64,000 nt of DNA from Bacillus zhangzhouensis. GTDB lineage: Bacteria > Bacillota > Bacilli > Bacillales > Bacillaceae. The position numbers and the translations under genes are program-made. Positions within the stretch are counted from its first letter, which is position 1; each line of letters begins with the position of its first letter. The DNA is taken from contig CP099514.1 in the NCBI GenBank assembly GCA_025809375.1, forward strand, positions 1,674,001 to 1,738,000, written 5' to 3'. Positions 1 to 64,000 of this stretch are shown here, one piece after another. The notes beneath the pieces were generated by a model. That model worked only from the letters and a program-made list of their open reading frames with translations, searched no databases and was not told the origin of the DNA.

Positions 1-24
1 TATTTGTATGGAGGTGAGCTTAAT

Positions 25-150
25 ATGACCATTCAGAAAATCATCCAATATGCTTGCAGCATTTTAGGTGTTGTCAGTCTTTCTTTTATTTATGCCCAAA
101 TGTTTAAAAAAACAAAGTCATCTAAGAAAAATAATCCGACGGAGAATTGA
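25..150 (+). CDS. Small single-span membrane protein, unknown function
   Basis: This 41-codon frame starts with ATG behind a strong Shine-Dalgarno sequence (GGAGGTGAG at 10-18). Residues about 5-25 are hydrophobic and could span the membrane once; the C-terminal third is Lys/Asn-rich and basic, which would place it in the cytoplasm. It ends just upstream of a promoter for the MATE pump gene. I do not recognise the family. The good ribosome site and membrane-like composition favour a real gene, but the short length leaves doubt. Confidence 0.5.
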   Translation: MTIQKIIQYACSILGVVSLSFIYAQMFKKTKSSKKNNPTEN

Positions 151-174
151 TTTTTTTACATAGCATGATATAAT
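147..174 (+). promoter_or_regulatory. Sigma-A promoter with extended -10 for the MATE pump gene
   Basis: TTGATT (147-152), 16 bases, TATAAT (169-174), with TG one base before the -10. It lies 33 bases upstream of the ATG at 207 and overlaps the stop of the preceding small ORF. Confidence 0.6.
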
Positions 175-206
175 TCCTCTCGTTATTTCTGTTCAGAGAG
201 GAACTT

Positions 207-1571
207 ATGATGAGAGAAACGAATAGCATTCGATCAAAGCTGACACTATTTTTAACCATTTTGATTCCGATTTTAATCACCCAAGCAGGTCTTTCGCTTA
301 TTACCTTTTTAGATACGGTGATGTCTGGAAAAGTGAGTGCAGAAGACCTTGCGGGTATTGCGATCGGTTCTAGTATTTGGACACCTGTTTATACGGGGCT
401 TGCCGGGATTTTGATGGCCGTTACTCCGATTGTGGCACAGCTGATGGGCGCTGGGCATAAAGAAGATGTTCCCCGGGCTGTCTTTCAGGCGATCTATTTA
501 TCCTTTCTTTTAAGTATTGCGGTGATTGTCATAGGTACGGTCAGCATTCCTTACATACTAGGAGGACTCGGACTCGAGCACTCCGTAGAGGATATTGCCC
601 GGCATTTTCTCAGCTTTCTTGCATTTGGCATCATCCCGCTGTTTGGTTATTCGGTGCTAAGGTCATTTATTGATGCATTAGGGAAAACACGTGTGACGAT
701 GTTCATCACGCTCACAGCACTTCCTATTAACTTTGTTTTAAATTATGTATTTATTTTTGGGCATTTTGGCTTTCCAAAGCTTGGCGGTGCGGGTGCCGGT
801 CTAGCTTCTGCAATGACGTATTGGGCGATTTTCATCATAAGTATTTGTATTGTCATCAAAGCAGAGCCATTTGCCTCATTTCGCTTGTTTCAGAAACTGC
901 CTCGAATGAATATCTCTCGTATAGGGCAAATACTGAAAATTGGTCTTCCAATCGGGTTTGCGATCTTTTTTGAAACAAGTATCTTTGCAGCAGTGACGCT
1001 ATTGATGGGTCACTTTGATACCATGACAATCGCCAGTCACCAAGCAGCAATGAACTTTGCTTCTATCCTATATATTTTACCACTTAGTATCTCAATGGCG
1101 TTAACGATCGTTGTTGGTTTTGAAACGGGGGCTAAGAGGTATCAAGATGCGCAAAGCTACAGCTATATCGGTATTGGAACGGCAGTTTTATTCTCATTAT
1201 GTACGGCCGCACTCATCTTGTTATTCAGACCAGAGATTGCTGGGTTATATACAGCTGAATCAGCTGTTTTACAAATGACACAGCACTTTTTGATTTACGC
1301 GATCTTTTTCCAACTGTCAGATGCGATTGCTGCACCCATTCAAGGTGCTCTGCGCGGCTATAAAGATGTGAATTATACGCTGATTGCTGCTTTTGTTTCT
1401 TACTGGGTCATCGGTCTTCCTGCCGGTTATCTCATTGGAACATATACCTCCTTTGGGGCATTTGGTTATTGGATTGGGCTGATTGCCGGGCTTGCCGCAG
1501 GTGCCATCGTTCTCTTTATCCGTCTCAGATTGATTCAAAAACGTCAACTCAGGCATGTATCAAATCACTAA
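207..1571 (+). CDS. yojI: MATE family multidrug efflux transporter
   Basis: The 454-residue protein is hydrophobic throughout, with about 12 predicted membrane helices and the pseudo-symmetric two-half layout of MATE (NorM/DinF) antiporters, which export cationic drugs in exchange for Na+ or H+. Gly-rich stretches such as PKLGGAGAGLA and AMTYW near residues 195-205 are typical of the family. There are adjacent ATG codons at 207 and 210; the Shine-Dalgarno sequence GAGAGGAA lies at 195-203 and either could be used. Position next to bshB2/yojF matches B. subtilis yojI. The substrate cannot be told from sequence. Confidence 0.88.
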   Translation: MMRETNSIRSKLTLFLTILIPILITQAGLSLITFLDTVMSGKVSAEDLAGIAIGSSIWTPVYTGLAGILMAVTPIVAQLMGAGHKEDVPRAVFQAIYLSFLLSIAVIVIGTVSIPYILGGLGLEHSVEDIARHFLSFLAFGIIPLFGYSVLRSFIDALGKTRVTMFITLTALPINFVLNYVFIFGHFGFPKLGGAGAGLASAMTYWAIFIISICIVIKAEPFASFRLFQKLPRMNISRIGQILKIGLPIGFAIFFETSIFAAVTLLMGHFDTMTIASHQAAMNFASILYILPLSISMALTIVVGFETGAKRYQDAQSYSYIGIGTAVLFSLCTAALILLFRPEIAGLYTAESAVLQMTQHFLIYAIFFQLSDAIAAPIQGALRGYKDVNYTLIAAFVSYWVIGLPAGYLIGTYTSFGAFGYWIGLIAGLAAGAIVLFIRLRLIQKRQLRHVSNH

Positions 1572-1580
1572 ATACAACAC

Positions 1581-1614
1581 AAAAAAGAAGCTGATCTATG
1601 TCAACTTCTTTTTT
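1581..1614. terminator. Bidirectional intrinsic terminator between yojI and bshB2
   Basis: Arms AAAAAAGAAG and CTTCTTTTTT flank a short loop, with one internal mismatch; T-tracts on both strands serve the two converging genes. Confidence 0.75.
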
Positions 1615-1616
1615 GT

Positions 1617-2282
1617 TTAATCATTCCATTGGTACGTCCAGAAAATTTCTTCATCGAACCATTTTTGGACGACTGGTTCTTTGTTTTTCAGCTTTTGTTC
1701 AAGCTCTCTCAGCATACCTTCTGTTTGCGTTCTATGCGCTCTCAGTGCATTTAATTTGATATCTGCAACATCTGTAATATCAATCACAATATCCGCATTT
1801 CCAAGTACTTCTTCTCTATTTTTCGTAATGGCCATGCAGTATGTGACAGGACGGTCCTCTTTTTTCTTGCGGTATAGGGCACGAATCACAGCTTCGCCTG
1901 TTGCATCATGATCAGGGTGTACACCGTGTCCTGGATAAAACGTTACAATGAGTGTCGGTTTGACTTCATCAATAATGGTTTCCATCACATCTGCCAAATA
2001 CTCGTCGTCTTCAAATTCCAATGTTTTATCACGTAGTCCAAGCATACGTAAGTCTGTGATATCCATTTCTTTGCAGGCATTGATTAATTCCTGTTTTCTT
2101 AATTCAGGAAGTGTTTCACGGTTAGCATATGTTGGACTGCCCATATTTCTGCCCATTTCTCCAAGTGTCCCACATGCATACGTGACGGGAATTCCACGTT
2201 TTCTGCTTTGTGCAATGAGACCTGCAACCCCAAAGGATTCATCATCGGGGTGAGGCAGCATCACTAGTACATGTTCATTCAT
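1617..2282 (-). CDS. bshB2: N-acetylglucosaminyl-malate deacetylase, bacillithiol synthesis
   Basis: The 221-residue protein belongs to the LmbE/PIG-L deacetylase family. The zinc motif HPDDE is at residues about 11-15 (MLPHPDDESFG) and the second metal histidine lies in HGVHPDHDATG near residue 120. Members remove acetate from GlcNAc-malate in the second step of bacillithiol synthesis. It is the last gene of a three-gene minus-strand unit (93-residue ORF, yojF, bshB2), 18 bases after yojF; this order matches B. subtilis yojF-yojG. BshB2 is usually partly redundant with BshB1, which is not in this window. Confidence 0.9.
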   Translation of the reverse strand: MNEHVLVMLPHPDDESFGVAGLIAQSRKRGIPVTYACGTLGEMGRNMGSPTYANRETLPELRKQELINACKEMDITDLRMLGLRDKTLEFEDDEYLADVMETIIDEVKPTLIVTFYPGHGVHPDHDATGEAVIRALYRKKKEDRPVTYCMAITKNREEVLGNADIVIDITDVADIKLNALRAHRTQTEGMLRELEQKLKNKEPVVQKWFDEEIFWTYQWND

Positions 2283-2300
2283 GACTTGTCACCCTTTCTT

Positions 2301-2651
2301 CTACACCTGAAATGGTGTTTCACTAATTTGTAATGAGATCGCTAGTTTCCCGTCTGGCAAGTGTCCAGCTAAAAGCAGGCGGCCTTGGTCATCAAACACA
2401 TAATCGGTTAATCCTTCTGCATAAATCCAGCCATCTTCTGTTTTCATTCCAACACGGTATGGACCTTGTCCTTTTATTTTCGCCTGTGAATAAACGACTT
2501 TCGCGTTGCGGATATACGCCACAACCGTCATATTTTGTGCATTTACATGAGCTGAATAAGAACCAGTTGTCGTTTCAAGATGAACGAAGACTGGACGATT
2601 TAAAAACGATTCAAGATGTGCTGTGACATCTTCCGTTTGAATTGGTTTCAT
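2301..2651 (-). CDS. yojF: YojF family protein (DUF1806), partner of BshB2
   Basis: A 116-residue soluble, beta-rich protein of the DUF1806 family, known only as a conserved neighbour of bshB2. It starts MKPIQTED and its ATG overlaps the stop of the upstream 93-residue gene (ATGA), so the two are probably translationally coupled. No catalytic motif is visible. The conserved pairing suggests a role in bacillithiol metabolism, but the function is unknown. Confidence 0.85.
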   Translation of the reverse strand: MKPIQTEDVTAHLESFLNRPVFVHLETTTGSYSAHVNAQNMTVVAYIRNAKVVYSQAKIKGQGPYRVGMKTEDGWIYAEGLTDYVFDDQGRLLLAGHLPDGKLAISLQISETPFQV

Positions 2652-2929
2652 GAGTGGTTCCTTCCTTCATTTTGAATTAATTCTCGCAGCTTTTTCGTAT
2701 GTAAGCTGATCAGCTGCAGCTGATGATCCTGCTTGAGCTCACTTTCTAAAATTCTGTCCACAGCAAGCACATACTTTTGGTGTAATGATTTCCTCGCCCG
2801 AGGATGAGTACGTGCATCAAGTAAATCATCACATATGGCCTCGTGTAAAGAAGACATATCTTCAACATCGAGCTGACGATTTTTCCATAAAGATTGATAG
2901 GCGGCTGCAAGCTCATGAGCTGACGACAT
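2648..2929 (-). CDS. Small helical protein coupled to yojF, unknown function
   Basis: The start was placed at the ATG at 2929, seven bases after a good Shine-Dalgarno sequence (AGAGGTGATC), giving 93 residues; the frame stays open upstream but has no ribosome site there. The protein is charged and mostly helical, without signal or membrane segment. Its stop overlaps the yojF start by four bases, making it the first gene of the bacillithiol-linked unit. I do not recognise the family. Confidence 0.65.
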   Translation of the reverse strand: MSSAHELAAAYQSLWKNRQLDVEDMSSLHEAICDDLLDARTHPRARKSLHQKYVLAVDRILESELKQDHQLQLISLHTKKLRELIQNEGRNHS

Positions 2930-3007
2930 ATGATCACCTCTACAGTTTTGATAACAACTTATTATGACATGATCCGCCGGCAAAAAAAAGCAAAGTGCTC
3001 GTGTGAT

Positions 3008-3919
3008 TTAATGCGAATTCACTGTTTTTTTCATGTGTAATTGAGAGGTAGTAAACAGTAAAATAGCCACCCAAATACAAAGAAACGTCACAATTTTAGC
3101 TGCGGATAAGTGTTCGTGATAGACAAACAGCCCTAAAAAAAGCGTAATTGTCGGTGCAATATATTGCAAAATGCCCACTTGATAAAGAGGAATTCTTTTT
3201 GCGCCTTCTGAGAATAAAAGAAGTGGCACAGCTGTAAAAATTCCTGCAAAAAATAAGAGACCGAGCGACCCGAAACTGTTAGGATTCATAGTCACCACTG
3301 GTTCTTTTAAGAAAAATAATAAGTACACAAGTGCAGCCGGTGCGAGAAGCAGCGTTTCAATCGTCAAACCAATCGCGCTCGTGAAGCTCATCCTTTTTTT
3401 AATCAAACCATAAAAACCGAAGCTGAGGGCTAAAAGGAAAGCAACGACAGGAAATGACCCGTATTGAACTGATGAAAGGATCACTCCAAATGCAGCAATG
3501 AAGATTGCAATGGTTTGCCATTTATTTAGTCGTTCTTTTAAGAAAATAATACCTAATAGAACGGATACAAGCGGATTAATATAGTACCCTAAACTTGCTT
3601 CTAGCATAAGACCATGATTGACTGCCCAAATGTATACATACCAGTTGACCGAAATTAAAATAGCAGATAAAAGTAATGAAAAAAATGCTTTACCATCCAG
3701 TATGAGCCCCTTCACTGTCTGCATCGCTGGACGGACTTGTTTTAAATACAAAAGAAGACCGCACATAAACACAAATGACCATACAATTCTGTGCGCTAAA
3801 ATTTCGCCTGACGAAATATGCTCCATCAGCTTCCAATATAACGGGAATAAACCCCAGAGTGTAAAAGATGCCGCTGTGTAGAGAACACCTTTTGAATGCT
3901 GTTCGTTCAATGTAACCAT
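3008..3919 (-). CDS. yojE: EamA/RarD family permease
   Basis: A 303-residue integral membrane protein with about ten helices and two EamA repeats (drug/metabolite transporter superfamily). The opening TAASFTLWGLFPLYWKLM and the early SGEILAHRIVWSF are characteristic of RarD proteins, whose substrate is mostly unknown. The Shine-Dalgarno sequence AAAGGGA lies about six bases before the ATG at 3919. The following gene is divergent. It matches B. subtilis yojE by family and position. Confidence 0.85.
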   Translation of the reverse strand: MVTLNEQHSKGVLYTAASFTLWGLFPLYWKLMEHISSGEILAHRIVWSFVFMCGLLLYLKQVRPAMQTVKGLILDGKAFFSLLLSAILISVNWYVYIWAVNHGLMLEASLGYYINPLVSVLLGIIFLKERLNKWQTIAIFIAAFGVILSSVQYGSFPVVAFLLALSFGFYGLIKKRMSFTSAIGLTIETLLLAPAALVYLLFFLKEPVVTMNPNSFGSLGLLFFAGIFTAVPLLLFSEGAKRIPLYQVGILQYIAPTITLFLGLFVYHEHLSAAKIVTFLCIWVAILLFTTSQLHMKKTVNSH

Positions 3920-3948
3920 CCCTTTCTAAATCTAACGTATATTATAGC

Positions 3949-3976
3949 ACGCACGCAGGCGAATGGGCATATACTA
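3949..3976 (+). promoter_or_regulatory. Sigma-K-type promoter for the Hsp20-like spore gene
   Basis: AC at 3949-3950, 17 bases, then CATATACTA at 3968-3976, an exact match to the sigma-K -10 consensus CATANNNTA. The predicted start near 3983 leaves a short leader carrying the Shine-Dalgarno sequence of the gene at 4006. This indicates late mother-cell expression. Confidence 0.65.
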
Positions 3977-4005
3977 ATTCAGGGCATTTAGAAAGGATGA
4001 TTCGC

Positions 4006-4482
4006 ATGTTCGACTGGAACCGATTATTCCCTTTTCAAAAGCAGTTCTCAAAAGAAGCCTTAAAGAATACAGACCCTAAAGACGTTGAACAGTATGTCAA
4101 TCAAGTCATGGAAAGTGTATTCGGCTCGAATTATCCAGCTCAGTTCCCATTTCAGGATCCCCTTTCTCAAAATCAAAAAACGAGAGAAACAGACGTCCAA
4201 AAAAAAGAAAAAGAACCTGAAGTCGAAGTGTTTGAGACGACTGATCATGTGTTTGTCAAAATTGAACTTGCTCGTCCGAACACAGAAAAAGTCAAAATCA
4301 AACATACAGCCAATCTGCTGTTTATTGATCATTTTCCTGAAGAAGGGACGCAGAAGAAAGTCGTCCTCCCTGCTGCTGTGAAACGAAAAGGCACGAAAGC
4401 GTCGTATCAAGATGGTATTTTGGAAATTATGTTTTTAAAGCATGATGATCCAGGAATTTCTGAAATTGATATTCCATTATAA
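4006..4482 (+). CDS. gerT: Hsp20/alpha-crystallin-like spore coat or germination protein
   Basis: The start was set at ATG 4006, nine bases after AGAAAGG; an in-frame ATG at 3997 abuts that ribosome site. The 158-residue product has an N-terminal helical tail and an alpha-crystallin-like beta domain in its second half (VEVFETTDHVFVKIELARPN onward), but lacks the usual C-terminal I-X-I clarity. The upstream sigma-K promoter points to mother-cell expression. The place beside yojE and the Hsp20 fold match my memory of B. subtilis GerT, a coat-associated germination protein; the name is tentative, the family assignment firm. Confidence 0.65.
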   Translation: MFDWNRLFPFQKQFSKEALKNTDPKDVEQYVNQVMESVFGSNYPAQFPFQDPLSQNQKTRETDVQKKEKEPEVEVFETTDHVFVKIELARPNTEKVKIKHTANLLFIDHFPEEGTQKKVVLPAAVKRKGTKASYQDGILEIMFLKHDDPGISEIDIPL

Positions 4483-4509
4483 AAAGCCTGCTTTGAAATG
4501 GAAGCAGGT
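4481..4509 (-). terminator. Minus-strand intrinsic terminator downstream of gerT-like gene
   Basis: CCTGCTT (4487-4493) pairs with AAGCAGG (4502-4508); on the minus strand the hairpin is followed by five T. It would have ended transcripts of the gene at 5816-6037 before the IS separated them. Confidence 0.55.
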
Positions 4510-4526
4510 AGACTAACCTAGTCAAA

Positions 4527-4548
4527 TGGGACATAAAAAAACACCCTT
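4527..4548 (+). repeat. Left inverted repeat of the IS
   Basis: TGGGACAT followed by an A-run and ACACCCTT; matches the right end with a one-base gap and a few mismatches. Confidence 0.75.
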
Positions 4549-4593
4549 CAAGTGATACACTTAAACGAAGTGATAATTTGGAGGGTATTTTTT

Positions 4594-4911
4594 ATGAAAA
4601 AAAACAGATATTCAGCTGAAATAAAATGGGCGGTTGTGAAAGATAAATTAAGCGGGCAGTTTACCAATCAACAAATTATGGATAAATATCATATAAAGAA
4701 TGTATCTCAGATTAAAACATGGATGAAGTGGTATCGAGAAAATCAGTTACATCGATTCGATCAGCCAATTGGAAAACAATATAGCTTCGGGCATGGACCT
4801 GACAATGTATCCAAAGAGGAAAAAGTAAATAGGCAGATTGAACACCTTAAGATGGAGAATGAAATTCTAAAAAAGTATTTGGAGATCGTAGAGGAGTTGA
4901 AAAAAGAGTAG
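4594..4911 (+). CDS. IS3-family transposase OrfA
   Basis: The start was placed at ATG 4594 after GGAGGG, giving 105 residues; the frame is open further upstream but without a ribosome site. Residues about 5-55 form a helix-turn-helix (YSAEIKWAVVKDKLSGQ, then NQQIMDKYHIKNVSQIKTW) that binds the terminal repeats. The C-terminal part (IEHLKMENEILKKYLEIVEE) is a leucine-zipper coiled coil. It ends in an A6G tract where the ribosome is expected to slip into orfB. Confidence 0.9.
   Translation: MKKNRYSAEIKWAVVKDKLSGQFTNQQIMDKYHIKNVSQIKTWMKWYRENQLHRFDQPIGKQYSFGHGPDNVSKEEKVNRQIEHLKMENEILKKYLEIVEELKKE
4900..4906 (+). other. Probable programmed -1 frameshift site (A6G)
   Basis: AAAAAAG lies three codons before the orfA stop. 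The orfB frame is open from 4863 and is in the -1 phase, so slippage here would yield the OrfAB transposase. The zero-frame reads TTG AAA AAA GAG, so a single lysine tRNA can re-pair perfectly one base back. Confidence 0.65.
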
Positions 4912-4913
4912 CC

Positions 4914-5756
4914 TTGAATTTGGTCGAGAAATTACGGAAGAACTATACAGTAACATCTGTCCTAAGTATTTTGCAGATCGCCAGATCGACCTATTATCGC
5001 TGGGTATCCGAAGGAATACGTGAAAAATCACAAGTGGAGAAGGCTGTTATTTCCTTATGTACCGAAACGTCGTTCCGGTACGGCCACCGTAAGATCCGAA
5101 AGCTACTTCAGCGCCAATATGATATCAAACGAAACCGAAATACTGTACAGCGCATCATGCAAAAACACCATCTTCAATGTCGTGTGAAGCGTAAAAGGAA
5201 ATGGAAATCACAAGGGGAATCTGTCATCATTGCCCCAAATAGATTAAATCGGAACTTCACCGCAATACACCCGAATTTAAAATGGGTAACCGATATTACT
5301 TATATTCAGTATGGACCGAGAACGCTCTACCTTTCGACCATGATGGATTTATACAACAACGAAGTTGTTGCCTATACCCTAGATGATCACCAACAGACAT
5401 CACTCATATTGGACACATTGAGGGCAGCTTTAGAGAAAAGGAATTCACCTAAAGGTGTACTTGTGCATTCAGATCAAGGAAGTGTATACAGTTCGTATGC
5501 ATATCAAAAAGAGCTAGGGGTAAGGAACCTCACAAGCAGTATGTCTAGACGAGGCAACTGTTGGGATAACGCAGTGATTGAATCATTCCATTCTAGCTTA
5601 AAATCAGAGGAATTTATGTTTACAAAGTTCAATTCTATATCAGAAAAAGATGTCAGACAACGAATCGACCATTACATCAAGTATTATAATGAAGAGCGTA
5701 TTCAAGAAAAATTAGGCTACCACGCACCAAAAACATTTAGTAGCATGTCAGCCTAA
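4914..5756 (+). CDS. IS3-family transposase OrfB, DDE integrase
   Basis: The first usable start codon is TTG 4914, three bases after the orfA stop, but the frame is open from 4863 and the functional product is probably the OrfAB fusion. Counting from that TTG, an HTH_21 region (about 45-105) precedes the rve integrase core. The catalytic triad is complete: D127 (WVTDITY), D187 (VHSDQGS) and E223 (NAVIESFHSS), with 35 residues between the last two as in the DD(35)E family. No disruption is seen. Confidence 0.92.
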   Translation: MNLVEKLRKNYTVTSVLSILQIARSTYYRWVSEGIREKSQVEKAVISLCTETSFRYGHRKIRKLLQRQYDIKRNRNTVQRIMQKHHLQCRVKRKRKWKSQGESVIIAPNRLNRNFTAIHPNLKWVTDITYIQYGPRTLYLSTMMDLYNNEVVAYTLDDHQQTSLILDTLRAALEKRNSPKGVLVHSDQGSVYSSYAYQKELGVRNLTSSMSRRGNCWDNAVIESFHSSLKSEEFMFTKFNSISEKDVRQRIDHYIKYYNEERIQEKLGYHAPKTFSSMSA

Positions 5757-5757
5757 T

Positions 5758-5780
5758 AAGGGTGTTTTATTCGTGTCTCA
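5758..5780 (+). repeat. Right inverted repeat of the IS
   Basis: AAGGGTGTTTTATTCGTGTC ending in TCA; complementary to the left end. Confidence 0.75.
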
Positions 5781-5789
5781 TTCTCCTAT

Positions 5790-5814
5790 GTCAGTCTAAG
5801 GCTTACTCTTTTTT
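5790..5814 (+). other. Right half of a terminator hairpin split by the IS
   Basis: GTCAGTCTA (5790-5798) is complementary, with one mismatch, to TAGACTAAC at 4509-4517; GGCTT here pairs with AAGC at 4502-4505, and TTTTTT follows at 5809-5814. Without the IS the two halves would form a plus-strand intrinsic terminator for the gene ending at 4482. Confidence 0.55.
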
Positions 5815-5815
5815 C

Positions 5816-6037
5816 TTAATAATATGGTGGATATCCGCCGCCATAAGGTGGTGGAACAGGCGGTGGTGGTGGCGGCGGGTAATATGGACGGGGATAATTA
5901 AAAATCGCACTTCCTAGAAATCCGCCAAGCAGTCCGCCGACTAAAGGAGCGCCAAAACCAAAAAACAAAGGGACTCTGGATTCATATGGCGGAATGCCAG
6001 GGGCGCCGCCTCGAAAATACGGAGTATGAGGGTACAT
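5816..6037 (-). CDS. Small Gly/Pro-rich protein with glycine-zipper helix
   Basis: The start was set at ATG 6037 behind AAAGGAGGA with seven bases spacing; 54 further bases upstream are open but lack a ribosome site. The 73-residue product has a Gly-rich hydrophobic stretch (FGAPLVGGLLGGFLGSAIF), then a proline run and a PYGGGYPPYY tail. Such composition is common in spore coat or surface proteins of Bacillus. It lies 75 bases downstream of yodB and could be cotranscribed. I do not recognise a named family. Its own terminator is now beyond the IS. Confidence 0.7.
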   Translation of the reverse strand: MYPHTPYFRGGAPGIPPYESRVPLFFGFGAPLVGGLLGGFLGSAIFNYPRPYYPPPPPPPVPPPYGGGYPPYY

Positions 6038-6112
6038 GCATTTCTCCTCCTTTGTCATGTGCCTAACATCAGCATATTCATCAGGAGTCAAAATGTTTGG
6101 GCAAACCTGAAA

Positions 6113-6445
6113 CTAGGCTTGCTCCTTTTTCCCATGAGAGCCTGCATACTTCCCTGCCCACCGAGATACCTCATGAAACACATCATGTAGCGCATTCCCT
6201 TTTTCAGTTAAACTGTACATGACTTTGACAGGTGTCTTAGGAAGGACAGTCCGCTCTATAATCCCGTCTTGCTCGAGCTCTTTTAAACGCTCTGCGAGCA
6301 TTTTTTGACTGATAGACGGAATCGTGTCTGTGAGGTCTTTAAAACGCTTTGGACCATCAAGCAATACATGAATAATGAGACCATTCCACCTTTTGCCTAG
6401 GAGTAAAAAAGCTTGCTGAATGTGTGGACATAATTGGAATTCCAT
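6113..6445 (-). CDS. yodB: HxlR-family thiol-based redox repressor YodB
   Basis: A 110-residue winged-helix protein of the MarR/DUF24 (HxlR) type. The redox-sensing cysteine at position 6 (MEFQLCPH) is present, with recognition elements IPSISQKMLAERLKELEQDG. In B. subtilis YodB senses diamide and quinones through Cys6 and represses yodC, azoR1 and spx. It is divergent from yodC here, and the shared 138-base gap contains a long dyad that could be its operator. Confidence 0.88.
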   Translation of the reverse strand: MEFQLCPHIQQAFLLLGKRWNGLIIHVLLDGPKRFKDLTDTIPSISQKMLAERLKELEQDGIIERTVLPKTPVKVMYSLTEKGNALHDVFHEVSRWAGKYAGSHGKKEQA

Positions 6446-6473
6446 AAATTTCAGCCTTTCTTTTCATGATTGT

Positions 6474-6503
6474 TTGACAAACGAACGGTGTACAATTTAA
6501 AAT
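6474..6503 (+). promoter_or_regulatory. Candidate yodC promoter
   Basis: TTGACA (6474-6479), 18 bases, TAAAAT (6498-6503); start expected near 6510, directly before the dyad at 6513-6548. Confidence 0.5.
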
Positions 6504-6512
6504 ATCTCTAGT

Positions 6513-6548
6513 TACAATAAGTAAGTTTCTCACTTTTTAGTTATTGTA
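6513..6548. promoter_or_regulatory. Candidate YodB operator dyad
   Basis: TACAATAA (6513-6520) and TTATTGTA (6541-6548) are perfect inverted arms; AAGT and ACTT form an inner pair. It covers the predicted yodC start, so a bound repressor would block transcription. Assignment to YodB is inferred from position. Confidence 0.5.
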
Positions 6549-6583
6549 CCATACTATTTGCAAAAACGGGAGGAAATATCCAT

Positions 6584-7201
6584 ATGGCGACCGATCAAAA
6601 AACGATTGATATTTTAAAACAAAGAGCTTCAGTAAAAGAGTATGATACTTCTCATGAAATGACAAAAGAAGAGTTAACAGAGCTTCTTGAAATCACAACA
6701 AAAGCACCATCTGCCTGGAACCTTCAGCATTGGCACTTTACTGTTTTCCATAGTGCTGAAGCAAAAGCGAAGTTACTTCCAATCGCGTACAACCAAAAGC
6801 AAGTATCGCAAGCATCAGCTGTTATTGCAGTTCTAGGTGATCTTGAAGCTAACCAAAATGGTGAAAAAATCTACAGTGAGCTGGCTGAACAAGGCTTTAT
6901 TACTGAAGACATTAAAGAAACATTGATGACTCAAATCAATGGCGCATACCAAAGCGAGCAATATGCACGAGAAGCAGCGTATTCAAATGCATCGTTAGCT
7001 GCTATGCAATTAATGATTGCTGCAAAAGCAATGGGCTATGATACGTGTGCAATGGGGGGCTTCAGTAAAGAAGCGTACATCAAAGAATTCAATGTAAGCG
7101 GCCGCTACGAGCCAGTTATGCTGATTTCAGTTGGTAAAGCAGCGAAAGAAGCTCATAAAAGCAATCGTTTTGACATCGAAGAAGTATCTGATTTCCTTTA
7201 A
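6584..7201 (+). CDS. yodC: NAD(P)H-dependent nitroreductase YodC
   Basis: A 205-residue flavoprotein of the nitroreductase family (FMN-dependent two-electron reduction of quinones and nitroaromatics). The N-terminal RASVKEYD and KAPSAWNLQHWHF motifs bind FMN phosphate, and AAKAMGYDTCAMGGF near residue 150 is the family C-terminal signature. Shine-Dalgarno GGGAGGAAA precedes ATG 6584. Divergent from its known repressor gene yodB. Confidence 0.9.
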   Translation: MATDQKTIDILKQRASVKEYDTSHEMTKEELTELLEITTKAPSAWNLQHWHFTVFHSAEAKAKLLPIAYNQKQVSQASAVIAVLGDLEANQNGEKIYSELAEQGFITEDIKETLMTQINGAYQSEQYAREAAYSNASLAAMQLMIAAKAMGYDTCAMGGFSKEAYIKEFNVSGRYEPVMLISVGKAAKEAHKSNRFDIEEVSDFL

Positions 7202-7210
7202 AAATTGGCA

Positions 7211-7240
7211 AGGTCTCAGCTTTCATGCTGGGGCTTTTTT
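7211..7240 (+). terminator. Intrinsic terminator of yodC
   Basis: GTCTCAGC pairs with GCTGGGGC around a six-base loop, followed by TTTTTT. Confidence 0.75.
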
Positions 7241-7294
7241 ATTTGCTTTAAATATTATTTCTATATACTTTCTATCATCTTCCCTTTTTCAAAA

Positions 7295-7309
7295 ATGAAA
7301 GCGTTATAT
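7295..7309 (+). promoter_or_regulatory. Candidate cre (CcpA) site upstream of the yodF unit
   Basis: ATGAAAGCGTTATAT matches the degenerate consensus WTGNAANCGNWNNCW at all but one position. It lies about 40 bases before the -35 of the downstream promoter. Confidence 0.4.
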
Positions 7310-7348
7310 TAGTATTCACCAAAATGATTGTTTTTTCTGAAAATGGTC

Positions 7349-7377
7349 TTGTGATCTTATCTGACAACTGCTATTAT
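7349..7377 (+). promoter_or_regulatory. Promoter of the yodF unit overlapped by a TnrA/GlnR-like box
   Basis: TTGTGA (7349-7354), 17 bases, TATTAT (7372-7377). The stretch 7350-7366 reads TGTGATCTTATCTGACA and fits TGTNANAWWWTMTNACA with one mismatch. Because the box covers the -35 and spacer, binding here would be expected to repress rather than activate. Confidence 0.55.
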
Positions 7378-7408
7378 TATGAAATTACAAAATATTCAGG
7401 AGGAAATC

Positions 7409-7612
7409 ATGATCAAAAAATTGATGCTGGTACTACTTATCGCGATTCCATTCATCGGACAGCTGGCATTGCTGCCTTTTGCGAATCGCATTCATCCATT
7501 TGTCATCGGGCTGCCCTTTTTCCACTTCTGGCTCTTACTATGGATTGTACTCACACCAATTGGCACATTTATCATTTATAAAATGCAGCATTCAAATGGA
7601 GGAACTGACTAA
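7409..7612 (+). CDS. DUF3311 small membrane protein, permease partner
   Basis: The start was set at ATG 7409 behind CAGGAGGAAATC, giving 67 residues. Two hydrophobic spans (MLVLLIAIPFIGQLALL and FFHFWLLLWIVLTPIG) with little else are typical of DUF3311, a family found directly before sodium:solute symporters. Its TAA overlaps the ATG of yodF (TAATG), so the pair is translationally coupled and probably forms one transporter. Confidence 0.8.
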   Translation: MIKKLMLVLLIAIPFIGQLALLPFANRIHPFVIGLPFFHFWLLLWIVLTPIGTFIIYKMQHSNGGTD

Positions 7613-9099
7613 TGCATGGAAATTTAACAGCTTTATTGATTACTGCAAGTATTATTTTCATCGTCGTGGTCATCGGATTTGCCGCTGGTCGTGACAAATC
7701 ATCAAGACAGTCAGTAGAAGAATGGTCTGTCGGCGGGAGAAAATTTGGCGGACTGCTCGTCTGGTTCCTCGTTGGTGCAGACTTATATACAGCGTATACC
7801 TTTTTAGGGCTTACAAGTACAGCTTATACAGCTGGAAGCGTTGCTTTTTTTGCTATTCCTTATTCAGTTTTGGCTTATTTTATTGCTTATTTCTTTTTAC
7901 CGAAACTATGGACGGTAGCGAAAAGTCACAACCTTACAACACTTGCTGATTATGCACGTGAGCGGTTTGACAGCAAGCTGTTATCCAGTTTGATTGCGAT
8001 TGTTGGGGTACTTATGCTGATTCCTTATATTTGTCTTCAGCTGAGCGGGATTCAAGATACGTTAACTGTCGCTGGAACCAATTATATTCATGTAAATGCA
8101 GTTGTTATCATTTCATTTATTTTAGTCGCACTTTATACATTTTTCAGTGGTATTAAAGGGCCTACATATACAGCCATTATTAAGGATATTCTCGTTTGGG
8201 TGATCATGCTGTTTATGGTGGTTTCACTGCCAATTATTCATTTTAACGGCTGGACACCGATGATGAACACGTTAGCCAAAGAAGCGCCTCAGCTTCTAAC
8301 GATCCCTGAAGGCGGTCCAAAGGGCATTTTATGGTTCATTACGGCTTCAGGCGTTTCTGCCCTTGCTTTGTTTATGTGGGCACACGCGGCAACTGGGGTT
8401 TTTACAGCCAAAAGTGCAGATGCCCTTCGTAAAAACAGCATGTTTTTGCCTCTTTATAATATTGTATTGATTTTGGTCATTTTCCTTGGATTTATTGCCT
8501 TTTTAGTCTTACCAGAAGAAACAAATCCAAGATTTGCTCTTCTTCATTTAATTCAAACGTCATATGGCGGCGTGATGCAGGGGCTCGCTTATTCAACGAT
8601 TGCACTGGCTTCCCTCATTCCATGCTCCATCATGGCCATTGGCGCATCGAATTTATTTGCCAATAATTTATACCGTGACTTGATTCATCCGAACGTGTCA
8701 CCTAAAAAATTAACCATCATTACACGTTCGATGGTGTTTATCGTCATCGGGCTCGCTCTTTTATTCGGGATGCTGTTCCCAACTGCACTTGTCACGCTTC
8801 AGCTCATTGGTGTTTCAGGGATGGTTCAAATCTTCCCAGCTATTGCCGTCAGCTTGTTCTGGAAAAAACAATCGAGAGAAGCAACGATTGCCGGGTTAAT
8901 GATTGGAATCATCGTCACCCTTACAGCAAATATCTCACAAGTCACGTTCGGTCTTTATGAAGGCTTTCTTGGTTTACTAGCAAACGTCGCAGTCATCTTG
9001 ATCTTGAATCCATTCTTCCAAAAAAAGGTCACATCCAACTCTGTAATGAATGATCTATTTGAAAAGGATGATGAAAAAACAGAAGCGATCACAAGATAA
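7612..9099 (+). CDS. yodF: Sodium:solute symporter (SSS family) YodF
   Basis: A 495-residue permease with about 13 membrane helices, of the PutP/PanF-type SSS family (Na+-coupled uptake). Family hallmarks include SVGGRKFGG near residue 40 and the Gly-rich GASNLFANNLYRD near residue 345. B. subtilis YodF is the positional counterpart; its substrate is not certain. Upstream TnrA-like and cre-like sites suggest control by nitrogen and carbon supply, which would suit an amino acid or organic acid substrate. It is coupled to a DUF3311 partner. Confidence 0.85.
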   Translation: MHGNLTALLITASIIFIVVVIGFAAGRDKSSRQSVEEWSVGGRKFGGLLVWFLVGADLYTAYTFLGLTSTAYTAGSVAFFAIPYSVLAYFIAYFFLPKLWTVAKSHNLTTLADYARERFDSKLLSSLIAIVGVLMLIPYICLQLSGIQDTLTVAGTNYIHVNAVVIISFILVALYTFFSGIKGPTYTAIIKDILVWVIMLFMVVSLPIIHFNGWTPMMNTLAKEAPQLLTIPEGGPKGILWFITASGVSALALFMWAHAATGVFTAKSADALRKNSMFLPLYNIVLILVIFLGFIAFLVLPEETNPRFALLHLIQTSYGGVMQGLAYSTIALASLIPCSIMAIGASNLFANNLYRDLIHPNVSPKKLTIITRSMVFIVIGLALLFGMLFPTALVTLQLIGVSGMVQIFPAIAVSLFWKKQSREATIAGLMIGIIVTLTANISQVTFGLYEGFLGLLANVAVILILNPFFQKKVTSNSVMNDLFEKDDEKTEAITR

Positions 9100-9133
9100 G
9101 AAAAAGCAATCCCCTATGAGGACTGCTTTTTCT
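9099..9133. terminator. Bidirectional terminator between yodF and ctpA
   Basis: GAAAAAGCA and TGCTTTTTC arms with an inner TCC/GGA extension; T-rich on both strands. Confidence 0.75.
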
Positions 9134-10519
9134 TTATTTCATTTCTTTTTTCAAGACTTCAATGGCTTTTTTCATTTGTGTATCGTTGTTCTTTAACTTA
9201 TCTTGGATTTTTGTCATCAGTACGGTCGTTGTATCTCCCGTCAGAATACCGTCTGCCTTCAAATCATTATCTGTTTGGAAGCTTTTGATTATAGACTGGA
9301 ATGCTTGATCGTACTCACCGTTTGCTTTTGCTTTGTAGCCAAGCGCTTGGAACATTTTTTGAGCGGCTTTGACTTCATCTCCATTGTCATTGAGCTCATA
9401 TGATTTTTTCGGGCTTAAGTAAGGCAGCTTTGCATAGCTTGGAAGTGCTGCTTTGACCTGTGGTTCAATTCCTTTTTTGTGAATCCAAGAACCGTCTGGT
9501 GTCAGCCATTTTGCAATGGTTAACTTGACACTAGAACCATCATTATAGTTTTGCGCATTTTGAACAGTTCCTTTGCCAAACGTCTTTTCACCCACAATTT
9601 GAATACCTGAAGATTGGTGCAGAGCCGCCGCCATGATTTCAGCAGCGCTGGCTGAACCGCCATTTACAAGGACAACTGCCGGCTGATGAACTTTGCGTTC
9701 TTTTTCGGCCTTGTACACTTGTTTCTCCCCTTTTTCTTCAACTTGCATGATGACTTTCCCTTTATCAATAAAGTCATTGCTCATTTCAATAGCTTCTGTC
9801 ATGATGCCGCCTGGATTATCTCTCAGGTCAATGACAAAACCTTTTGCCCCTTTTTTCTCGAGGTCATCAATCGCTTTATCCAGCTCTTTCGATGTGGTTT
9901 CAGCAAAGGACGTAATTTGGATTTCTCCTATTTTGTCTTTTGTGAGTTTTGCATACACCGTTTCAAGCGGAATCTTGTCTCTTGTGATAGTCACATCTAC
10001 ATTGCCAACTCCTTGACGGTTGAGATGCAGCTGGACATCTGTTCCTTTTTTCCCTCTGATGAGAGAGACTGCTTGATTGACCGACATTCCTTTGGTGCTT
10101 TTTCCATCCACTTTTAAAATATGATCATGAGGTTTTAAACCAGCTTTTTCAGCAGGAGAGCCTTTAATCGGCGCGACAATTAAAATTTGTCCATCCTTCT
10201 CTTCTACTTGTGCACCAATTCCTTCAAATGAAGAAGAAATGGTGTTGTTAAATCCTTCGGCTTCCTCCTGATCCATATATGTAGAGTATGGATCATCAAG
10301 TGATGCAATCATTCCTTTGATCGCACCATCTACTAGTTTTTGATCATCCGTTTTTTCGTAATACTCATCCTTTACCTTCGTATACGCAGCCATGAGTTTA
10401 CTAAACTTCTCGTCTCCAGGGACGCTGACAGCACCTTGTTTTGTAATCACAAATGTAATCGCTGAGGACAGTGCAGCAGTCACCAGAATGGCTATCACAA
10501 ACTTCATTTGTTTTTTCAA
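9134..10519 (-). CDS. ctpA: Carboxy-terminal processing serine protease CtpA
   Basis: The start was set at TTG 10519, four bases after AAAGGTGGTG, giving 461 residues; an upstream ATG lacks a ribosome site. Layout: one N-terminal transmembrane helix (residues 6-26), PDZ domain (about 95-180), S41 protease domain (190-360) and a C-terminal peptidoglycan-binding domain. The expected catalytic set is visible: Ser291 in GGSASAAE, Lys316 and Gln320 in FGKGTVQ. The active site should face outside the membrane. Family and position match B. subtilis ctpA. Confidence 0.9.
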   Translation of the reverse strand: MKKQMKFVIAILVTAALSSAITFVITKQGAVSVPGDEKFSKLMAAYTKVKDEYYEKTDDQKLVDGAIKGMIASLDDPYSTYMDQEEAEGFNNTISSSFEGIGAQVEEKDGQILIVAPIKGSPAEKAGLKPHDHILKVDGKSTKGMSVNQAVSLIRGKKGTDVQLHLNRQGVGNVDVTITRDKIPLETVYAKLTKDKIGEIQITSFAETTSKELDKAIDDLEKKGAKGFVIDLRDNPGGIMTEAIEMSNDFIDKGKVIMQVEEKGEKQVYKAEKERKVHQPAVVLVNGGSASAAEIMAAALHQSSGIQIVGEKTFGKGTVQNAQNYNDGSSVKLTIAKWLTPDGSWIHKKGIEPQVKAALPSYAKLPYLSPKKSYELNDNGDEVKAAQKMFQALGYKAKANGEYDQAFQSIIKSFQTDNDLKADGILTGDTTTVLMTKIQDKLKNNDTQMKKAIEVLKKEMK

Positions 10520-10670
10520 AGAAACACCACCTTTATCTCCTTTCATTATTATCAAGGACAACGCTTCATAAAGTCAACCAAAGGATCAACTTCTATTTGA
10601 AAAGATAAGCCATTATCCCCTCTATTGCATAACCTTTAGAGAGGAACAGGATAAGGAAAGAAGGGATTAT

Positions 10671-11369
10671 ATGAGTAATTATGTAGAAATGCTTGCCTAT
10701 TTTGGCGTATCAGGTGCCCATCCTGGCGGGATTGAGTTAACAAAAACAATGATTGAGCATATAAAACTGCCGCCTTATGCCCGTATACTGGATGCCGGAT
10801 GCGGTACAGGACAGACGGCCGCCTATTTAGGAAATATAGGTTATCAGGTGGAGGCCATTGATATGCATCCATTGATGATTGAAAAGGCGAACCTACGATT
10901 TGAACGGGAAGAACTGCCAATCCGCGCCTTAGAGGCATCCATTGAGCAGCTGCCCTTTCCAGATCAAGCGTTCTCTCTACTCATCAGTGAATCTGTTTTA
11001 AGCTTTACAAAACTGCCTGTAGCACTTGCTGAGATCAAACGCGTGCTTGCTCCTGGCAGTCAATTGATTGCAAATGAAGCTGTGTTAAAAGCCCCTCTTG
11101 CATCTGATGAGATGGCAGTTGTTCGAAACTTTTACGGCTTTCACTCGCTCTTGTCGCTTGAAGAATGGAAAGAGCAGTTAACAGTAGCGGGCTTCCGTGA
11201 CATTCACATTCTCTCATTCGATGAACATATGGTGCAGGAGGAACCGACAGAAATGGAACTATCTGAGCACATACCGTCTTCTCTTTACGAGACGCTGCAA
11301 ACACACTACGATCTCATTCAAGCACACCGAAAGCAGCTAAGTCACATTCTATTTGAATGTACCGTATAA
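10671..11369 (+). CDS. yodH: Class I SAM-dependent methyltransferase YodH
   Basis: A 232-residue methyltransferase of the Methyltransf_11 type. Motif I is DAGCGTGQT near residue 42, with the acidic ribose-binding region VEAIDMHPLM after it and ISESVLSFT as the post-II segment. The ATG at 10671 follows GAAAGAAGGG. Substrate unknown. It is divergent from ctpA and precedes yodI as in B. subtilis. Confidence 0.82.
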   Translation: MSNYVEMLAYFGVSGAHPGGIELTKTMIEHIKLPPYARILDAGCGTGQTAAYLGNIGYQVEAIDMHPLMIEKANLRFEREELPIRALEASIEQLPFPDQAFSLLISESVLSFTKLPVALAEIKRVLAPGSQLIANEAVLKAPLASDEMAVVRNFYGFHSLLSLEEWKEQLTVAGFRDIHILSFDEHMVQEEPTEMELSEHIPSSLYETLQTHYDLIQAHRKQLSHILFECTV

Positions 11370-11400
11370 AATGAGCGAATCTCCTATATGTTTTGTCCAA

Positions 11401-11427
11401 ACTCTATGAGGTCTCTTGCATAGGATA
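11401..11427 (+). promoter_or_regulatory. Sigma-K-type promoter of yodI
   Basis: AC (11401-11402), 16 bases, CATAGGATA (11419-11427), matching CATANNNTA exactly. The start would be near 11434, leaving room for AAGGAGGA before ATG 11462. Confidence 0.6.
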
Positions 11428-11461
11428 AGAGTGAAAAGAGTTTGTCATAAGGAGGAATAAC

Positions 11462-11713
11462 ATGGAGCGCTACTACAAGCTTTGTCTGCAGCACATAGGG
11501 AAAGTTGCTAGAATCACTGATCGTAATGGCAGAGTACATGTCGGACGCATTGAGCGTGTGACAAACCGCAAAGTTTATATTCGTCCAGTCGGCGGGTCTC
11601 GCGGGGGCTTTGGCTTTGGCTATTGGGGCGGATATTATGGCTGGGGTGCAGCGTATGGCATTAGCCTCGGTTTGATTACCGGCTTCGCATTAGCAGGATT
11701 GTTCTTTTTTTAA
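11462..11713 (+). CDS. yodI: Gly/Tyr/Trp-rich spore-associated protein YodI
   Basis: An 83-residue protein. The first half is a basic KOW/Sm-like strand region (LCLQHIGKVARITDRNGRVH), followed by a Gly-Phe-Tyr-Trp-rich stretch and a hydrophobic Gly-containing C-terminal helix (GISLGLITGFALAGLFFF). AAGGAGGA precedes the ATG. I recall B. subtilis YodI being described as a spore coat protein; the sigma-K-like promoter here agrees. A strong terminator follows, so it is monocistronic. Confidence 0.78.
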   Translation: MERYYKLCLQHIGKVARITDRNGRVHVGRIERVTNRKVYIRPVGGSRGGFGFGYWGGYYGWGAAYGISLGLITGFALAGLFFF

Positions 11714-11725
11714 AAGAAGAATAAG

Positions 11726-11757
11726 AGAAGGCCTCTCGAATAGCTGGGAGGCCTTTT
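11726..11757 (+). terminator. Intrinsic terminator of yodI
   Basis: Perfect arms AAGGCCTC (11728-11735) and GAGGCCTT (11748-11755), then TT. Confidence 0.75.
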
Positions 11758-11763
11758 ACTTGT

Positions 11764-12594
11764 TTAGATTTTCTTTACTTTGTTCATGTATTCTTCCAAT
11801 GTTAAATCGTGATCATGCATCGCTTTTGCGGCTTCTTTTCCCACATAGCGTAAATGCCACGGCTCATATTCATATTTCGTAATGTCTTCTTTACCTTTTG
11901 GATAACGGATGATAAAGCCATATTTATAGGCGTTTTTAGCCACCCATTTGCCATCTGGTGTTTCACCAAACTTTTCAGATATCTCAAACCCGGCACTTTT
12001 TGAGGAAATATCTATGGCAAGACCTGTTTGATGTTCACTTTCGCCTGGTAAAGCGACGGCTTCTTGTGCTTTTTCTTTGCCTTTTAATTTGACCTCACTA
12101 TCAAAAATGACTTTTTGACGGTCATAGGAACGATAGCCGGATACTGCAGCAAGCTCGAAGTTTTCCTTTTTTGCACCTTTGAATAACTTCTCAAGCGCTT
12201 CCGCTGCTTCTTTGCGGATATATCGCTTTTCGATATCTTCCGAAAAAGAGAATTCTACTTTTGGTACAACGAGATCAGAAGGTTTATAGGTTCCTGGTAA
12301 TGCATATTCTTTGTTGACAAGTGCTAGCACATTTTCAGGATTTTGAATGGTTTTCAGACCGCTCACAACCTTGATGTCATTGAAATATTCACTCTTTAAC
12401 GTCAGCTCTTGATTCGATGAATCTGCCTTATCGTTTGAGTTGTGCTGGGGAGATGAACTTGTTGCGCTCTTTTGTTCGTTTATTTTGTTTGATTCAGATG
12501 AACCGCTTTTTTGATCCAGCAACTGGCAGCCTGATAGCGCGGCTGTCAAACCAAGAATCGATGCGATTGAGAATATTTTGTAGCTTTTCTTCAT
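11764..12594 (-). CDS. yodJ: D-alanyl-D-alanine carboxypeptidase lipoprotein (VanY family)
   Basis: A 276-residue lipoprotein: signal peptide of about 22 residues ending in the lipobox LSGC, a Ser/Asn/Lys-rich linker, then a VanY zinc carboxypeptidase domain. Zinc and catalytic motifs are visible: SGYRSYDRQ, ESEHQTGLAIDIS and EPWHLRYVG, giving the H-D-H metal set. It trims D-Ala from peptidoglycan stem peptides at the outer membrane face. Position between yodI and deoD matches B. subtilis yodJ. Confidence 0.9.
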   Translation of the reverse strand: MKKSYKIFSIASILGLTAALSGCQLLDQKSGSSESNKINEQKSATSSSPQHNSNDKADSSNQELTLKSEYFNDIKVVSGLKTIQNPENVLALVNKEYALPGTYKPSDLVVPKVEFSFSEDIEKRYIRKEAAEALEKLFKGAKKENFELAAVSGYRSYDRQKVIFDSEVKLKGKEKAQEAVALPGESEHQTGLAIDISSKSAGFEISEKFGETPDGKWVAKNAYKYGFIIRYPKGKEDITKYEYEPWHLRYVGKEAAKAMHDHDLTLEEYMNKVKKI

Positions 12595-12616
12595 GACATA
12601 CCTTCCTTTGCTCTTC

Positions 12617-12648
12617 TAAAAAAATAAAGATGCGCTACATTGTAGCAC
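12617..12648 (-). terminator. Intrinsic terminator of deoD
   Basis: On the minus strand a GTGCTAC/GTAGCGC hairpin is followed by a T-rich run. Confidence 0.6.
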
Positions 12649-12661
12649 ACCCCTTATACTA

Positions 12662-13357
12662 TTATAAAACAGAGTCTAGCGCAATTAAGATCATTTCATC
12701 AAACGTTGTTTGACGCTCTTCAGCCGTTGTTTCTTCTCCTGTTAGGACATGATCACTCACTGTCAAAATTGATAACGCTTTTCGATCAAATTTTGCTGCA
12801 AGCGAATAAAGAGCGGTTGTCTCCATTTCGATTGCTAGGATACCATATTGAGCCATGAGCTCAAGTGGTTTTTCATTGTAAAATTGGTCTGCTGTAAATA
12901 CATTTCCGACACGTACTGCGACATTTTTTGCTTCTGCAGTGTCGTAGGCTTTCTTGAGCAGACCAAAATCAGCGCATGGCGCATAATCAATTGGTCCAAA
13001 TGCCACACGATTCATTTGTGAATCTGTTGATGATGTCTGGGCTAAAATGACGTCACGTACATTGACATCCTTTTTGATGGCTCCGCAAGATCCAACGCGA
13101 ATTAAGTTTTGAACATCATAGCTTTGAATGAGTTCATTCACATAAATCGAAATAGATGGTACGCCCATCCCAGTGCCCTGTACAGAAACACGTTTTCCTT
13201 TATAGGTTCCAGTATAGCCATACATTCCGCGCACTTCATTATAGCATTCAACATCTTCTAAATATGTATCTGCAATATATTTCGCACGAAGCGGATCGCC
13301 TGGCAGCAATACCGTTTCTGCAATTTGTCCTTTTTCTGCTCCAATATGTACACTCAT
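12662..13357 (-). CDS. deoD: Purine nucleoside phosphorylase (adenosine type)
   Basis: A 231-residue enzyme of the hexameric PNP family, cleaving purine (deoxy)nucleosides with phosphate to free base and ribose-1-phosphate. Diagnostic segments: [13 protein letters not shown] (phosphate loop), [16 protein letters not shown] and [12 protein letters not shown], with the catalytic aspartate in TVSDH near residue 203. GGAGG precedes the ATG at 13357. It feeds the salvage enzyme Xpt found later in the window. Confidence 0.95.
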
Positions 13358-13420
13358 TTTTTAGCCTCCACTTACGTTTACTATGTATTTTATCCTATTT
13401 ATTATAAACGATCGAGCTGA

Positions 13421-13454
13421 AAAAAGAAAATACCAGCTGGATTTCAAGCTGGCA
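13421..13454 (-). terminator. Intrinsic terminator of yodL
   Basis: GCCAGCT/AGCTGGT hairpin on the minus strand followed by ATTTTCTTTTTT. Confidence 0.75.
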
Positions 13455-13468
13455 TCATTCTCATCTAT

Positions 13469-13786
13469 TTAACTTATGGTCATTAGTCGTTCACTACGTT
13501 TCCATCCTGCCGGAGAGAGCTGATAATAGCACTTCCCCTTTTTCTCATCATCAATCACAACAATATCACCTGTTGTGATAAACCGTGCATTGTAATCATT
13601 AGGGACTGTATCATGTACATTAAATGTCGAGAATGCTTTTTCCAGTACATCAAGGTGTGTTCTGCCGCCAATCTTTGTCCGGTACACAGGCTGATGCCCG
13701 CTTGCAGCGCCATATTCAGGTGTTTGATAAATGGTTAAGTGAAATGCTGATGGCTTCTTTTGAAAAAATCTCAACGTCAATTGCAT
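13469..13786 (-). CDS. yodL: YodL, small sporulation protein linked to MreB
   Basis: A 105-residue soluble protein with no membrane segment; Tyr- and Gly-rich start (FHLTIYQTPEYGAASGHQP). AAAAGGAGGGA precedes the ATG at 13786. B. subtilis YodL is expressed early in sporulation and interferes with MreB-dependent cell shape; assignment is by position and overall resemblance, so function here is inferred. Confidence 0.7.
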   Translation of the reverse strand: MQLTLRFFQKKPSAFHLTIYQTPEYGAASGHQPVYRTKIGGRTHLDVLEKAFSTFNVHDTVPNDYNARFITTGDIVVIDDEKKGKCYYQLSPAGWKRSERLMTIS

Positions 13787-13840
13787 TCAAATCCCTCCTT
13801 TTTTATATAAAATTGGCTGGGGTCTGTCAATTTCCTTCTT

Positions 13841-14449
13841 CTATTTTTGTCGAATGACAGGCAACCTTTCGTCAATTTTTTTACAAATGAGGAATAAAGC
13901 GAGTCCTATCGCAAAGCCTCCTGCAACATCTGTCAAATAATGCACCCCGATATACATCCGGCTGATGCCAATGGCCAGAACACCAAGCCCAGTGATCAAA
14001 TAGACGATTTTTTGTCTTTCTTTCAGCCATGGAATCATCTCAACTAATAGATACGCAATAAAAGGATAGATTGTGGCTGCATTCATCGAATGCCCGCTCG
14101 GAAAACTGTAGTACGTTTCACCTACAAGGTGATCAAAGGCCGGACGCTCTCTAGCAAACAGCCCCTTTAATTCATGATTGATTGTTTTTTCTGTGAGATA
14201 TAATAGAAAAAGCATCATGATAGAGTAGTAGCGCTTATACATAAACAATACCACACTAAAAATGAGCATGATTGGAACGAGCAGCGCGCTGATGCCAAAG
14301 TCCGTCAAAGCCAGCATGACATCATTTAAAAAAGGGAGTCTGATGCTTTCAAACCATAAGATGATCTGGTTGTCCAAATCTTGACAAACCCCAGATACCA
14401 TGAGCGCAGCAATAGCGCCAAATAAAATGAAAAGAAATAGGATATACAC
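13841..14449 (-). CDS. yodM: PAP2-family membrane phosphatase YodM
   Basis: The 202-residue protein starts with GTG 14449, seven bases after GGAGGGGAAG. It has six hydrophobic segments and the three PAP2 motifs: KGLFARERPA, PSGHSMNA and SRMYIGVHYLTDV, including the catalytic histidines. The family dephosphorylates lipid phosphates such as phosphatidylglycerol phosphate or undecaprenyl diphosphate on the outer face. Matches B. subtilis yodM by position. Confidence 0.88.
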   Translation of the reverse strand: MYILFLFILFGAIAALMVSGVCQDLDNQIILWFESIRLPFLNDVMLALTDFGISALLVPIMLIFSVVLFMYKRYYSIMMLFLLYLTEKTINHELKGLFARERPAFDHLVGETYYSFPSGHSMNAATIYPFIAYLLVEMIPWLKERQKIVYLITGLGVLAIGISRMYIGVHYLTDVAGGFAIGLALFLICKKIDERLPVIRQK

Positions 14450-14500
14450 GCGAAGACTTCCCCTCCCTCTCTCTTTCAGAATCTCTTCAAAGTATAGTGC

Positions 14501-14671
14501 CTACCACGCCTCTTCTTCAACTATCATTGTTTTTTTCAGCATATATTCAAATGTAATGTCAGCCAGCTCAAACGTTTCAAGCTCAAAAGGTATGTACCCT
14601 CTTTTGATCAGCTCCATGTAGAAGAACTCCGCTATTTCCTCTGTATCAATCACCAAATCTGTTTCTTTCAT
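14501..14671 (-). CDS. yozD: YozD family small protein
   Basis: Start at ATG 14671 after AAAAAAGGAGG, giving 56 acidic residues (MKETDLVIDTEEIAEFFYME start). The frame extends upstream without a ribosome site. Size, acidic character and position before yodM agree with B. subtilis YozD. Function unknown. Confidence 0.65.
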   Translation of the reverse strand: MKETDLVIDTEEIAEFFYMELIKRGYIPFELETFELADITFEYMLKKTMIVEEEAW

Positions 14672-14792
14672 TACATTCCGCCTCCTTTTTTTATGATGTA
14701 TGAACGCCGGCTGTTTTTTATTACAGTTTGTCATAATGGCTCTTTCCATACATATAAATGCAGTAAACAAAAAGAAAAGGGGCTTTGAGGCA

Positions 14793-14927
14793 ATGAAATG
14801 GTTAAGCATATTTGATGGAGAAACATTTGATCAGGTGATGGGCCGTATCTTGAGGGGATGGTTTTATGTGATTGCATTTTTCTGTGTGCCTTATTTTTTA
14901 TTTGTGTTAGGACAAGTCTTTCTTTAA
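14793..14927 (+). CDS. Possible 44-residue membrane protein
   Basis: ATG 14793 follows a weak TTGAGG. The product has a charged head (FDGETFDQVMGR) and a hydrophobic tail (WFYVIAFFCVPYFLFVLG). Its stop overlaps the yodN stop by four bases (convergent). No homologue recognised; could be spurious. Confidence 0.4.
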   Translation: MKWLSIFDGETFDQVMGRILRGWFYVIAFFCVPYFLFVLGQVFL

Positions 14928-15604
14928 CCAAAATGTTCGTGTAAACTTTCCAAAATAAAATCCATCATATCCTTATATTCTGGATCTTTGAAAAATTCGT
15001 AGAGAATTTTATAATCATTATAAATATCAAGAAGCTCATCCACTATAGATACAGCGAGAAATTCAAGTGAAGCTTCGTTTTCTTCTTTCTCTTCTAGCTG
15101 CAAGAGAGCTGTTTGGACCATATCTTCTTCTAACTCTTTTGAAGTTTCTCCGACGTAATGCACAAAAAGAAGCTGATGAACAAACTGGTCCATCTCATAT
15201 TTCCTTAGGACAAGCGTTAAATCTTCCTCTTCTGTTTCCAGCCACTCTCCGTCTTTCAGCCTCGTGAGTTCGTAAATGACTTCTTCCCAGCCATCTTCAA
15301 GGTAGCGCCAAATTTCAGTCCGATGACCGATGATTTTAAATAGCTCTTTTCCGTAATCTTTTACATATACAACATCGCCAATGAGGAACTCATATTCAAT
15401 GTCCAGCTTTTCTGTATCAACTATCACTCCGTTATACTCATCGTAAAGCTGAAGTGATGTTTCAAAATAAAGCACCTCATTATGATTGACCTCATATAAA
15501 TAGTGCTGGTCAATTTGATGGACTTTTGTAATCGTTCCAACTGTGCCGTACATGACAACGACGACAATATCCCCTACTTGATATTTTGGTGCTTTCGCCT
15601 TCAT
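14924..15604 (-). CDS. yodN: YodN, KOW-like multi-domain protein of unknown function
   Basis: Start at ATG 15604 behind GGGGGAGA, giving 226 residues. It contains repeated short beta modules opening with YQVGDIVVVVMYGTVG, which resemble SH3/KOW-type barrels, and a very acidic C-terminal half. No catalytic motif. Named by position between yozD and yozE; function unknown. Confidence 0.7.
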   Translation of the reverse strand: MKAKAPKYQVGDIVVVVMYGTVGTITKVHQIDQHYLYEVNHNEVLYFETSLQLYDEYNGVIVDTEKLDIEYEFLIGDVVYVKDYGKELFKIIGHRTEIWRYLEDGWEEVIYELTRLKDGEWLETEEEDLTLVLRKYEMDQFVHQLLFVHYVGETSKELEEDMVQTALLQLEEKEENEASLEFLAVSIVDELLDIYNDYKILYEFFKDPEYKDMMDFILESLHEHFG

Positions 15605-15709
15605 TCTGTCTCCCCCTTGCCCGACTTTTGGTCTTAACGTATCGTATGCCGGCGCAAGGAATTCTGCATGGGCAACCACACCATGCAAAATGCCATTTTA
15701 TTTTTCATG

Positions 15710-15741
15710 AAAAAACCGCTTCTCCCATACGGAACAAGCGG
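15710..15741 (-). terminator. Intrinsic terminator of yozE
   Basis: CCGCTT/AAGCGG hairpin with extended pairing; six T follow on the minus strand. Confidence 0.75.
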
Positions 15742-15748
15742 CTGTGTG

Positions 15749-15973
15749 TTATTTTTTTTTAACTTCTACTTCGTATTGTTCAAATGCTTTGTCAAATGTT
15801 GTCATTGAGCTTAAATAATCACCATTTAATTCTAAATAAGCGCACAGCTCATGATAATCTGTGGAATCTTTAGGAAAGCTGTGATCCTCATACGCAGCAT
15901 TTGCAAAATGGCTGATTTCATCTTTCGGTTTTGGATGTCTGAACTTCATTAAATAATGGTAAAACGACTTCAC
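15749..15973 (-). CDS. yozE: YozE SAM-like family protein
   Basis: A 74-residue helical protein starting with GTG 15973 after GGAGGG. SFYHYLMKFRHPK and the DYHELCAYLELNGDYL segment fit the YozE (DUF1250, sterile-alpha-motif-like) family. Function unknown. Confidence 0.8.
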   Translation of the reverse strand: MKSFYHYLMKFRHPKPKDEISHFANAAYEDHSFPKDSTDYHELCAYLELNGDYLSSMTTFDKAFEQYEVEVKKK

Positions 15974-16052
15974 CTGTTTTTCCCTCCGCTACTCACTATT
16001 TTGTTGTTATATTATACAGCAATTTGATGACTTGTATAGGCGGAGGTACGAC

Positions 16053-16334
16053 TTATGATGAAAAGTCAAAGTAATTTCGCTTTAATAACCGCTTCATGCT
16101 CATTAATTCTTCATAGGAGATTTTTTCTGGAAGTTTTGTCTGATCCACTAACATTAATTGATCTTCAATCTCTTTGACGGTCTCATCCTTTTGATAGGTC
16201 ATACCGCAGTGCATGCAGGATATGGACGGCGTTTCAATGATTTCAATTGATTGTGTGCCTGTGATCAGTTCCCAATAGACTGTTGTCTGCTCTGCATTTG
16301 CTTTGTTTTCCTCACACCAATCACATGTCAGCAA
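16053..16334 (-). CDS. yokU: YokU zinc-finger protein, kamA partner
   Basis: A 93-residue protein with two CxxC pairs (CDWC at 4-7 and CMHC near 40-43), probably binding one zinc. Its start lies two bases after the kamA stop, so it is cotranscribed with lysine aminomutase. YokU family proteins are usual kamA neighbours; role unknown. Confidence 0.78.
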   Translation of the reverse strand: MLTCDWCEENKANAEQTTVYWELITGTQSIEIIETPSISCMHCGMTYQKDETVKEIEDQLMLVDQTKLPEKISYEELMSMKRLLKRNYFDFSS

Positions 16335-16336
16335 GG

Positions 16337-17737
16337 CTATTTCTCCTCCTTCACGGTTTGTTCTCTTTTGAGCTGCGCTTGATATTTCTTCTCTTTTAAT
16401 TCATCTCGTTTTTCACGTTTGTTTTTGAGTGTATCGTGCTCAGGATTTGTCTCATATGCTTCTCTACGTTTCATTCGGCTTAAATTCTCAGGTGTAAACG
16501 ATCTCGCTTCATCCTGAAATAGTGCAGTAACACCAATTGCCGGTTCTTGTTTCTCTTCATAAATTTCATTGAAATACGCATCTGCCTGACCTGCAACGTA
16601 ATGTTCTGGTTCTGGATAAGAGGTGATGACACCTTCAAAGTTACGAAGGACGACTTTGTCAGGGCTTTGCGATAATAAATAATTTGGCTGTAAGGCAATT
16701 TTCCCTCCGCCTCCTGGGGCATCTACAACAAAGCTTGGTACTGCATAACCGCTCGTATGTCCTCTTAAGCCTTCAATGATTTCAAGCCCTTTTGAGACTG
16801 GTGTTCTAAAGTGGCCAATGCCCTCAGATAAATCACATTGATAAATATAATATGGTCTGACCCGAATCTTCACGAGGTCGTGCATCAGCTTCTTCATAAT
16901 CGGTACACTGTCGTTGATACCTGCAAGGATGACCGCCTGATTCCCTACAGGGACACCGGCATTTACAAGACGTTCGCACGCTTCTTTTGCTTCTTTTGTG
17001 ATTTCAATACTTGTGTTGAAATGAGTGTTCAGCCAAACTGGGTGATATTTCTTCAAAATCTCGCACAGCTCATCTGTAATACGCTGCGGAAAGACAACCG
17101 GCGCGCGAGTTCCAATCCGAATGATCTCAACGTGCGGAATATCTCGTAAGTTTTTCAAAATGTATTCAAGCACTTGATCGTTGATTAACAGCCCATCTCC
17201 GCCAGAAATTAACACGTCCCGCACCTCAGGTGTTTCTCTAATATATCCAATTGCAGCATCTAACTGCTTTTTCGGCACACCCATACCAATCTGGCCGGAA
17301 AAACGTCTTCTCGTACAATAGCGGCAGTACATGGAGCACTGATTTGTCACAAGAAACAGCACACGATCTGGATACCGGTGCGTGAGCCCCGGGACAGGTG
17401 AGTCCTCATCTTCATGCAGCGGGTCTTCCAGATCATATTTTGTTTTATGAAGCTCTTCTGCAATTGGCACAGATTGCATTCGTATTGGACATCTTGGATC
17501 GTCTGGATTCATCAGTGAGGCATAGTAGGGTGTAATGTTGAGTGGAATAGTTTTGGTGGAAATCTTCACCCCTTCTCGTTCCTCTTCTGTTAAGTTTACG
17601 ATTTTTTCTAAATCCTCAAGCGTTTTCACGGTATGCGTCAGCTGCCAAATCCAGTCGTTCCACTTTTCCTCAGGTACATCCTTCCAAAGCTCTATGTCTT
17701 TCCAGTGACGCGCCGGTTCATACAATTTCTGATTCAT
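16337..17737 (-). CDS. kamA: Lysine 2,3-aminomutase (radical SAM, PLP)
   Basis: Start at the ATG at 17737, six bases after AGGGGGA; an ATG two codons upstream abuts that site. The 466-residue enzyme converts L-lysine to L-beta-lysine. The iron-sulfur motif is C134-C138-C141 (CSMYCRYC), the SAM-binding GGD follows at 179-181, and the PLP lysine is K346 in PGGGGK. A charged Lys/Glu-rich tail closes the protein. It lies behind a -24/-12 promoter and downstream of an NtrC-type activator gene. The acetyltransferase yodP and the yodQRST genes that follow kamA in B. subtilis are absent here. Confidence 0.93.
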   Translation of the reverse strand: MNQKLYEPARHWKDIELWKDVPEEKWNDWIWQLTHTVKTLEDLEKIVNLTEEEREGVKISTKTIPLNITPYYASLMNPDDPRCPIRMQSVPIAEELHKTKYDLEDPLHEDEDSPVPGLTHRYPDRVLFLVTNQCSMYCRYCTRRRFSGQIGMGVPKKQLDAAIGYIRETPEVRDVLISGGDGLLINDQVLEYILKNLRDIPHVEIIRIGTRAPVVFPQRITDELCEILKKYHPVWLNTHFNTSIEITKEAKEACERLVNAGVPVGNQAVILAGINDSVPIMKKLMHDLVKIRVRPYYIYQCDLSEGIGHFRTPVSKGLEIIEGLRGHTSGYAVPSFVVDAPGGGGKIALQPNYLLSQSPDKVVLRNFEGVITSYPEPEHYVAGQADAYFNEIYEEKQEPAIGVTALFQDEARSFTPENLSRMKRREAYETNPEHDTLKNKREKRDELKEKKYQAQLKREQTVKEEK

Positions 17738-17770
17738 ATCCATTCCCCCTATCAGCATTCACTTTATACT

Positions 17771-17787
17771 ATGCAAGTTATGTGCCA
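17771..17787 (-). promoter_or_regulatory. Sigma-54 (-24/-12) promoter of kamA
   Basis: On the minus strand TGGCAC, five bases, TTGCAT, an exact match to TGGCACN5TTGCW. Start expected near 17760, ahead of the kamA ribosome site. Confidence 0.88.
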
Positions 17788-17855
17788 ACATGGGAAAATG
17801 CCCCTATTCTTTACAAAAGGAGCTTTTACCCGTCATATTCAATTAGGCGCTGTGC

Positions 17856-19232
17856 CTACATTTGGGCATCTGCATATTTCTTCAGTTTATATTGCAGCGT
17901 TTGTCGAGGGATTTTTAAGGCGGCGGCAGTTTTTTTAATATTCCCATTATGCTGATGTAAAGCTTCTTGAATCAATGTTTGTTCAAATGAAGACACTTGA
18001 TTTTTTAAGGACGATTTAGATGTTTCTTTTTTCAGATTTTGCTCACGTAAATGAGCTGGAAGGTATAGAGGGACGATCTCTTCCTCTTCCTTTGGCATCA
18101 TCAGCACAGCATGCTCTATCGTATGTTTTAATTCTCTCACGTTCCCAGGCCAGTGGTGAGCCATAAACAATCGTTCCGTTTCTTCAGAAAGGCGTGTGAC
18201 GTTTTTTGAAAACTGATGATGATAGGTTTGAATGAAGTGGCGGGATAGCAGCGTGATATCTTGCTTTCTCTCACGAAGCGGCGGAATATGAAAAGATGAC
18301 ACATGCAGTCTATAAAATAAATCTTCTCTTAAAATTTGCTTTTTCACTGCTTCGAATGGGTCCATATTGAGCGCAGTAATGAGCCGAACATCCACTTGAA
18401 TAGACTTTGCATCACCGATGCGGCGTACAACACCATCTTCTAACACACGTAATAATTTCGTCTGAAGCGTGAGCGGCATCGCTTGCAGTTCATCAAGAAA
18501 AAGCGTGCCCCCATCAGCTAATTCGAAAAGTCCCTTGCGATCAATTGCGCCCGTATAGCTTCCTTTGACAGATCCAAACAATAGACTTTCAAGTAATGAT
18601 TCTGGGAGTGCTGCGCAGTTTTGTGGAATGAACACTTGATTTTCTCGATCAGATGCATGGACAATGGCTTGAACGAGCACTTCTTTTCCTGTCCCTGTTT
18701 CCCCGTAGACAACAACTGATGATGGATAAGCAGCTGCTTTTTTTGCCCTTTCAAGCATTTCTTTTAAAAGGGGATCGTTTGTTAAAAATGAAGCAAAATC
18801 ATGCATTTGTAAGGCCACAGCCCCGTCATGTGTTCGCTTTTTTTGACCTAAACGATTGGAAAGAGCTGACAGCTCTGATACATCTTTTGCCACTTCGACC
18901 GCGCCTATTAACTCGTTATCTTCGATAATAGGCAAAGTCGTGTTCACCGTTTCAATTCTTTCTCCGTTTTTATTCAAATAGGTTTGCAGCGAATGATAAA
19001 TGGGCTTTCCTGTTCTCAAAACATGCATGAGCGTACTTGTTTTTTCTGTTAAAGAGGGATACACATCAAGGATGTACTTGCCAATCACCTCTTCTTTTTG
19101 TAAACAGTCAAACTTAGCGGCATTATGATTGTAAAAGATCGTCATTCCTTGATCATCTACAACATGGATGGCCTCATCAATGGCTTCTAAAATTAATTCA
19201 AACCAATCCGCTCTTTCGACAACCTTTCCCAT
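17856..19232 (-). CDS. kamR: Sigma-54-dependent activator of the kam locus
   Basis: A 458-residue NtrC-type activator. PAS domain at about 10-120 (sensor), AAA+ domain at about 145-375 with Walker A GETGTGKE (177-184), the sigma-54 contact loop GSYTGA (224-229, variant of GAFTGA) and Walker B GGTLFLDE (241-248), and a C-terminal Fis-type HTH (NGNIKKTAAALKIPRQTLQY). It lies directly upstream of a perfect -24/-12 promoter for kamA, so it very probably activates kamA, perhaps in response to lysine or a catabolite sensed by PAS. The name follows the kam regulator known in B. thuringiensis. Confidence 0.85.
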   Translation of the reverse strand: MGKVVERADWFELILEAIDEAIHVVDDQGMTIFYNHNAAKFDCLQKEEVIGKYILDVYPSLTEKTSTLMHVLRTGKPIYHSLQTYLNKNGERIETVNTTLPIIEDNELIGAVEVAKDVSELSALSNRLGQKKRTHDGAVALQMHDFASFLTNDPLLKEMLERAKKAAAYPSSVVVYGETGTGKEVLVQAIVHASDRENQVFIPQNCAALPESLLESLLFGSVKGSYTGAIDRKGLFELADGGTLFLDELQAMPLTLQTKLLRVLEDGVVRRIGDAKSIQVDVRLITALNMDPFEAVKKQILREDLFYRLHVSSFHIPPLRERKQDITLLSRHFIQTYHHQFSKNVTRLSEETERLFMAHHWPGNVRELKHTIEHAVLMMPKEEEEIVPLYLPAHLREQNLKKETSKSSLKNQVSSFEQTLIQEALHQHNGNIKKTAAALKIPRQTLQYKLKKYADAQM

Positions 19233-19251
19233 TCTTTCCCCTCACTTTCAG

Positions 19252-19288
19252 TGCCGAAAAACCGGCATCTATTGCCGAATTTTCAGCA
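19252..19288. promoter_or_regulatory. Tandem 16-bp dyads, candidate KamR enhancer
   Basis: TGCCGAAAAACCGGCA (19252-19267) and TGCCGAATTTTCAGCA (19273-19288) begin exactly 21 bases apart, two helical turns. They lie 20 bases upstream of the kamR start. No copy is seen next to the kamA promoter. Confidence 0.55.
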
Positions 19289-19361
19289 GCTTGATCTAAC
19301 GTTCCCCTGTCCTTTCAAGTTTCGCTTTTTCCTTGCGACTTCCTGCTTTTTTGTTGATTGC

Positions 19362-19394
19362 ATCAAAAAGCACCCCTCTTATGAGGAGTGCTTT
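19362..19394 (-). terminator. Intrinsic terminator of the cgeC-cgeD unit
   Basis: A 12-bp stem AAAGCACTCCTC/GAGGGGTGCTTT with ATAA loop, followed by T; it overlaps the end of cgeD. Confidence 0.75.
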
Positions 19395-20668
19395 CGTTTT
19401 GATGTTTGATAAAGAGACATATCAAATTCTTGTAGAGATTCCATATACAGCGGCACGATCGGCTTTCCTTCCTGAAATAACGTGAATTGGGAAGGATACA
19501 GCTTAATTGGCTGATGATAAAAGGCAAATCGCTTCACAATTTCAGGATCAATACGGCAAAAGGTATGATGCACCAGTAAATAGACTTCTCGTTTCCATTT
19601 AAACAGGCGTCTGTTTGGCGGACTAAATACGGGAGAAACTTGAATAATGCCGCCATCTTCAAACTTCTGAAGCCGTTTTTTTGAAATCGTATAAATCTCC
19701 TTAGGGTGAAACTGAAAATATTGCACGTCACGTTTAGAAGCAAATCGCCTTTTTTTCTGATCTTCAATATAAAAGAACGTTTCCCCCAGGTCTGCCGTGA
19801 CAACTGTATAATTAGGCACTGCCAGCCTTTCTTTCTTTTCGTATTTCATCGCACATAACGTTGGAACCCGAATCGCGCGTCTGTTTTTTTCATTCACCCA
19901 GCACTTTGCAATTTCATGCAGGTTTCCACCTGCGATTTGAAAGTATTCCCCATCCTTTTCAATCACCGTCCCGTCAATGAGATTATACGGCATACTTGAA
20001 AACAGATGATGAAAGGAATGAGGAGTTTTATACGTCGTATCAAGTACCTCTCTTAATGGAAAAAATGCGGCAAAATCATTTAATCTCATCCAAAATACAG
20101 AATCTGCATGATGCCAGTGTTTTGGTTCATCATCCCAATATTGCCCGTATTTCTCATAAATGAGGTGAAGTAAACGCCTTCTGTGCATGACTGAACAATG
20201 GTCCACTTGAAAGGACGCATGCTCCAAAATTTGGTCTGCTTCACGAACAAAGCTCATGGTCTCAACCAAATACTTATCAACATGCACGACCCGCTGCGAA
20301 GAATACACGATATCAATATGAGGTTTTGACTGAAAAACATCCACCATTTTCTGCAAACGATCTTGATGATACACAGTATCATCTGTTAAATAACAAATGA
20401 GCTCACCTGTTATATGGGTTAGCGCTTCATTAATAATCGTGGCATACCGAACGGTTAACAGCCGTTTTGCAGGATGAACTCTGTGAGAGAACAGATGAAT
20501 GCGCTCATCGTCTAAATAAGGCTGGATCTTTTGAAGGGTGTCCTCATCTGAGCCATCATCCATAATCAAAAGCTCCCAATTTGAATACGTTTGATCCACC
20601 ACACTCTTTAGCACACGATCAATGAAATCAGGTTTATTATAGCTTGTTAAAATCACCGATACTTTCAT
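19379..20668 (-). CDS. cgeD: CgeD, GT2 glycosyltransferase for spore surface
   Basis: Start at ATG 20668, nine bases after AAAGAGG; an ATG two codons earlier sits too close. The first ~230 of 429 residues form a GT-A fold (MKVSVILTSYNKPDFI start; nucleotide-sugar DD in LLIMDDGSDE; LTDDTVYHQ as the DxD-like site). The C-terminal half is unassigned. In B. subtilis the cge genes act under sigma-K and GerE to decorate the spore outer layer. It follows cgeC here. No cgeE acetyltransferase is present. Confidence 0.82.
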   Translation of the reverse strand: MKVSVILTSYNKPDFIDRVLKSVVDQTYSNWELLIMDDGSDEDTLQKIQPYLDDERIHLFSHRVHPAKRLLTVRYATIINEALTHITGELICYLTDDTVYHQDRLQKMVDVFQSKPHIDIVYSSQRVVHVDKYLVETMSFVREADQILEHASFQVDHCSVMHRRRLLHLIYEKYGQYWDDEPKHWHHADSVFWMRLNDFAAFFPLREVLDTTYKTPHSFHHLFSSMPYNLIDGTVIEKDGEYFQIAGGNLHEIAKCWVNEKNRRAIRVPTLCAMKYEKKERLAVPNYTVVTADLGETFFYIEDQKKRRFASKRDVQYFQFHPKEIYTISKKRLQKFEDGGIIQVSPVFSPPNRRLFKWKREVYLLVHHTFCRIDPEIVKRFAFYHQPIKLYPSQFTLFQEGKPIVPLYMESLQEFDMSLYQTSKRKHSS

Positions 20669-20691
20669 GATCATTATCCTCTTTAATTAGA

Positions 20692-21012
20692 TTAAAAAGC
20701 CCCCCAGCTGACAATGTTCATGTAAGGAACATTTACTCTTAGCTGATTTGTCGCGTTTTTAAAGACCGCTACTGTATCAAAGAGCTGCACAACAACCACG
20801 TTTTGAAGAACATCTCCATTGACCAAATGAACGCGGGGCAGTGGAATGCCAAGCTCAAGCCATGGACGAAGTAATTCTTTGATGTCTGACACATTCTCTT
20901 CCTCACTTTCTTCTAAAAAGCGAAAAAGAAGTAAAATCAAGATGACTTCAAGCACTCCTTCCGACTCTAGTAATTCTTCGTTCCAACCATCTAATAATTG
21001 TTCAAATTCCAT
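20692..21012 (-). CDS. cgeC: CgeC-like spore surface protein
   Basis: A 106-residue acidic protein. The N-terminal third is Leu/Ile-rich (VLEVILILLLFRFLEESEEEN), the C-terminal part beta-rich. It is the first gene of the minus-strand unit with cgeD, divergent from cgeAB, and has a sigma-K-like promoter 35 bases upstream. Name from position and size. Confidence 0.65.
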   Translation of the reverse strand: MEFEQLLDGWNEELLESEGVLEVILILLLFRFLEESEEENVSDIKELLRPWLELGIPLPRVHLVNGDVLQNVVVVQLFDTVAVFKNATNQLRVNVPYMNIVSWGAF

Positions 21013-21046
21013 TCATAATCCCTCTCTCTTCACATTTAATCTTTAC

Positions 21047-21073
21047 TAGAGTATGAGCGTCACTTCATTTAGT
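21047..21073 (-). promoter_or_regulatory. Sigma-K-type promoter of cgeC-cgeD
   Basis: On the minus strand AC, 16 bases, CATACTCTA: exact CATANNNTA. Same spacing as the yodI promoter. Confidence 0.65.
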
Positions 21074-21151
21074 CTCAGCATTTGAAAACATTTTTAAAAA
21101 TGTGTGAAGTGATTAAATGAAAAGAATCAGGAATCAGCGTTCTGCTTATGC

Positions 21152-21177
21152 CAAAAAAAATGAACGGCATATACATA
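21152..21177 (+). promoter_or_regulatory. Weak sigma-K-like promoter of cgeAB
   Basis: CATATACAT (21169-21177) departs from CATANNNTA at its last two bases, and the -35 position holds CC rather than AC. A weak site would fit dependence on a GerE-like activator, which is inference. Confidence 0.35.
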
Positions 21178-21216
21178 GTGGTGAGTTTGAATTGATGAAG
21201 AAAGGATGGGGAAAAA

Positions 21217-21618
21217 ATGAGCGACAAGCGTGCTGAATTAAAAAAAGAACTATTGAAAGTGTTTTTCAAACCAATTACTCATGTATTAACAGCTAATTTC
21301 GAAGAAGGAGGAGTTCAAATGGAAGAAAAATTGAACGATTTATTAAGTGAAGTGGCTGCGGAGGCATCACTTTCAGATTCTGCTACAACACTCGATGTAT
21401 CTCAGCCAGCAAGATGGATCTTTGTAAGACTTGCACCAGGAACTGTCATTAGCATTGTCACTGACTCAGGAGATTTAATCGGGCCAGTTCAATTTGTATC
21501 ATTCGATGCTTCAACGGGTGTTGTATTTGTTACACAAGAAAGCTCTGTCACACCTACAGGCTCAGCAACGACTCTATTAGATGTAGATAAAGTTGAAAGT
21601 GTTACATTCACATCTTAA
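21217..21618 (+). CDS. cgeA: CgeA, spore crust protein
   Basis: A 133-residue protein, the length I recall for B. subtilis CgeA. A short Lys-rich head ([16 protein letters not shown]) precedes a beta-rich, Ser/Thr/Val-rich body ([20 protein letters not shown]) typical of crust proteins. ATG 21217 follows AAAGGATGGGG. A second, stronger ribosome site (GAAGGAGGAG) lies inside the gene before an in-frame ATG at 21319, so a shorter 99-residue form may also be made. Operon with cgeB. Confidence 0.82.
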
Positions 21619-21633
21619 TGTGAGAGAGTCATC

Positions 21634-22596
21634 ATGAAGCTTCTTTATATCAGTTCTGGCTACGGCGGAATCTATCACATGTTTGATCAATGGGTAGAAG
21701 AAAGCTTCATTGATTCCCCCTTTTCATGTGTAAAGATTGATAGAGACTCTCTACCCACTAACATGCACAAAATCCGGACATTTTCTCCGGATTTTGTTTT
21801 GATGATGATCGGTGATCATGTTCCGAAAGACGTGCTTCATCCATTCAAACAAGAAAAAATCCCGATCGTTCTGTGGATGACAGAAGATCCCTTTTATACA
21901 GATGTATCAGCTGCTTGCGCACGTGATGCGCGGCTCATATTAACAATCGATGAAGGGGTTTTGCCATTTTATAAACAATTAGGCGCTGAAAATACGCACT
22001 ACTTTCCCATTCCGACAAATACACGGGTCTTTCAGAAAAATGAATCTTCAGAAGAGATGTGCACGTATGACCTTGCACTCGTTGGCTACCCTTATCCCAA
22101 CCGAATCAAAGCCATCGATACACTCTTGCAGCAAAACAAATGGCGTATTCTCGTTGCAGGTAAGGAATGGCACCGACATTTAAATAAATTACGGAGACAT
22201 TATCGTGATTTCACACTTATGACCAATTGGCTGAGTCCTCAGCAAATGGCGGACATCTATCAGCAAACAGCGATTGTCCTGAATCCGCATAGGCCAGCTC
22301 AATTTGCGTATAACAAAAACAAAGCCATGATTCAAAATATGAGCCTCAATAACAGAGCGTTTGATATTGCTGCAACTGGAAGTTTTCAATTGACGGATTT
22401 ACATCCTCCGCATCCTTTTTCAAGCTTTGTTTTTTACAAAGATGAGGAAGATTTGATCAAACAGGTTGAATACTATGGATCAAATCCAGGTGAAAGAAAG
22501 GCGGTTGCACTGAACAACTACGAGCAAGCCGTTCGCTGGAATACATTTGATACGATGCCACAAAGGCTTTATGAAATCGTAAAAAGCGCCCTATAA
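21634..22596 (+). CDS. cgeB: CgeB, glycosyltransferase-like spore protein
   Basis: A 320-residue protein of the CgeB/DUF3880 + Glyco_trans_1-like family. N-terminal Rossmann part (YISSGYGGIYHMFDQW), central VGYPYPNRIKAIDTLL, and C-terminal segment AFDIAATGSFQLTDLH, the usual sugar-nucleotide region. It begins 15 bases after cgeA with a modest GAGAG ribosome site. Probably glycosylates a crust component in the mother cell during coat maturation. Confidence 0.82.
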   Translation: MKLLYISSGYGGIYHMFDQWVEESFIDSPFSCVKIDRDSLPTNMHKIRTFSPDFVLMMIGDHVPKDVLHPFKQEKIPIVLWMTEDPFYTDVSAACARDARLILTIDEGVLPFYKQLGAENTHYFPIPTNTRVFQKNESSEEMCTYDLALVGYPYPNRIKAIDTLLQQNKWRILVAGKEWHRHLNKLRRHYRDFTLMTNWLSPQQMADIYQQTAIVLNPHRPAQFAYNKNKAMIQNMSLNNRAFDIAATGSFQLTDLHPPHPFSSFVFYKDEEDLIKQVEYYGSNPGERKAVALNNYEQAVRWNTFDTMPQRLYEIVKSAL

Positions 22597-22609
22597 CTGG
22601 GCGCTTTTT
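22581..22609. terminator. Bidirectional terminator after cgeB
   Basis: Perfect 11-bp arms AAAAAGCGCCC and GGGCGCTTTTT around TATAACT; contains the cgeB stop codon. Confidence 0.85.
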
Positions 22610-22625
22610 CTCGTTGAATGCCAAC

Positions 22626-23348
22626 TTATGCATGATCTCCCGTATCTCGGCGAGCTAATAAGAAGTTCTCCGCCTCTTTTCGATCTTCCTCCTGTTTCAC
22701 CACAAGCGACCGCGTGTAATCCATCATATATGCTCCGACAGATCCTTCTAAAAAGGAATGAATGCATTCTTTTGCATAATGAGCATAAAAAGCATATACC
22801 GCACCATTGAGACGGCCATACGTATATGGCTGCTCATGCTTTGGCATGAAAAAGAAATGATTGTCCTTATATAATGTAGCTTCATTATTTTCATGCAGTG
22901 TCCATGTTTCATTTGGGTTTTCTAATGCCTCTGTAAAAGATGCGATGCAGTCATGTTCCCCCTCCACTAAAAGCTGCAGGCACTTTTCGATATCTGCCGG
23001 CTCTCTTAAAGGAGACGATGGATGCAGATATAGCACAATATCAAAGGTTTTCCCCTCCCGCTCTAAATAAGCAAGCGCATGCTTCACAGCTAATAGCGAC
23101 GGTGTTTGTTCTGTTACATGTGTGCTTGGCAGTTCAATCACATTTGCTCCGTAGTGAGATGAAATGATTTGCGTATTGACATCCTCTGAGGAGACGATGA
23201 CTTCATCTAACTCAATCATTTGCAGTAACGGCTGAATGGTCCAATAAATAAGCGGCCGCTCTGCCAAAATGCGTATATGTTCATCATGCTGGCCGTCGTG
23301 ACTTCTAAATGCAGGTATCATGGCTAAAATACGATTTCCCCTATACAT
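22626..23348 (-). CDS. Acylneuraminate cytidylyltransferase-like protein
   Basis: Start at ATG 23348 (240 residues). The fold is that of NeuA/PseF/SpsF cytidylyltransferases, which activate acidic sugars with CTP: ILAMIPAFRSHDG, where the usual R-GS-K loop is altered, ILAERPLIYWTIQ, EVIVSSEDVNTQIIS, and YLHPSSPLREPADIE. It is divergent from spsM and next to cge genes, so a role in making an activated sugar for spore surface glycan is likely. The altered nucleotide loop leaves the exact activity open. Confidence 0.72.
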   Translation of the reverse strand: MYRGNRILAMIPAFRSHDGQHDEHIRILAERPLIYWTIQPLLQMIELDEVIVSSEDVNTQIISSHYGANVIELPSTHVTEQTPSLLAVKHALAYLEREGKTFDIVLYLHPSSPLREPADIEKCLQLLVEGEHDCIASFTEALENPNETWTLHENNEATLYKDNHFFFMPKHEQPYTYGRLNGAVYAFYAHYAKECIHSFLEGSVGAYMMDYTRSLVVKQEEDRKEAENFLLARRDTGDHA

Positions 23349-23541
23349 ATCTTCTCTTCTCCCCTCGTGCACAGCTCCCTTACTATTTTCTTCTCTCTAC
23401 CCGAGCTGACCGCAGTCCTGAAGCATTCAGGTCTCTCGTTTTTCTAGTTGATCTCTTATCTCTCCATATTCTATTAAGACGACAAGCAGATGGTTATAAT
23501 TTGTTCACCTAATTTATACATGAAGTGGTTCTTTTCCTCAA

Positions 23542-23568
23542 ACGAATGCCGCTCTTTCACATATGATG
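23542..23568 (+). promoter_or_regulatory. Sigma-K-like promoter of spsM
   Basis: AC (23542-23543), 16 bases, CATATGATG (23560-23568), one mismatch to CATANNNTA. About 33 bases upstream of the spsM start. Confidence 0.5.
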
Positions 23569-23601
23569 CAAAGTAGAGAAATGAGAGTTGGGGGATTAGA
23601 T

Positions 23602-24630
23602 ATGTCCAAACAGATAGAAACGACTTTGAAGACCTTTTTTCGTGACAAAACAATATTAGTTACAGGCGGTACGGGATCAATCGGCCGGCAGATCGTGAAT
23701 AAATTAACAAGTTGCTCTCCAAAGAAGATGATCGTCTTCAGTAAAGATGACAGCAAACAATACATGATGAAAAATGAGTATGCAGATCATCCAGAGGTCG
23801 TATTCGCTTTAGGAGATGTCCGGGATGCTAGCCGCGTAAGACAGCTCGTCAAAGGTGTGGATATCATTTTCCATGCAGCGGCCTTAAAACAAGTACCCAC
23901 TTGTGAAGATAATCCGTTCGAAGCCGTTCAAACGAATATCATCGGCGGGCAGCATGTCATTGAAGCCGCCCTCGAACATGAAGTGAGTCATGTTGTCAAC
24001 ATTTCAACTGACAAAGCGGTTTCTCCGACTAATGCCATGGGTGCAACAAAATTAATTTCAGAAAAACTATTTTTCCAAGCGAACGAAAGTATTCCCAATC
24101 AAAAAACCAGATTTTGCTCTGTACGCTTTGGCAATGTGCTTGGATCAAGGGGTTCCGTCATTCCGATCATGCTCCAGCAGCTATTAAATGAAAAACCTTT
24201 GACCGTGACTGATCCTCATATGACACGTTTTTTTATGTCTATTGAAGAGGCTGTTTCCCTCACACTTCAAGCAGCCGTCATGATGAAAGGCGGCGAAACC
24301 TTCATTCTCAAGATGGAGTCCTTACAACTTGCCGATCTCTTAAAAGCGTTTCATGAATATGCCGCTCAAATCAATGCTAAAACTCCAGATATTCTCGTTG
24401 TCGGAAAAAGACCTGGCGAGAAGCTTCACGAGGAGCTCACATTCCCGCACGAAGCAGATGCACTGTTTGAACATGAACAATTTTATGCCATTTTACCGAG
24501 ACCACATTTGCACCCTGCCTTTCAAAAAGTCGCCTTAACGAATTACACCTCAAAAGAAGCACCGCTCATTACAAAAGAAAAGCTGTTCCACATCATCGAA
24601 CAATTACATCGTACACATCATAAAAAATAA
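23602..24630 (+). CDS. spsM: SpsM-like polysaccharide epimerase/dehydratase, uninterrupted
   Basis: Start at ATG 23602 after GGGGGA (342 residues). An extended short-chain dehydrogenase of the FlaA1/CapD/PseB type: nucleotide loop VTGGTGSIG near residue 21, FHAAALKQVP, then STDKAVSPTNAMGATK replacing the usual YxxxK region, and FGNVLGSRGSVIP. Its position between cge genes and msrB is exactly that of B. subtilis spsM, which in strain 168 is split by prophage SP-beta into yodU and ypqP. Here it is whole. SpsM makes spore-coat polysaccharide. Confidence 0.85.
   Translation: MSKQIETTLKTFFRDKTILVTGGTGSIGRQIVNKLTSCSPKKMIVFSKDDSKQYMMKNEYADHPEVVFALGDVRDASRVRQLVKGVDIIFHAAALKQVPTCEDNPFEAVQTNIIGGQHVIEAALEHEVSHVVNISTDKAVSPTNAMGATKLISEKLFFQANESIPNQKTRFCSVRFGNVLGSRGSVIPIMLQQLLNEKPLTVTDPHMTRFFMSIEEAVSLTLQAAVMMKGGETFILKMESLQLADLLKAFHEYAAQINAKTPDILVVGKRPGEKLHEELTFPHEADALFEHEQFYAILPRPHLHPAFQKVALTNYTSKEAPLITKEKLFHIIEQLHRTHHKK
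24007..24022 (+). other. Equivalent of the SP-beta attachment core, unoccupied
   Basis: ACTGACAAAGCGGTTT agrees at 12 of 16 positions with the SP-beta core as I recall it (ACAGATAAAGCTGTAT) and encodes the same conserved TDKAV segment of SpsM. Confidence 0.45.
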
Positions 24631-24674
24631 AAAATCGTCACACGGAAGCAGCTGCTTTCCATGTGACGATTTTT
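24630..24674. terminator. Bidirectional terminator between spsM and msrB
   Basis: Long hairpin: AAAATCGTCACA pairs with TGTGACGATTTT, continued by GGAAGCA/TGCTTTCC; T-runs on both strands. Confidence 0.85.
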
Positions 24675-24681
24675 AAATGGA

Positions 24682-25113
24682 TCAATCAAATAGATGTTTC
24701 AAATCCCCGTAGCCTTCTTTTTCAAGATCATCCTTTGGGATAAACTTTAAAGCGGCTGAGTTAATACAATACCGAAGACCGTTTGGCCCTGGTCCATCAG
24801 GAAAAACATGGCCAAGATGAGAATCAGCTGTTTTACTGCGAACCTCTGTCCGCACCATTCCATGACTCGTATCAACCTTCTCTGCTACTTCTTCCTCTTC
24901 AAGCGGTTTTGTAAAACTTGGCCAGCCGCAGTGGGCATCAAACTTATCTAAAGAAGAAAACAGCGGCTTTCCTGAAATGATATCCACATAAATCCCCTCT
25001 TCTTTATGATCCCAAAATTCATTTTGAAATGGCGGCTCTGTACCATTATTTTGGGTGACTTCGTACTGCATGCGGTTTAATTCTTTTAAACGCTTTTCTT
25101 TTTCATTTTCCAT
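24682..25113 (-). CDS. msrB: Peptide methionine-R-sulfoxide reductase
   Basis: A 143-residue SelR/MsrB domain protein, reducing the R form of methionine sulfoxide. The substrate motif HCGWPSF is near residue 60 and the catalytic cysteine lies in [13 protein letters not shown] near residue 120. The two zinc CxxC pairs of some MsrBs are absent. Its ATG overlaps the msrA stop by one base (TAATG). Confidence 0.93.
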
Positions 25114-25646
25114 TATTTATCACTCCAATGGGACTCAATAAAACCGGCTCTGCCCGAACCGACATGATATCGTTCGTAGTGCATTTTGTTTTTCTTATAA
25201 TAATGCTGATGATATTCCTCTGCTGGATAAAAAGGACCTGCGTCTAAAATTTCTGTAACGATTGGCTTTTTGAAAATCCCGCTTTGGCTCAGCTGCTTTT
25301 TCGATGCTTCTGCTAACTTTCGCTGCTCGTCATGATGAACATAAATACCTGTACGGTAGGATTCCCCTCTATCACCAAATTGCCCGCCATCGTCTGTTGG
25401 GTCTATTTGCTGCCAATACAGTTCAAGAAGCTTCTCATACGGGAACACATCAGGATCAAACGTGATTTGAACCGCTTCTCTATGTCCCGTTGTATTTGTA
25501 CATACTTCCTCATAAGTCGGATTCACTGTATGTCCGCCAGTATACCCTGATTCAACTTTGATAATGCCCGGTTGTTCATCAAAAGGTTTAACCATACACC
25601 AAAAGCAGCCTCCTGCAAATGTGGCTAATTCTTGTTTTTCAGACAT
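25113..25646 (-). CDS. msrA: Peptide methionine-S-sulfoxide reductase
   Basis: Start at ATG 25646, after GAAGGGGGC (177 residues); the frame extends upstream without a ribosome site. Active-site motif GGCFWC at residues 11-16, followed by the usual SGYTGG and HREAVQI segments and the C-terminal [10 protein letters not shown]. Forms an operon with msrB; together they repair both methionine sulfoxide epimers. Confidence 0.94.
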
Positions 25647-25782
25647 ATTAGTGCCCCCTTCATTAAAAAATGGTATCATCATATTATAACATGATAAAAA
25701 ATAATGAAAATGATACGACTTGTACACTTAAAGAAAAGAAAGCATTCTGTCGTATCTTTAAAATATAATGGGGGTTTAATGA

Positions 25783-26214
25783 TTGGAACAAAGAAAACAA
25801 ATGATGTACGAAATGGACACTTTACTGAGAACCGTATTTAAGCAGATCCGTTATGAAATTAACAGCCTGCTCGAAAACGAATTATCTCGGAATGAATTTC
25901 TTATTTTAAATCTGCTCCGTGAGCAAGGCGCAAAAAAAGTAACGGAATTCGCTTCCATTCTTGGAGTGTCGGCAAGTCATATTACTGCTGTAACTGACAC
26001 ACTCGTAGAAAAAGGCTGGATTACCCGTATCCGCTCAAAAGAGGACCGCCGCATCATCAAAATCCACTTAACCGATAAGGGTAAGGAAATTACTGAGCAT
26101 TTTGAGAAAAAGAAAACAGAATACTTTATGGAGCGATTTGAATCATTTGATGACGAAGAACTAAAAACAATGATCAAATTATTTAAAAAGCTGGATAAAA
26201 GTCAAAAGAATTAA
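25783..26214 (+). CDS. ypoP: MarR-family regulator YpoP
   Basis: A 143-residue winged-helix MarR protein starting at TTG 25783, eight bases after GGGGG; ATG 25801 is an alternative. HTH: VTEFASILGVSASHITAVTD; wing: IRSKEDRRIIKIHLTDKG. Divergent from msrA with a 136-base gap, so it could regulate it. Ligand unknown. Confidence 0.82.
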   Translation: MEQRKQMMYEMDTLLRTVFKQIRYEINSLLENELSRNEFLILNLLREQGAKKVTEFASILGVSASHITAVTDTLVEKGWITRIRSKEDRRIIKIHLTDKGKEITEHFEKKKTEYFMERFESFDDEELKTMIKLFKKLDKSQKN

Positions 26215-26268
26215 GCATAGATTTTACCATTCAAGACATGCTACGGATAAAAAGAGGTGAAATGAACC

Positions 26269-26529
26269 ATGACAAGTCCTTATCTTTGTCCAAACTGTAA
26301 AACAAACAGAACGCGCTTTAATCTCATTGAGCAGCTTTCAGAACCTGTAAAGCTAGATCCAGCGACAGGAGCAGTTGTCGAAAGATACGAAGGAGAGCAG
26401 CTTTCTCCTTTTCATTTGAGCTATCAAGGTCCTCAAATGAAAGTCCAGTGCGGTGTTTGTGGTTTGATTGAGGATGAAAAAACGTTCATTAAACTAGCTG
26501 AATATCATCAATATGATTCTCCTTCTTAA
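26269..26529 (+). CDS. Zinc-ribbon-like protein, unknown function
   Basis: An 86-residue protein with CPNC near the start and CGVC near residue 63, enough for one zinc ribbon. The middle is polar and beta-rich. AAAAGAGGTG precedes the ATG. A terminator follows immediately. Not recognised as a named family. Confidence 0.65.
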   Translation: MTSPYLCPNCKTNRTRFNLIEQLSEPVKLDPATGAVVERYEGEQLSPFHLSYQGPQMKVQCGVCGLIEDEKTFIKLAEYHQYDSPS

Positions 26530-26536
26530 CATGCCG

Positions 26537-26564
26537 GCCTGACGGAAAACGTCAGGCTTTTTTT
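26537..26564 (+). terminator. Intrinsic terminator after the zinc-ribbon gene
   Basis: GCCTGACG/CGTCAGGC stem with GAAAA loop, then TTTTTTT. Confidence 0.85.
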
Positions 26565-26650
26565 CTATGCCTCTTTTGCCTATACAGATCGTCTTTTTCA
26601 TGCATACGCTACAAAAAACACCATTGCATGAGAAAGAAGGGATTGATGAC

Positions 26651-27316
26651 ATGCAGCAGCTCTTTTATCATGACTTTCCATATTGGCCATTTTCTGCTGC
26701 CTGCGAGCATCTTCAAAGCAGCAATTCATCAAAAGCCTTTATTCGACTATTTCACGCTGCACCAGATTTAAGTGAGTTCGCTGTTTATGTAAACCGGAAG
26801 CAGCTAATAAAAACGTTGCCTTACAGCCATTTGACCGCTTATATGGAGTGGGATGAGGGAATGTATGAAATAGAAGTGTTCAAACTGGCTACAAATGAAA
26901 GAATTCTTCATTCCCGCATTCGATTTAAAAGCGGCGAGGTCTACACACTCTGTATCACAGGTGCTCGTGCAGGCTTTGCACTGCTGACTGAGCAGCAGAC
27001 TACTTTGATCAAACAAGAAGACCTGTCAGCACTTACATTTGTCCAGCTGTCTCCAGACCTTCCTTCTATAGATATATATGAACGAGACCAAGGGATCGTA
27101 TCGAAGGAGCTTAATTATGTAAACAGTACCCACATTCATCATTTCTCTCCAAATAAATATCATTTTGAATTGAAAGCCGCCGGCACTCAAAGTGTACTGC
27201 TTGATATCCCAAAAGTTCATCTGCAAACAAAACGTGCATACCTGATTCTGCTTCATGGTTTTGCTAACGGAAAACCAGAACTTATGGCGAAGGTAGTCTT
27301 GTCTCGGCAAATATAA
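26651..27316 (+). CDS. DUF4397 domain protein
   Basis: Start at ATG 26651 after AAAGAAGGG (221 residues). The body matches the DUF4397 repeat: FIRLFHAAPDLSEFAVYVN, then later FVQLSPDLPSIDIYE, both beginning a beta-sandwich unit. Unlike most family members no signal peptide is visible. Function unknown; no equivalent at this place in B. subtilis as I recall it. Confidence 0.7.
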   Translation: MQQLFYHDFPYWPFSAACEHLQSSNSSKAFIRLFHAAPDLSEFAVYVNRKQLIKTLPYSHLTAYMEWDEGMYEIEVFKLATNERILHSRIRFKSGEVYTLCITGARAGFALLTEQQTTLIKQEDLSALTFVQLSPDLPSIDIYERDQGIVSKELNYVNSTHIHHFSPNKYHFELKAAGTQSVLLDIPKVHLQTKRAYLILLHGFANGKPELMAKVVLSRQI

Positions 27317-27345
27317 AAAAGAGCCTTTCCCAATGGAAAAGGCTC
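27316..27345 (-). terminator. Intrinsic terminator of ypmT
   Basis: GAGCCTTTTCC/GGGAAAGGCTC stem followed by TTTTTT on the minus strand. Confidence 0.8.
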
Positions 27346-27346
27346 C

Positions 27347-27547
27347 TTAAGAAACATCTTCAGCTTTTTCTTGCTTTTGAAAATCAAAAGCAAGAATCAT
27401 CGTGCCTAGAAATAGTGAACAGTAGGCAATATTTAAGTAAAACTGATCGATATTTTCTGCTTTTAAAGCATCGAAAGCTGTTATACCAAAGTACGCAGCA
27501 AATAAAAACGACAGTAAACTAAAATATTGATAGATTCGCTTCATCAT
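27347..27547 (-). CDS. ypmT: YpmT, small two-span membrane protein
   Basis: 66 residues with two hydrophobic segments (FSLLSFLFAAYFGI and YCSLFLGTMILAF) joined by a polar loop. Two adjacent ATGs (27547, 27544) follow AGGAG. Last gene of the ypmQ-R-S-T run. Function unknown. Confidence 0.7.
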   Translation of the reverse strand: MMKRIYQYFSLLSFLFAAYFGITAFDALKAENIDQFYLNIAYCSLFLGTMILAFDFQKQEKAEDVS

Positions 27548-27569
27548 TTCACTCCTGACTCACACCGTT

Positions 27570-28136
27570 CTATTGCTTTGGATGATAATATGAGAATTCA
27601 ATTTGATCGTTTTGTAGATCAATTTTGTTTGCTTTGACATACATATCATTCGTCAGCGGCATTTCTGAAAGACGCACTTCAATCGTTTTTTGATCCGGTT
27701 TTACATGAACAAATTCTGGAAGCTCATAGAACTGACCCATATAGCTTAAGACAAAACTAATCGGAATGCTCAATTGTCCAATTGAAAAGCCATCCACTTT
27801 CAAAAGCACATCACCATTATCTTCAACAGTTGGCGTAAATGAGACGTTTGCATCAATCGTTGAAGAGAAAGCTTTAATTGCGCCTGTTACTTTCACATCT
27901 TGATCGATCGCTACATGAAAGTCTGGCATATCATTTGATCCTTGATTTTTCAAATAATCATTCACAAAGCTGGTGAGCGATTCCTTTGAGCTGGATATAT
28001 TAAAAGCATATTCGCTTTTCACTTCTTTCGTTGAAGCAGATTGACCGCCTGGCAGCAGCATTAAAATACCGCAGCCAATCACAATCAATAGATTGATTGC
28101 AAGTAAAATAAAAAATAAGCTTTTCCATTTTTTCAT
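27570..28136 (-). CDS. ypmS: YpmS, DUF2140 membrane-anchored protein
   Basis: 188 residues: an N-terminal transmembrane anchor (LFFILLAINLLIVIGCGILM) and an extracellular beta-rich DUF2140 domain. It starts 11 bases upstream of ypmR stop-side neighbours in the same minus-strand run; AGGGTGA precedes the ATG. Function unknown. Confidence 0.82.
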   Translation of the reverse strand: MKKWKSLFFILLAINLLIVIGCGILMLLPGGQSASTKEVKSEYAFNISSSKESLTSFVNDYLKNQGSNDMPDFHVAIDQDVKVTGAIKAFSSTIDANVSFTPTVEDNGDVLLKVDGFSIGQLSIPISFVLSYMGQFYELPEFVHVKPDQKTIEVRLSEMPLTNDMYVKANKIDLQNDQIEFSYYHPKQ

Positions 28137-28146
28137 CTATTTCACC

Positions 28147-28962
28147 CTATTCCTTCGGCAGTCCTTCTTTTTTCACTTCGGAGAATAAACGATTTGCCAT
28201 AAGAGAGTACCCCTTTTGGTTTGGGTGGAAATCATCATCTGCCAGTAATTTTCCATCAGCATCTTTTTCAAATAAATCAGCTACATTGATCATATCCGCA
28301 TTGCCGTCTTTGTTGAGTTCCTTTTTGGCAGCAGCATTCCAGTCTTTCACGACTTCATCAATATCTCGCAGCTCAGACAAACTGAACTTAAAAGGATTGT
28401 ACATGCTGACATATATGATTTTCGCATGGTCATTCTGTTCTCTCAGTTGAGCAAGAATGGTTTTAAAGCGCTCCTCAAAAGGACCCTGCTCTTTTTGAAA
28501 AGGAGCAAACGTCAAATTAAGCACATTTTGACGAACAACATGCATGAGATCATTGCCGCCGATTGTAAAGAAAATATAGTCAGCGTCTTTCAGTCCGTCC
28601 TGCACCTTTTTTTCTTTTAATCTTTTTAATAAATCTACTGTTCTACTGCCTTTTATGGCATAGTTTTTTAATGTGACAGATTGCACACCTTCCACTGCTT
28701 CTATCTTGTCACGGGTCATGCCTGCATAGCCTTTTTTATCTTGATCTCCGATCCCTTCTGTTAAGGAATCTCCAACCGCTGCGATGGTAATATGTTCTTT
28801 TACGTTTTGTGTGTCTTCTAGTTTATCCTTTATGCCTGCCTCCTGCGCGGAACATGCAGAAAGAACAAAAGCTAGTGACATCACAATCAAAATCAAACGA
28901 GCCTTCAAACGATGATGTCCCTCCTTTTTCTGATTAAAAAAGTGTATCATGTTTTTGCCCAT
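28147..28962 (-). CDS. ypmR: YpmR, SGNH/GDSL-family lipoprotein hydrolase
   Basis: 271 residues with a lipoprotein signal (VMSLAFVLSAC) and an SGNH hydrolase domain. Block I GDSLTEG holds the catalytic serine, block III is GGND, and block V DDFHPN carries Asp and His. It probably cleaves an ester or acyl group at the cell surface. AAGGATG precedes ATG 28962. Between ypmQ and ypmS. Confidence 0.88.
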   Translation of the reverse strand: MGKNMIHFFNQKKEGHHRLKARLILIVMSLAFVLSACSAQEAGIKDKLEDTQNVKEHITIAAVGDSLTEGIGDQDKKGYAGMTRDKIEAVEGVQSVTLKNYAIKGSRTVDLLKRLKEKKVQDGLKDADYIFFTIGGNDLMHVVRQNVLNLTFAPFQKEQGPFEERFKTILAQLREQNDHAKIIYVSMYNPFKFSLSELRDIDEVVKDWNAAAKKELNKDGNADMINVADLFEKDADGKLLADDDFHPNQKGYSLMANRLFSEVKKEGLPKE

Positions 28963-28977
28963 TTGAACATCCTTATG

Positions 28978-29568
28978 CTAGCTTCGGTTCAGCGTTTTGA
29001 TGTCCTTGATAATGTCATCATAAGGTGTGTTTTTCACCCCATCATAATTTTTCATCACTTTCCCTTCTTGATTGACAAGAAAAAACAGGGACTGATGAAT
29101 CACTTGGTCTTGATCTTCAGGTTTTTTGACAATGGTCTTAAAGCTTTTCATTGCGAATTTTTCAATTTCTGACTGTGAATATCCAGTGAGAAAATCCCAA
29201 TTTTTAAAGGACAATGGATAGGCTTTTGCAAATTCCTTTAGCTTTTTCGGTGAATCGACCTCTGGGTCCACGCTGAAGGAAATGATATGCGCATCCAATT
29301 TTTCTTCTTTTAACCGTTTTTGCAGCTCTGTCATATGAGCGGTCATCGGCGGACAGATCGTTTCACAGCTTGTAAAAATAAAATCTGCTACCCATACTTT
29401 CCCCTTCAAATCATCCAGTGACACCTTTTGATCATTTTGGTTTTCAAACTCAAACGGCTCTATTTGATAATTTAGCGCATCTTTAATTTGTCCATTTGAG
29501 CATGAGACTAAAAGAAGCACGCTTATCATCATAAGCGCACCAAGCAAGACTCCCCTTTTTCTATACAT
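28978..29568 (-). CDS. ypmQ: YpmQ, SCO1/SenC-family lipoprotein
   Basis: Start at ATG 29568 after AAAGGGGATGG (196 residues). Lipobox LVSC, then a thioredoxin-like SCO domain with the copper/thiol motif CETIC and the conserved histidine in VIHQSLFFL. SCO proteins deliver copper to the CuA site of cytochrome oxidase or act as thiol reductases at the membrane. First gene of the ypmQRST run. Confidence 0.87.
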   Translation of the reverse strand: MYRKRGVLLGALMMISVLLLVSCSNGQIKDALNYQIEPFEFENQNDQKVSLDDLKGKVWVADFIFTSCETICPPMTAHMTELQKRLKEEKLDAHIISFSVDPEVDSPKKLKEFAKAYPLSFKNWDFLTGYSQSEIEKFAMKSFKTIVKKPEDQDQVIHQSLFFLVNQEGKVMKNYDGVKNTPYDDIIKDIKTLNRS

Positions 29569-29591
29569 GATATGTCCATCCCCTTTTTCCA

Positions 29592-30434
29592 TCAATCGGT
29601 ATAAAAAGTAAAGCCTATTGCGCCTTTTCCAGTATGACACGAAATAATCGGTGTTGTGTAGGCAATGTCAATCAGTGCTTCAGGTGTGTGATCAAGCAGC
29701 GCTTTTTTTAGCTTTTCGGCGAGTTCTAATGCATCTGCATGCGCTATCCCAATGGCTTGAACTGTTTTTCCTTTCACCGCCTGTACATACTGTTTTGTCA
29801 GATAGCGGACAAGCGCAGAATAGCTTCTCACATTCGCTTCTGGTGTGTATACCCCGTCTGTTAAGCTGGCAATTGGTTTAATGTGAAGAAGTGAGCCGAT
29901 CAGCGCCTTTCCTCTTCCAATTCTGCCACCTTTGACGAGATTTTCTAATGTATCGATTGTGACATATAGCTTTGTTTGAAGACGGATCTTATCTAACTCT
30001 GTGACGATGTCTTCACGGCTTGCCCCCTTTTTGGCAAGTTCGGCTGCTTTGATGACTTGAAATCCTAATCCATAGGAAATAAAATTCGAATCAATCACCG
30101 TGATGTTTCCATCTACCATTTTCGAAGCGCTCTTAGCAGTTTGAACAGTCCCACTCATTCCACCAGTTAAATGGATACTGATCACTTCACTTCCATCTGC
30201 CGTCAGCTTTTCATATAATTCGACGAATTGACCGATCGCAGGTTGAGACGTTTTCGGCAGTTCCTCAGCGGCCTCCATTTTTTCAATAAATTCATCTGGC
30301 TGTATATTCACTCGGTCAATATAATCAACTCCAGAAATGGAGATATTAAGCGGAATCACATGAATGGAAAGATCATTGATTTTTTCTTGCAGAAGGTCCA
30401 CAGTTGAATCTGTTACAATTTTAATTTGTTTCAC
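29592..30434 (-). CDS. DegV-family fatty-acid-binding protein
   Basis: 280 residues starting at GTG 30434. The DegV/FakB fold is shown by IVTDSTVDL at the start, PKTSQPAIGQF, the GMSGTVQTA phosphate loop and RIGRGKALIGS. FakB proteins hold a fatty acid for phosphorylation by FakA. Which chain length it binds cannot be told. Confidence 0.88.
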   Translation of the reverse strand: MKQIKIVTDSTVDLLQEKINDLSIHVIPLNISISGVDYIDRVNIQPDEFIEKMEAAEELPKTSQPAIGQFVELYEKLTADGSEVISIHLTGGMSGTVQTAKSASKMVDGNITVIDSNFISYGLGFQVIKAAELAKKGASREDIVTELDKIRLQTKLYVTIDTLENLVKGGRIGRGKALIGSLLHIKPIASLTDGVYTPEANVRSYSALVRYLTKQYVQAVKGKTVQAIGIAHADALELAEKLKKALLDHTPEALIDIAYTTPIISCHTGKGAIGFTFYTD

Positions 30435-30623
30435 TATCGTCTCATCCTTGCTGTCTTAGTCTTTACTTATGATATTACCTTATTTCCTGCACACTTGAAA
30501 ACAACTGACCTAACGTTTTTGAAATTGTCACATTTACTTCTTGTCATGAAAAAAATCCTTGTCAAACTGAGCATCGGCCATTTCAACAAATGGCTGCTTA
30601 CCCCTTTTGACAAAGATTCCTGC

Positions 30624-30875
30624 TTACGCATTGTGTTTCAGTGTAGGCTCCTGATAGATCTGTTCATATGTGCTCCACTTGACGTGACGCTTCACATCCT
30701 CTCTGAAAGAGTACACAGCTCTCTTTCCTTTAGATACATAGACTTTTTTCAAGAAAACTTCAAGTCTAAAGGTGAGCATGAAACGATACGTCTCATCTCC
30801 CTTTAGAACAGGGACTTCTGTTACCTTGATCTGAGCTCCATCCATCCGTCTAAAACATATTGTTTTGAGCAGCAC
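30624..30875 (-). CDS. ypmP: YpmP, DUF2535 protein
   Basis: 83 residues starting at GTG 30875, some 12 bases after AAAGAGGA. Basic, beta-rich, no membrane segment. Size and place next to ilvA match B. subtilis ypmP. Function unknown. Confidence 0.7.
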   Translation of the reverse strand: MLLKTICFRRMDGAQIKVTEVPVLKGDETYRFMLTFRLEVFLKKVYVSKGKRAVYSFREDVKRHVKWSTYEQIYQEPTLKHNA

Positions 30876-30911
30876 AAACGATCAATCCTCTTTTCCAATG
30901 TTCTGTTAAGC

Positions 30912-32180
30912 CTAAATAAATAGGTGGAATAAATCTTGATCTTTATTCACTTCAACATAATGGAAGCCTTTTTTATCCATCCGCTCAATCAGCGCCGCAT
31001 AATCATCTTTTTCTTTCAATTCGATGCCGACAAGCGCCGGGCCTTTGCTTCGGTTATTCTTTTTCGTATATTCAAAGCGTGAGATATCATCATTTGGCCC
31101 TAACACTTCATCTAAAAATTCCCTAAGCGCTCCTGCTCTTTGCGGAAAATTGACAATGAAGTAATGTTGAAGCCCTTCATAAATCATCGAGCGTTCTTTG
31201 ATTTCTTGCATTCTGCCGATGTCATTATTTCCTCCACTGACAATACAGACAACATTTTTCCCTTTGATCTCCTCGCGATGGGCATCTAATGCTGCGATCG
31301 GCAAAGCGCCTGCCGGTTCTGCTACAATCGCACATTGGTTATACAGCTCTAAAATCGTTGTACATACTTTCCCTTCGGGTACAAGACTGATTTTATCGAC
31401 AACAGACTGAAGCGATGTAAACGTCTTTTCGCCAATCCGCTGAACCGCTGCTCCGTCTACAAACTTATCAATCGAATCAAGTGTCACAACCTCACCCTTC
31501 TCATGTGACGCATGCAGTGAAGCTGCGCCAAGCGGTTCGACTGCAATGATTTCAGTTTCTGGTGAGATATTTTTGATATATGTACCAACACCAGATAACA
31601 AACCTCCACCTCCGACACTTGCAAATAAAAAGTGAGGCTCCACTTCGATATCATGTAATATTTCGACAGCAGTCGTTCCTTGTCCTGCCATCACATTCAA
31701 ATCATCAAACGGATGGATAAACTCACGCTTTTCTTCGTCTCCGCATTTTACGGCTTCATGATACGAATCATCAAACGTATCTCCGGTTAAAATAATGTCA
31801 ACATATTCTTTTCCGAAAAGCTCCACTTGAGATACTTTTTGCCTTGGTGTCGTGGCAGGCATAAAGATTTTCCCGTGGATGCCTAAGTATTTACAAGAAT
31901 AAGCAACACCCTGCGCATGATTTCCTGCACTTGCACAGACAATGCCGTTTTCTAGTTTATCTTTTGGAAGCTGGCTCATTTTATTAAAAGCGCCTCTTAA
32001 TTTAAAGGAACGAACTACTTGAAGGTCCTCTCTTTTTAAGTAGACATGACATTCATATCGTTCAGAAAGTCGCTCATTTTTTTGAAGAGGTGTATGAATC
32101 ACTACATCCTTCAAATTTTGATGGGCTTTTAAGATGTCTTTCACTTGAATTAACGTGTTTTCTTTGAGCAACGATTTCAT
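30912..32180 (-). CDS. ilvA: Threonine dehydratase, biosynthetic
   Basis: Start at ATG 32180, behind AAAGGATC (422 residues, the B. subtilis length). PLP lysine in RSFKLRGA near residue 60, the Gly-rich phosphate loop SVGGGGLLSG, and a C-terminal ACT-like regulatory domain (FPQRAGALREFLDEVLG). Makes 2-oxobutanoate for isoleucine; usually inhibited by isoleucine. Its promoter carries a possible CodY site. ilvD of the same pathway is at 38875. Confidence 0.93.
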   Translation of the reverse strand: MKSLLKENTLIQVKDILKAHQNLKDVVIHTPLQKNERLSERYECHVYLKREDLQVVRSFKLRGAFNKMSQLPKDKLENGIVCASAGNHAQGVAYSCKYLGIHGKIFMPATTPRQKVSQVELFGKEYVDIILTGDTFDDSYHEAVKCGDEEKREFIHPFDDLNVMAGQGTTAVEILHDIEVEPHFLFASVGGGGLLSGVGTYIKNISPETEIIAVEPLGAASLHASHEKGEVVTLDSIDKFVDGAAVQRIGEKTFTSLQSVVDKISLVPEGKVCTTILELYNQCAIVAEPAGALPIAALDAHREEIKGKNVVCIVSGGNNDIGRMQEIKERSMIYEGLQHYFIVNFPQRAGALREFLDEVLGPNDDISRFEYTKKNNRSKGPALVGIELKEKDDYAALIERMDKKGFHYVEVNKDQDLFHLFI

Positions 32181-32218
32181 GTACAAGATCCTTTCTCTTT
32201 AACCTTATTTAATTTGTC

Positions 32219-32244
32219 ATTATAACATGAATATTCAAAAAATA
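32219..32244 (-). promoter_or_regulatory. ilvA promoter with adjacent CodY-like box
   Basis: On the minus strand TATAAT preceded by TG one base before (extended -10) at 32219-32224. AATATTCAAAAAATA at 32230-32244 differs from the CodY consensus AATTTTCWGAAAATT at three positions and would cover the spacer, consistent with repression in rich medium. Confidence 0.45.
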
Positions 32245-32361
32245 AATCAATAGATCACGGTTCCATCATAAAATTTATAAACTTTTTTGTTTTTCTGTAC
32301 ATTTGTTTTAATTGGGTGTTACAATTGAACCAATTAGAACCACAAAGAAAGGAATCACCCC

Positions 32362-33330
32362 ATGGCCACACATTCATTCTCGTCCATATATGGAGACCAT
32401 CAAGACATCAAGCATGCTATTCATCTGGCAAAACAATTTTCGAAAAACGAGCAGCCGGTCTTGATAACAGGAGACAGCGGCACAGGCAAAACGCTATTTG
32501 CCCAAGAAATAGCAAACGCATCTGTTCCACACGCATCACTGACACACATGTATTGCCCCATCTTGAATGAAGACATTTTACAGAAAGCCTTCACAGAAAA
32601 AAACAATCAAATTCTTTATTTAGATGAGGTCGACGCATTAAATATTCCTATGCAACACAAGGTCATTCATTTTCTAGAAACCTCACCTGCAACAAAAGTA
32701 ATCGCTTCTTCGTCTTTATCAATTGAAGCACTCAGGGTTTCTTCGACCTTTTTACCCGAGCTGTTTTATCGTCTGAATGTTCTTCATTTGGCCCTTCCGG
32801 CTCTAGCCGAACGAAAAACAGATATTCCTGTGTTAACACATGCTTTCTTTCAAGAGCTGAACATGGCACCTGACATTGATCCAAGTGTGTGGAAAGCCTT
32901 GCAGCAGTATCCATTTGAAGGAAATGTGCAAGAACTCAAAAATATCGTTCTTTACGCTGCGGCCATACTCGAGGGTCACACAGTATTTTTACATCATTTA
33001 CCACCCTTTGTGTTAGCACCTCTTCCCTCAACCGTGAAAGGAAAAAAGGAAGAACACCAGCTCACACTAATGGAAAAACAAGAGTTTGTTTTCTTGCTGG
33101 AAGCCATTAAATCTCTCAATGAAAAAGGAGAAGCAGCCAGCAGACGCATCTTGTCTGAATTAAGCAAACAAGGAGACATCCCGCTGACCCCTCAGCAGGT
33201 GAGAAACCGCTTAGATGATCTTGAGAAAAAAGCATACGTGACGAAAGGAAAAGGAAGGGCCGGAACGAAGATTACACTTGAAGGTCTTTCATTCCTGAAG
33301 TCGCTTGATGGTTATATACCGGTTCAATAA
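32362..33330 (+). CDS. yplP: YplP, sigma-54 activator-like AAA+ protein without GAFTGA loop
   Basis: 322 residues. Walker A GDSGTGKT at 37-44 and Walker B LYLDEVD at 85-91 show an enhancer-binding-protein AAA+ domain, with the usual LFYRLNVL and GNVQELKN landmarks. The Walker A-B distance is about 16 residues shorter than in KamR of this window, and no GAFTGA-type loop is present. The C-terminus looks like a winged helix (QQVRNRLDDLEKKAYVTKG), not a Fis HTH. B. subtilis YplP was linked with SigL to cold-shock fitness. How it could contact sigma-54 without the loop is unclear. Confidence 0.82.
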   Translation: MATHSFSSIYGDHQDIKHAIHLAKQFSKNEQPVLITGDSGTGKTLFAQEIANASVPHASLTHMYCPILNEDILQKAFTEKNNQILYLDEVDALNIPMQHKVIHFLETSPATKVIASSSLSIEALRVSSTFLPELFYRLNVLHLALPALAERKTDIPVLTHAFFQELNMAPDIDPSVWKALQQYPFEGNVQELKNIVLYAAAILEGHTVFLHHLPPFVLAPLPSTVKGKKEEHQLTLMEKQEFVFLLEAIKSLNEKGEAASRRILSELSKQGDIPLTPQQVRNRLDDLEKKAYVTKGKGRAGTKITLEGLSFLKSLDGYIPVQ

Positions 33331-33344
33331 AAGGAGGACATTTA

Positions 33345-33983
33345 ATGTTTACTGTAAAAGAAGAAATTGCAAACGCCATTACCCATGGCATTGGTGTTAT
33401 TTTATCCATACCAGCCATTGTGTTTCTCGTATTATTCGCTGTTCGATACGGCACCGTCACAGACATTATCAGCTTTTCGATATTTGGTGCATCCATGTTG
33501 CTGCTCTATTTAAGTTCGACCCTGCTTCATAGCATTCAGCACAAAAAAACAAAAGATATTTTTGAAATCCTCGACCACTCGGCTATTTATGTATTGATTG
33601 CTGGTACATATACACCCTTTTTACTTGGACCACTAAAAGGTGCACTCGGCTATACGCTCCTTGCCATTGTATGGGCGCTTGCTGCTGGTGGAATTGTCTT
33701 TAAAATCTTTTTCGTCAAACGCTTTATTATTGTATCCACCCTCGTCTATTTATTAATGGGCTGGATGATTATCATTGCCATCAAACCGCTTTATATCCAA
33801 TTAACAGGTGCAGGATTTGGACTCTTACTGTTGGGCGGTATATTATATTCAGTCGGAACCATCTTTTATATTTGGCGGAAAATCCCCTATCATCATGCAA
33901 TTTGGCACAGCTTTGTTCTCGGCGGCAGTGCATCGATGTTCTTCTGTATTTTATTCTATTGCGTAAATGTTCCTTCTGCATGA
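33345..33983 (+). CDS. yplQ: YplQ, hemolysin III / PAQR family membrane protein
   Basis: 212 residues, seven membrane helices. PAQR signatures: EEIANAITHGIGV at the start, STLLHSIQHKK, and the C-terminal AIWHSFVLGGS, giving the conserved histidines that bind a metal. GGAGG precedes ATG 33345, 14 bases after yplP, so the two form an operon. Confidence 0.9.
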   Translation: MFTVKEEIANAITHGIGVILSIPAIVFLVLFAVRYGTVTDIISFSIFGASMLLLYLSSTLLHSIQHKKTKDIFEILDHSAIYVLIAGTYTPFLLGPLKGALGYTLLAIVWALAAGGIVFKIFFVKRFIIVSTLVYLLMGWMIIIAIKPLYIQLTGAGFGLLLLGGILYSVGTIFYIWRKIPYHHAIWHSFVLGGSASMFFCILFYCVNVPSA

Positions 33984-34024
33984 AAAAAAACCAGCATCCT
34001 CTATGCGGATACTGGTTTTTTTCA
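33984..34024. terminator. Bidirectional terminator after yplQ
   Basis: AAAACCAG-ATCC pairs with GGAT-CTGGTTTT; long T-runs on both strands. Confidence 0.85.
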
Positions 34025-34645
34025 TGCACGTTTTTGTGCGTAAACACTAATCATGACAGGTGCTTTCATATGAATATCGACATTGACAGGACGCAGTTTT
34101 TTCACGATCTTTCCTGTTAAAAGACCATCCGTCCCACTAGTTTCAATCGGTACAAGCGGACAATTGAATTCTTCAGCAAGCGCTTCGGCAATAGGACGAT
34201 ACGCTTCTGAAAGCAATAGACTCTGCCCACACATGATTCTTTCCCTTGCTTCTTCTAATAAAACCTCATCCGTTTGATTCTGATGAATGACCTCCATCTT
34301 TTTCAGCCATTGTTTTAAAATCGGATACCGAAAGAGCTTCGGCTTTGCCATGAAAGCAAATGGCTGCTCAAGGTGGCCAATCAATAATGTCGTCGTGACT
34401 GGATTCAGCTCTTTTGTGACATAAATCACCGGGCCATCTGGCAGCTTCTTTTGCTGATGAATGGTCATAACTGATCCTGATTGATCAATACACCCCCGGG
34501 CAAACCTTTTTGCATGCTCATGAATGAGATGCATTCGTTTCGTATAAGAAATGCGTGGATCCGTTAATTCATGATCGTACAAATGCCTCATACTTTTTAA
34601 AAAGGATACAATAACATAAATCGTTAAAAACCAATAACGAAACAA
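34022..34645 (-). CDS. PlsC-like acyltransferase-fold protein with degenerate motifs
   Basis: 207 residues starting at TTG 34645, seven bases after AGGAGG. An N-terminal hydrophobic helix is followed by a 1-acylglycerol-phosphate acyltransferase-like region (FMAKPKLFRYPILKQWLKKM resembles the segment after the active site). The essential HX4D motif is replaced (TKELNPVTT) and the EGTR block reads SEAYR. It may be a non-catalytic or altered member. I recall no equivalent between yplQ and dfrA in B. subtilis. Confidence 0.6.
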   Translation of the reverse strand: MFRYWFLTIYVIVSFLKSMRHLYDHELTDPRISYTKRMHLIHEHAKRFARGCIDQSGSVMTIHQQKKLPDGPVIYVTKELNPVTTTLLIGHLEQPFAFMAKPKLFRYPILKQWLKKMEVIHQNQTDEVLLEEARERIMCGQSLLLSEAYRPIAEALAEEFNCPLVPIETSGTDGLLTGKIVKKLRPVNVDIHMKAPVMISVYAQKRA

Positions 34646-34664
34646 CCATACTCCTCCTACTCAC

Positions 34665-35150
34665 TCATCTTTTTTTGTCATATACGACAAATTCATAATT
34701 GTAGGGGTTCTTTTCGTCACGATGGCCTTTTTCGCGTGATACAATCGTCCATTCGTCTTCATTGTAATATGGGAAATAGCGGTCTCCTTCAAACGCATGT
34801 TGAATATGTGTGATATAGAGACGATCCGCATATGGCATCATTTCCTCATACAGCTTAGACCCGCCAATGATAAATAACTCTGTCTCGATTTCCCCAATTG
34901 CCAAAATATCATCAATTGAATGAACAACCTCGCATCCTGCTGGTTTAAAAGAAGAATTTGTGGTCAACACAATGTTTCGGCGGTTAGGCAGTGCTCGTCC
35001 AATAGATTCAAAGGTTTTTCTGCCCATGACAATCGTATGGCCGTCTGTAACTTTTTTAAAATACGCTAAATCTGCTGGTAAATGCCAAGGCATTTGATTA
35101 TCTTGACCAATGACTCTGTCTTCTCCTGTCGCCACAATCATGGAAATCAT
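34665..35150 (-). CDS. dfrA: Dihydrofolate reductase
   Basis: 161 residues with all DHFR landmarks: [47 protein letters not shown] and the [16 protein letters not shown] loop. Regenerates tetrahydrofolate after thymidylate synthase. Its ATG overlaps the thyB stop by four bases (ATGA), so the two are translationally coupled. Confidence 0.97.
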
Positions 35151-35941
35151 ACACTGACTTCTCCTTTAATATGCGGATGCGGATCATAGTTCTCAAGCAC
35201 AAAATCTTCAAACGTAAAATCAAAAATGCTCTTTACATCCCTTGTGATGCGAAGCTTAGGAAGCGTGCGTTCCTCGCGCTCTAGCTGCATTTTCACCTGT
35301 GGAAGATGATTTTGGTAAATATGAGCATCTCCGAGTGTATGAATAAACTCTCCTGGCTCAAGATTTGTGACTTTGGCAATCATCATCGTTAGAAGGGCAT
35401 ATGAAGCAATATTAAATGGCACGCCTAAAAAGATGTCTGCCGATCTTTGGTATAGCTGGCAGGAAAGCTTCCCGTTTGATACGTAAAATTGAAACAGACA
35501 ATGACAAGGAGGCAACGCCATTTGATCAATTTCCCCCGGATTCCAAGCGCTGACGATTAGTCTTCTTGAATTCGGGTTGTGCTCAATATCATGGATCAGC
35601 TTTGTGATCTGATCCACGGTCTCGCCGTCTCCGCTCGCCCATGATCTCCACTGTGCACCGTACACACGGCCCAGCTCTCCATTTTCATCTGCCCATTCGT
35701 TCCAAATCCGGACACCATTTTCTTGAAGATATTTGACATTTGTATCACCTTTTAAAAACCAAAGCAACTCATAAATGATCGATTTCAGGTGTAATTTCTT
35801 TGTGGTTAAAAGAGGAAATCCTTCCTGTAAATCAAATCTCATCTGGTAACCGAACGTGCTGATTGTACCTGTACCCGTTCTGTCCCCTTTTTCATCCCCG
35901 TGCTGTAATACATGACGGCATAGCTCTTTGTATTGTTTCAT
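35147..35941 (-). CDS. thyB: Thymidylate synthase (ThyA type)
   Basis: Start at ATG 35941, with AAAGG nine bases upstream (264 residues, the B. subtilis ThyB length). Catalytic cysteine in [13 protein letters not shown], folate-binding GDRTGTGT at the start and [10 protein letters not shown]. Methylates dUMP to dTMP using methylene-THF. Operon with dfrA. Confidence 0.96.
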
Positions 35942-36003
35942 TTTTTTCATCCTTTATTTATGTTCTTGTTGTAGTTTACCTTATTTCGTCTTTTGTTGAA
36001 ACC

Positions 36004-36036
36004 AAAAAAACATGCCTGCACGATGAGCAGACATGT
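36004..36036 (-). terminator. Intrinsic terminator of ypjQ
   Basis: ACATGTCTGC/GCAGGCATGT stem with seven T on the minus strand. Confidence 0.8.
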
Positions 36037-36043
36037 TTTTCTT

Positions 36044-36583
36044 TTATACTTGATTCACTCGTTCCTGCTCTTCATCCTTAATATCTTGGTGTGAGTGAGC
36101 AATGCGGCTTGCAGCTGCTGCGGCAAGTGCAGCGACTAGGTCATCAAGGAAAGTATGCACTTCACCTGGACGGCCTTCATCTAATTCACGAATAATACCA
36201 AATTTCTCTTTATCTAAATAACCGAAGTTGGTCAAACCAATTGATCCATATACATTGACAATGGAAAGCGGAATAATCTCATCAATTCCATATAGCGGCT
36301 CATCTGTTTCAACTAAGTGCTGTAAAGGTTCTGGCAAAAGCTTTTTTTCTGCCAGCTGATCAAGGGCAAGTCCTGTTAAAACTGCATGGACAATTTCTCT
36401 TTTATTCAGCACTTTTTCAACATTTTCAATACAGACACTAAGTGGAAGGTTTGGATGATATTTTTCTTGGAGCTTCAACACAATGTGTGCGATATCTTCA
36501 ATTTTCACTCCGCGATCGTTTAACATTTGTTTTGTAATCTGCACCATTTCGTTCATTGTATATTTTTTCAATTGGCATGACAT
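36044..36583 (-). CDS. ypjQ: YpjQ, phosphatidylglycerophosphatase A-related protein
   Basis: About 179 residues. The C-terminal half matches the PgpA-like YutG/YpjQ family (LYGIDEIIPLSIVNVYGSIG, then GEVHTFLDDLVAALAAAAASR), but without the long hydrophobic helices of membrane PgpA. The start is uncertain: AAGGAG sits directly before ATG 36583, too close, while the next in-frame ATG is at 36556. Confidence 0.75.
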   Translation of the reverse strand: MSCQLKKYTMNEMVQITKQMLNDRGVKIEDIAHIVLKLQEKYHPNLPLSVCIENVEKVLNKREIVHAVLTGLALDQLAEKKLLPEPLQHLVETDEPLYGIDEIIPLSIVNVYGSIGLTNFGYLDKEKFGIIRELDEGRPGEVHTFLDDLVAALAAAAASRIAHSHQDIKDEEQERVNQV

Positions 36584-36589
36584 CTCCTT

Positions 36590-37207
36590 CTAGTGGCTCA
36601 TCCAGCTCGGCGGGGTGTTTTTGTCCCAGTAAATATTACCGAGTTCATGATGCGTCTGGAATCCATCTTCTGCTGTATGGTAATGAAAGTTAAACCAATA
36701 TCCGCTGTGAGGCGGCTGATCTCTTCTGACATGGAAACGGAGCAAATCTTCTCCAGTCTTGCGGTTGTAAATGTGGAAGATTTTTTCGCCATTTCCGCTT
36801 GAAGGCTGATCAGTTAAAACAACATCTTGGAATTTTTCGTCATCTTTGAAATTGGTTAAATAGTCGGTTAACACTTGTTCAATCTTCGGCTGAATCTCTT
36901 CTCTGTACTCGTCTTCAATGACAGGTGTGATTTTACGGCCAAATTTGAGAAAGGATTGATTTTCTGCACTTGATAGCACCTCTTGCTTATATTGCTCAAA
37001 GGGGTCTATCTGCTCTTTGTTGTCCTCTTGCGTTCGTTCCCAGCTGCGCATTTCATCTGATGTATCATAAACAGCTGTATAAGACGTTTTATCAGATGAA
37101 GAAAGTTCAGATGGCTTGTCTGTCATCAAAGCGGACGGAGGAGAGACTAAACCAAAAGTTGCAATCGTAAAGAGCGCAACAAGGGTTTTTCTCATCCACA
37201 TCTTCAT
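36590..37207 (-). CDS. ypjP: YpjP, exported or membrane-anchored protein
   Basis: 205 residues. A basic start and hydrophobic stretch (KTLVALFTIATFGLVSPPS) act as signal or anchor, followed by a polar Asp/Glu-rich region and a C-terminal His/aromatic-rich part (GYWFNFHYHTAEDG). Upstream of ypjQ with only a few bases between. Function unknown. Confidence 0.75.
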   Translation of the reverse strand: MKMWMRKTLVALFTIATFGLVSPPSALMTDKPSELSSSDKTSYTAVYDTSDEMRSWERTQEDNKEQIDPFEQYKQEVLSSAENQSFLKFGRKITPVIEDEYREEIQPKIEQVLTDYLTNFKDDEKFQDVVLTDQPSSGNGEKIFHIYNRKTGEDLLRFHVRRDQPPHSGYWFNFHYHTAEDGFQTHHELGNIYWDKNTPPSWMSH

Positions 37208-37360
37208 GATATCTAATTCCTTCCATAAGTTATCATACTGCTATTCTAGCATATAATGAATTTTCAGTCATTCAATTTGGTCACCGATTTGAAACTTTCT
37301 TTTTCATTATAAAACGTTTACAATGGCAGTAAGGTCGACTAAAATTTGGGAGGAATGGGT

Positions 37361-37435
37361 ATGCTTGAAGGGTTTTTCATTACGGCTTCCTTGCTGACAC
37401 TATTTTATTTCGTCTATATGGAGATTACAGATTAA
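37361..37435 (+). CDS. 24-residue membrane peptide
   Basis: ATG 37361 follows GGGAGG with seven bases spacing. The peptide is almost entirely one hydrophobic span (LEGFFITASLLTLFYFVYM) ending in acidic residues. The stop codon runs straight into a good terminator hairpin. No clear promoter with suitable spacing was found. Unknown function, but ribosome site, hydrophobic span and terminator together argue for a real small gene. Confidence 0.5.
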   Translation: MLEGFFITASLLTLFYFVYMEITD

Positions 37436-37457
37436 AAGCCCTGAATAAGGGCTTTTA
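37434..37457 (+). terminator. Hairpin terminator after the 24-residue ORF
   Basis: AAAAGCCC (37434-37441) and GGGCTTTT (37449-37456) around TGAATAA. Confidence 0.7.
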
Positions 37458-37502
37458 GATGGCTGCTAAGCAATTCATGGGGTTGTCTAAAGGTCTGAAA
37501 CC

Positions 37503-38291
37503 TTAGCGAGGACTTTTTTCTTTCTCAATATATCCATAATGAAATTGAGCTGTTTTTCGTTTTAAGACGTGAAATTGATAGGAGTCTGCTAGAAATCGGG
37601 TGCTTTTCCAATGATCTTTTAAAACCACTCTTTTTCTCGCCACTCTCAGCGCTTCTTGGACGGCTATTTCGTGGTCAAAATGGTGCTCTGCCGCATGACG
37701 AAGCGGGGCGATACTTGCAGATTCTTGAATTGTCTCCTCAAACATCGGATCAAAATAAACGACATCAAATGAAGCATCTGAGAGCTTCTTTAGCTGCTCG
37801 ATACTGTCTCCACTTACGACAGATATCCGTTTCATCGCTTCATCTGCCTCTCTTACCCCTGTCTCCCATGTGTTTAGTCCTTCTCGCACTAGCAATGCTG
37901 TCATGGGGTTCTTTTCGATACCAATGACCCTTCCATTCGGACCTACTCGCATACTGGCTGTAATGGCATCTGATCCTAAGCCAAGCGTACAATCTAAAAA
38001 GGAATCGCCTGGCTGAAGCTGCGTGGCTTCGATTAAAGGATCCTTTTCTCCGCGCAGGAGCCTCTTCACTCTGAACATCGCTGAGCTTGGGTGGAAGAAG
38101 AACTTTTCACCATTTGGCTGATACCATTCGAATCTTTCTTTCCCCACAACAAGAACGTCTCCCCGTTTCATCGCAAGCTGCTTGACGGATTGCTTTCGCC
38201 TCTCTACATACTCCCCGTGTAAATCCTCTGCAAGGGCCTTCGCTGTTTCAATCGTGTGTTCATTTGCACTAAAGCTTGTTGTGATAAGCAT
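37503..38291 (-). CDS. ypiP: YpiP, RsmJ-like SAM-dependent methyltransferase
   Basis: 262 residues; ATG 38291 follows GGAGG. Rossmann methyltransferase core with motif I FLDCTLGLGSDAI, IGIEKNPMTALL and motif IV VYFDPMF. The arrangement resembles RsmJ, which methylates a guanosine of 16S rRNA; whether this Gram-positive relative shares the target is not known. Confidence 0.82.
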   Translation of the reverse strand: MLITTSFSANEHTIETAKALAEDLHGEYVERRKQSVKQLAMKRGDVLVVGKERFEWYQPNGEKFFFHPSSAMFRVKRLLRGEKDPLIEATQLQPGDSFLDCTLGLGSDAITASMRVGPNGRVIGIEKNPMTALLVREGLNTWETGVREADEAMKRISVVSGDSIEQLKKLSDASFDVVYFDPMFEETIQESASIAPLRHAAEHHFDHEIAVQEALRVARKRVVLKDHWKSTRFLADSYQFHVLKRKTAQFHYGYIEKEKSPR

Positions 38292-38316
38292 GAGGTTCCT
38301 CCATTATGATTCAAGA

Positions 38317-38348
38317 AAAAATGCCCTGATTTGATCACAGGACATTTC
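38317..38348 (-). terminator. Intrinsic terminator of brxB
   Basis: AAATGTCCTG/CAGGGCATTT stem with G-U pair, then TTT on the minus strand. Confidence 0.7.
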
Positions 38349-38358
38349 AACATGTGTA

Positions 38359-38793
38359 TTAGCAATGTTTTTCGAATGCAGATAAGACGTTGTTCATGAT
38401 ATCTTCCATTTCATGACCTTCAATTTCGTCACGCGGAATAAAATGAACGAGTTCATTTCCTTTTAAAAGTGCCATAGATGGAGACGAGGGCTCTTCGCCT
38501 GTGAAGTATTCTCTCATTTTTGCCGTTGCTTCCCTGTCCTGACCAGCAAAAACTGTTACAATTCGATCTGGTGTTTTTTCTGCCTTCATCACAGCTTGAG
38601 TAGCAGCTGGGCGTGCTAAGCCGGCAGCGCACCCGCATACAGAATTGACAACCACAAATGTCGTTCCTTCTGCTTCTTGCATCGTTTGTTCTACTTCTTC
38701 TTCCGTTGTTAGTTCTTGAAATCCTGCACTTGTCAGCTCTTGGCGCATCGGTACAACGAGCTGGCGCATGTATTCTTCATATGCCATTGACAT
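38359..38793 (-). CDS. brxB: Bacilliredoxin BrxB (YphP)
   Basis: Start at ATG 38793 after GAGGGGG (144 residues, the B. subtilis length). Thioredoxin-like fold with the bacilliredoxin CGC motif (NSVCGCAAG). Removes bacillithiol from mixed disulfides on proteins such as OhrR or MetE. Functionally linked to bshB2 at the start of the window. Confidence 0.94.
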   Translation of the reverse strand: MSMAYEEYMRQLVVPMRQELTSAGFQELTTEEEVEQTMQEAEGTTFVVVNSVCGCAAGLARPAATQAVMKAEKTPDRIVTVFAGQDREATAKMREYFTGEEPSSPSMALLKGNELVHFIPRDEIEGHEMEDIMNNVLSAFEKHC

Positions 38794-38874
38794 AAAAAAG
38801 CCCCCTCTATCATCCTTATGTTGTGAATAAAGGATACTATAGAGAGAGACAATTTTCAAATGTTCGATTTCAGA

Positions 38875-40551
38875 TTAAATTTTCATGATTCCGCCTGTAT
38901 TGGCTGATGTCACAAGTTTTGAATATCTAGCAAGATAACCCGTTTTTACTTTGGGCTCAAAGCCTTTCCAGTTTGCTTTTCTTCTTTCCCATTCTTCCTC
39001 TGGAACATCTACGCTTAAAATGCGCTGCTCGATATCGACAACGACATGGTCACCATTTTCAACAAAAGCAAGCGGGCCGCCCTCAGCTGCCTCTGGAGAG
39101 ACGTGTCCAATAGACAATCCGCGAGAAGCGCCGGAAAAACGTCCGTCTGTAATTAAAGCAACCTTTGGTCCAAGTCCCATTCCAACGATTTGTGAAGTAG
39201 GTGCAAGCATTTCAGGCATGCCAGGTCCGCCTTTAGGTCCTTCGTAACGAATAATAACTACATGTCCTGCTTCTACTTTTCTATTTATGATGCCTTCAAG
39301 GGCTTCTTCTTGAGATTCAAATACGATCGCAGGTCCCTCGTGGCGTGTGATCCCGTCTTGTACCCCGCCCGTTTTAATGATGGCTCCATCTGGCGCAAGG
39401 TTTCCAAATAAAACGGCTAAGCCGCCTTTTTCAGTAAATGGTTTGTCAATTGGATAAATGACGTTATAATCTTTTACCTCATGCCCCGCAATGTTCTCGC
39501 CAAGTGTTTTCGCAGTGACGGTCATTGTATCTAAATGAAGTGCTCCTTCTTTTTTAGACAATTCATTTAGTGCCGCTGTAACACCGCCTGCTTCATGTAA
39601 ATCCTCAATATAAACATCCGAAGCTGGAGCAAGTTTTGATAAATGAGGCACACGTTCTGCTACTTCATTGATGCGTTCAAGTGAATATTCAACACCTGCC
39701 TCATTCGCAATCGCCAATGTGTGAAGAACGGTATTGGTTGAACCACCAAGTGCCATATCTAATGCAAATGCATTATCAATGGCTTTTTCAGTGACAATAT
39801 CCCGTGGTTTAATATCTTTTTTGATGAGCTCCATGAGTTGTTTTGCAGACTTTTTGGCAAATTCTCTTCGCTCTGGTGATGTCGCCAAAATCGTTCCGTT
39901 TCCAGGAAGAGCAATCCCGAGTGCTTCCGCTAAACAATTCATTGAGTTAGCTGTAAACATACCTGAACAAGATCCGCAGGTTGGACAGCCAAACTGCTCT
40001 AATTCATTTAATTCCTCTTCATTGATTTTACCTGACTGATATGCACCAACGCCTTCAAATACAGAAGAAAGAGAAATTTTTCTGCCGTCACTTGTTCTAC
40101 CCGCTTCCATCGGTCCGCCGCTGACAAAAACAGTCGGGATATTCACGCGCATCGCTGCCATCATCATTCCCGGTGTGATTTTATCGCAGTTAGGAATACA
40201 AACCATTCCATCAAACCAATGAGCAGATACAACGGTTTCTACAGAGTCAGCTATGATTTCACGGCTTGGCAATGAATATCTCATCCCGATATGGCCCATT
40301 GCAATTCCATCATCGACACCAATTGTATTGAATTCAAATGGAACCCCGCCGGCTTCACGAATGGCTTCCTTCACAATCTTCCCGAATTCCTGAAGATGGA
40401 CATGTCCTGGGACAATATCAATATAGGAATTACATACGGCAATAAATGGCTTGCCGAAATCCTCATCCTTTACTCCCGCCGCTCTTAGTAAGCTTCGGTG
40501 AGGTGCTCTGTCGATTCCTTGTTTAATCATATTACTGCGTAGTTCTGCCAT
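38875..40551 (-). CDS. ilvD: Dihydroxy-acid dehydratase
   Basis: 558 residues; iron-sulfur enzyme of valine/isoleucine synthesis. Cluster cysteines in [12 protein letters not shown] and [16 protein letters not shown]; signature [24 protein letters not shown] lies 12 bases before ATG 40551. The transcript has a ~175-base leader with a small ORF and a 5' dyad (see those entries), unlike a plain promoter-gene layout. Confidence 0.96.
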
Positions 40552-40634
40552 CTGTTTAAAAAGCCTCCTATACTACAAGTCTTGTTGACTGCAAGATTTT
40601 GAGTTGATTTTATTTTACAAATTTTCTGTTTTTT

Positions 40635-40700
40635 TCAGCCGTCAAATAACTCATGACTAACATGGCTACTGAAACAAGCGCTCAGCGAGGTTCGCGTCAT
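40635..40700 (-). CDS. 21-residue leader ORF upstream of ilvD
   Basis: ATG at 40700 follows TTGGAGG with nine bases spacing and reads 21 codons to TGA (MTRTSLSACFSSHVSHELFDG has Ser as its commonest residue). Branched-chain codons are few, so it is not a classic ilv attenuator peptide. It sits 28 bases after the predicted transcription start and 83 bases before ilvD. Confidence 0.5.
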   Translation of the reverse strand: MTRTSLSACFSSHVSHELFDG

Positions 40701-40712
40701 AAAATCTAACCT

Positions 40713-40729
40713 CCAATATTCTATATTGG
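40713..40729. promoter_or_regulatory. Perfect dyad at the 5' end of the ilvD transcript
   Basis: CCAATAT (40713-40719), TCT, ATATTGG (40723-40729). In RNA it would form a seven-pair hairpin at the extreme 5' end, ending next to the leader-ORF ribosome site; in DNA it could be an operator covering the start. Confidence 0.55.
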
Positions 40730-40733
40730 TACT

Positions 40734-40762
40734 ACTATATAGAGTTTTTTCTCATATTTCAA
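40734..40762 (-). promoter_or_regulatory. Sigma-A promoter of ilvD
   Basis: On the minus strand TTGAAA, 17 bases, TATAGT. Start predicted near 40727. Confidence 0.65.
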
Positions 40763-40809
40763 CAATATTCAAAATAATTTTTCTAAAAAAATTTCTGTCT
40801 ATCTTTTTT

Positions 40810-40838
40810 AGAAAAACAAGCTGCTGAAAAGCAGCTTG
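40810..40838 (-). terminator. Intrinsic terminator of the cvfC-like gene
   Basis: Perfect nine-base arms CAAGCTGCT/AGCAGCTTG around a four-base loop, then TTTTT on the minus strand. Confidence 0.85.
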
Positions 40839-40851
40839 AACATTTTTCTCA

Positions 40852-41988
40852 TCATTCTGATGCATTCTTTCTACTTTCTGTCATTTGCTTCCATACAGAT
40901 CCTTTCGCTTCTTCTCCATGCTCAATGCGCTCAATCGCCATTTTCACTTGAAGACTGACTTCAAACTCAGGGTCTTGCTCTGCTTCTTTTAATGCTTCAA
41001 GTGCCGTTTCGTCCCCTACTTCATAAAGGAACATAGCTGCACGCCAGCGGACGAGCTTACTCGAGTCCTTTAATGCTGCGATCATGGCTTCTATTGCACT
41101 AGGATCACCAAGGTCAGAAATGCAGTCCCCAGCCGTTCTGCGGACTGTAACTGTTTTGTCTGCGAGTCCCTTATATAAAATAGGCAGAATGGCAGGATCT
41201 TCAATCATGCCAGCATTCACAACGGCTTGTCTGCGAATAGACGTTTTTGGGTCCTCCATTGCTTTCATTAAAACAGGTATATCCTTTTGCTCTGGCTGCA
41301 TTTGCTCTAAATGGGCAAAACGTTTTTTCCAATCTTCCTCTTGTAGCATGACTTCTGTTACATCATATGCTTTTCGGTTCACCTGTCTATCTACAGCTTC
41401 CTGCCCTTCTTTGACCGCCTTTGTTAATCGGGCTAAACGCTCATCATCATAAGCTGCTTGCAGCTCCTCGGTAACTTCCTGACCGATATCAGCAAATTCC
41501 CCAAAACGAACGCCGTGTTCTTTCCACACACGTTCAAATACGACATTGTCTGAGCTGCTTCTAAGCTTTAAAATGGCTGCTTGAAAACGTTCAGGCATGC
41601 CAAACCGCTCTTCTCTTTCACCGTCTGACAGTTTGACCTGCATCGGAATCCCATTAAACATTTGGACAAACACTTTCACTTCACCAAATGTGTCATCTGC
41701 TGACTGCGATCCTTCCTGAAGGCCTTCTGTTTCTTGTCCAAAGGCTTCTCTGACCTGTTGTAAAATACCCTGCCAGTCAAACTTTGCATTTCGCTCGACC
41801 GCTAAGAAATCTGCGACATGATAAACCCCTTTTACACCTTCAATGCTTAAAATACGCTTGATCATTTCTGGGGCTTCGTCTTTTTGATCCTTTTTGTAGT
41901 TGTTGCTTTTACCGCCGGCAAGTGCTTCTGTCAAAATAACCTTCATGGTATTCGGACTTGGCGTCGGTTCTATGGCTGTTATTTTCAT
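40852..41988 (-). CDS. ypgR: YpgR/CvfC-like HEAT-repeat protein with NifU-N-like domain
   Basis: Start at ATG 41988 after AAGGAGGATA (378 residues). N-terminal ~90 residues match the Nfu/NifU scaffold N-domain (PTPSPNTMKVIL, DFLAVERNAKFDW); the C-terminal half holds HEAT-like repeats (DKTVTVRRTAGDCISDLGDP, KDSSKLVRWRAAMFLYEVGD). Related to conserved virulence factor C of staphylococci. Precise role unknown. Confidence 0.85.
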   Translation of the reverse strand: MKITAIEPTPSPNTMKVILTEALAGGKSNNYKKDQKDEAPEMIKRILSIEGVKGVYHVADFLAVERNAKFDWQGILQQVREAFGQETEGLQEGSQSADDTFGEVKVFVQMFNGIPMQVKLSDGEREERFGMPERFQAAILKLRSSSDNVVFERVWKEHGVRFGEFADIGQEVTEELQAAYDDERLARLTKAVKEGQEAVDRQVNRKAYDVTEVMLQEEDWKKRFAHLEQMQPEQKDIPVLMKAMEDPKTSIRRQAVVNAGMIEDPAILPILYKGLADKTVTVRRTAGDCISDLGDPSAIEAMIAALKDSSKLVRWRAAMFLYEVGDETALEALKEAEQDPEFEVSLQVKMAIERIEHGEEAKGSVWKQMTESRKNASE

Positions 41989-42018
41989 TGATATATCCTC
42001 CTTACACACATAAAGACC

Positions 42019-42642
42019 CTACTCACTTGTAAGGCCGCATTCTTCTTTCCACTTCCTGATAAATAAACTCATCAATTCATGCCGCTCATCAGCAAGCTGC
42101 TTCCCTGCATGAGTGTTCATCAAGTCTTTTAATTTGAGCAGTTTTTCTTCCATATGCTTTAGCACAGAGTCTTGCTGCATGTCCTTTGTATAATGACGCT
42201 CACCTTTTGCGCCAGCATACGTAAACACTCTTGCGATACCGCTTGCTCCTATCGCATCGAGCCTATCCGCATCTTGAACAATGGCCCCTTCTAACGTCAT
42301 CGGCCTAAACTGCTTATACCGATGACGAAAAGACATCGTTGTAATGATATCCATGATATAGCGGATATCCCGCGTGTCCATTTCCCACAAAAGGAGCTGG
42401 TGCTCAAGCTGCTCCTCGGTGACCTTCCATTCACTTGACAGTTTTCCATCAATTAAATCATGTACAATTGCTGTCATTTCAATAATAAATAAAGAGCCGC
42501 CCTCCTGATTTGCAATACGAACAGCAAGCTGGCGCACACGAGCAACATGAGCCTGATCGTGTCCAGTCGGTTCATCCTTCAGCCTGTCTGAAACAAAGGA
42601 GGCAGCTGCCTCCAATTGTTTTCGCTGCATGACCGTCAGCAT
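42019..42642 (-). CDS. ypgQ: YpgQ, HD-domain phosphohydrolase
   Basis: 207 residues; HD superfamily metal motif H...HD...D is visible as GHDQAHVARV and AIVHDLIDG, with QDADRLDAIGA as the last aspartate. Such enzymes hydrolyse (d)NTP or related phosphates. The ATG at 42642 lies two bases after the bsaA stop, so it is coupled to bsaA. Confidence 0.88.
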   Translation of the reverse strand: MLTVMQRKQLEAAASFVSDRLKDEPTGHDQAHVARVRQLAVRIANQEGGSLFIIEMTAIVHDLIDGKLSSEWKVTEEQLEHQLLLWEMDTRDIRYIMDIITTMSFRHRYKQFRPMTLEGAIVQDADRLDAIGASGIARVFTYAGAKGERHYTKDMQQDSVLKHMEEKLLKLKDLMNTHAGKQLADERHELMSLFIRKWKEECGLTSE

Positions 42643-42643
42643 C

Positions 42644-43126
42644 TTATTTGTCCAACAGAGCGATGATTGAGCTTTCTAATTCTTTTGGAGGTGTTTTCGG
42701 AGAGAATCGTTCAGTGACTTCTCCGTTTTGGTCCACAATAAATTTTGTGAAATTCCATTTCACTGTTTTTGTCCCAAGCACACCTTTCGCTTGACTTGTT
42801 AAATGCTTGAAAAGAGGGTGCGCCTCTTCGCCATTGACATCTACTTTCGCAAACATTGGGAAGGTCACGCCATAATTCAAAGAACAGAACTCTTGAATGG
42901 CTTCTTCTCCTTCTGGCTCTTGGTTCATAAATTGGTTACACGGAAATCCTAAAATTTCAAGGCCCTTTTCATGATATTGATCATATAGCTCTTGTAATTG
43001 TTTCAATTGAGGGGTCAGTCCACATTTGCTTGCTGTGTTTACAATAATGAGCACTTTTCCTTTGTAATCTGCCATCGATTTTTCCTGACCGTTAATGGTC
43101 TTGACCTGAATATCATAAATTGACAT
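42644..43126 (-). CDS. bsaA: Thiol peroxidase of the glutathione peroxidase family
   Basis: 160 residues from ATG 43126 (a GTG one codon earlier is possible); GAGGAGG upstream. Catalytic Cys in NTASKCGLTPQ, plus the family ILGFPCNQF and WNFTKFIVD motifs. Reduces peroxides, using thioredoxin or a similar thiol rather than glutathione in Firmicutes. Confidence 0.94.
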   Translation of the reverse strand: MSIYDIQVKTINGQEKSMADYKGKVLIIVNTASKCGLTPQLKQLQELYDQYHEKGLEILGFPCNQFMNQEPEGEEAIQEFCSLNYGVTFPMFAKVDVNGEEAHPLFKHLTSQAKGVLGTKTVKWNFTKFIVDQNGEVTERFSPKTPPKELESSIIALLDK

Positions 43127-43200
43127 CACATAGCCTCCTCGGATTCACTTTTTCCTATCGTAACATGCTTCTTTTAGAAAATCGCTTTTTATGCTCCCGA

Positions 43201-44883
43201 TTAAAAGAGTCCTGTCACACTGCCGTCTTCTAATAAATCCATTTCGAGAGCCGCAGGTTTTTTAGGTAATCCAGGCATTGTCAAAATGCTTCCGGTTAAG
43301 GCCACAATAAACCCTGCTCCTACTGATGGCTTTAACTCGCGAATCGTAATGGTAAAGCCTTTAGGTCTGCCGATTAAAGCTGGATCATCCGAAAGAGAAT
43401 ATTGTGTTTTTGCCATACAAACCGGCAAATGAGCCCAGCCGTTTTCCTCAATGGCAGCCAGCTGCTTTCTTGCTTTGGATGTGAGCGTGACCCCATCTGC
43501 CCCGTATACCACTTTGGCCACTTTAGATAGCTTTTCTTCAATGGAATCATTCTCTTCATACAAATAGGTAAAGTTGTTCTTTTTCTTTTCTATGAGTGAT
43601 GCTAGTTCTTCGGCAAGAGCTGTCCCGCCTTCGCCTCCTTCTTCCCATACATTCACGGCTTTGACTGGATGGCTATGTTTGCCGCACCAATCTTCTATCG
43701 CTTGAATCTCTTCTTTTGTATCCGTCATAAACCTGTTTACCGCGACGATATATGGAAGACCAAAAGCTTGCACGGTTTCAATATGCTTTTCTAAATTATG
43801 TATACCTTCTAATACGGCATGTGCATTCTCTTCTTTGAGTTCCGCTTTCTTCATTCCGCCATGCATCTTTAATGCTCTCACTGTCGCCACAATGACAACT
43901 GCACCAGGTTTGAAATCACCAGCTCTTGTTTTAATGTGCAGGAATTTTTCCGCCCCAAGATCTGCTCCAAATCCTGCTTCTGTTACGACATAATCAGCTA
44001 ATTTTGCTGCCATTTTGGTTGCAATTAAACTATTGCATCCATGAGCAATATTAGCAAAAGGACCGCCATGGACAAGGGCTGGGGTTCCTTCAATCGTTTG
44101 GACAAGGTTCGGTTTGAGCGCGTCTTTTAAAAGTAACGTCAGAACACCTTCATATCCAAGTGCTCCCACTGTGACTGGCTCGCCTTCTTGATTATAAGCA
44201 ACAACAATAGAAGAAAGACGTTGTTTTAAGTCGTTTAAGTCTTCTGCTAAACAGAGGATTGCCATCATTTCGGAAGCAACTGTAATGTCAAATCCGTCTT
44301 CTCTAGGATACCCATTTAACTGACCGCCAAGTCCGACAACGACCTGTCTTAATGCACGATCGTTTAAATCAAGCACCCGCTTCCACACAATACGGCGCAT
44401 GTCGATGCCGAGTTCATTTCCGTGATGAATATGGTTATCAATAAATGCAGATAAGGCGTTATGTGCAGATGTAATGGCATGAAAATCTCCTGTGAAATGA
44501 AGATTGATTTCTTCCATTGGCAGCACCTGTGAATATCCTCCGCCCGCTGCCCCGCCTTTAATCCCCATTGTAGGACCTAATGAAGGCTCACGCATCGCAA
44601 TGATCGCTTTTTTGCCAATTTTTTCAAAGGATTGACCAAGGCCGACTGTTACAGTGGATTTCCCCTCACCTGCTGGCGTAGGGTTGATCGATGTGACAAG
44701 AATCACATGTCCTTCTTTTTGTTCCTTTAAACGGTCAAAAATAGTCAAAGATATTTTCGCTTTTGTGAAACCATAGCATTCTAATTCTTCGTCATGTATT
44801 TGCAGCTTTGCTGCGATGTCTTGAATGGGTCTCAGCTTAGCCTTTTGGGCAATATCAATATCTGATAAATGCTTTGTGATCAT
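43201..44883 (-). CDS. fhs: Formate--tetrahydrofolate ligase
   Basis: 560 residues, the normal family length. P-loop [16 protein letters not shown] near residue 70, [23 protein letters not shown] as signature and [16 protein letters not shown]. Makes 10-formyl-THF from formate, ATP and THF for purines and formylation. AAGGAGG precedes ATG 44883. To my knowledge B. subtilis 168 lacks this gene; here it sits between bsaA and metA. Confidence 0.96.
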
Positions 44884-44956
44884 AACAAAACGGCCTCCTT
44901 GTTTTACAGAAACAGCATTTTTTTGCTCTATTTTTCATTGTAACATAATTGAAACA

Positions 44957-44985
44957 TTGAAATATCGCCAGAAAGTTCCTATAAT
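44957..44985 (+). promoter_or_regulatory. Sigma-A promoter of metA
   Basis: TTGAAA (44957-44962), 17 bases, TATAAT (44980-44985). The leader to TTG 45021 is only about 30 bases, too short for a SAM riboswitch. Confidence 0.8.
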
Positions 44986-45020
44986 GAAGTGAAATTAGCT
45001 TTGGTTCAGGGGGTGGCGAG

Positions 45021-45929
45021 TTGCCTATTAACATACCAGTTCATCTGCCGGCAAAACAAATACTAGAGAGCGAAAATATTTTCGTCATGGATGAGACAAG
45101 GGCATTCAAGCAAGATATCCGTCCTTTGAATATTGTGATTTTAAATTTAATGCCAAAAAAAATACAAACTGAAACGCAGCTGCTGAGAATGCTCGGAAAT
45201 TCTCCTTTACAAGTGTACTTTACGTTTTTGATTCCAAGTACACATACGCCGAAGAATACGTCGAGAGAGCATCTAGATGAATTTTATACGACCTTTGAAT
45301 CGATTCGCCATAAAAAATTTGATGGAATGATCATTACTGGCGCACCAATTGAGCACTTACCTTTTGAAGAAGTTTCTTATTGGAAAGAACTGCAGGACAT
45401 TTTGGACTGGAGTAAAACCAATGTGACGTCTACCCTTCATATTTGCTGGGGAGCACAGGCAGGTTTATATCACCATTACGGGATTGAAAAAATCAAGCTT
45501 CCCGAGAAAAAATTTGGCGTATTTGAGCATATTGTGAAAGAGAAAAAAGAAAGATTAGTCAGAGGTTTCGATGAAGTATACTATGTCCCACATTCTAGGC
45601 ATACAGATATTAATACAGAACAATTAAAAAACACCCCGAATTTGAAAGTCTTGAGTATGTCTGAGGAAGCAGGTGTTTGTTTAATTGTTTCAGATGATGA
45701 TAAACAAGTATTTTTAACTGGACATCCTGAATATGATACAGAAACATTGATGCAGGAATATGAAAGAGATTTGTTGAAACATGATACAGTCGAAAAACCT
45801 GTCCACTATTTTATAGAAGATGGTGACACATTCATTCCAGTAAATCGCTGGAAAGCCCATGCAACCTTATTGTTTATGAATTGGCTTAATTATTATGTTT
45901 ATCAAGAAACACCATACGTTTGGGAATAA
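45021..45929 (+). CDS. metA: Homoserine O-acetyltransferase (MetA)
   Basis: 302 residues starting at TTG 45021 behind CAGGGGG. Catalytic Cys142 (HICWGAQAG), His235 and Glu237 (GHPEYD) fall at the family positions. Residue 111 is Glu ([11 protein letters not shown]); in MetA enzymes Glu111 goes with acetyl-CoA and Gly111 with succinyl-CoA, so this enzyme should make O-acetylhomoserine despite frequent succinyl annotation. First committed step of methionine synthesis. Confidence 0.93.
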
Positions 45930-46156
45930 AATAGACTGTGATCTGATGATAAATCGTCAAAATGTGTTAAAATACAAATGGCTCTGTCTTCCATATCAAT
46001 TGAATCTGTTTGTTTTTTAAAATTAGTTTAATTCTTTCGTAACGAATGATATGCTCTAACTGTTTATATGTTATCTTTATGTATATGTAGACCTATGAGA
46101 TTAATAGTTTTCGTACGAAGTTTTGTTGTTGTTGATTACATTTGAGGTGAATATTC

Positions 46157-47308
46157 TTGAATACCAATAAAAAAATATTAATCTTGACCGCAAATTATGG
46201 AAATGGGCATATGCAGGTAGCAAAAACACTGTATGATGAATGCAAATCCCAAGGGTTTGAACATGTTGTAGTTTCTAATTTGTATCAAGAATCGAATCCC
46301 ATTGTGTCAGAAGTGACTCAATATTTATACTTGAAGAGCTTTTCCATTGGGAAACAATTTTATCGCTTGTTTTATTACGGTGTAGATAAAATTTACAATA
46401 AACGCAAATTTAACATTTATTTAAAGATGGGAAATAAGCGTCTCGATGAATTAATTCAGTTACACAATCCGGATATCATCATTATTACATTCCCAATGAT
46501 TGTTGTACCAGAATACCGAAACAAAACTGGTAAAGTGATTCCGACTTTTAATGTCATGACCGATTTTTGTCTCCATAAGATCTGGGTACATGAAAACATC
46601 GACCGATACTATGTTGCAACCGATTATGTGAAACAAAAATTAGTGGAAATCGGCACACATCCAAACGATGTCAAGGTGACAGGCATTCCTATTAGACCAC
46701 AGTTTGAAGCAGACGTGCCAAAATCCATGATCTATGAGAAATACGGATTATCATCAGACAAAAAAGTTCTTCTCATCATGGCTGGTGCTCACGGTGTACT
46801 AAAAAATGTGAGAGAATTATGTGAGGCGCTGCTTCACGACAGTGAAGTACAAATTGTTGTTGTATGCGGGAAAAATGCAGCGCTGAAACAATCGCTTAGC
46901 GTTCTTGAACAAGCACACCCAGATCAATTGAAGGCGCTTGGATATGTGGAACAAATTGATGAATTGTTCAGAGTAACAGATTGTATGATTACAAAACCAG
47001 GCGGCATTACTTTAACAGAAGCAACTGCAATCGGTGTCCCTGTCATTCTTTATAAGCCTGTCCCTGGACAAGAAAAGGAAAATGCTCTTTTCTTTGAGGA
47101 TTATGGCGCTGCCATTGTCATTAACAGACATGAAGACATTTTAGCATCTGTGACCAACTTGCTGCAGGACGAGGAAAAATTAGAAACAATGAAACAAAAC
47201 ATGAAAAAACTGCACATCAAACAATCTTCTCAAACCATTTTGAAAGATATTGTCAAACAGTCAGATCTCATCATGAATAACAAAACATATGCTCGCGCAT
47301 TATCATAA
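46157..47308 (+). CDS. ugtP: Diglucosyldiacylglycerol synthase UgtP
   Basis: 383 residues starting at TTG 46157 after TTGAGGTGA. MGDG synthase-type GT28: ILTANYGNGHMQVAK lipid-binding N-domain, FNVMTDFCLHKIWVH, and the UDP-sugar site CMITKPGGITLTEATAIGVPVI. Adds glucose to diacylglycerol for lipoteichoic acid anchors and, in B. subtilis, couples UDP-glucose level to cell size through FtsZ. Confidence 0.95.
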   Translation: MNTNKKILILTANYGNGHMQVAKTLYDECKSQGFEHVVVSNLYQESNPIVSEVTQYLYLKSFSIGKQFYRLFYYGVDKIYNKRKFNIYLKMGNKRLDELIQLHNPDIIIITFPMIVVPEYRNKTGKVIPTFNVMTDFCLHKIWVHENIDRYYVATDYVKQKLVEIGTHPNDVKVTGIPIRPQFEADVPKSMIYEKYGLSSDKKVLLIMAGAHGVLKNVRELCEALLHDSEVQIVVVCGKNAALKQSLSVLEQAHPDQLKALGYVEQIDELFRVTDCMITKPGGITLTEATAIGVPVILYKPVPGQEKENALFFEDYGAAIVINRHEDILASVTNLLQDEEKLETMKQNMKKLHIKQSSQTILKDIVKQSDLIMNNKTYARALS

Positions 47309-47339
47309 AAAGGTGTCCGTCAATGACGGACACCTTTTT
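47307..47339. terminator. Bidirectional terminator between ugtP and the AIM24-like gene
   Basis: Perfect arms AAAAAGGTGTCCGTCA and TGACGGACACCTTTTT with a one-base centre. Confidence 0.88.
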
Positions 47340-47341
47340 CT

Positions 47342-48043
47342 TTACCCTTGATTTCCATTTGTTGTGTATACTTCTTCAAACGGCTGAACGACAACAAAGC
47401 CGCTACCGGTAAACTTCATTTGAATTGACTCTCCGCTTCCCCTGCCAATAAAGGTTTTAAAGGAAACATCTGTCACAAATTCAGTTTTTAAATCCCCTGA
47501 CCACGCAACAGTCGCATTCGTATCTGTATAAACAGAGTCACCCGGCTGAACAATGAGCGTCAGCGGCTCATAATGGCTTGTGATTGCAACTAAGCCCGGC
47601 CCATCTAATTTGACATTAAATAATCCGCCTGCAAGCATACCAGACACTTTTTTCATCAATTTGATATCCCAGCGGACAGACGGTTCAAATGCGAGCAGGT
47701 CGTTTCCATTAACAAAAATGGATTCCCCTTGAGCCAAACGAAGAATCGAGATTTTTTTGCCTTGATCTGCCACATATAATTTTCCATCACCTGTCGCCTT
47801 CATTAGTGAGGTGCCTTCTCCTGAGAGCATTTTTTTGAACATCTTTGAGACGCCGTGCTCAAAAACACCCTCACGTTCAAATTTGATTTTCCCTCGATAG
47901 GAAACCATGGAACCTGTTTTTGCCCAAATGGTGTCCGTCAAATTAATTTCTAAAAGTCTTGATGTTTCAAGTTCGAAGACCCCTTCTCCTTTATCTTCTT
48001 GCTGCGTATTCTGAACAAATTCTTCTAGTGTATAACGATTCAT
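47342..48043 (-). CDS. AIM24-family protein
   Basis: Start at ATG 48043 after AAAGAGGTG (233 residues). All-beta TRAP/AIM24 fold: WAKTGSMVSYRGKIKFE, LMKATGDGKLYVADQGK, SIFVNGNDLLAFEPSV and the Gly-rich VKLDGPGLVAITSHY. Bacterial members are of unknown function. I do not recall it at this place in B. subtilis. Confidence 0.82.
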   Translation of the reverse strand: MNRYTLEEFVQNTQQEDKGEGVFELETSRLLEINLTDTIWAKTGSMVSYRGKIKFEREGVFEHGVSKMFKKMLSGEGTSLMKATGDGKLYVADQGKKISILRLAQGESIFVNGNDLLAFEPSVRWDIKLMKKVSGMLAGGLFNVKLDGPGLVAITSHYEPLTLIVQPGDSVYTDTNATVAWSGDLKTEFVTDVSFKTFIGRGSGESIQMKFTGSGFVVVQPFEEVYTTNGNQG

Positions 48044-48180
48044 GATTGCACCTCTTTCTGTATTTTTTTTATATACGGACATGCTGCACGTTAGGTTCCG
48101 AAAAAAACGTTTTATATTTCATTGTTATTCACCAAAAAAACAAAAAAGCAAATATTCTGCTCAAAATTTGGCTCGCCTGC

Positions 48181-48209
48181 TTGACGCTTTACTTTTGATG
48201 GTGTATAGT
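48181..48209 (+). promoter_or_regulatory. Sigma-A promoter of cspD
   Basis: TTGACG (48181-48186), 17 bases, TATAGT (48204-48209); gives a ~88-base 5' leader, typical of cold-shock mRNAs. Confidence 0.75.
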
Positions 48210-48303
48210 GAAACCATCATTTAACAACTGCAAAGTCGTTAGGTGTGAAAATTTTTTTTAGTATGCCAAAAGGTGTGCTACAGTACTAGGAGGAAAAAGC
48301 AAT

Positions 48304-48504
48304 ATGCAAAACGGTAAAGTAAAGTGGTTCAATAATGAAAAAGGTTTCGGCTTCATTGAAGTTGAAGGCGGAGACGATGTATTCGTTCACTTCACAGCTA
48401 TCGAAGGTGACGGCTACAAGTCTTTAGAAGAAGGACAAGAAGTTTCTTTTGAAATCGTTGAAGGTAATCGTGGACCTCAAGCTGCAAACGTAACAAAACT
48501 TTAA
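48304..48504 (+). CDS. cspD: Cold shock protein CspD
   Basis: 66 residues, essentially the B. subtilis CspD sequence. RNP1 (KGFGFIEV) and RNP2 (VFVHF) nucleic-acid motifs are intact. AGGAGGAAAAAG precedes the ATG. An RNA chaperone that keeps mRNA single-stranded in the cold. Confidence 0.97.
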
Positions 48505-48530
48505 TCAACTAAATCAATGATGAAACGACA

Positions 48531-48562
48531 AAATAAAGAGAGGCCTATGCCTCTCTTATTTG
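48531..48562. terminator. Bidirectional terminator between cspD and degR
   Basis: AGAGAGGC/GCCTCTCT stem with CTAT loop and A/T-rich flanks. Confidence 0.8.
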
Positions 48563-48738
48563 ATTTTCAGCTGAATTTCAATTGCTAAAATATTTTGCTT
48601 CAGTCGTTGTTCAATTTCAGAAATATCTTTTTCGAGAAAAGGTCTTCCCTTCTTTGCTACATCTACTAGCTGCTCTAGATCACTGTATACTTCTTGAAAC
48701 GTTCGATGTAATACCGTTTCAAAATCCTTATTATTCAT
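48556..48738 (-). CDS. degR: DegR-like 60-residue protein
   Basis: 60 residues, helical, acidic/basic mix (FQEVYSDLEQLVDVAKKG; FLEKDISEIEQRLKQN). B. subtilis degR, which stabilises phosphorylated DegU, has the same length and the same place after cspD. The name rests on position and size more than on motifs. Confidence 0.6.
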   Translation of the reverse strand: MNNKDFETVLHRTFQEVYSDLEQLVDVAKKGRPFLEKDISEIEQRLKQNILAIEIQLKIK

Positions 48739-48908
48739 GCCGGCCTTCCCCTTTTCCTCTATTATCCGTTACTTAGTCAAAAAGTAACTCAATCAAAACT
48801 TTCTATAGTTATATCGGCTCATTTTTCAGAATATGTTCTATTTTTACACATTCTATCTGTTTTTTTTTCATGAGTAGATGTTTGAGCAGGGAAATCCGGG
48901 GCGACCGC

Positions 48909-49091
48909 TTACTTTTTAAGCAACATCTGTCCGTATTCTTTTATTTTCTCTCCTACTGTGCATTGCTGAATACAAAAGGAGTGGGCATATTTTTTGCCAA
49001 ATTCTTTTCGAAAATGCTTCTTAATGAAACACTCTGAACAATACGTGTCTTGGAGATCCGTCAATTCTTGTACTGCTGTTTTTTTATCCAC
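48909..49091 (-). CDS. ypeQ: YpeQ, Cys-rich zinc-binding protein
   Basis: 60 residues with four cysteines (YCSEC, then SFCIQQC) suited to one zinc. Stops short of any known catalytic domain. One base downstream of ypeP stop, so cotranscribed. Function unknown. Confidence 0.75.
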   Translation of the reverse strand: MDKKTAVQELTDLQDTYCSECFIKKHFRKEFGKKYAHSFCIQQCTVGEKIKEYGQMLLKK

Positions 49092-49092
49092 A

Positions 49093-49764
49093 TTATTCAG
49101 CTCCGTCTGCTTCTAATTTCAATTTACTTTCGATTGGGACGTCTGCAAGCATCTGCCTTGCAAGCTGATCCGCTTCTGCATTTTGTTTACGATCGATGAA
49201 TTCATAGGTTGGCGTGAGCTTCAGCTCCTTTAAAGCCGCTTCAATCCGGTCGAGCCATTTGTTATGTACATCATCATAACAAGGCCATTCTCCTTTTAAT
49301 TGATTCATGACAACAAGTGAATCGCCTTTAATCGTGACAGAATTTCTGCTTGCTCCAAGGTCTTTTAACGCTTTTACTGCCTCAAATAAAGCTGCATACT
49401 CTGCTTCATTATTGGTGATTCCTTGGAAGGGCTGATTTTTTCTCAAACGATAAGCATCTTCTCCGAGTTTATAGTAGACGACAACCCCAAGGCCGGAGTC
49501 GCCTGTTTCTTTGAGAAAACTTGCATCAAAATAGACTTGAAGCTGATCAGGTTCAAGCTTTAGTTCTTCATTTAGTTTTTCAAGTTCTTTAATAGACCAC
49601 ATCGCTCCTTTTTCATCTTCAAATGATAGGAGTGACTGTGGTTCTTTTTTATCGATATGTTTTGCTAAAATCAAGGCCTCTTTTAGCTCCATCCAATCTT
49701 CTTGGAAAAAAGCAATGAACCCAATCGATTTCACTTTCATTGTATAGTGTGCTCTAAATTTCAT
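49093..49764 (-). CDS. ypeP: YpeP, RNase HI-like protein
   Basis: 223 residues. N-terminal ~75 residues are unassigned; the C-terminal part is RNase H fold with acidic residues in VYFDASF, NNEAEYAALFEA, IKGDSLVV and NAEADQLAR, i.e. the D-E-D-D set looks present. Whether it cleaves RNA-DNA hybrids is uncertain; the B. subtilis homologue is not a major RNase H. Confidence 0.82.
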   Translation of the reverse strand: MKFRAHYTMKVKSIGFIAFFQEDWMELKEALILAKHIDKKEPQSLLSFEDEKGAMWSIKELEKLNEELKLEPDQLQVYFDASFLKETGDSGLGVVVYYKLGEDAYRLRKNQPFQGITNNEAEYAALFEAVKALKDLGASRNSVTIKGDSLVVMNQLKGEWPCYDDVHNKWLDRIEAALKELKLTPTYEFIDRKQNAEADQLARQMLADVPIESKLKLEADGAE

Positions 49765-49858
49765 TGATCACATCGCCTTCCCGTGCTTTTAAGGTAAACG
49801 TTCGTTATGCTATAATCAAAAAGTTACATTTTAGAATGAGAAAGGAAGTTCATGTCAC

Positions 49859-50548
49859 TTGTTTAATGAAAGTATTTGGATCTTATTTGCGATCATTCAT
49901 TTTATCATTGTTCTTCTATTTTATAAAGGATTTGGCAAGATGGGCCTTTTCGTTTGGATTGGCTTTGCGACGGTTGCTGCAAATTTACAAGTGGTCAAAA
50001 CCGTTGAATTGTTTGGCTTAACGGCAACACTTGGAAACATTTTATATGGCAGTGTATTCTTTGCAACGGATGTATTAAATGAAAAATATGGACAAAATGA
50101 AGCGAGAAAAGCTGTCTGGATTGGCTTTGCCACCCTTTTAACGCTAACTGTTGTCATGCAGGAGGCTTTGCTTTTTCATCCCGCTCCATCTGACATTTCT
50201 CAAACATCGCTGGAAACCATATTTGGCTTTATGCCAAGGGTTGCACTTGGCAGTCTTGCTGCTTATATCATCAGTCAAATGGTAGATGTTTATGTATATT
50301 CGTTTATTCGCCGGATATTTCCTTCCGATGGTGCACTCTGGGTGCGTAACGCTGGGAGTACGATGATGAGCCAGCTGCTTGATACACTGATCTTCACAAC
50401 CATTGCCTTTTTTGGCATCTATCCATTTCATGTATGGATCGAAATCTTCCTCACGACTTATGTGATTAAATTTATCGTGGCCGCGATTGCGACACCGTAC
50501 GCGTATGCAGCGAAAAAAATGGTTCCGCTTGATGAAAGGGTGAAGTAA
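49859..50548 (+). CDS. ypdP: YpdP, queuosine precursor transporter family
   Basis: 229 residues from TTG 49859 after GAAAGGAAG. Six membrane helices of the VUT_1/YhhQ family that imports queuosine precursors; [20 protein letters not shown] and [17 protein letters not shown] are diagnostic. Divergent from ypeP, coupled to ypdQ (stop one base before its GTG). Confidence 0.85.
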
Positions 50549-50549
50549 T

Positions 50550-50945
50550 GTGCCAGCTGAAATATACATTGATGGTGCTAGCGCGGGTAATCCAGGTCCT
50601 TCTGGCATCGGCATTTTCATTAAATATGATGGAAAGGCAGAATCTTTCTCGATTCCTCTCGGATCAATGAGCAATCACGAAGCAGAATTTTCCGCTCTCA
50701 TTGAAGGGATGAAAATCTGCATAGAAAAAGGACTGCGCTCTGTTTCATTTCGAACAGATTCACAAGTAGTTGACCGTACGGCCAATGCAGGATTTGCTAA
50801 AAATCAAGCCTTTCAATATTTTATAAAAGAGATGATTGAGCTTCAAAAGCAGTTTGATTTATTTTTCATTAAGTGGATTCCAAGCAAAGAAAATCAAGTA
50901 GCTGATCAGCTCGCTAGAAAAGCGATTCATCTTTCTAAAGGATGA
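50550..50945 (+). CDS. ypdQ: YpdQ, RNase HI homologue
   Basis: 131 residues from GTG 50550. RNase HI fold: [36 protein letters not shown] and [11 protein letters not shown] carry the four acidic positions. The basic protrusion of E. coli RNase HI is missing. B. subtilis YpdQ has little RNase H activity as I recall. Coupled to ypdP. Confidence 0.88.
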
Positions 50946-50957
50946 ATCGCTTTTTTT
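50919..50957 (+). terminator. Intrinsic terminator of ypdP-ypdQ
   Basis: AAGCGATTCATC/GATGAATCGCTT arms, then seven T; overlaps the end of ypdQ. Confidence 0.88.
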
Positions 50958-50987
50958 CGGTTATGCTAATGTATGAGGTGATACTGA

Positions 50988-51113
50988 TTGGATAAAGAGA
51001 ATAAAGGTCGTGTCACAAATGGGACAACCCCTCAAGGTGATGCGCAAACAAAAGATAAGCAGCCACTATCTCAGCTCGAAAATAGAGCGAAGAAAAGCAA
51101 TACAAAAAGGTGA
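50988..51113 (+). CDS. sspL: Small acid-soluble spore protein L
   Basis: 41 residues from TTG 50988, behind GAGGTGAT. The pattern DK.KGR.T.G.TPQGD and the tail LENRAKKSNTKR match SspL of B. subtilis, a minor forespore SASP. Followed by its own hairpin. No convincing sigma-G promoter was seen, possibly because it overlaps the ypdQ terminator. Confidence 0.88.
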   Translation: MDKENKGRVTNGTTPQGDAQTKDKQPLSQLENRAKKSNTKR

Positions 51114-51118
51114 ACCTT

Positions 51119-51146
51119 AGAGATCGGCTTAGCTGATCTCTATTTT
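51119..51146 (+). terminator. Intrinsic terminator of sspL
   Basis: AGAGATC (51119-51125) and GATCTCT (51135-51141), then ATTTT; the ypcP stop lies in the loop. Confidence 0.65.
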
Positions 51147-52017
51147 ACTTAACCGATTCACCATCGGTTCAATTCCTTTGATTTGATGATGCCGCAGCAT
51201 GGCAACAGCCCGTTCTTGATTGATGTTCATCTTCGTTTCATCAATTGGACAACTTAGCGGGACATCACATTTGATCTCTGCCAATAGACGGGAGAGCTTC
51301 AAATCTTCTAATCCTGCTTGCATGTTCTTTTGCTGTGCAGTCGTTAGTTCATGAACATTTTCTAATAATCCGTCAATGGTTTGATATGTTTGAATAAATT
51401 TTAATGCTGTTTTTTCTCCGATTCCTTTGACGCCTGGGTAATTATCACTTGAATCCCCCATAAGTGCTTTCATATCAATCAGCGCCTTTGGAGAGATGCC
51501 CATTTCCTCTTCAAATAAGGCTTTTGTATAATGCTTATAGTTCCCGATCCCTTTTTGCATGAGAGCAACCGTCACTTGTTCATTCAATATCTGCAGTAAA
51601 TCTTTGTCTCCCGTTAGGACAGTCACACGCGCTTCTTTCTGATAGATTGCCGCCAGTGTGCCGATACAATCATCTGCCTCAAAGCCTTTTACACCAACGT
51701 TTACAATTCCTAGTTCTTCTGTCGCTTCCTTTGCTAAATCGAATTGCGGAATGAGCTCGACAGGCGCCTCTCCCCGATTTGCTTTATAAGCTTGAAACAA
51801 TTCATTTCGGTATGTTTGGCTTCCCATATCCCAGCAACAAACAATATGAGTTGGCTCAAATATCTGGACAGCCGTTAATAAATGCTTCAAATAGCCATTT
51901 ACTCCATTCGTCGGGGACACCTTGAGCATTTATCATAAAATTACGATGGACAGCCGTTGCATAAAACGATCTGAACAAAAGCGCCATGCCATCAACAAGT
52001 AGTACATGTTTATTCAT
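51129..52017 (-). pseudogene. ypcP: 5'-3' exonuclease YpcP, broken by a one-base frameshift
   Basis: ATG 52017 follows GGGAG and starts the usual YpcP N-terminus (HVLLVDGMALLFRSF). The frame runs to QGVP and then leaves the family sequence, ending at TGA 51858-51856. The remainder of the protein (TNGVNGYLKHLL onward, with CCWDMGS, FEADDCIGTLA, LTGDKDLLQ, GDSSDNYPGVKGIGEKTA) continues in another frame to 51129. Removing one G from the GGGG run at 51913-51916 joins both into a normal 295-residue flap endonuclease-like protein. Either a real mutation or a sequencing error. A downstream ATG at 51929 has no ribosome site. Confidence 0.9.
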
Positions 52018-52080
52018 TCTGATAAACTCCCTTTTTTTAAACAATACTCCTATTCTATCACAGAACATAGAATTCGACAT

Positions 52081-52121
52081 AAAAAAGGCGCCTTCTTCTT
52101 TTGGAAAAGAAGTGGCACCTG
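52081..52121 (-). terminator. Intrinsic terminator after the 37-residue ORF
   Basis: AGGTGCC...GGCGCCT outer arms and CTTCTTTT/AAAAGAAG inner arms, then TTTTTT on the minus strand. Confidence 0.8.
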
Positions 52122-52124
52122 GGG

Positions 52125-52238
52125 TTACTTTTGACCGTATTGCATTTTTTTCGATTCTGCTTCGGCGTAGGACGGCATCTCTTTTTGTTTTGGATTACGC
52201 TCATCCTGCTTTTTTGCATGCTGCTGTTTTTTTTCCAT
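52125..52238 (-). CDS. 37-residue Lys/Gln-rich hydrophilic protein
   Basis: Two adjacent ATGs (52241, 52238) follow AAAGGGGAAGG. The product is rich in Lys, Gln and Glu with a PSYAEAESKKMQYGQK tail and no hydrophobic core, the composition of minor small spore proteins. A strong terminator follows. Family not recognised. Confidence 0.55.
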   Translation of the reverse strand: MEKKQQHAKKQDERNPKQKEMPSYAEAESKKMQYGQK

Positions 52239-52299
52239 CATCCTTCCCCTTTCTCGGTTCACACCTTGTTAAGATGACCAAAAAAGAGAAAGTTACTCT

Positions 52300-52518
52300 T
52301 TACTTCTGTTTTCGTTCGACATATTCCCTGACCATATCAATCGTGACATGCTTACGCAGCGGCACAATACCGCCTCGTGCAAGCTCATTCATCTTCGAAG
52401 TAATCACATTGATGTCGTCAGTTGTAAATGGTTCGTTTTGTTCACACTTGAAAACAGCAGTTTCTATTGCCTGCTCTCTTTTCTGCTCAAGGCGCAAGAA
52501 AAGACTTGATTTGAGCAT
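52300..52518 (-). CDS. ypbS: YpbS, DUF2533 protein
   Basis: 72 residues, helical (LEQKREQAIETAVFKCEQNE; INVITSKMNELARGG). Place between dynA and ypcP matches B. subtilis ypbS. Function unknown. Confidence 0.7.
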   Translation of the reverse strand: MLKSSLFLRLEQKREQAIETAVFKCEQNEPFTTDDINVITSKMNELARGGIVPLRKHVTIDMVREYVERKQK

Positions 52519-52605
52519 GCTGTTTTTGTGAATGTGCGGAAATGTCTTTGTGTACGCTCGTCATTTTTTATCAACTGCTTTCTTTTTGATATAGTCTATC
52601 ATGAA

Positions 52606-55600
52606 TCAAATGCTGTTCAACTGGTTCTTCCATTCATTTGTTTGCTTGTATACTTGTTCTATCACTGCCTGCTCTTTCGCATCTGTTGTCAAGCTCATGA
52701 TAAAAGTTTGTTTTTGTTCACTCAGCTGCTTGAGCGCTTCTGTTTCATATCTTTCAGTAAAGGTCTTCACCATCATATCGTATCGGCTCTGTAATTCTTT
52801 TTTTTCTTTATCTGCCCATTTCGCCGTTAACTGGAAAAGAACATCTCGAATCGCTTCAATAAACGCTGCTTTCCCGTTCAGTTCAAAAAAAGCTTTCGCT
52901 GATTTTTGCTTCTTTAAGATCGGCTCAAACGGTGTCAGGTCCGCTTCCACTTCAATTTGTTTCAGCTCGGCATTTTTCTCAACTGGAGGCGACAGCCGGA
53001 GAGAAAAGTATGGATCTTCTGCACATGCAGCTTGCAACCCTTTCTCCCACTCCTCTTTGAAATATTGAATGATAAACGATTCCATTCGAATATCAAGCGC
53101 CTTTATCTCCTGTACAAATTCAAATTCATAATCCTTTAGCGCCTGTTCAAGCGATTTTTTCAACTTCTGCTTGAAGTCCCCTTGAGTTATTCCAGGGTAA
53201 AAGGCTGTCTTTAACAGGTCATTTGCATAAAGAGACAAGCGCTGAACAATGTGGTAAAGCTGTTCGTGCAAGTCCTTTTTCACACTTTCTGTCACTAGCT
53301 TAGATCGTTTGATACGGCTCATTTGATCAACGATGGCTTCATAGGATGTGTCTATCTTTTTCTTTTCCGCTTGCTTTTCATCTTCTGACTGATGCAGCGT
53401 CTCATGCAGCTTGCTGACTGTTCTGCATAATGTACTGGCTTCAAAATACAGCAGCTCAATCGCATCTTTCGTTAATTCTTCCTCAATAAAATAGTCGAGT
53501 TGTGTTCTAAGCTGTGCATACTGGTTATAAGGGGACTGCACCTTTCCTTCGATCTCTTCCTTACTGGATACATGATGAAGGTTTGGATGCCGGATGCCTT
53601 CTTTTGTGAGTTCATTTTTCACATAGTCAAAGACAGTTTCAAGCTCTGCTTGATCCTTTGCAAGATCAGCTGCATTGATAATAAAAAACATTTTATCCAT
53701 GCTAAATGAATCTTTTACAAGCCCGAGTTTACGTAAAAATGACCGGTCTGCTTTTGAGAAAGAATGCTGGTAGTAAGTTAAATAAAGAAGGGCATCAGCA
53801 TCCTTCATATATTGAAAGGCAATCTCTGTATGACGTTTATTCATACTGCTGGCGCCTGGTGTATCAACAATGGTCAATCCTTTATCTGTTAAAGGTGTAC
53901 TTAAATACACCGTCACTTCCTTCACCACACAAGAAACAGCCTCTTCTGCCACATATGGCTTTAATTCTTGAAGGGAGACATTAAGCGGCGTTTGTTTTTG
54001 AATGTAATCACGGAACTTTTTATGAGCGTTTAAAAAATGTTCAACAATAATGCGGTGATCCTGTTCAAGCTCTCTTTTTTTCAGCGTTCGCTCTAGTTTT
54101 GTTTGAAACGTATCACCTTTTTCTTCTGTTATAGAAAAACCAAGAATTTGATCGAGCTCTTCTAATATTTCCTGCTCGGTTTTGAACACCACTTTTACAC
54201 TTTCGTGCGGATGGTCTTCCGTCGGCCGCGTCAGCTTATTGATTGTGGCCGTAGTTGGTGTTGGAGATGATGGCAGCACCTTTCTCCCAATAAGGGCATT
54301 GGCAAACGAAGATTTCCCCGAACTAAAAGCACCGAATAAGGCGAGTGTAAATTCGTTCGCTTGCAGCCGCTTTGTTCGTTTTTCAAAGGACTTTCTTTGA
54401 GATTCAAGCGCGTTTAATGGCATTAAAATTTGAGAAAGCTGCGCAAACTGGTCAATCGACTGCGCTGTCGTGATATGCTGTGATTGACGCATATGATCAA
54501 GCTCTGTCTGCTGCTGATTTTCTTTCTCGCTTTCTTCCGCATGAGTTGACGTATGATTCTGCTTTAGCTCGTCATGCTGCACCCGATGTTTTTTCGCATA
54601 AAACCAATCTTCTTCGATCTGCTCATTCGTTCCGTTTTTCCATATATCCCATATATGCTCAATATCTCTTTTGATTTGCTCATTTTTTTCCATGCATTGC
54701 TCCAGCGTTTGGAGCTCCTGTGTTGCCTGAGCCCATTTATCTTGCTGCTTACCCTTTTCATTCTTGAGCTGGATTTTCAGCATCTCGGTCATTTGTTCAA
54801 TGAGTGGCATTGCTGTCTGTTTGGTCTGTCTCTTGAGTGCTTCACCAGCATCTTTTGCATATTGCAAGACGTATTCATTTGAAAATGTTGCACCATGATG
54901 GATCACCTTTTCAAGCAGTGATTCTTCTACAGGTGTTTCAAATGCCATCACTTGATTTAATAGTTCTTCACCAAGCTCATGCTTCTTGACTTCTTTTTTG
55001 AGCAGTTCAGCCATATGCCAGTCCACTTCTGCTTTCATTCTTGCTTTGACATCTGCTAAGAAATCGTTCGCCCGCTTTTCTTTTTCCTGCTCGGTTTTAT
55101 TTTTAGCGAACAGCAGTCCTACCTTAAAGCCAGGTGCTTTCGATTCAATATAATCACTTGCGAGCTCCCTCATTTTAAATGGGGTTAGGTTTGCATTTTT
55201 TAAAATGTTCTCAACTTCTGAAGACAATTCATCTTCTAACTGTTTTGCACCATTTTCAATGAAACGGCTTTTCGCTTCAAGTTGCTTGACTTCTTTTCTT
55301 TTTTCTTGAAGCAGTGAATCAAGATCCTCTTCCTGCAGCTCTCCTTTTAGTGAGTCAATATGTTCTTTTAAAACATTCTCTATTTTCTGCTCGGTATAGG
55401 CGCGACGGGATGCTTTCGGCAATGTTTGTAATTGTTGCAGTTTCTCGATGAAACGAATCATTTCGTTTCTTGGATGCGACTCATCGGTTACAGATGTAAA
55501 GTATAGATGTTCTTCTTCAATGCCTTCTTTTTGAAGCATATCAACTACTTGATTTTTGTAGTCTTCAAACGCTGTCTCATGCTCATCATGCCGATCGACT

Positions 55601-56202
55601 TGATTTACGATGAAATAAAGATTTGGCACTTTCTCTTTAATGGAGCGAATGAAACGAATGTTTTCCTCCGAATGAACATGGTTGTAGTGAACGACATAAA
55701 AAAGAGCATCTGCTTGATGAATAATAGACGAAGCAGATAAAAAGTGGGCATGATCCGTTGAATCAATTCCGGGCGTATCAATGAGTGCTACCTTTTCTTC
55801 CAGTCCTCTATAGTCACCGCTTATTTCCACTATTTCAATCTGTTCTCCATCCTTACAAAAACGCTGAACTGCTTCTTTATCATAAGAACCGCTCATTTTT
55901 GCAAAACGGCCATCTGAGGTGTGAAGCTTTACTTCACTCTCTCCTTTCCTCACTACGACCAAGTTTGCACTTGTTGGGATCGGGCTCGTTGGCAGGATGT
56001 GGTCATGAAGCAGATGATTGACAAGTGATGACTTTCCAGCAGAATAGTGGCCGGTAAATGCGATATACACTTCTTCTTCTGCTTCCTTTTTGATAATGGA
56101 TGCCAGTTTGGCTGCGCGTTCATAATCATTCCTTTTGAGAAGGCTTTGATATAAAGCACCTGCAGTTTGAACGAGCGAATCTCGAATAGACAAGTCTTTC
56201 AT
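52606..56202 (-). CDS. dynA: DynA, double bacterial dynamin-like GTPase
   Basis: 1198 residues made of two fused dynamin modules. First GTPase: P-loop GHYSAGKSS at 51-59, switch LIDTPGIDS, NQVDRHD. Second GTPase around residue 620: GAFSSGKSSFANALIG, VDTPGASSMNK. Each is followed by long helical stalk regions with coiled-coil character. B. subtilis DynA (YpbR) tethers and fuses membranes and protects against membrane stress and phage. Full length and undisrupted here. Isolated terminator upstream separates it from the Fur-box gene. Confidence 0.94.
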   Translation of the reverse strand: MKDLSIRDSLVQTAGALYQSLLKRNDYERAAKLASIIKKEAEEEVYIAFTGHYSAGKSSLVNHLLHDHILPTSPIPTSANLVVVRKGESEVKLHTSDGRFAKMSGSYDKEAVQRFCKDGEQIEIVEISGDYRGLEEKVALIDTPGIDSTDHAHFLSASSIIHQADALFYVVHYNHVHSEENIRFIRSIKEKVPNLYFIVNQVDRHDEHETAFEDYKNQVVDMLQKEGIEEEHLYFTSVTDESHPRNEMIRFIEKLQQLQTLPKASRRAYTEQKIENVLKEHIDSLKGELQEEDLDSLLQEKRKEVKQLEAKSRFIENGAKQLEDELSSEVENILKNANLTPFKMRELASDYIESKAPGFKVGLLFAKNKTEQEKEKRANDFLADVKARMKAEVDWHMAELLKKEVKKHELGEELLNQVMAFETPVEESLLEKVIHHGATFSNEYVLQYAKDAGEALKRQTKQTAMPLIEQMTEMLKIQLKNEKGKQQDKWAQATQELQTLEQCMEKNEQIKRDIEHIWDIWKNGTNEQIEEDWFYAKKHRVQHDELKQNHTSTHAEESEKENQQQTELDHMRQSQHITTAQSIDQFAQLSQILMPLNALESQRKSFEKRTKRLQANEFTLALFGAFSSGKSSFANALIGRKVLPSSPTPTTATINKLTRPTEDHPHESVKVVFKTEQEILEELDQILGFSITEEKGDTFQTKLERTLKKRELEQDHRIIVEHFLNAHKKFRDYIQKQTPLNVSLQELKPYVAEEAVSCVVKEVTVYLSTPLTDKGLTIVDTPGASSMNKRHTEIAFQYMKDADALLYLTYYQHSFSKADRSFLRKLGLVKDSFSMDKMFFIINAADLAKDQAELETVFDYVKNELTKEGIRHPNLHHVSSKEEIEGKVQSPYNQYAQLRTQLDYFIEEELTKDAIELLYFEASTLCRTVSKLHETLHQSEDEKQAEKKKIDTSYEAIVDQMSRIKRSKLVTESVKKDLHEQLYHIVQRLSLYANDLLKTAFYPGITQGDFKQKLKKSLEQALKDYEFEFVQEIKALDIRMESFIIQYFKEEWEKGLQAACAEDPYFSLRLSPPVEKNAELKQIEVEADLTPFEPILKKQKSAKAFFELNGKAAFIEAIRDVLFQLTAKWADKEKKELQSRYDMMVKTFTERYETEALKQLSEQKQTFIMSLTTDAKEQAVIEQVYKQTNEWKNQLNSI

Positions 56203-56295
56203 GACGATAAACCCCTTTGTTTTTAGAAAAGTCAGTTATGTATGTGATACCATTTTACACAAAATGAAGAGATTTTTCTTCTGATCTGAGGAAAT

Positions 56296-56354
56296 AAAAA
56301 AAAATCTGCTACCCGATCAGTCGCAAGTGACTGCGATCAGGAAGCAGATTTTTT
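56296..56354 (-). terminator. Strong terminator after the Fur-box small gene
   Basis: AAAATCTGCT pairs with AGCAGATTTT around an inner CTGATCGCAGTC/GACTGATCGG stem; nine T follow on the minus strand. The small gene stops inside it. Confidence 0.82.
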
Positions 56355-56429
56355 AGAAACACCTTTTAATACAAAGCCAATTAATAGGCTGTATACACAG
56401 ACCGTACCGAGTAAGAAAACCATTGTCAT
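56337..56429 (-). CDS. 30-residue membrane peptide with Fur-type control
   Basis: ATG 56429 follows GGTGATC (a second ATG is at 56423). The peptide is one hydrophobic span (VFLLGTVCVYSLLIGFVL) with a short basic tail (KGVSKKSAS). Two Fur-box-like sites lie just upstream and a strong terminator overlaps the stop, so it looks like a self-contained, iron-regulated unit. No family recognised. Confidence 0.6.
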   Translation of the reverse strand: MTMVFLLGTVCVYSLLIGFVLKGVSKKSAS

Positions 56430-56454
56430 GTGATCACCGTCCATCCTTCATGAT

Positions 56455-56469
56455 TGAGAATGCTTATCA
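56455..56469 (-). promoter_or_regulatory. Fur-box-like site 1
   Basis: TGAGAATGCTTATCA matches the 7-1-7 Fur motif TGATAATNATTATCA at 12 of 14 defined positions. Confidence 0.6.
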
Positions 56470-56490
56470 TTAATGAGAGTGTATCACAAT

Positions 56491-56505
56491 TGATAATGAT
56501 TTTCA
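56491..56505 (-). promoter_or_regulatory. Fur-box-like site 2
   Basis: TGATAATGATTTTCA matches TGATAATNATTATCA at 13 of 14 defined positions. It lies 36 bases from site 1 and overlaps the end of bpsB. Confidence 0.65.
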
Positions 56506-56508
56506 ATA

Positions 56509-57018
56509 TTAATTTAACAAATACTGATTGAGCGCTTTCTCTTCTGTTTGAATTCTCACGGCCATCATCCATCCATTTAAACATGTGAACAAAATGGCGG
56601 TAAAATAGGCATTAAATAAAAGCGGGATCAGCATAAGCTCAATCGCCACCACTGCATAGTTAGGATGTTTTAACCAGCGATAAGGTCCTTTTTTCACCAT
56701 CATCGCATTTGGTACAACTAAAATCTTTGTATTCCAATACGTCCCAAGAGAACATAATGCCCAGTATCGAATAACCTGTGTGGCCAGCAGAAAAACGAGC
56801 AGCACAAGAAAATAGCGAGACGGCGGCTTGTTTAACCCCCATACCTCAATCATGAGTGAGAGAAAAAATCCCGCATGCATAGCGACCATATAAGGATAAT
56901 GACCAGCCCCAAATTCAATGGCACCGATCGCTTTTACTTTCTTTTCATTTCTTTTGGCCACAAGCATTTCAATAAGCCGCTGGCAAACGAAGAAACCAAT
57001 GACGAGCCAAATGATCAT
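56509..57018 (-). CDS. bpsB: BpsB, isoprenylcysteine methyltransferase-like alkylpyrone O-methyltransferase
   Basis: Start at ATG 57018 after GGGAGGAGG (169 residues). Membrane protein with five helices and the ICMT-type C-terminal SAM region (GPYRWLKHPNYAVVAIEL). In B. subtilis BpsB methylates the alkylpyrones made by BpsA. Its ATG overlaps the bpsA stop (ATGA). Confidence 0.87.
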   Translation of the reverse strand: MIIWLVIGFFVCQRLIEMLVAKRNEKKVKAIGAIEFGAGHYPYMVAMHAGFFLSLMIEVWGLNKPPSRYFLVLLVFLLATQVIRYWALCSLGTYWNTKILVVPNAMMVKKGPYRWLKHPNYAVVAIELMLIPLLFNAYFTAILFTCLNGWMMAVRIQTEEKALNQYLLN

Positions 57019-58115
57019 GACAAGACCTCCTCCCATTTCATGAGCAGCAGCTCTGAGGAAAAGCCCGGACCAAGCGCTCCGCAAAGACCCATATCTCCAG
57101 CTTCAGCGGACTGATGTTCAAGATAATGCTTGATGACATACAAAACTGTGGCAGAGGACATATTCCCGTGTTGTTTAAGGACTTCTTTTGATGAAAAAAG
57201 CTGATCCTCTTGTAAGGATAGACTTTCAATATAGGCATCAATCACTTTTTTTCCTCCAGGATGGGCAAGAAAAACCGATAAGTCTTCTGCCGAATACCCT
57301 TGCTGCTTTAAAAAATGATCGACCTGCTCTTTTAACCAGCCTGAAATAATGGAAGGAATGTCACGGGAGAAAATAACCCGAAATCCGTCACTTGTAAATT
57401 CCCAGCCCATCACATCCTCAGACTCTTTCATTGTGACGGATTGTGTACCAATCACTTTAGGGACTGTTTTGAGATGGGTATATTCAGATGCACCTTTTTC
57501 TCCCGTTAACAGTACCGCTGCTGTCCCGTCTCCGAACAAAGATGTACCAATTAAATTGCTTTTTGATTGATCTTGCGGCTGAAAGGTTAAACTGCACAGT
57601 TCACAGGCGACAACCAGCACCTTTCTTTCTGGAAATGCCCTTATGTATTCGTAAGCCCGGGACAACCCTGCCGCTCCGCCTCCGCACCCTAATCCCCAGA
57701 TCGGCACTCGTTTCGTATAAGGCGAAAAAGGAAGAACGTTCATCAGTTTTGCATCAAGGCTTGGTGTCGAAAGTCCGGTGCTTGAAATAAAAAACAATGC
57801 ATCGATCTCTTCAAACGGAATCGGCTTTTTCAGGAACGCCCTCTCATGAAGACAATGGATGACCGCTTCTTTTGTATGAGCCAATGCTTTTTCCAAATAG
57901 AGATTATTTTTCTCCTCAAAAGAGTGGTGTGTCTGATACCATTCAATTGGCTGCACAAACTGTCTGCTCTCGATTTCCCCGTTTTGAAAAGCTCTCAGCA
58001 GCCGGTCGATATCTTTAAACGATCGTTGAAATTGGGATCTAGCAAAATCAGCCGCCTTTTTCTGATCCACATAATGTTTTGGCAGACTCGTTCCAACAGA
58101 AAGGATGTACGCCAT
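57015..58115 (-). CDS. bpsA: BpsA, type III polyketide synthase
   Basis: Start at ATG 58115, nine bases after AGAGGTG (366 residues). Chalcone synthase fold with catalytic Cys in GLGCGGGAAGLS, His in LAHPGGKKVID and Asn in HGNMSSATV. Makes triketide/tetraketide alkylpyrones from long-chain acyl-CoA and malonyl-CoA. First gene of bpsA-bpsB. Confidence 0.94.
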   Translation of the reverse strand: MAYILSVGTSLPKHYVDQKKAADFARSQFQRSFKDIDRLLRAFQNGEIESRQFVQPIEWYQTHHSFEEKNNLYLEKALAHTKEAVIHCLHERAFLKKPIPFEEIDALFFISSTGLSTPSLDAKLMNVLPFSPYTKRVPIWGLGCGGGAAGLSRAYEYIRAFPERKVLVVACELCSLTFQPQDQSKSNLIGTSLFGDGTAAVLLTGEKGASEYTHLKTVPKVIGTQSVTMKESEDVMGWEFTSDGFRVIFSRDIPSIISGWLKEQVDHFLKQQGYSAEDLSVFLAHPGGKKVIDAYIESLSLQEDQLFSSKEVLKQHGNMSSATVLYVIKHYLEHQSAEAGDMGLCGALGPGFSSELLLMKWEEVLS

Positions 58116-58223
58116 CGGCTTCTTCACCTCTTTTTTCGATTAATATTCCCTATCGAAAAAAGGATATACATGCCAAAACGTTACAATTCAGTCAAAATAT
58201 TTTCCTTCGTCTAACTTTTTGTC

Positions 58224-58252
58224 TTGACGTCAATTGATAAATATTGGATAAT
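58224..58252 (+). promoter_or_regulatory. Orphan sigma-A promoter of a candidate small RNA
   Basis: TTGACG (58224-58229), 17 bases, GATAAT (58247-58252), on the strand opposite both neighbouring genes. Confidence 0.65.
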
Positions 58253-58258
58253 ATAGGT

Positions 58259-58320
58259 GAAACATGATGTAGTTTTCCTCCTTCACAGGTTCGTTCTAAG
58301 CCAAGCGAACCTGCTTTTTT
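58259..58320 (+). ncRNA. Candidate ~62-nt intergenic small RNA
   Basis: Transcription from the orphan promoter would start near 58259. A perfect stem CAGGTTCG (58286-58293)/CGAACCTG (58306-58313) followed by CTTTTTTT ends it near 58320. The minus strand has no T-tract after this hairpin, so it does not serve bpsA or pbuX. No ORF with a ribosome site fits. The unpaired 5' part contains TTTTCCTCCTTCA (58273-58285), complementary to a Shine-Dalgarno sequence. Confidence 0.6.
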
Positions 58321-58325
58321 TATGC

Positions 58326-58353
58326 AAAAAAAACACCTCTTAATGAGAGGTGT

Positions 58354-58354
<1 letters not shown>
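58326..58354 (-). terminator. Intrinsic terminator of xpt-pbuX
   Basis: AACACCTCT/GAGAGGTGTT hairpin, then eight T on the minus strand; reaches into the pbuX stop. Confidence 0.85.
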
Positions 58355-60284
<1,930 letters not shown>

Positions 60285-60295
60285 TCAATTTTGCA

Positions 60296-60333
60296 TAAAA
60301 AAAGCATTGCTGTCCATGAGGAGCAAGCAATGC
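60296..60333 (-). terminator. Riboswitch expression-platform terminator of xpt
   Basis: GCATTGCT/AGCAATGC stem followed by seven T on the minus strand. Its TTGCTCCTCAT loop-side strand can alternatively pair with ATGAGTGAGCAA at the 3' side of the aptamer P1 (60379-60390), forming the antiterminator. Confidence 0.85.
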
Positions 60334-60383
60334 GAAAAGATCAACGGATCTTCAGCTCAAACAAGAGCTGTTTCATTTTGCTC

Positions 60384-60450
60384 ACTCATAGTCGGACCGT
60401 ATCGGCGTCCGGTAGAAACTTGCGTGCCATCATCACGCGATTATATGAGT
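60384..60450 (-). promoter_or_regulatory. Guanine riboswitch aptamer
   Basis: P1 arms ACTCATA/TATGAGT enclose the conserved purine-riboswitch core (TAATCGCGTG, then GCACGCAAGTTTCTACCGG, then GGTCCGACTATGAG). The specificity base before TAT is C (GACTAT), which selects guanine rather than adenine. Confidence 0.95.
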
Positions 60451-60464
60451 GTTATAGTGTTCAA

Positions 60465-60493
60465 ATTATAACAAGATTTCAGACGCTTGGAAA
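60465..60493 (-). promoter_or_regulatory. xpt promoter
   Basis: Extended -10 TGTTATAAT (TATAAT at 60465-60470) with a weak TTTCCA -35 17 bases upstream. Start about seven bases before the aptamer. Confidence 0.6.
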
Positions 60494-60507
60494 GCACTTT
60501 TCTAGGA

Positions 60508-60554
60508 AAAATAACGAACTTAAATAATAGATCAGAACAAAATGTTCGTTTTTA
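60508..60554 (-). promoter_or_regulatory. Candidate PurR (PurBox pair) site
   Basis: AATAACGAACTT and ATGTTCGTTTTT form an inverted pair around CGAA/TTCG, like the PurBox pairs that bind PurR upstream of B. subtilis xpt-pbuX. Located just upstream of the promoter. Confidence 0.5.
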
Positions 60555-60570
60555 GAATATTCAAGCATCA

Positions 60571-60599
60571 AAAAAAACACCCTCTCATGAAAGGGTGCC
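60571..60599 (-). terminator. Intrinsic terminator of ypwA
   Basis: CACCCTTTC/GAGAGGGTG hairpin followed by eight T on the minus strand. Confidence 0.82.
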
Positions 60600-60605
60600 C
60601 TTCTT

Positions 60606-62111
60606 TTATGATAAATACAGTTTCGTATATTTTTCTGTTAAGTAGTCGATTAAATATTGAACATTCAATTCTTCACCTGTTGCATCTTGAATGATTTCAG
60701 ATGGCGTTTTCCGTTTTCCATGCTGGTGAACATGTTCTGTAAGCCATTCTTTTATCGGTGCAAAAGACCCATTTTGAATAAGCTCATCAAAATTTGGTAA
60801 ATCTTTGATCATTTGCTGCTTTAATTGCGCCGCATACATATAACCAAGGGCATATGAAGGGAAATATCCAAAGCTACCATCAGACCAGTGAACATCCTGC
60901 AAGATACCGAGTGCATCATTAGGAGGCGTAATACCAAGATACGCTTGATATTTTTCATTCCAAAGTGCAGGCAAATCTTCAACCGCTACGTCTTCATTGA
61001 AAATCGCTTTCTCAATTTCATAGCGGATAATAATGTGAAGCGGATACGTCAGTTCATCGGCTTCAATTCGAATGTAAGTCGGCTTCGATTCATTTACCGC
61101 ATGCACAAAGTCTTCTAAAGAAACATCTTTAAATTGCTCAGGAGAAGCTTCTTTCAGCTTTTGATAATACGTTTTCCAGAAATCTTCGTGTCTGCCGATA
61201 AAGTTCTCAAAGAAAAGAGACTGCGATTCATGGATACCCATAGAAGTCCCATCACATAAAAGTGTTCCGCTCAGTGCTTCATCAATGTTTTGCTCATAAA
61301 TCGCATGACCACATTCATGGATCGTGCCAAAGATCGCCATTCGAAAATCATGCTCATCATAACGGGTCGTCACACGTACGTCACCTCTGCTTAATGTCAC
61401 AGCAAATGGATGGACTGTTGTATCAAGGCGACCTGCGTCAAAGTCATACCCTAATTCTTTTAAGAAAAAGTGGCTCAATTCCTTTTGTTTATCGATTGGA
61501 AAGCTTTTCGATAAAAATGAAGTATCCGGCTTATTAGGAGAGGCTTCGATTTTTTTCACGAGAGGAACGATGGCGTCACGAAGTGCACCAAATTTTTGAT
61601 CAAGCTGTTCAACCGTCATATCTGGCTCATAGTTATTGAGCAGTACATCATAAGGCGTTTTTTTCACACCCCAATATTGGATGAAACGCTTGTTAAAGTC
61701 AATCAGCTGTTTTAAGTAAGGTGCAAAGAGTGAAAAGTCTGATTTCTCTCTTGCTTCTACCCATACATGCTCTGCTTTTGACTGCAAAATCGAATATTCT
61801 TTAAATTCTTCTTTCGGGATTTTGCTGTTTTCATCATATTCTTTTTGTGATAATTCGAGCGCCTTCTGTGTATCTTTTGACAGCTCATCTCGATGTTTGT
61901 TTAATTCGTGAAGAAGATCTCTCATTTCGTCAGAAGTCTTCATATTAAAAATATCACTTGATAATTGACCGATCGTTTCAGCTCTAAAATCCGCACTTTT
62001 TTTAGGCGCTTGTGTTCTAGAGTCCCAATAAAGTAAATGGAGCGCCTCTGTATAATGGGCGATTTTCCCTAGTAATTGATAAAATGCTTTCTCAGTTGCT
62101 TCAAGACTCAT
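60606..62111 (-). CDS. ypwA: Carboxypeptidase Taq family (M32) metalloprotease
   Basis: 501 residues. Zinc motif HECGH in GTIHECGHAIYEQ near residue 267, with the downstream glutamate in GIHESQSLFFENFIGR and the M32 DXRXT-type tail region. Cleaves C-terminal residues with broad specificity; cytosolic, no signal. ATG 62111 follows GGGGGAAC. Confidence 0.94.
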   Translation of the reverse strand: MSLEATEKAFYQLLGKIAHYTEALHLLYWDSRTQAPKKSADFRAETIGQLSSDIFNMKTSDEMRDLLHELNKHRDELSKDTQKALELSQKEYDENSKIPKEEFKEYSILQSKAEHVWVEAREKSDFSLFAPYLKQLIDFNKRFIQYWGVKKTPYDVLLNNYEPDMTVEQLDQKFGALRDAIVPLVKKIEASPNKPDTSFLSKSFPIDKQKELSHFFLKELGYDFDAGRLDTTVHPFAVTLSRGDVRVTTRYDEHDFRMAIFGTIHECGHAIYEQNIDEALSGTLLCDGTSMGIHESQSLFFENFIGRHEDFWKTYYQKLKEASPEQFKDVSLEDFVHAVNESKPTYIRIEADELTYPLHIIIRYEIEKAIFNEDVAVEDLPALWNEKYQAYLGITPPNDALGILQDVHWSDGSFGYFPSYALGYMYAAQLKQQMIKDLPNFDELIQNGSFAPIKEWLTEHVHQHGKRKTPSEIIQDATGEELNVQYLIDYLTEKYTKLYLS

Positions 62112-62183
62112 GCGTTTGTTCCCCCAATCAATAAAATATGTATGTACGTTTCAAGGCTACTTCAATGAATGTTCTTTTGTCAA

Positions 62184-62216
62184 TGAAAAAGGAGGATACA
62201 CAGCGGTATCCTCCTC
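62184..62216 (-). terminator. Intrinsic terminator of ypvA
   Basis: Perfect nine-base arms GGAGGATAC/GTATCCTCC, then TTTTT on the minus strand. Confidence 0.85.
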
Positions 62217-62236
62217 ATTTGCAAGTGTTCAGCTAT

Positions 62237-64000
62237 TTACGATGTGATGATGGGCTTCACTGGCAGGACGGATTCAATTTTACTTTGAAGCTCTGTATCT
62301 TCCTTACGATCAAAGTAAATATGAATGCTTCCTGCGTCTTGGCTTGTCCGGATCAGTCTTCCGATCCCTTGGCGTAAACGAAGCAGCATATACGGAAGGT
62401 CAACTTCAGCATGTGCATCGTTTGCTTCATTCCGTTTCGCTTCAAATACCGGATCATGCGGCGGATAAGGAAGTCCCCAGATGATCACATTCGTTAATGA
62501 TTGACCGGGAATATCAAGCCCTTCCCACAAATGAACAGAGCATAACACGGATGTCTCATCTGCTTGGAACTTTTGAACAATGGTGCTGATTTCCTCGTCT
62601 CCCTCAAAATACACGTCAAATGGCAGTGATTCATTTGATGCTTCCAGCTGTTTTCTAAAGAAATGTAGTTCATCAAATGAAGGGAATAAAATAAGAGATC
62701 GCCCTCCATTTTCTTTCAGCTGAGTGATCACCTGCTGTGCTTTTACCTCTTGCTCAGCGAGCTGCTGAATTCCATGGAAATAAATCTTCATTTGTTCATC
62801 GTAATCATACGGCGAAGCGACACTCATTGATAAGTAATCCTTAATCCCAAGACTTTCAGCTAAATAATCAAAGGATTGATTCTCAGACAATGTAGCGGAA
62901 GAGAAAATATAGGGTCTTTTTTGTGAGAATACTTTTTCGCCAAGTACCTCTGCAACCGTCTTCGGCATCACAACAAATGTTGTATCTAATTCCTGTTTTT
63001 CCAGCCAGCTAATGGCATTTTTCTGATAAAGCGATAAAGAATACGCCATTTGTTCAATGTATTCTTCCACAACAGATAATTCGTATTGATCGATCGTATA
63101 CATCTCAGATTCAAACACGAGCGCTTCTCCGATTTTTTCAAGCAGGCCACACAATTCACTTGCAGAACGCTTCACCTCATCAACACGTCCAATTTCAAGC
63201 CGGTGCGAGCCTTTGACTTGTTTAGCATGTGTTTTTAAGAGATAAAAGAACTCATCGTTTGTTGCAAGTGCATCTTCAACAAGCTCTGCAAATTCTTCGC
63301 GTATGTCGTTTTGCAAAAGACGTTCCAAAAAGGTCTCGAGCGTTGATTGCTTCACTCGGTACGTTAACGCTTTTTGTGCGGCAAACTCGAGAAGATGTCC
63401 TTCATCAAATACTACGGAGCTATGCTCAGGAAGCAGCGGAAGCTGGCCCTCACGTTTTCGGGATTCCTTCGTCCACACATGCTCCATGTAAAAATCATGT
63501 GAACAGATGATGAGGTCTGTCGCTTTCCGGTAATGATCTCTTGATAAATTCAGACCGCAGCGATGGCGCATATCGCACGTCAGGCAGTCCTGAAATGAGT
63601 CATAGCCAATTCGTGACCATTCATCATTTGATAATTCTGGATACTCTTTTCGATCACCATACGGATAAAAGGTTTGCATGCCATGTGATTCATGAACAAA
63701 TGAAGGCAGTGATTCATAAATATCGAGCCACTTTTCATCATCTTCACGCTGCATCGTTTTCTCTAGCTTCTTTAGGCATAAATATTGATCATGCGATTTA
63801 CTTAATCTCGCATCTATTTGAATATCAAGGTGATTGGCAATTTTATAGATATCACCTTCTTGTTTAACCAGCTGTTCAATTAACGTTTCGTCTGCACATG
63901 CAATAATCGCAGGTTTCCCTGTATACCTTGCATATGTGACGGCAAATAATAGATAGACGATGGTTTTGCCTGTGCCTACCCCAGCTTCGGCAAACATCAC
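62237..64000 (-). CDS. ypvA: DinG/XPD-type ATP-dependent helicase, N-terminus beyond window
   Basis: 587 residues are visible; the frame is still open at the window edge and the first residues (Q motif) are missing. Walker A AEAGVGTGKT lies at the very start of the visible part, DEGH (VVFDEGHLL) near residue 195, and the C-terminal helicase box RLRQGIGRLIRTSQDAG. Cysteines in DCLTCDMRHRCG suggest the XPD-type iron-sulfur cluster. Superfamily 2, 5'-3' DNA helicase. Corresponds to B. subtilis ypvA by neighbourhood. Confidence 0.9.
   Translation of the reverse strand: MMFAEAGVGTGKTIVYLLFAVTYARYTGKPAIIACADETLIEQLVKQEGDIYKIANHLDIQIDARLSKSHDQYLCLKKLEKTMQREDDEKWLDIYESLPSFVHESHGMQTFYPYGDRKEYPELSNDEWSRIGYDSFQDCLTCDMRHRCGLNLSRDHYRKATDLIICSHDFYMEHVWTKESRKREGQLPLLPEHSSVVFDEGHLLEFAAQKALTYRVKQSTLETFLERLLQNDIREEFAELVEDALATNDEFFYLLKTHAKQVKGSHRLEIGRVDEVKRSASELCGLLEKIGEALVFESEMYTIDQYELSVVEEYIEQMAYSLSLYQKNAISWLEKQELDTTFVVMPKTVAEVLGEKVFSQKRPYIFSSATLSENQSFDYLAESLGIKDYLSMSVASPYDYDEQMKIYFHGIQQLAEQEVKAQQVITQLKENGGRSLILFPSFDELHFFRKQLEASNESLPFDVYFEGDEEISTIVQKFQADETSVLCSVHLWEGLDIPGQSLTNVIIWGLPYPPHDPVFEAKRNEANDAHAEVDLPYMLLRLRQGIGRLIRTSQDAGSIHIYFDRKEDTELQSKIESVLPVKPIITS

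Follow-up and report, generated by a model that had tools for sequence, protein, structure and literature searches.

Locus and its components

The window, i.e., the whole stretch of 64,000 nucleotides that was analysed, carries bpsA (57015-58127) and pbuX (58354-59673) on the minus strand, and between them a plus-strand unit that consists of a promoter, a small RNA and a terminator. There is no adjoining plus-strand gene that the promoter or the terminator could serve, as the initial annotation of this DNA had stated. The features of the unit are the following:

58196..58217, minus strand: degenerate MntR-operator-like box AAGTTAGACGAAGGAAAATATT (matrix score 13.4 bits)
58224..58252, plus strand: sigma-A-type promoter TTGACG-17-GATAAT (TTGACG 58224-58229, GATAAT 58247-58252; scan and alignment)
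58256..58321, plus strand: ncr982 small RNA (its start deduced from the -10 element together with the Rfam model)
58273..58283, plus strand: C-rich anti-Shine-Dalgarno stretch TTTTCCTCCTT, unpaired and presumed to be the pairing region (sequence, fold and alignment)
58286..58321, plus strand: intrinsic terminator (a stem at 58286-58313 followed by C and seven T)

The arms of the terminator stem are CAGGTTCG (58286-58293) and CGAACCTG (58306-58313), and the scan gives 10 pairs with G-T allowed. The annotated terminator with a perfect 8-bp stem and seven T was thus found, with the corrections that the stem begins 33 rather than 34 nucleotides after the end of the -10 element and that a C precedes the seven T. 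The predicted RNA is ~62-66 nucleotides long, with an inferred start at 58256-58259. Folding prediction leaves the C-rich stretch single-stranded apart from the initial T residues, with the stability residing in the terminator stem. The analysis supports the proposed small RNA that is made from a promoter of its own, has an unpaired anti-Shine-Dalgarno 5' part and ends at an intrinsic terminator. The fold z-score of the segment 58258-58320 is -2.5 (5 of 200 shuffles were as stable or better).

A consensus scan of positions 57000-60500 gave 10 promoter-like sites versus 6.6 (sd 2.6) expected, and 7 terminator-like sites versus 3.1 (sd 1.8) expected; taken alone, the consensus patterns are near chance level and are weak evidence for a unit. 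The unit is lifted above chance level by its Rfam match (E 1.3e-9 in the window), together with the conservation of TTGA, GATAAT, the TTCC core within the C-rich stretch and the terminator stem in the 28 aligned loci.

The -35 element sits within the palindrome TTGACGTCAA (58224-58233), possibly a second regulator site; the pattern TTGA(C/T)NNCAA over the -35 element recurs in most relatives, with the exception of L028. On the minus strand, a terminator-like site with a 10-pair stem (58331-58355) directly follows pbuX, so that bpsA probably has its own promoter. Elsewhere in the window, there are matches to the cspA thermoregulator (RF01766, 48144-48563, plus strand, 86 bits, gathering score 78) and to the Purine riboswitch (RF00167, 60369-60468, minus strand, 68 bits); the latter is ordinary and lies upstream of an xpt-like gene and pbuX on the minus strand.

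Identity and conservation of the small RNA

In a whole-window Rfam scan, RF02454 ("Bacillus sRNA ncr982") matches 58256-58329 at full length (model positions 1-79 of 79) with 73.4 bits, compared to a gathering score of 50. By its sequence, the locus is a real small-RNA gene and an ordinary member of the catalogued Bacillus family ncr982. The window genome has one recognisable copy; the other two matches (E 0.92 and 4.8; 22.8 and 19.5 bits) are at noise level. The RF02454 match in genome G004, at 1917502-1917581, agrees with the published B. subtilis coordinates of ncr982, and on this ground G004 is taken as B. subtilis 168; ncr982 was described as an 81-nt peak at 1917500-1917580, between fosB and lexA (PMC3574147, Table 1). 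In the part of that article available to us, ncr982 has an enrichment of 47.7 in a B. subtilis Hfq pull-down, fourth of 22 putative sRNAs, the sample being stationary cells in glucose minimal medium, and it is credited to an earlier start-site mapping study (reference 33 therein). The literature that we searched, which largely excludes subscription papers, yielded for ncr982 just the name and the Hfq association, and no link between ncr982 and MntR. The B. subtilis RNA has the same promoter, C-rich stretch and terminator as the window copy, and their covariance match is full-length; the window copy differs in its home, which is bpsA-pbuX and not fosB-lexA, and in its degenerate upstream box.

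RF02454 matches 28 of 61 relatives, 27 of them above the cut-off; all 28 belong to the window's genus, represented by 37 genomes (the window genome included), and there were no matches in the 24 genomes from other families. A new model, built from the 28 RF02454 loci, which match it by construction, finds ncr982 in 40 of 44 genus genomes, and the description of the unit as an orphan had to be abandoned. Among 150 genomes sampled from the order, this model matches four, all of the same genus as the window.

The plus-strand promoter is present as annotated, and TTGA, GATAAT and TTCC persist in all 28 aligned loci. The conservation of promoter and hairpin in close relatives, the lack of which the initial annotation had named as one refutation, is observed. 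In the suggested covariation analysis, double changes with pairing kept occur at 2 of the 9 pairs of the terminator stem (22 of the 28 sequences used). In the copies of L026 and L027, a short deletion removes the AUGAUG stretch; the C-rich stretch and the upstream box are retained.

Two chromosomal homes

The 40 ncr982 loci are divided between two homes, 23 adjoining lexA and 17 adjoining bpsA, the latter being the window's type (16 and 12 among the first 28 loci; 7 and 5 among the 12 further loci). The chromosomal place is not included in the definition of RF02454, and the promoter accompanies the RNA in both homes. Within the fetched flanks, pbuX is found in 7 of 12 bpsA-type loci, and in one of them (L016) it is displaced. 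It was also observed that pbuX no longer follows the sRNA in some bpsA-type relatives; the sequence at L017:1600-3075 resembles transposase remnants by eye.

In B. subtilis, the one lexA-type genome checked, the bpsA-pbuX gap is shorter than 80 bp and does not contain ncr982. In the window genome, the 700 nucleotides downstream of lexA contain no ncr982; what is seen there is a different frame and, judged by eye, a terminator-like repeat. Since each home is empty in the one checked genome of the other type, the unit would have moved, or would have been duplicated and differentially lost. We favour lexA as the older home, because it is there that all of the most divergent members (L028, L215-L219) are found.

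The upstream box and its likeness to manganese-gene sites

In lexA-type loci, the conserved block starts at a palindrome similar to GTTTCCTTAAGGAAAC, whose centre lies 16 bp ahead of the -35 element, and the mean information across the edge of this box rises from 0.37 to 1.52 bits per position (19 distinct sequences). The edge analysis caught 36 of the 40 loci, missing L028 and L215-L217; among the 17 bpsA-type sequences, similarity is high over the whole length, so that no edge stands out. In the bpsA-type loci, the box is at the same place in a degenerate form. The MntR-type box in the relatives is the strongest clue to the role of ncr982, and it lies outside the segment that the initial annotation covered.

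The palindrome resembles TTTGCCTTAAGGAAAC, which is located between the promoter and the start of mntH in B. subtilis. In the window's genome, an exact copy of the 16-nt palindrome is found just once, ~107 nucleotides before the start of a gene for an MntB-like ATPase. The genes that we take to be mntH and mntAB, and their presumed operators, were named by homology. The sites before these genes are taken as MntR operators, on the basis of the genes themselves and of PMC11275975, the available part of which assigns to mntH one MntR site of high affinity and reports promoter overlap for the operators of mntA and mntH. A different MntR motif (TTTRG/TTTRR repeats), said not to match earlier reports, is proposed in the available part of PMC10448178.

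The ncr982 box was found within two mismatches of the palindrome in all four lexA-type genomes scanned (G004, taken as B. subtilis, G032, G011 and G036), and the window genome's ncr982 box is not among the sites at this distance. The counts of sites within two mismatches show no excess over the reversed-pattern control in the five genomes except G004 (3 versus 2). A third near-operator palindrome in B. subtilis (L089, G004:C1:3558835) lies between a LacI-type regulator gene and another gene, with no obvious manganese gene.

We scored the box using a matrix in which 13 distinct sites of mntH and 14 of mntAB are combined, with ncr982 sites excluded. These sites were chosen by the presence of GGAAAC, so that the GGAAAC core is invariant. 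The mntH sites came from 28 of 29 loci (L120 is truncated), with an additional GGAAAC in L136 disregarded, and the mntAB sites from 23 of 25 loci (L102 and L103 have none near the gene); extra GGAAAC matches elsewhere in these loci were excluded. The best match of the matrix is at the box in all 28 ncr982 upstream regions, starting at -57 to -61 from the model's first base, or at -52 in L026 and L027, whose RNA has the deletion.

With the combined matrix, the lexA-type boxes score 13.4-30.2 bits (n = 16) and the bpsA-type boxes 6.7-13.4 (n = 12), that of the window having 13.4; for all 40 loci, the ranges are 13.4-30.3 (n = 23) and 6.7-13.4 (n = 17). Among the 12 later loci within these 40, five of lexA type have 18.2-30.3 bits at the same place, four of them in genomes without contribution to the matrix, and the seven others have 6.7-20.3. 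Out of 10,000 random 120-nt windows, 2 reach 13.4 bits and 20 reach 6.7 bits. The background sample comprised both strands of 400 kb from G004 and of 400 kb from G000; in it, 2 and 1 positions, respectively, score at least the 13.4 bits of the window's box; the maxima are 19.1 (G004) and 14.9 (G000), and one G004 position exceeds B. subtilis's own ncr982 box (18.3). When the matrix is restricted to mntAB sites, lexA-type boxes score 17.2-30.5 bits, and no background position is as good. The mntH-only matrix gives 6.0-23.6 bits for lexA-type and 4.4-9.2 bits for bpsA-type boxes, several boxes of presumed B. subtilis type being poor, and for the weakest boxes up to 30 background positions per sample are as good; the window box has 9.2 bits, with 3 and 5 background positions as good. 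The MntR-activated promoters of mneP and mneS are missed by the matrix (at most 4.2 bits).

Proposed regulation and alternative explanations

From these sequence comparisons, we consider it moderately probable that ncr982 is a trans-acting C-rich antisense sRNA, the family being controlled by MntR at least in lexA-type species, with a box that has decayed in the window's lineage. We give comparable credence to the statement that ncr982 is a manganese-responsive sRNA under direct MntR control in Bacillus, a manganese counterpart of Fur-FsrA, with a second site and decaying control in the window's lineage. Its own promoter would make the RNA 58256-58321, and its own terminator would end it; in lexA-type relatives, the manganese-sensing MntR would bind the box 16 bp upstream of the -35 element and thereby make sRNA synthesis depend on the manganese supply. 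In the lineage of the window, the putative box, the promoter and the RNA sit between bpsA and pbuX, and the box appears decayed, so that manganese control there would be weak or lost. The MntR link is better supported in the relatives than in the window.

As for direction, our judgement leans slightly toward activation of ncr982 by MntR rather than repression. The location of the box upstream of the -35 element suits an activator, and the single strong box of lexA-type ncr982 resembles the repressed mntH/mntA class. In the available part of PMC11275975, known MntR-activated promoters have several weak sites, one of them over the -35 element, and mneP has a ladder of MntR sites with 19-bp spacing. 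Repression, if true, would make ncr982 an RsaC- or FsrA-like manganese-sparing RNA.

It is possible, with clearly lower probability, that ncr982 acts in trans without any link to MntR, and that the palindrome either serves a different regulator whose half-site is similar or is a UP-like element rich in A+T. The ncr982 box does not lie over the -35 element or the start, unlike those of mntH and mntA, and it is poor in all 17 bpsA-type loci; the conflicting motif in the available part of PMC10448178 also speaks for this explanation. It is opposed by the specific match of the box to mntH/mntAB sites of the same genomes, including loci outside the matrix, and by the single exact copy of the palindrome in the window's genome, which lies a short distance upstream of the MntB-like gene. 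The position of the unit between two minus-strand genes would also fit an action in cis on these neighbours, as antisense to, or interference with, pbuX-bpsA transcription. The existence of two homes led us to downgrade this to very improbable, as the same RNA adjoins lexA, and is convergent with it, in 23 of 40 loci. In addition, pbuX is followed by a terminator-like site of its own on the minus strand (58331-58355). Least probable of all is a small peptide encoded from AUGAUG, for which GGUG and AUG near the 5' end might be cited. The frame is M-M-stop in the window, runs through the terminator in B. subtilis and is unrelated in L009 and L215, and L026 and L027 do not have the AUGAUG stretch; with frames that are M-M-stop or unrelated between loci, the peptide-coding reading was rejected.

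Probable mode of action and candidate targets

Whether or not MntR is involved, ncr982 would most likely act in trans, its single-stranded C-rich 5' half pairing with ribosome-binding sites of target mRNAs and blocking translation. The reverse complement of this half reads as a ribosome site followed by a start codon; therefore, a translation block is the likely mode. Hfq possibly assists, its association with ncr982 being published for B. subtilis only.

The target prediction with the C-rich pairing region that the initial annotation had suggested did not single out targets. When we searched with the reverse complement of the pairing region and accepted at most 3 mismatches, we detected 5 sites in the window genome versus 15 for the reversed-pattern control, and 4 versus 5 in B. 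subtilis, the self-match included in both genomes; there is no excess in either. Three of the four non-self sites in the window genome are start regions of real-looking genes, gapA and two genes that we take to be mtnD-like and ung, as any Shine-Dalgarno complement would give.

We also ranked duplexes in a sample comprising ~14% of the window's genome (20 stretches and the window) and 9.5% of B. subtilis; this ranking is rough, with heuristic start codons and energies without an accessibility term, and 3 of the 15 best rows for the window genome are one repeated frame, probably ribosomal DNA. The best candidate in the window genome is gapA, whose start AAAAGGAGGAAAACATCATG (L034/L048) is strongly complementary to ncr982: the duplex has -28.1 kcal/mol, and 3 of 351 sampled start regions are as good or better. 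The B. subtilis gapA duplex, -19.3 kcal/mol, is ordinary (99 of 320 as good or better). The mntH duplex ranks 336 of 351 in the window genome and 182 of 320 in B. subtilis, and that of mntB 324 of 351; the B. subtilis sodA, qoxA, mneP, mneS and zur duplexes have energies of -14.3 to -25.9. Neither the pattern search nor the sampled duplex ranking revealed a target conserved between the window genome and B. subtilis.

Comparison with known small RNAs

FsrA and RoxS/RsaE both have Rfam models, and FsrA has a C-rich motif; RsaC derives from the mntABC 3' end, and its length likewise sets it apart. In a gathering search of the window and an E-value search of 58000-58500, the FsrA and RoxS/RsaE families were unmatched, and only ncr982 was above its gathering score at the locus. 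The initial annotation had described a layout like that of trans-acting FsrA or RoxS: the resemblance to C-rich sRNAs is there, and the conserved target that such a role would imply was not found in the two genomes searched. The likeness to RoxS/RsaE is in the C-rich motif, which is named for RsaE in the available part of PMC3574147; they belong to another family, without an Rfam match at the locus. RsaC is described in the available part of PMC12421985 as a manganese-responsive sRNA of Staphylococcus aureus that acts in manganese starvation. If the MntR link holds, ncr982 would share with it the tie to manganese supply; it differs in that the locus has no Rfam match except ncr982.

In the articles consulted, the B. 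subtilis MntR regulon comprises genes for manganese import (mntH, mntABCD) and efflux (mneP, mneS), and the available part of PMC10448178 extends it by further transporter genes. What the computation adds to the already known ncr982 is the two alternative homes and the lexA-type box matching mntH/mntAB sites, both at the level of sequence. The two homes offer a natural contrast between a good and a decayed control site for one and the same RNA, and the MntR link, if true, would be the first functional lead for the family. The closest parallel would be FsrA, a Fur-controlled B. subtilis sRNA that represses translation (PMC9993123, available part). Both are short sRNAs with their own promoter and terminator, and both would be controlled by a metal sensor if the MntR link holds; ncr982 is a separate family, and its metal would be manganese, whereas that of FsrA is iron. 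An MntR-controlled ncr982 would then form a post-transcriptional arm of the MntR regulon, as FsrA does for iron.
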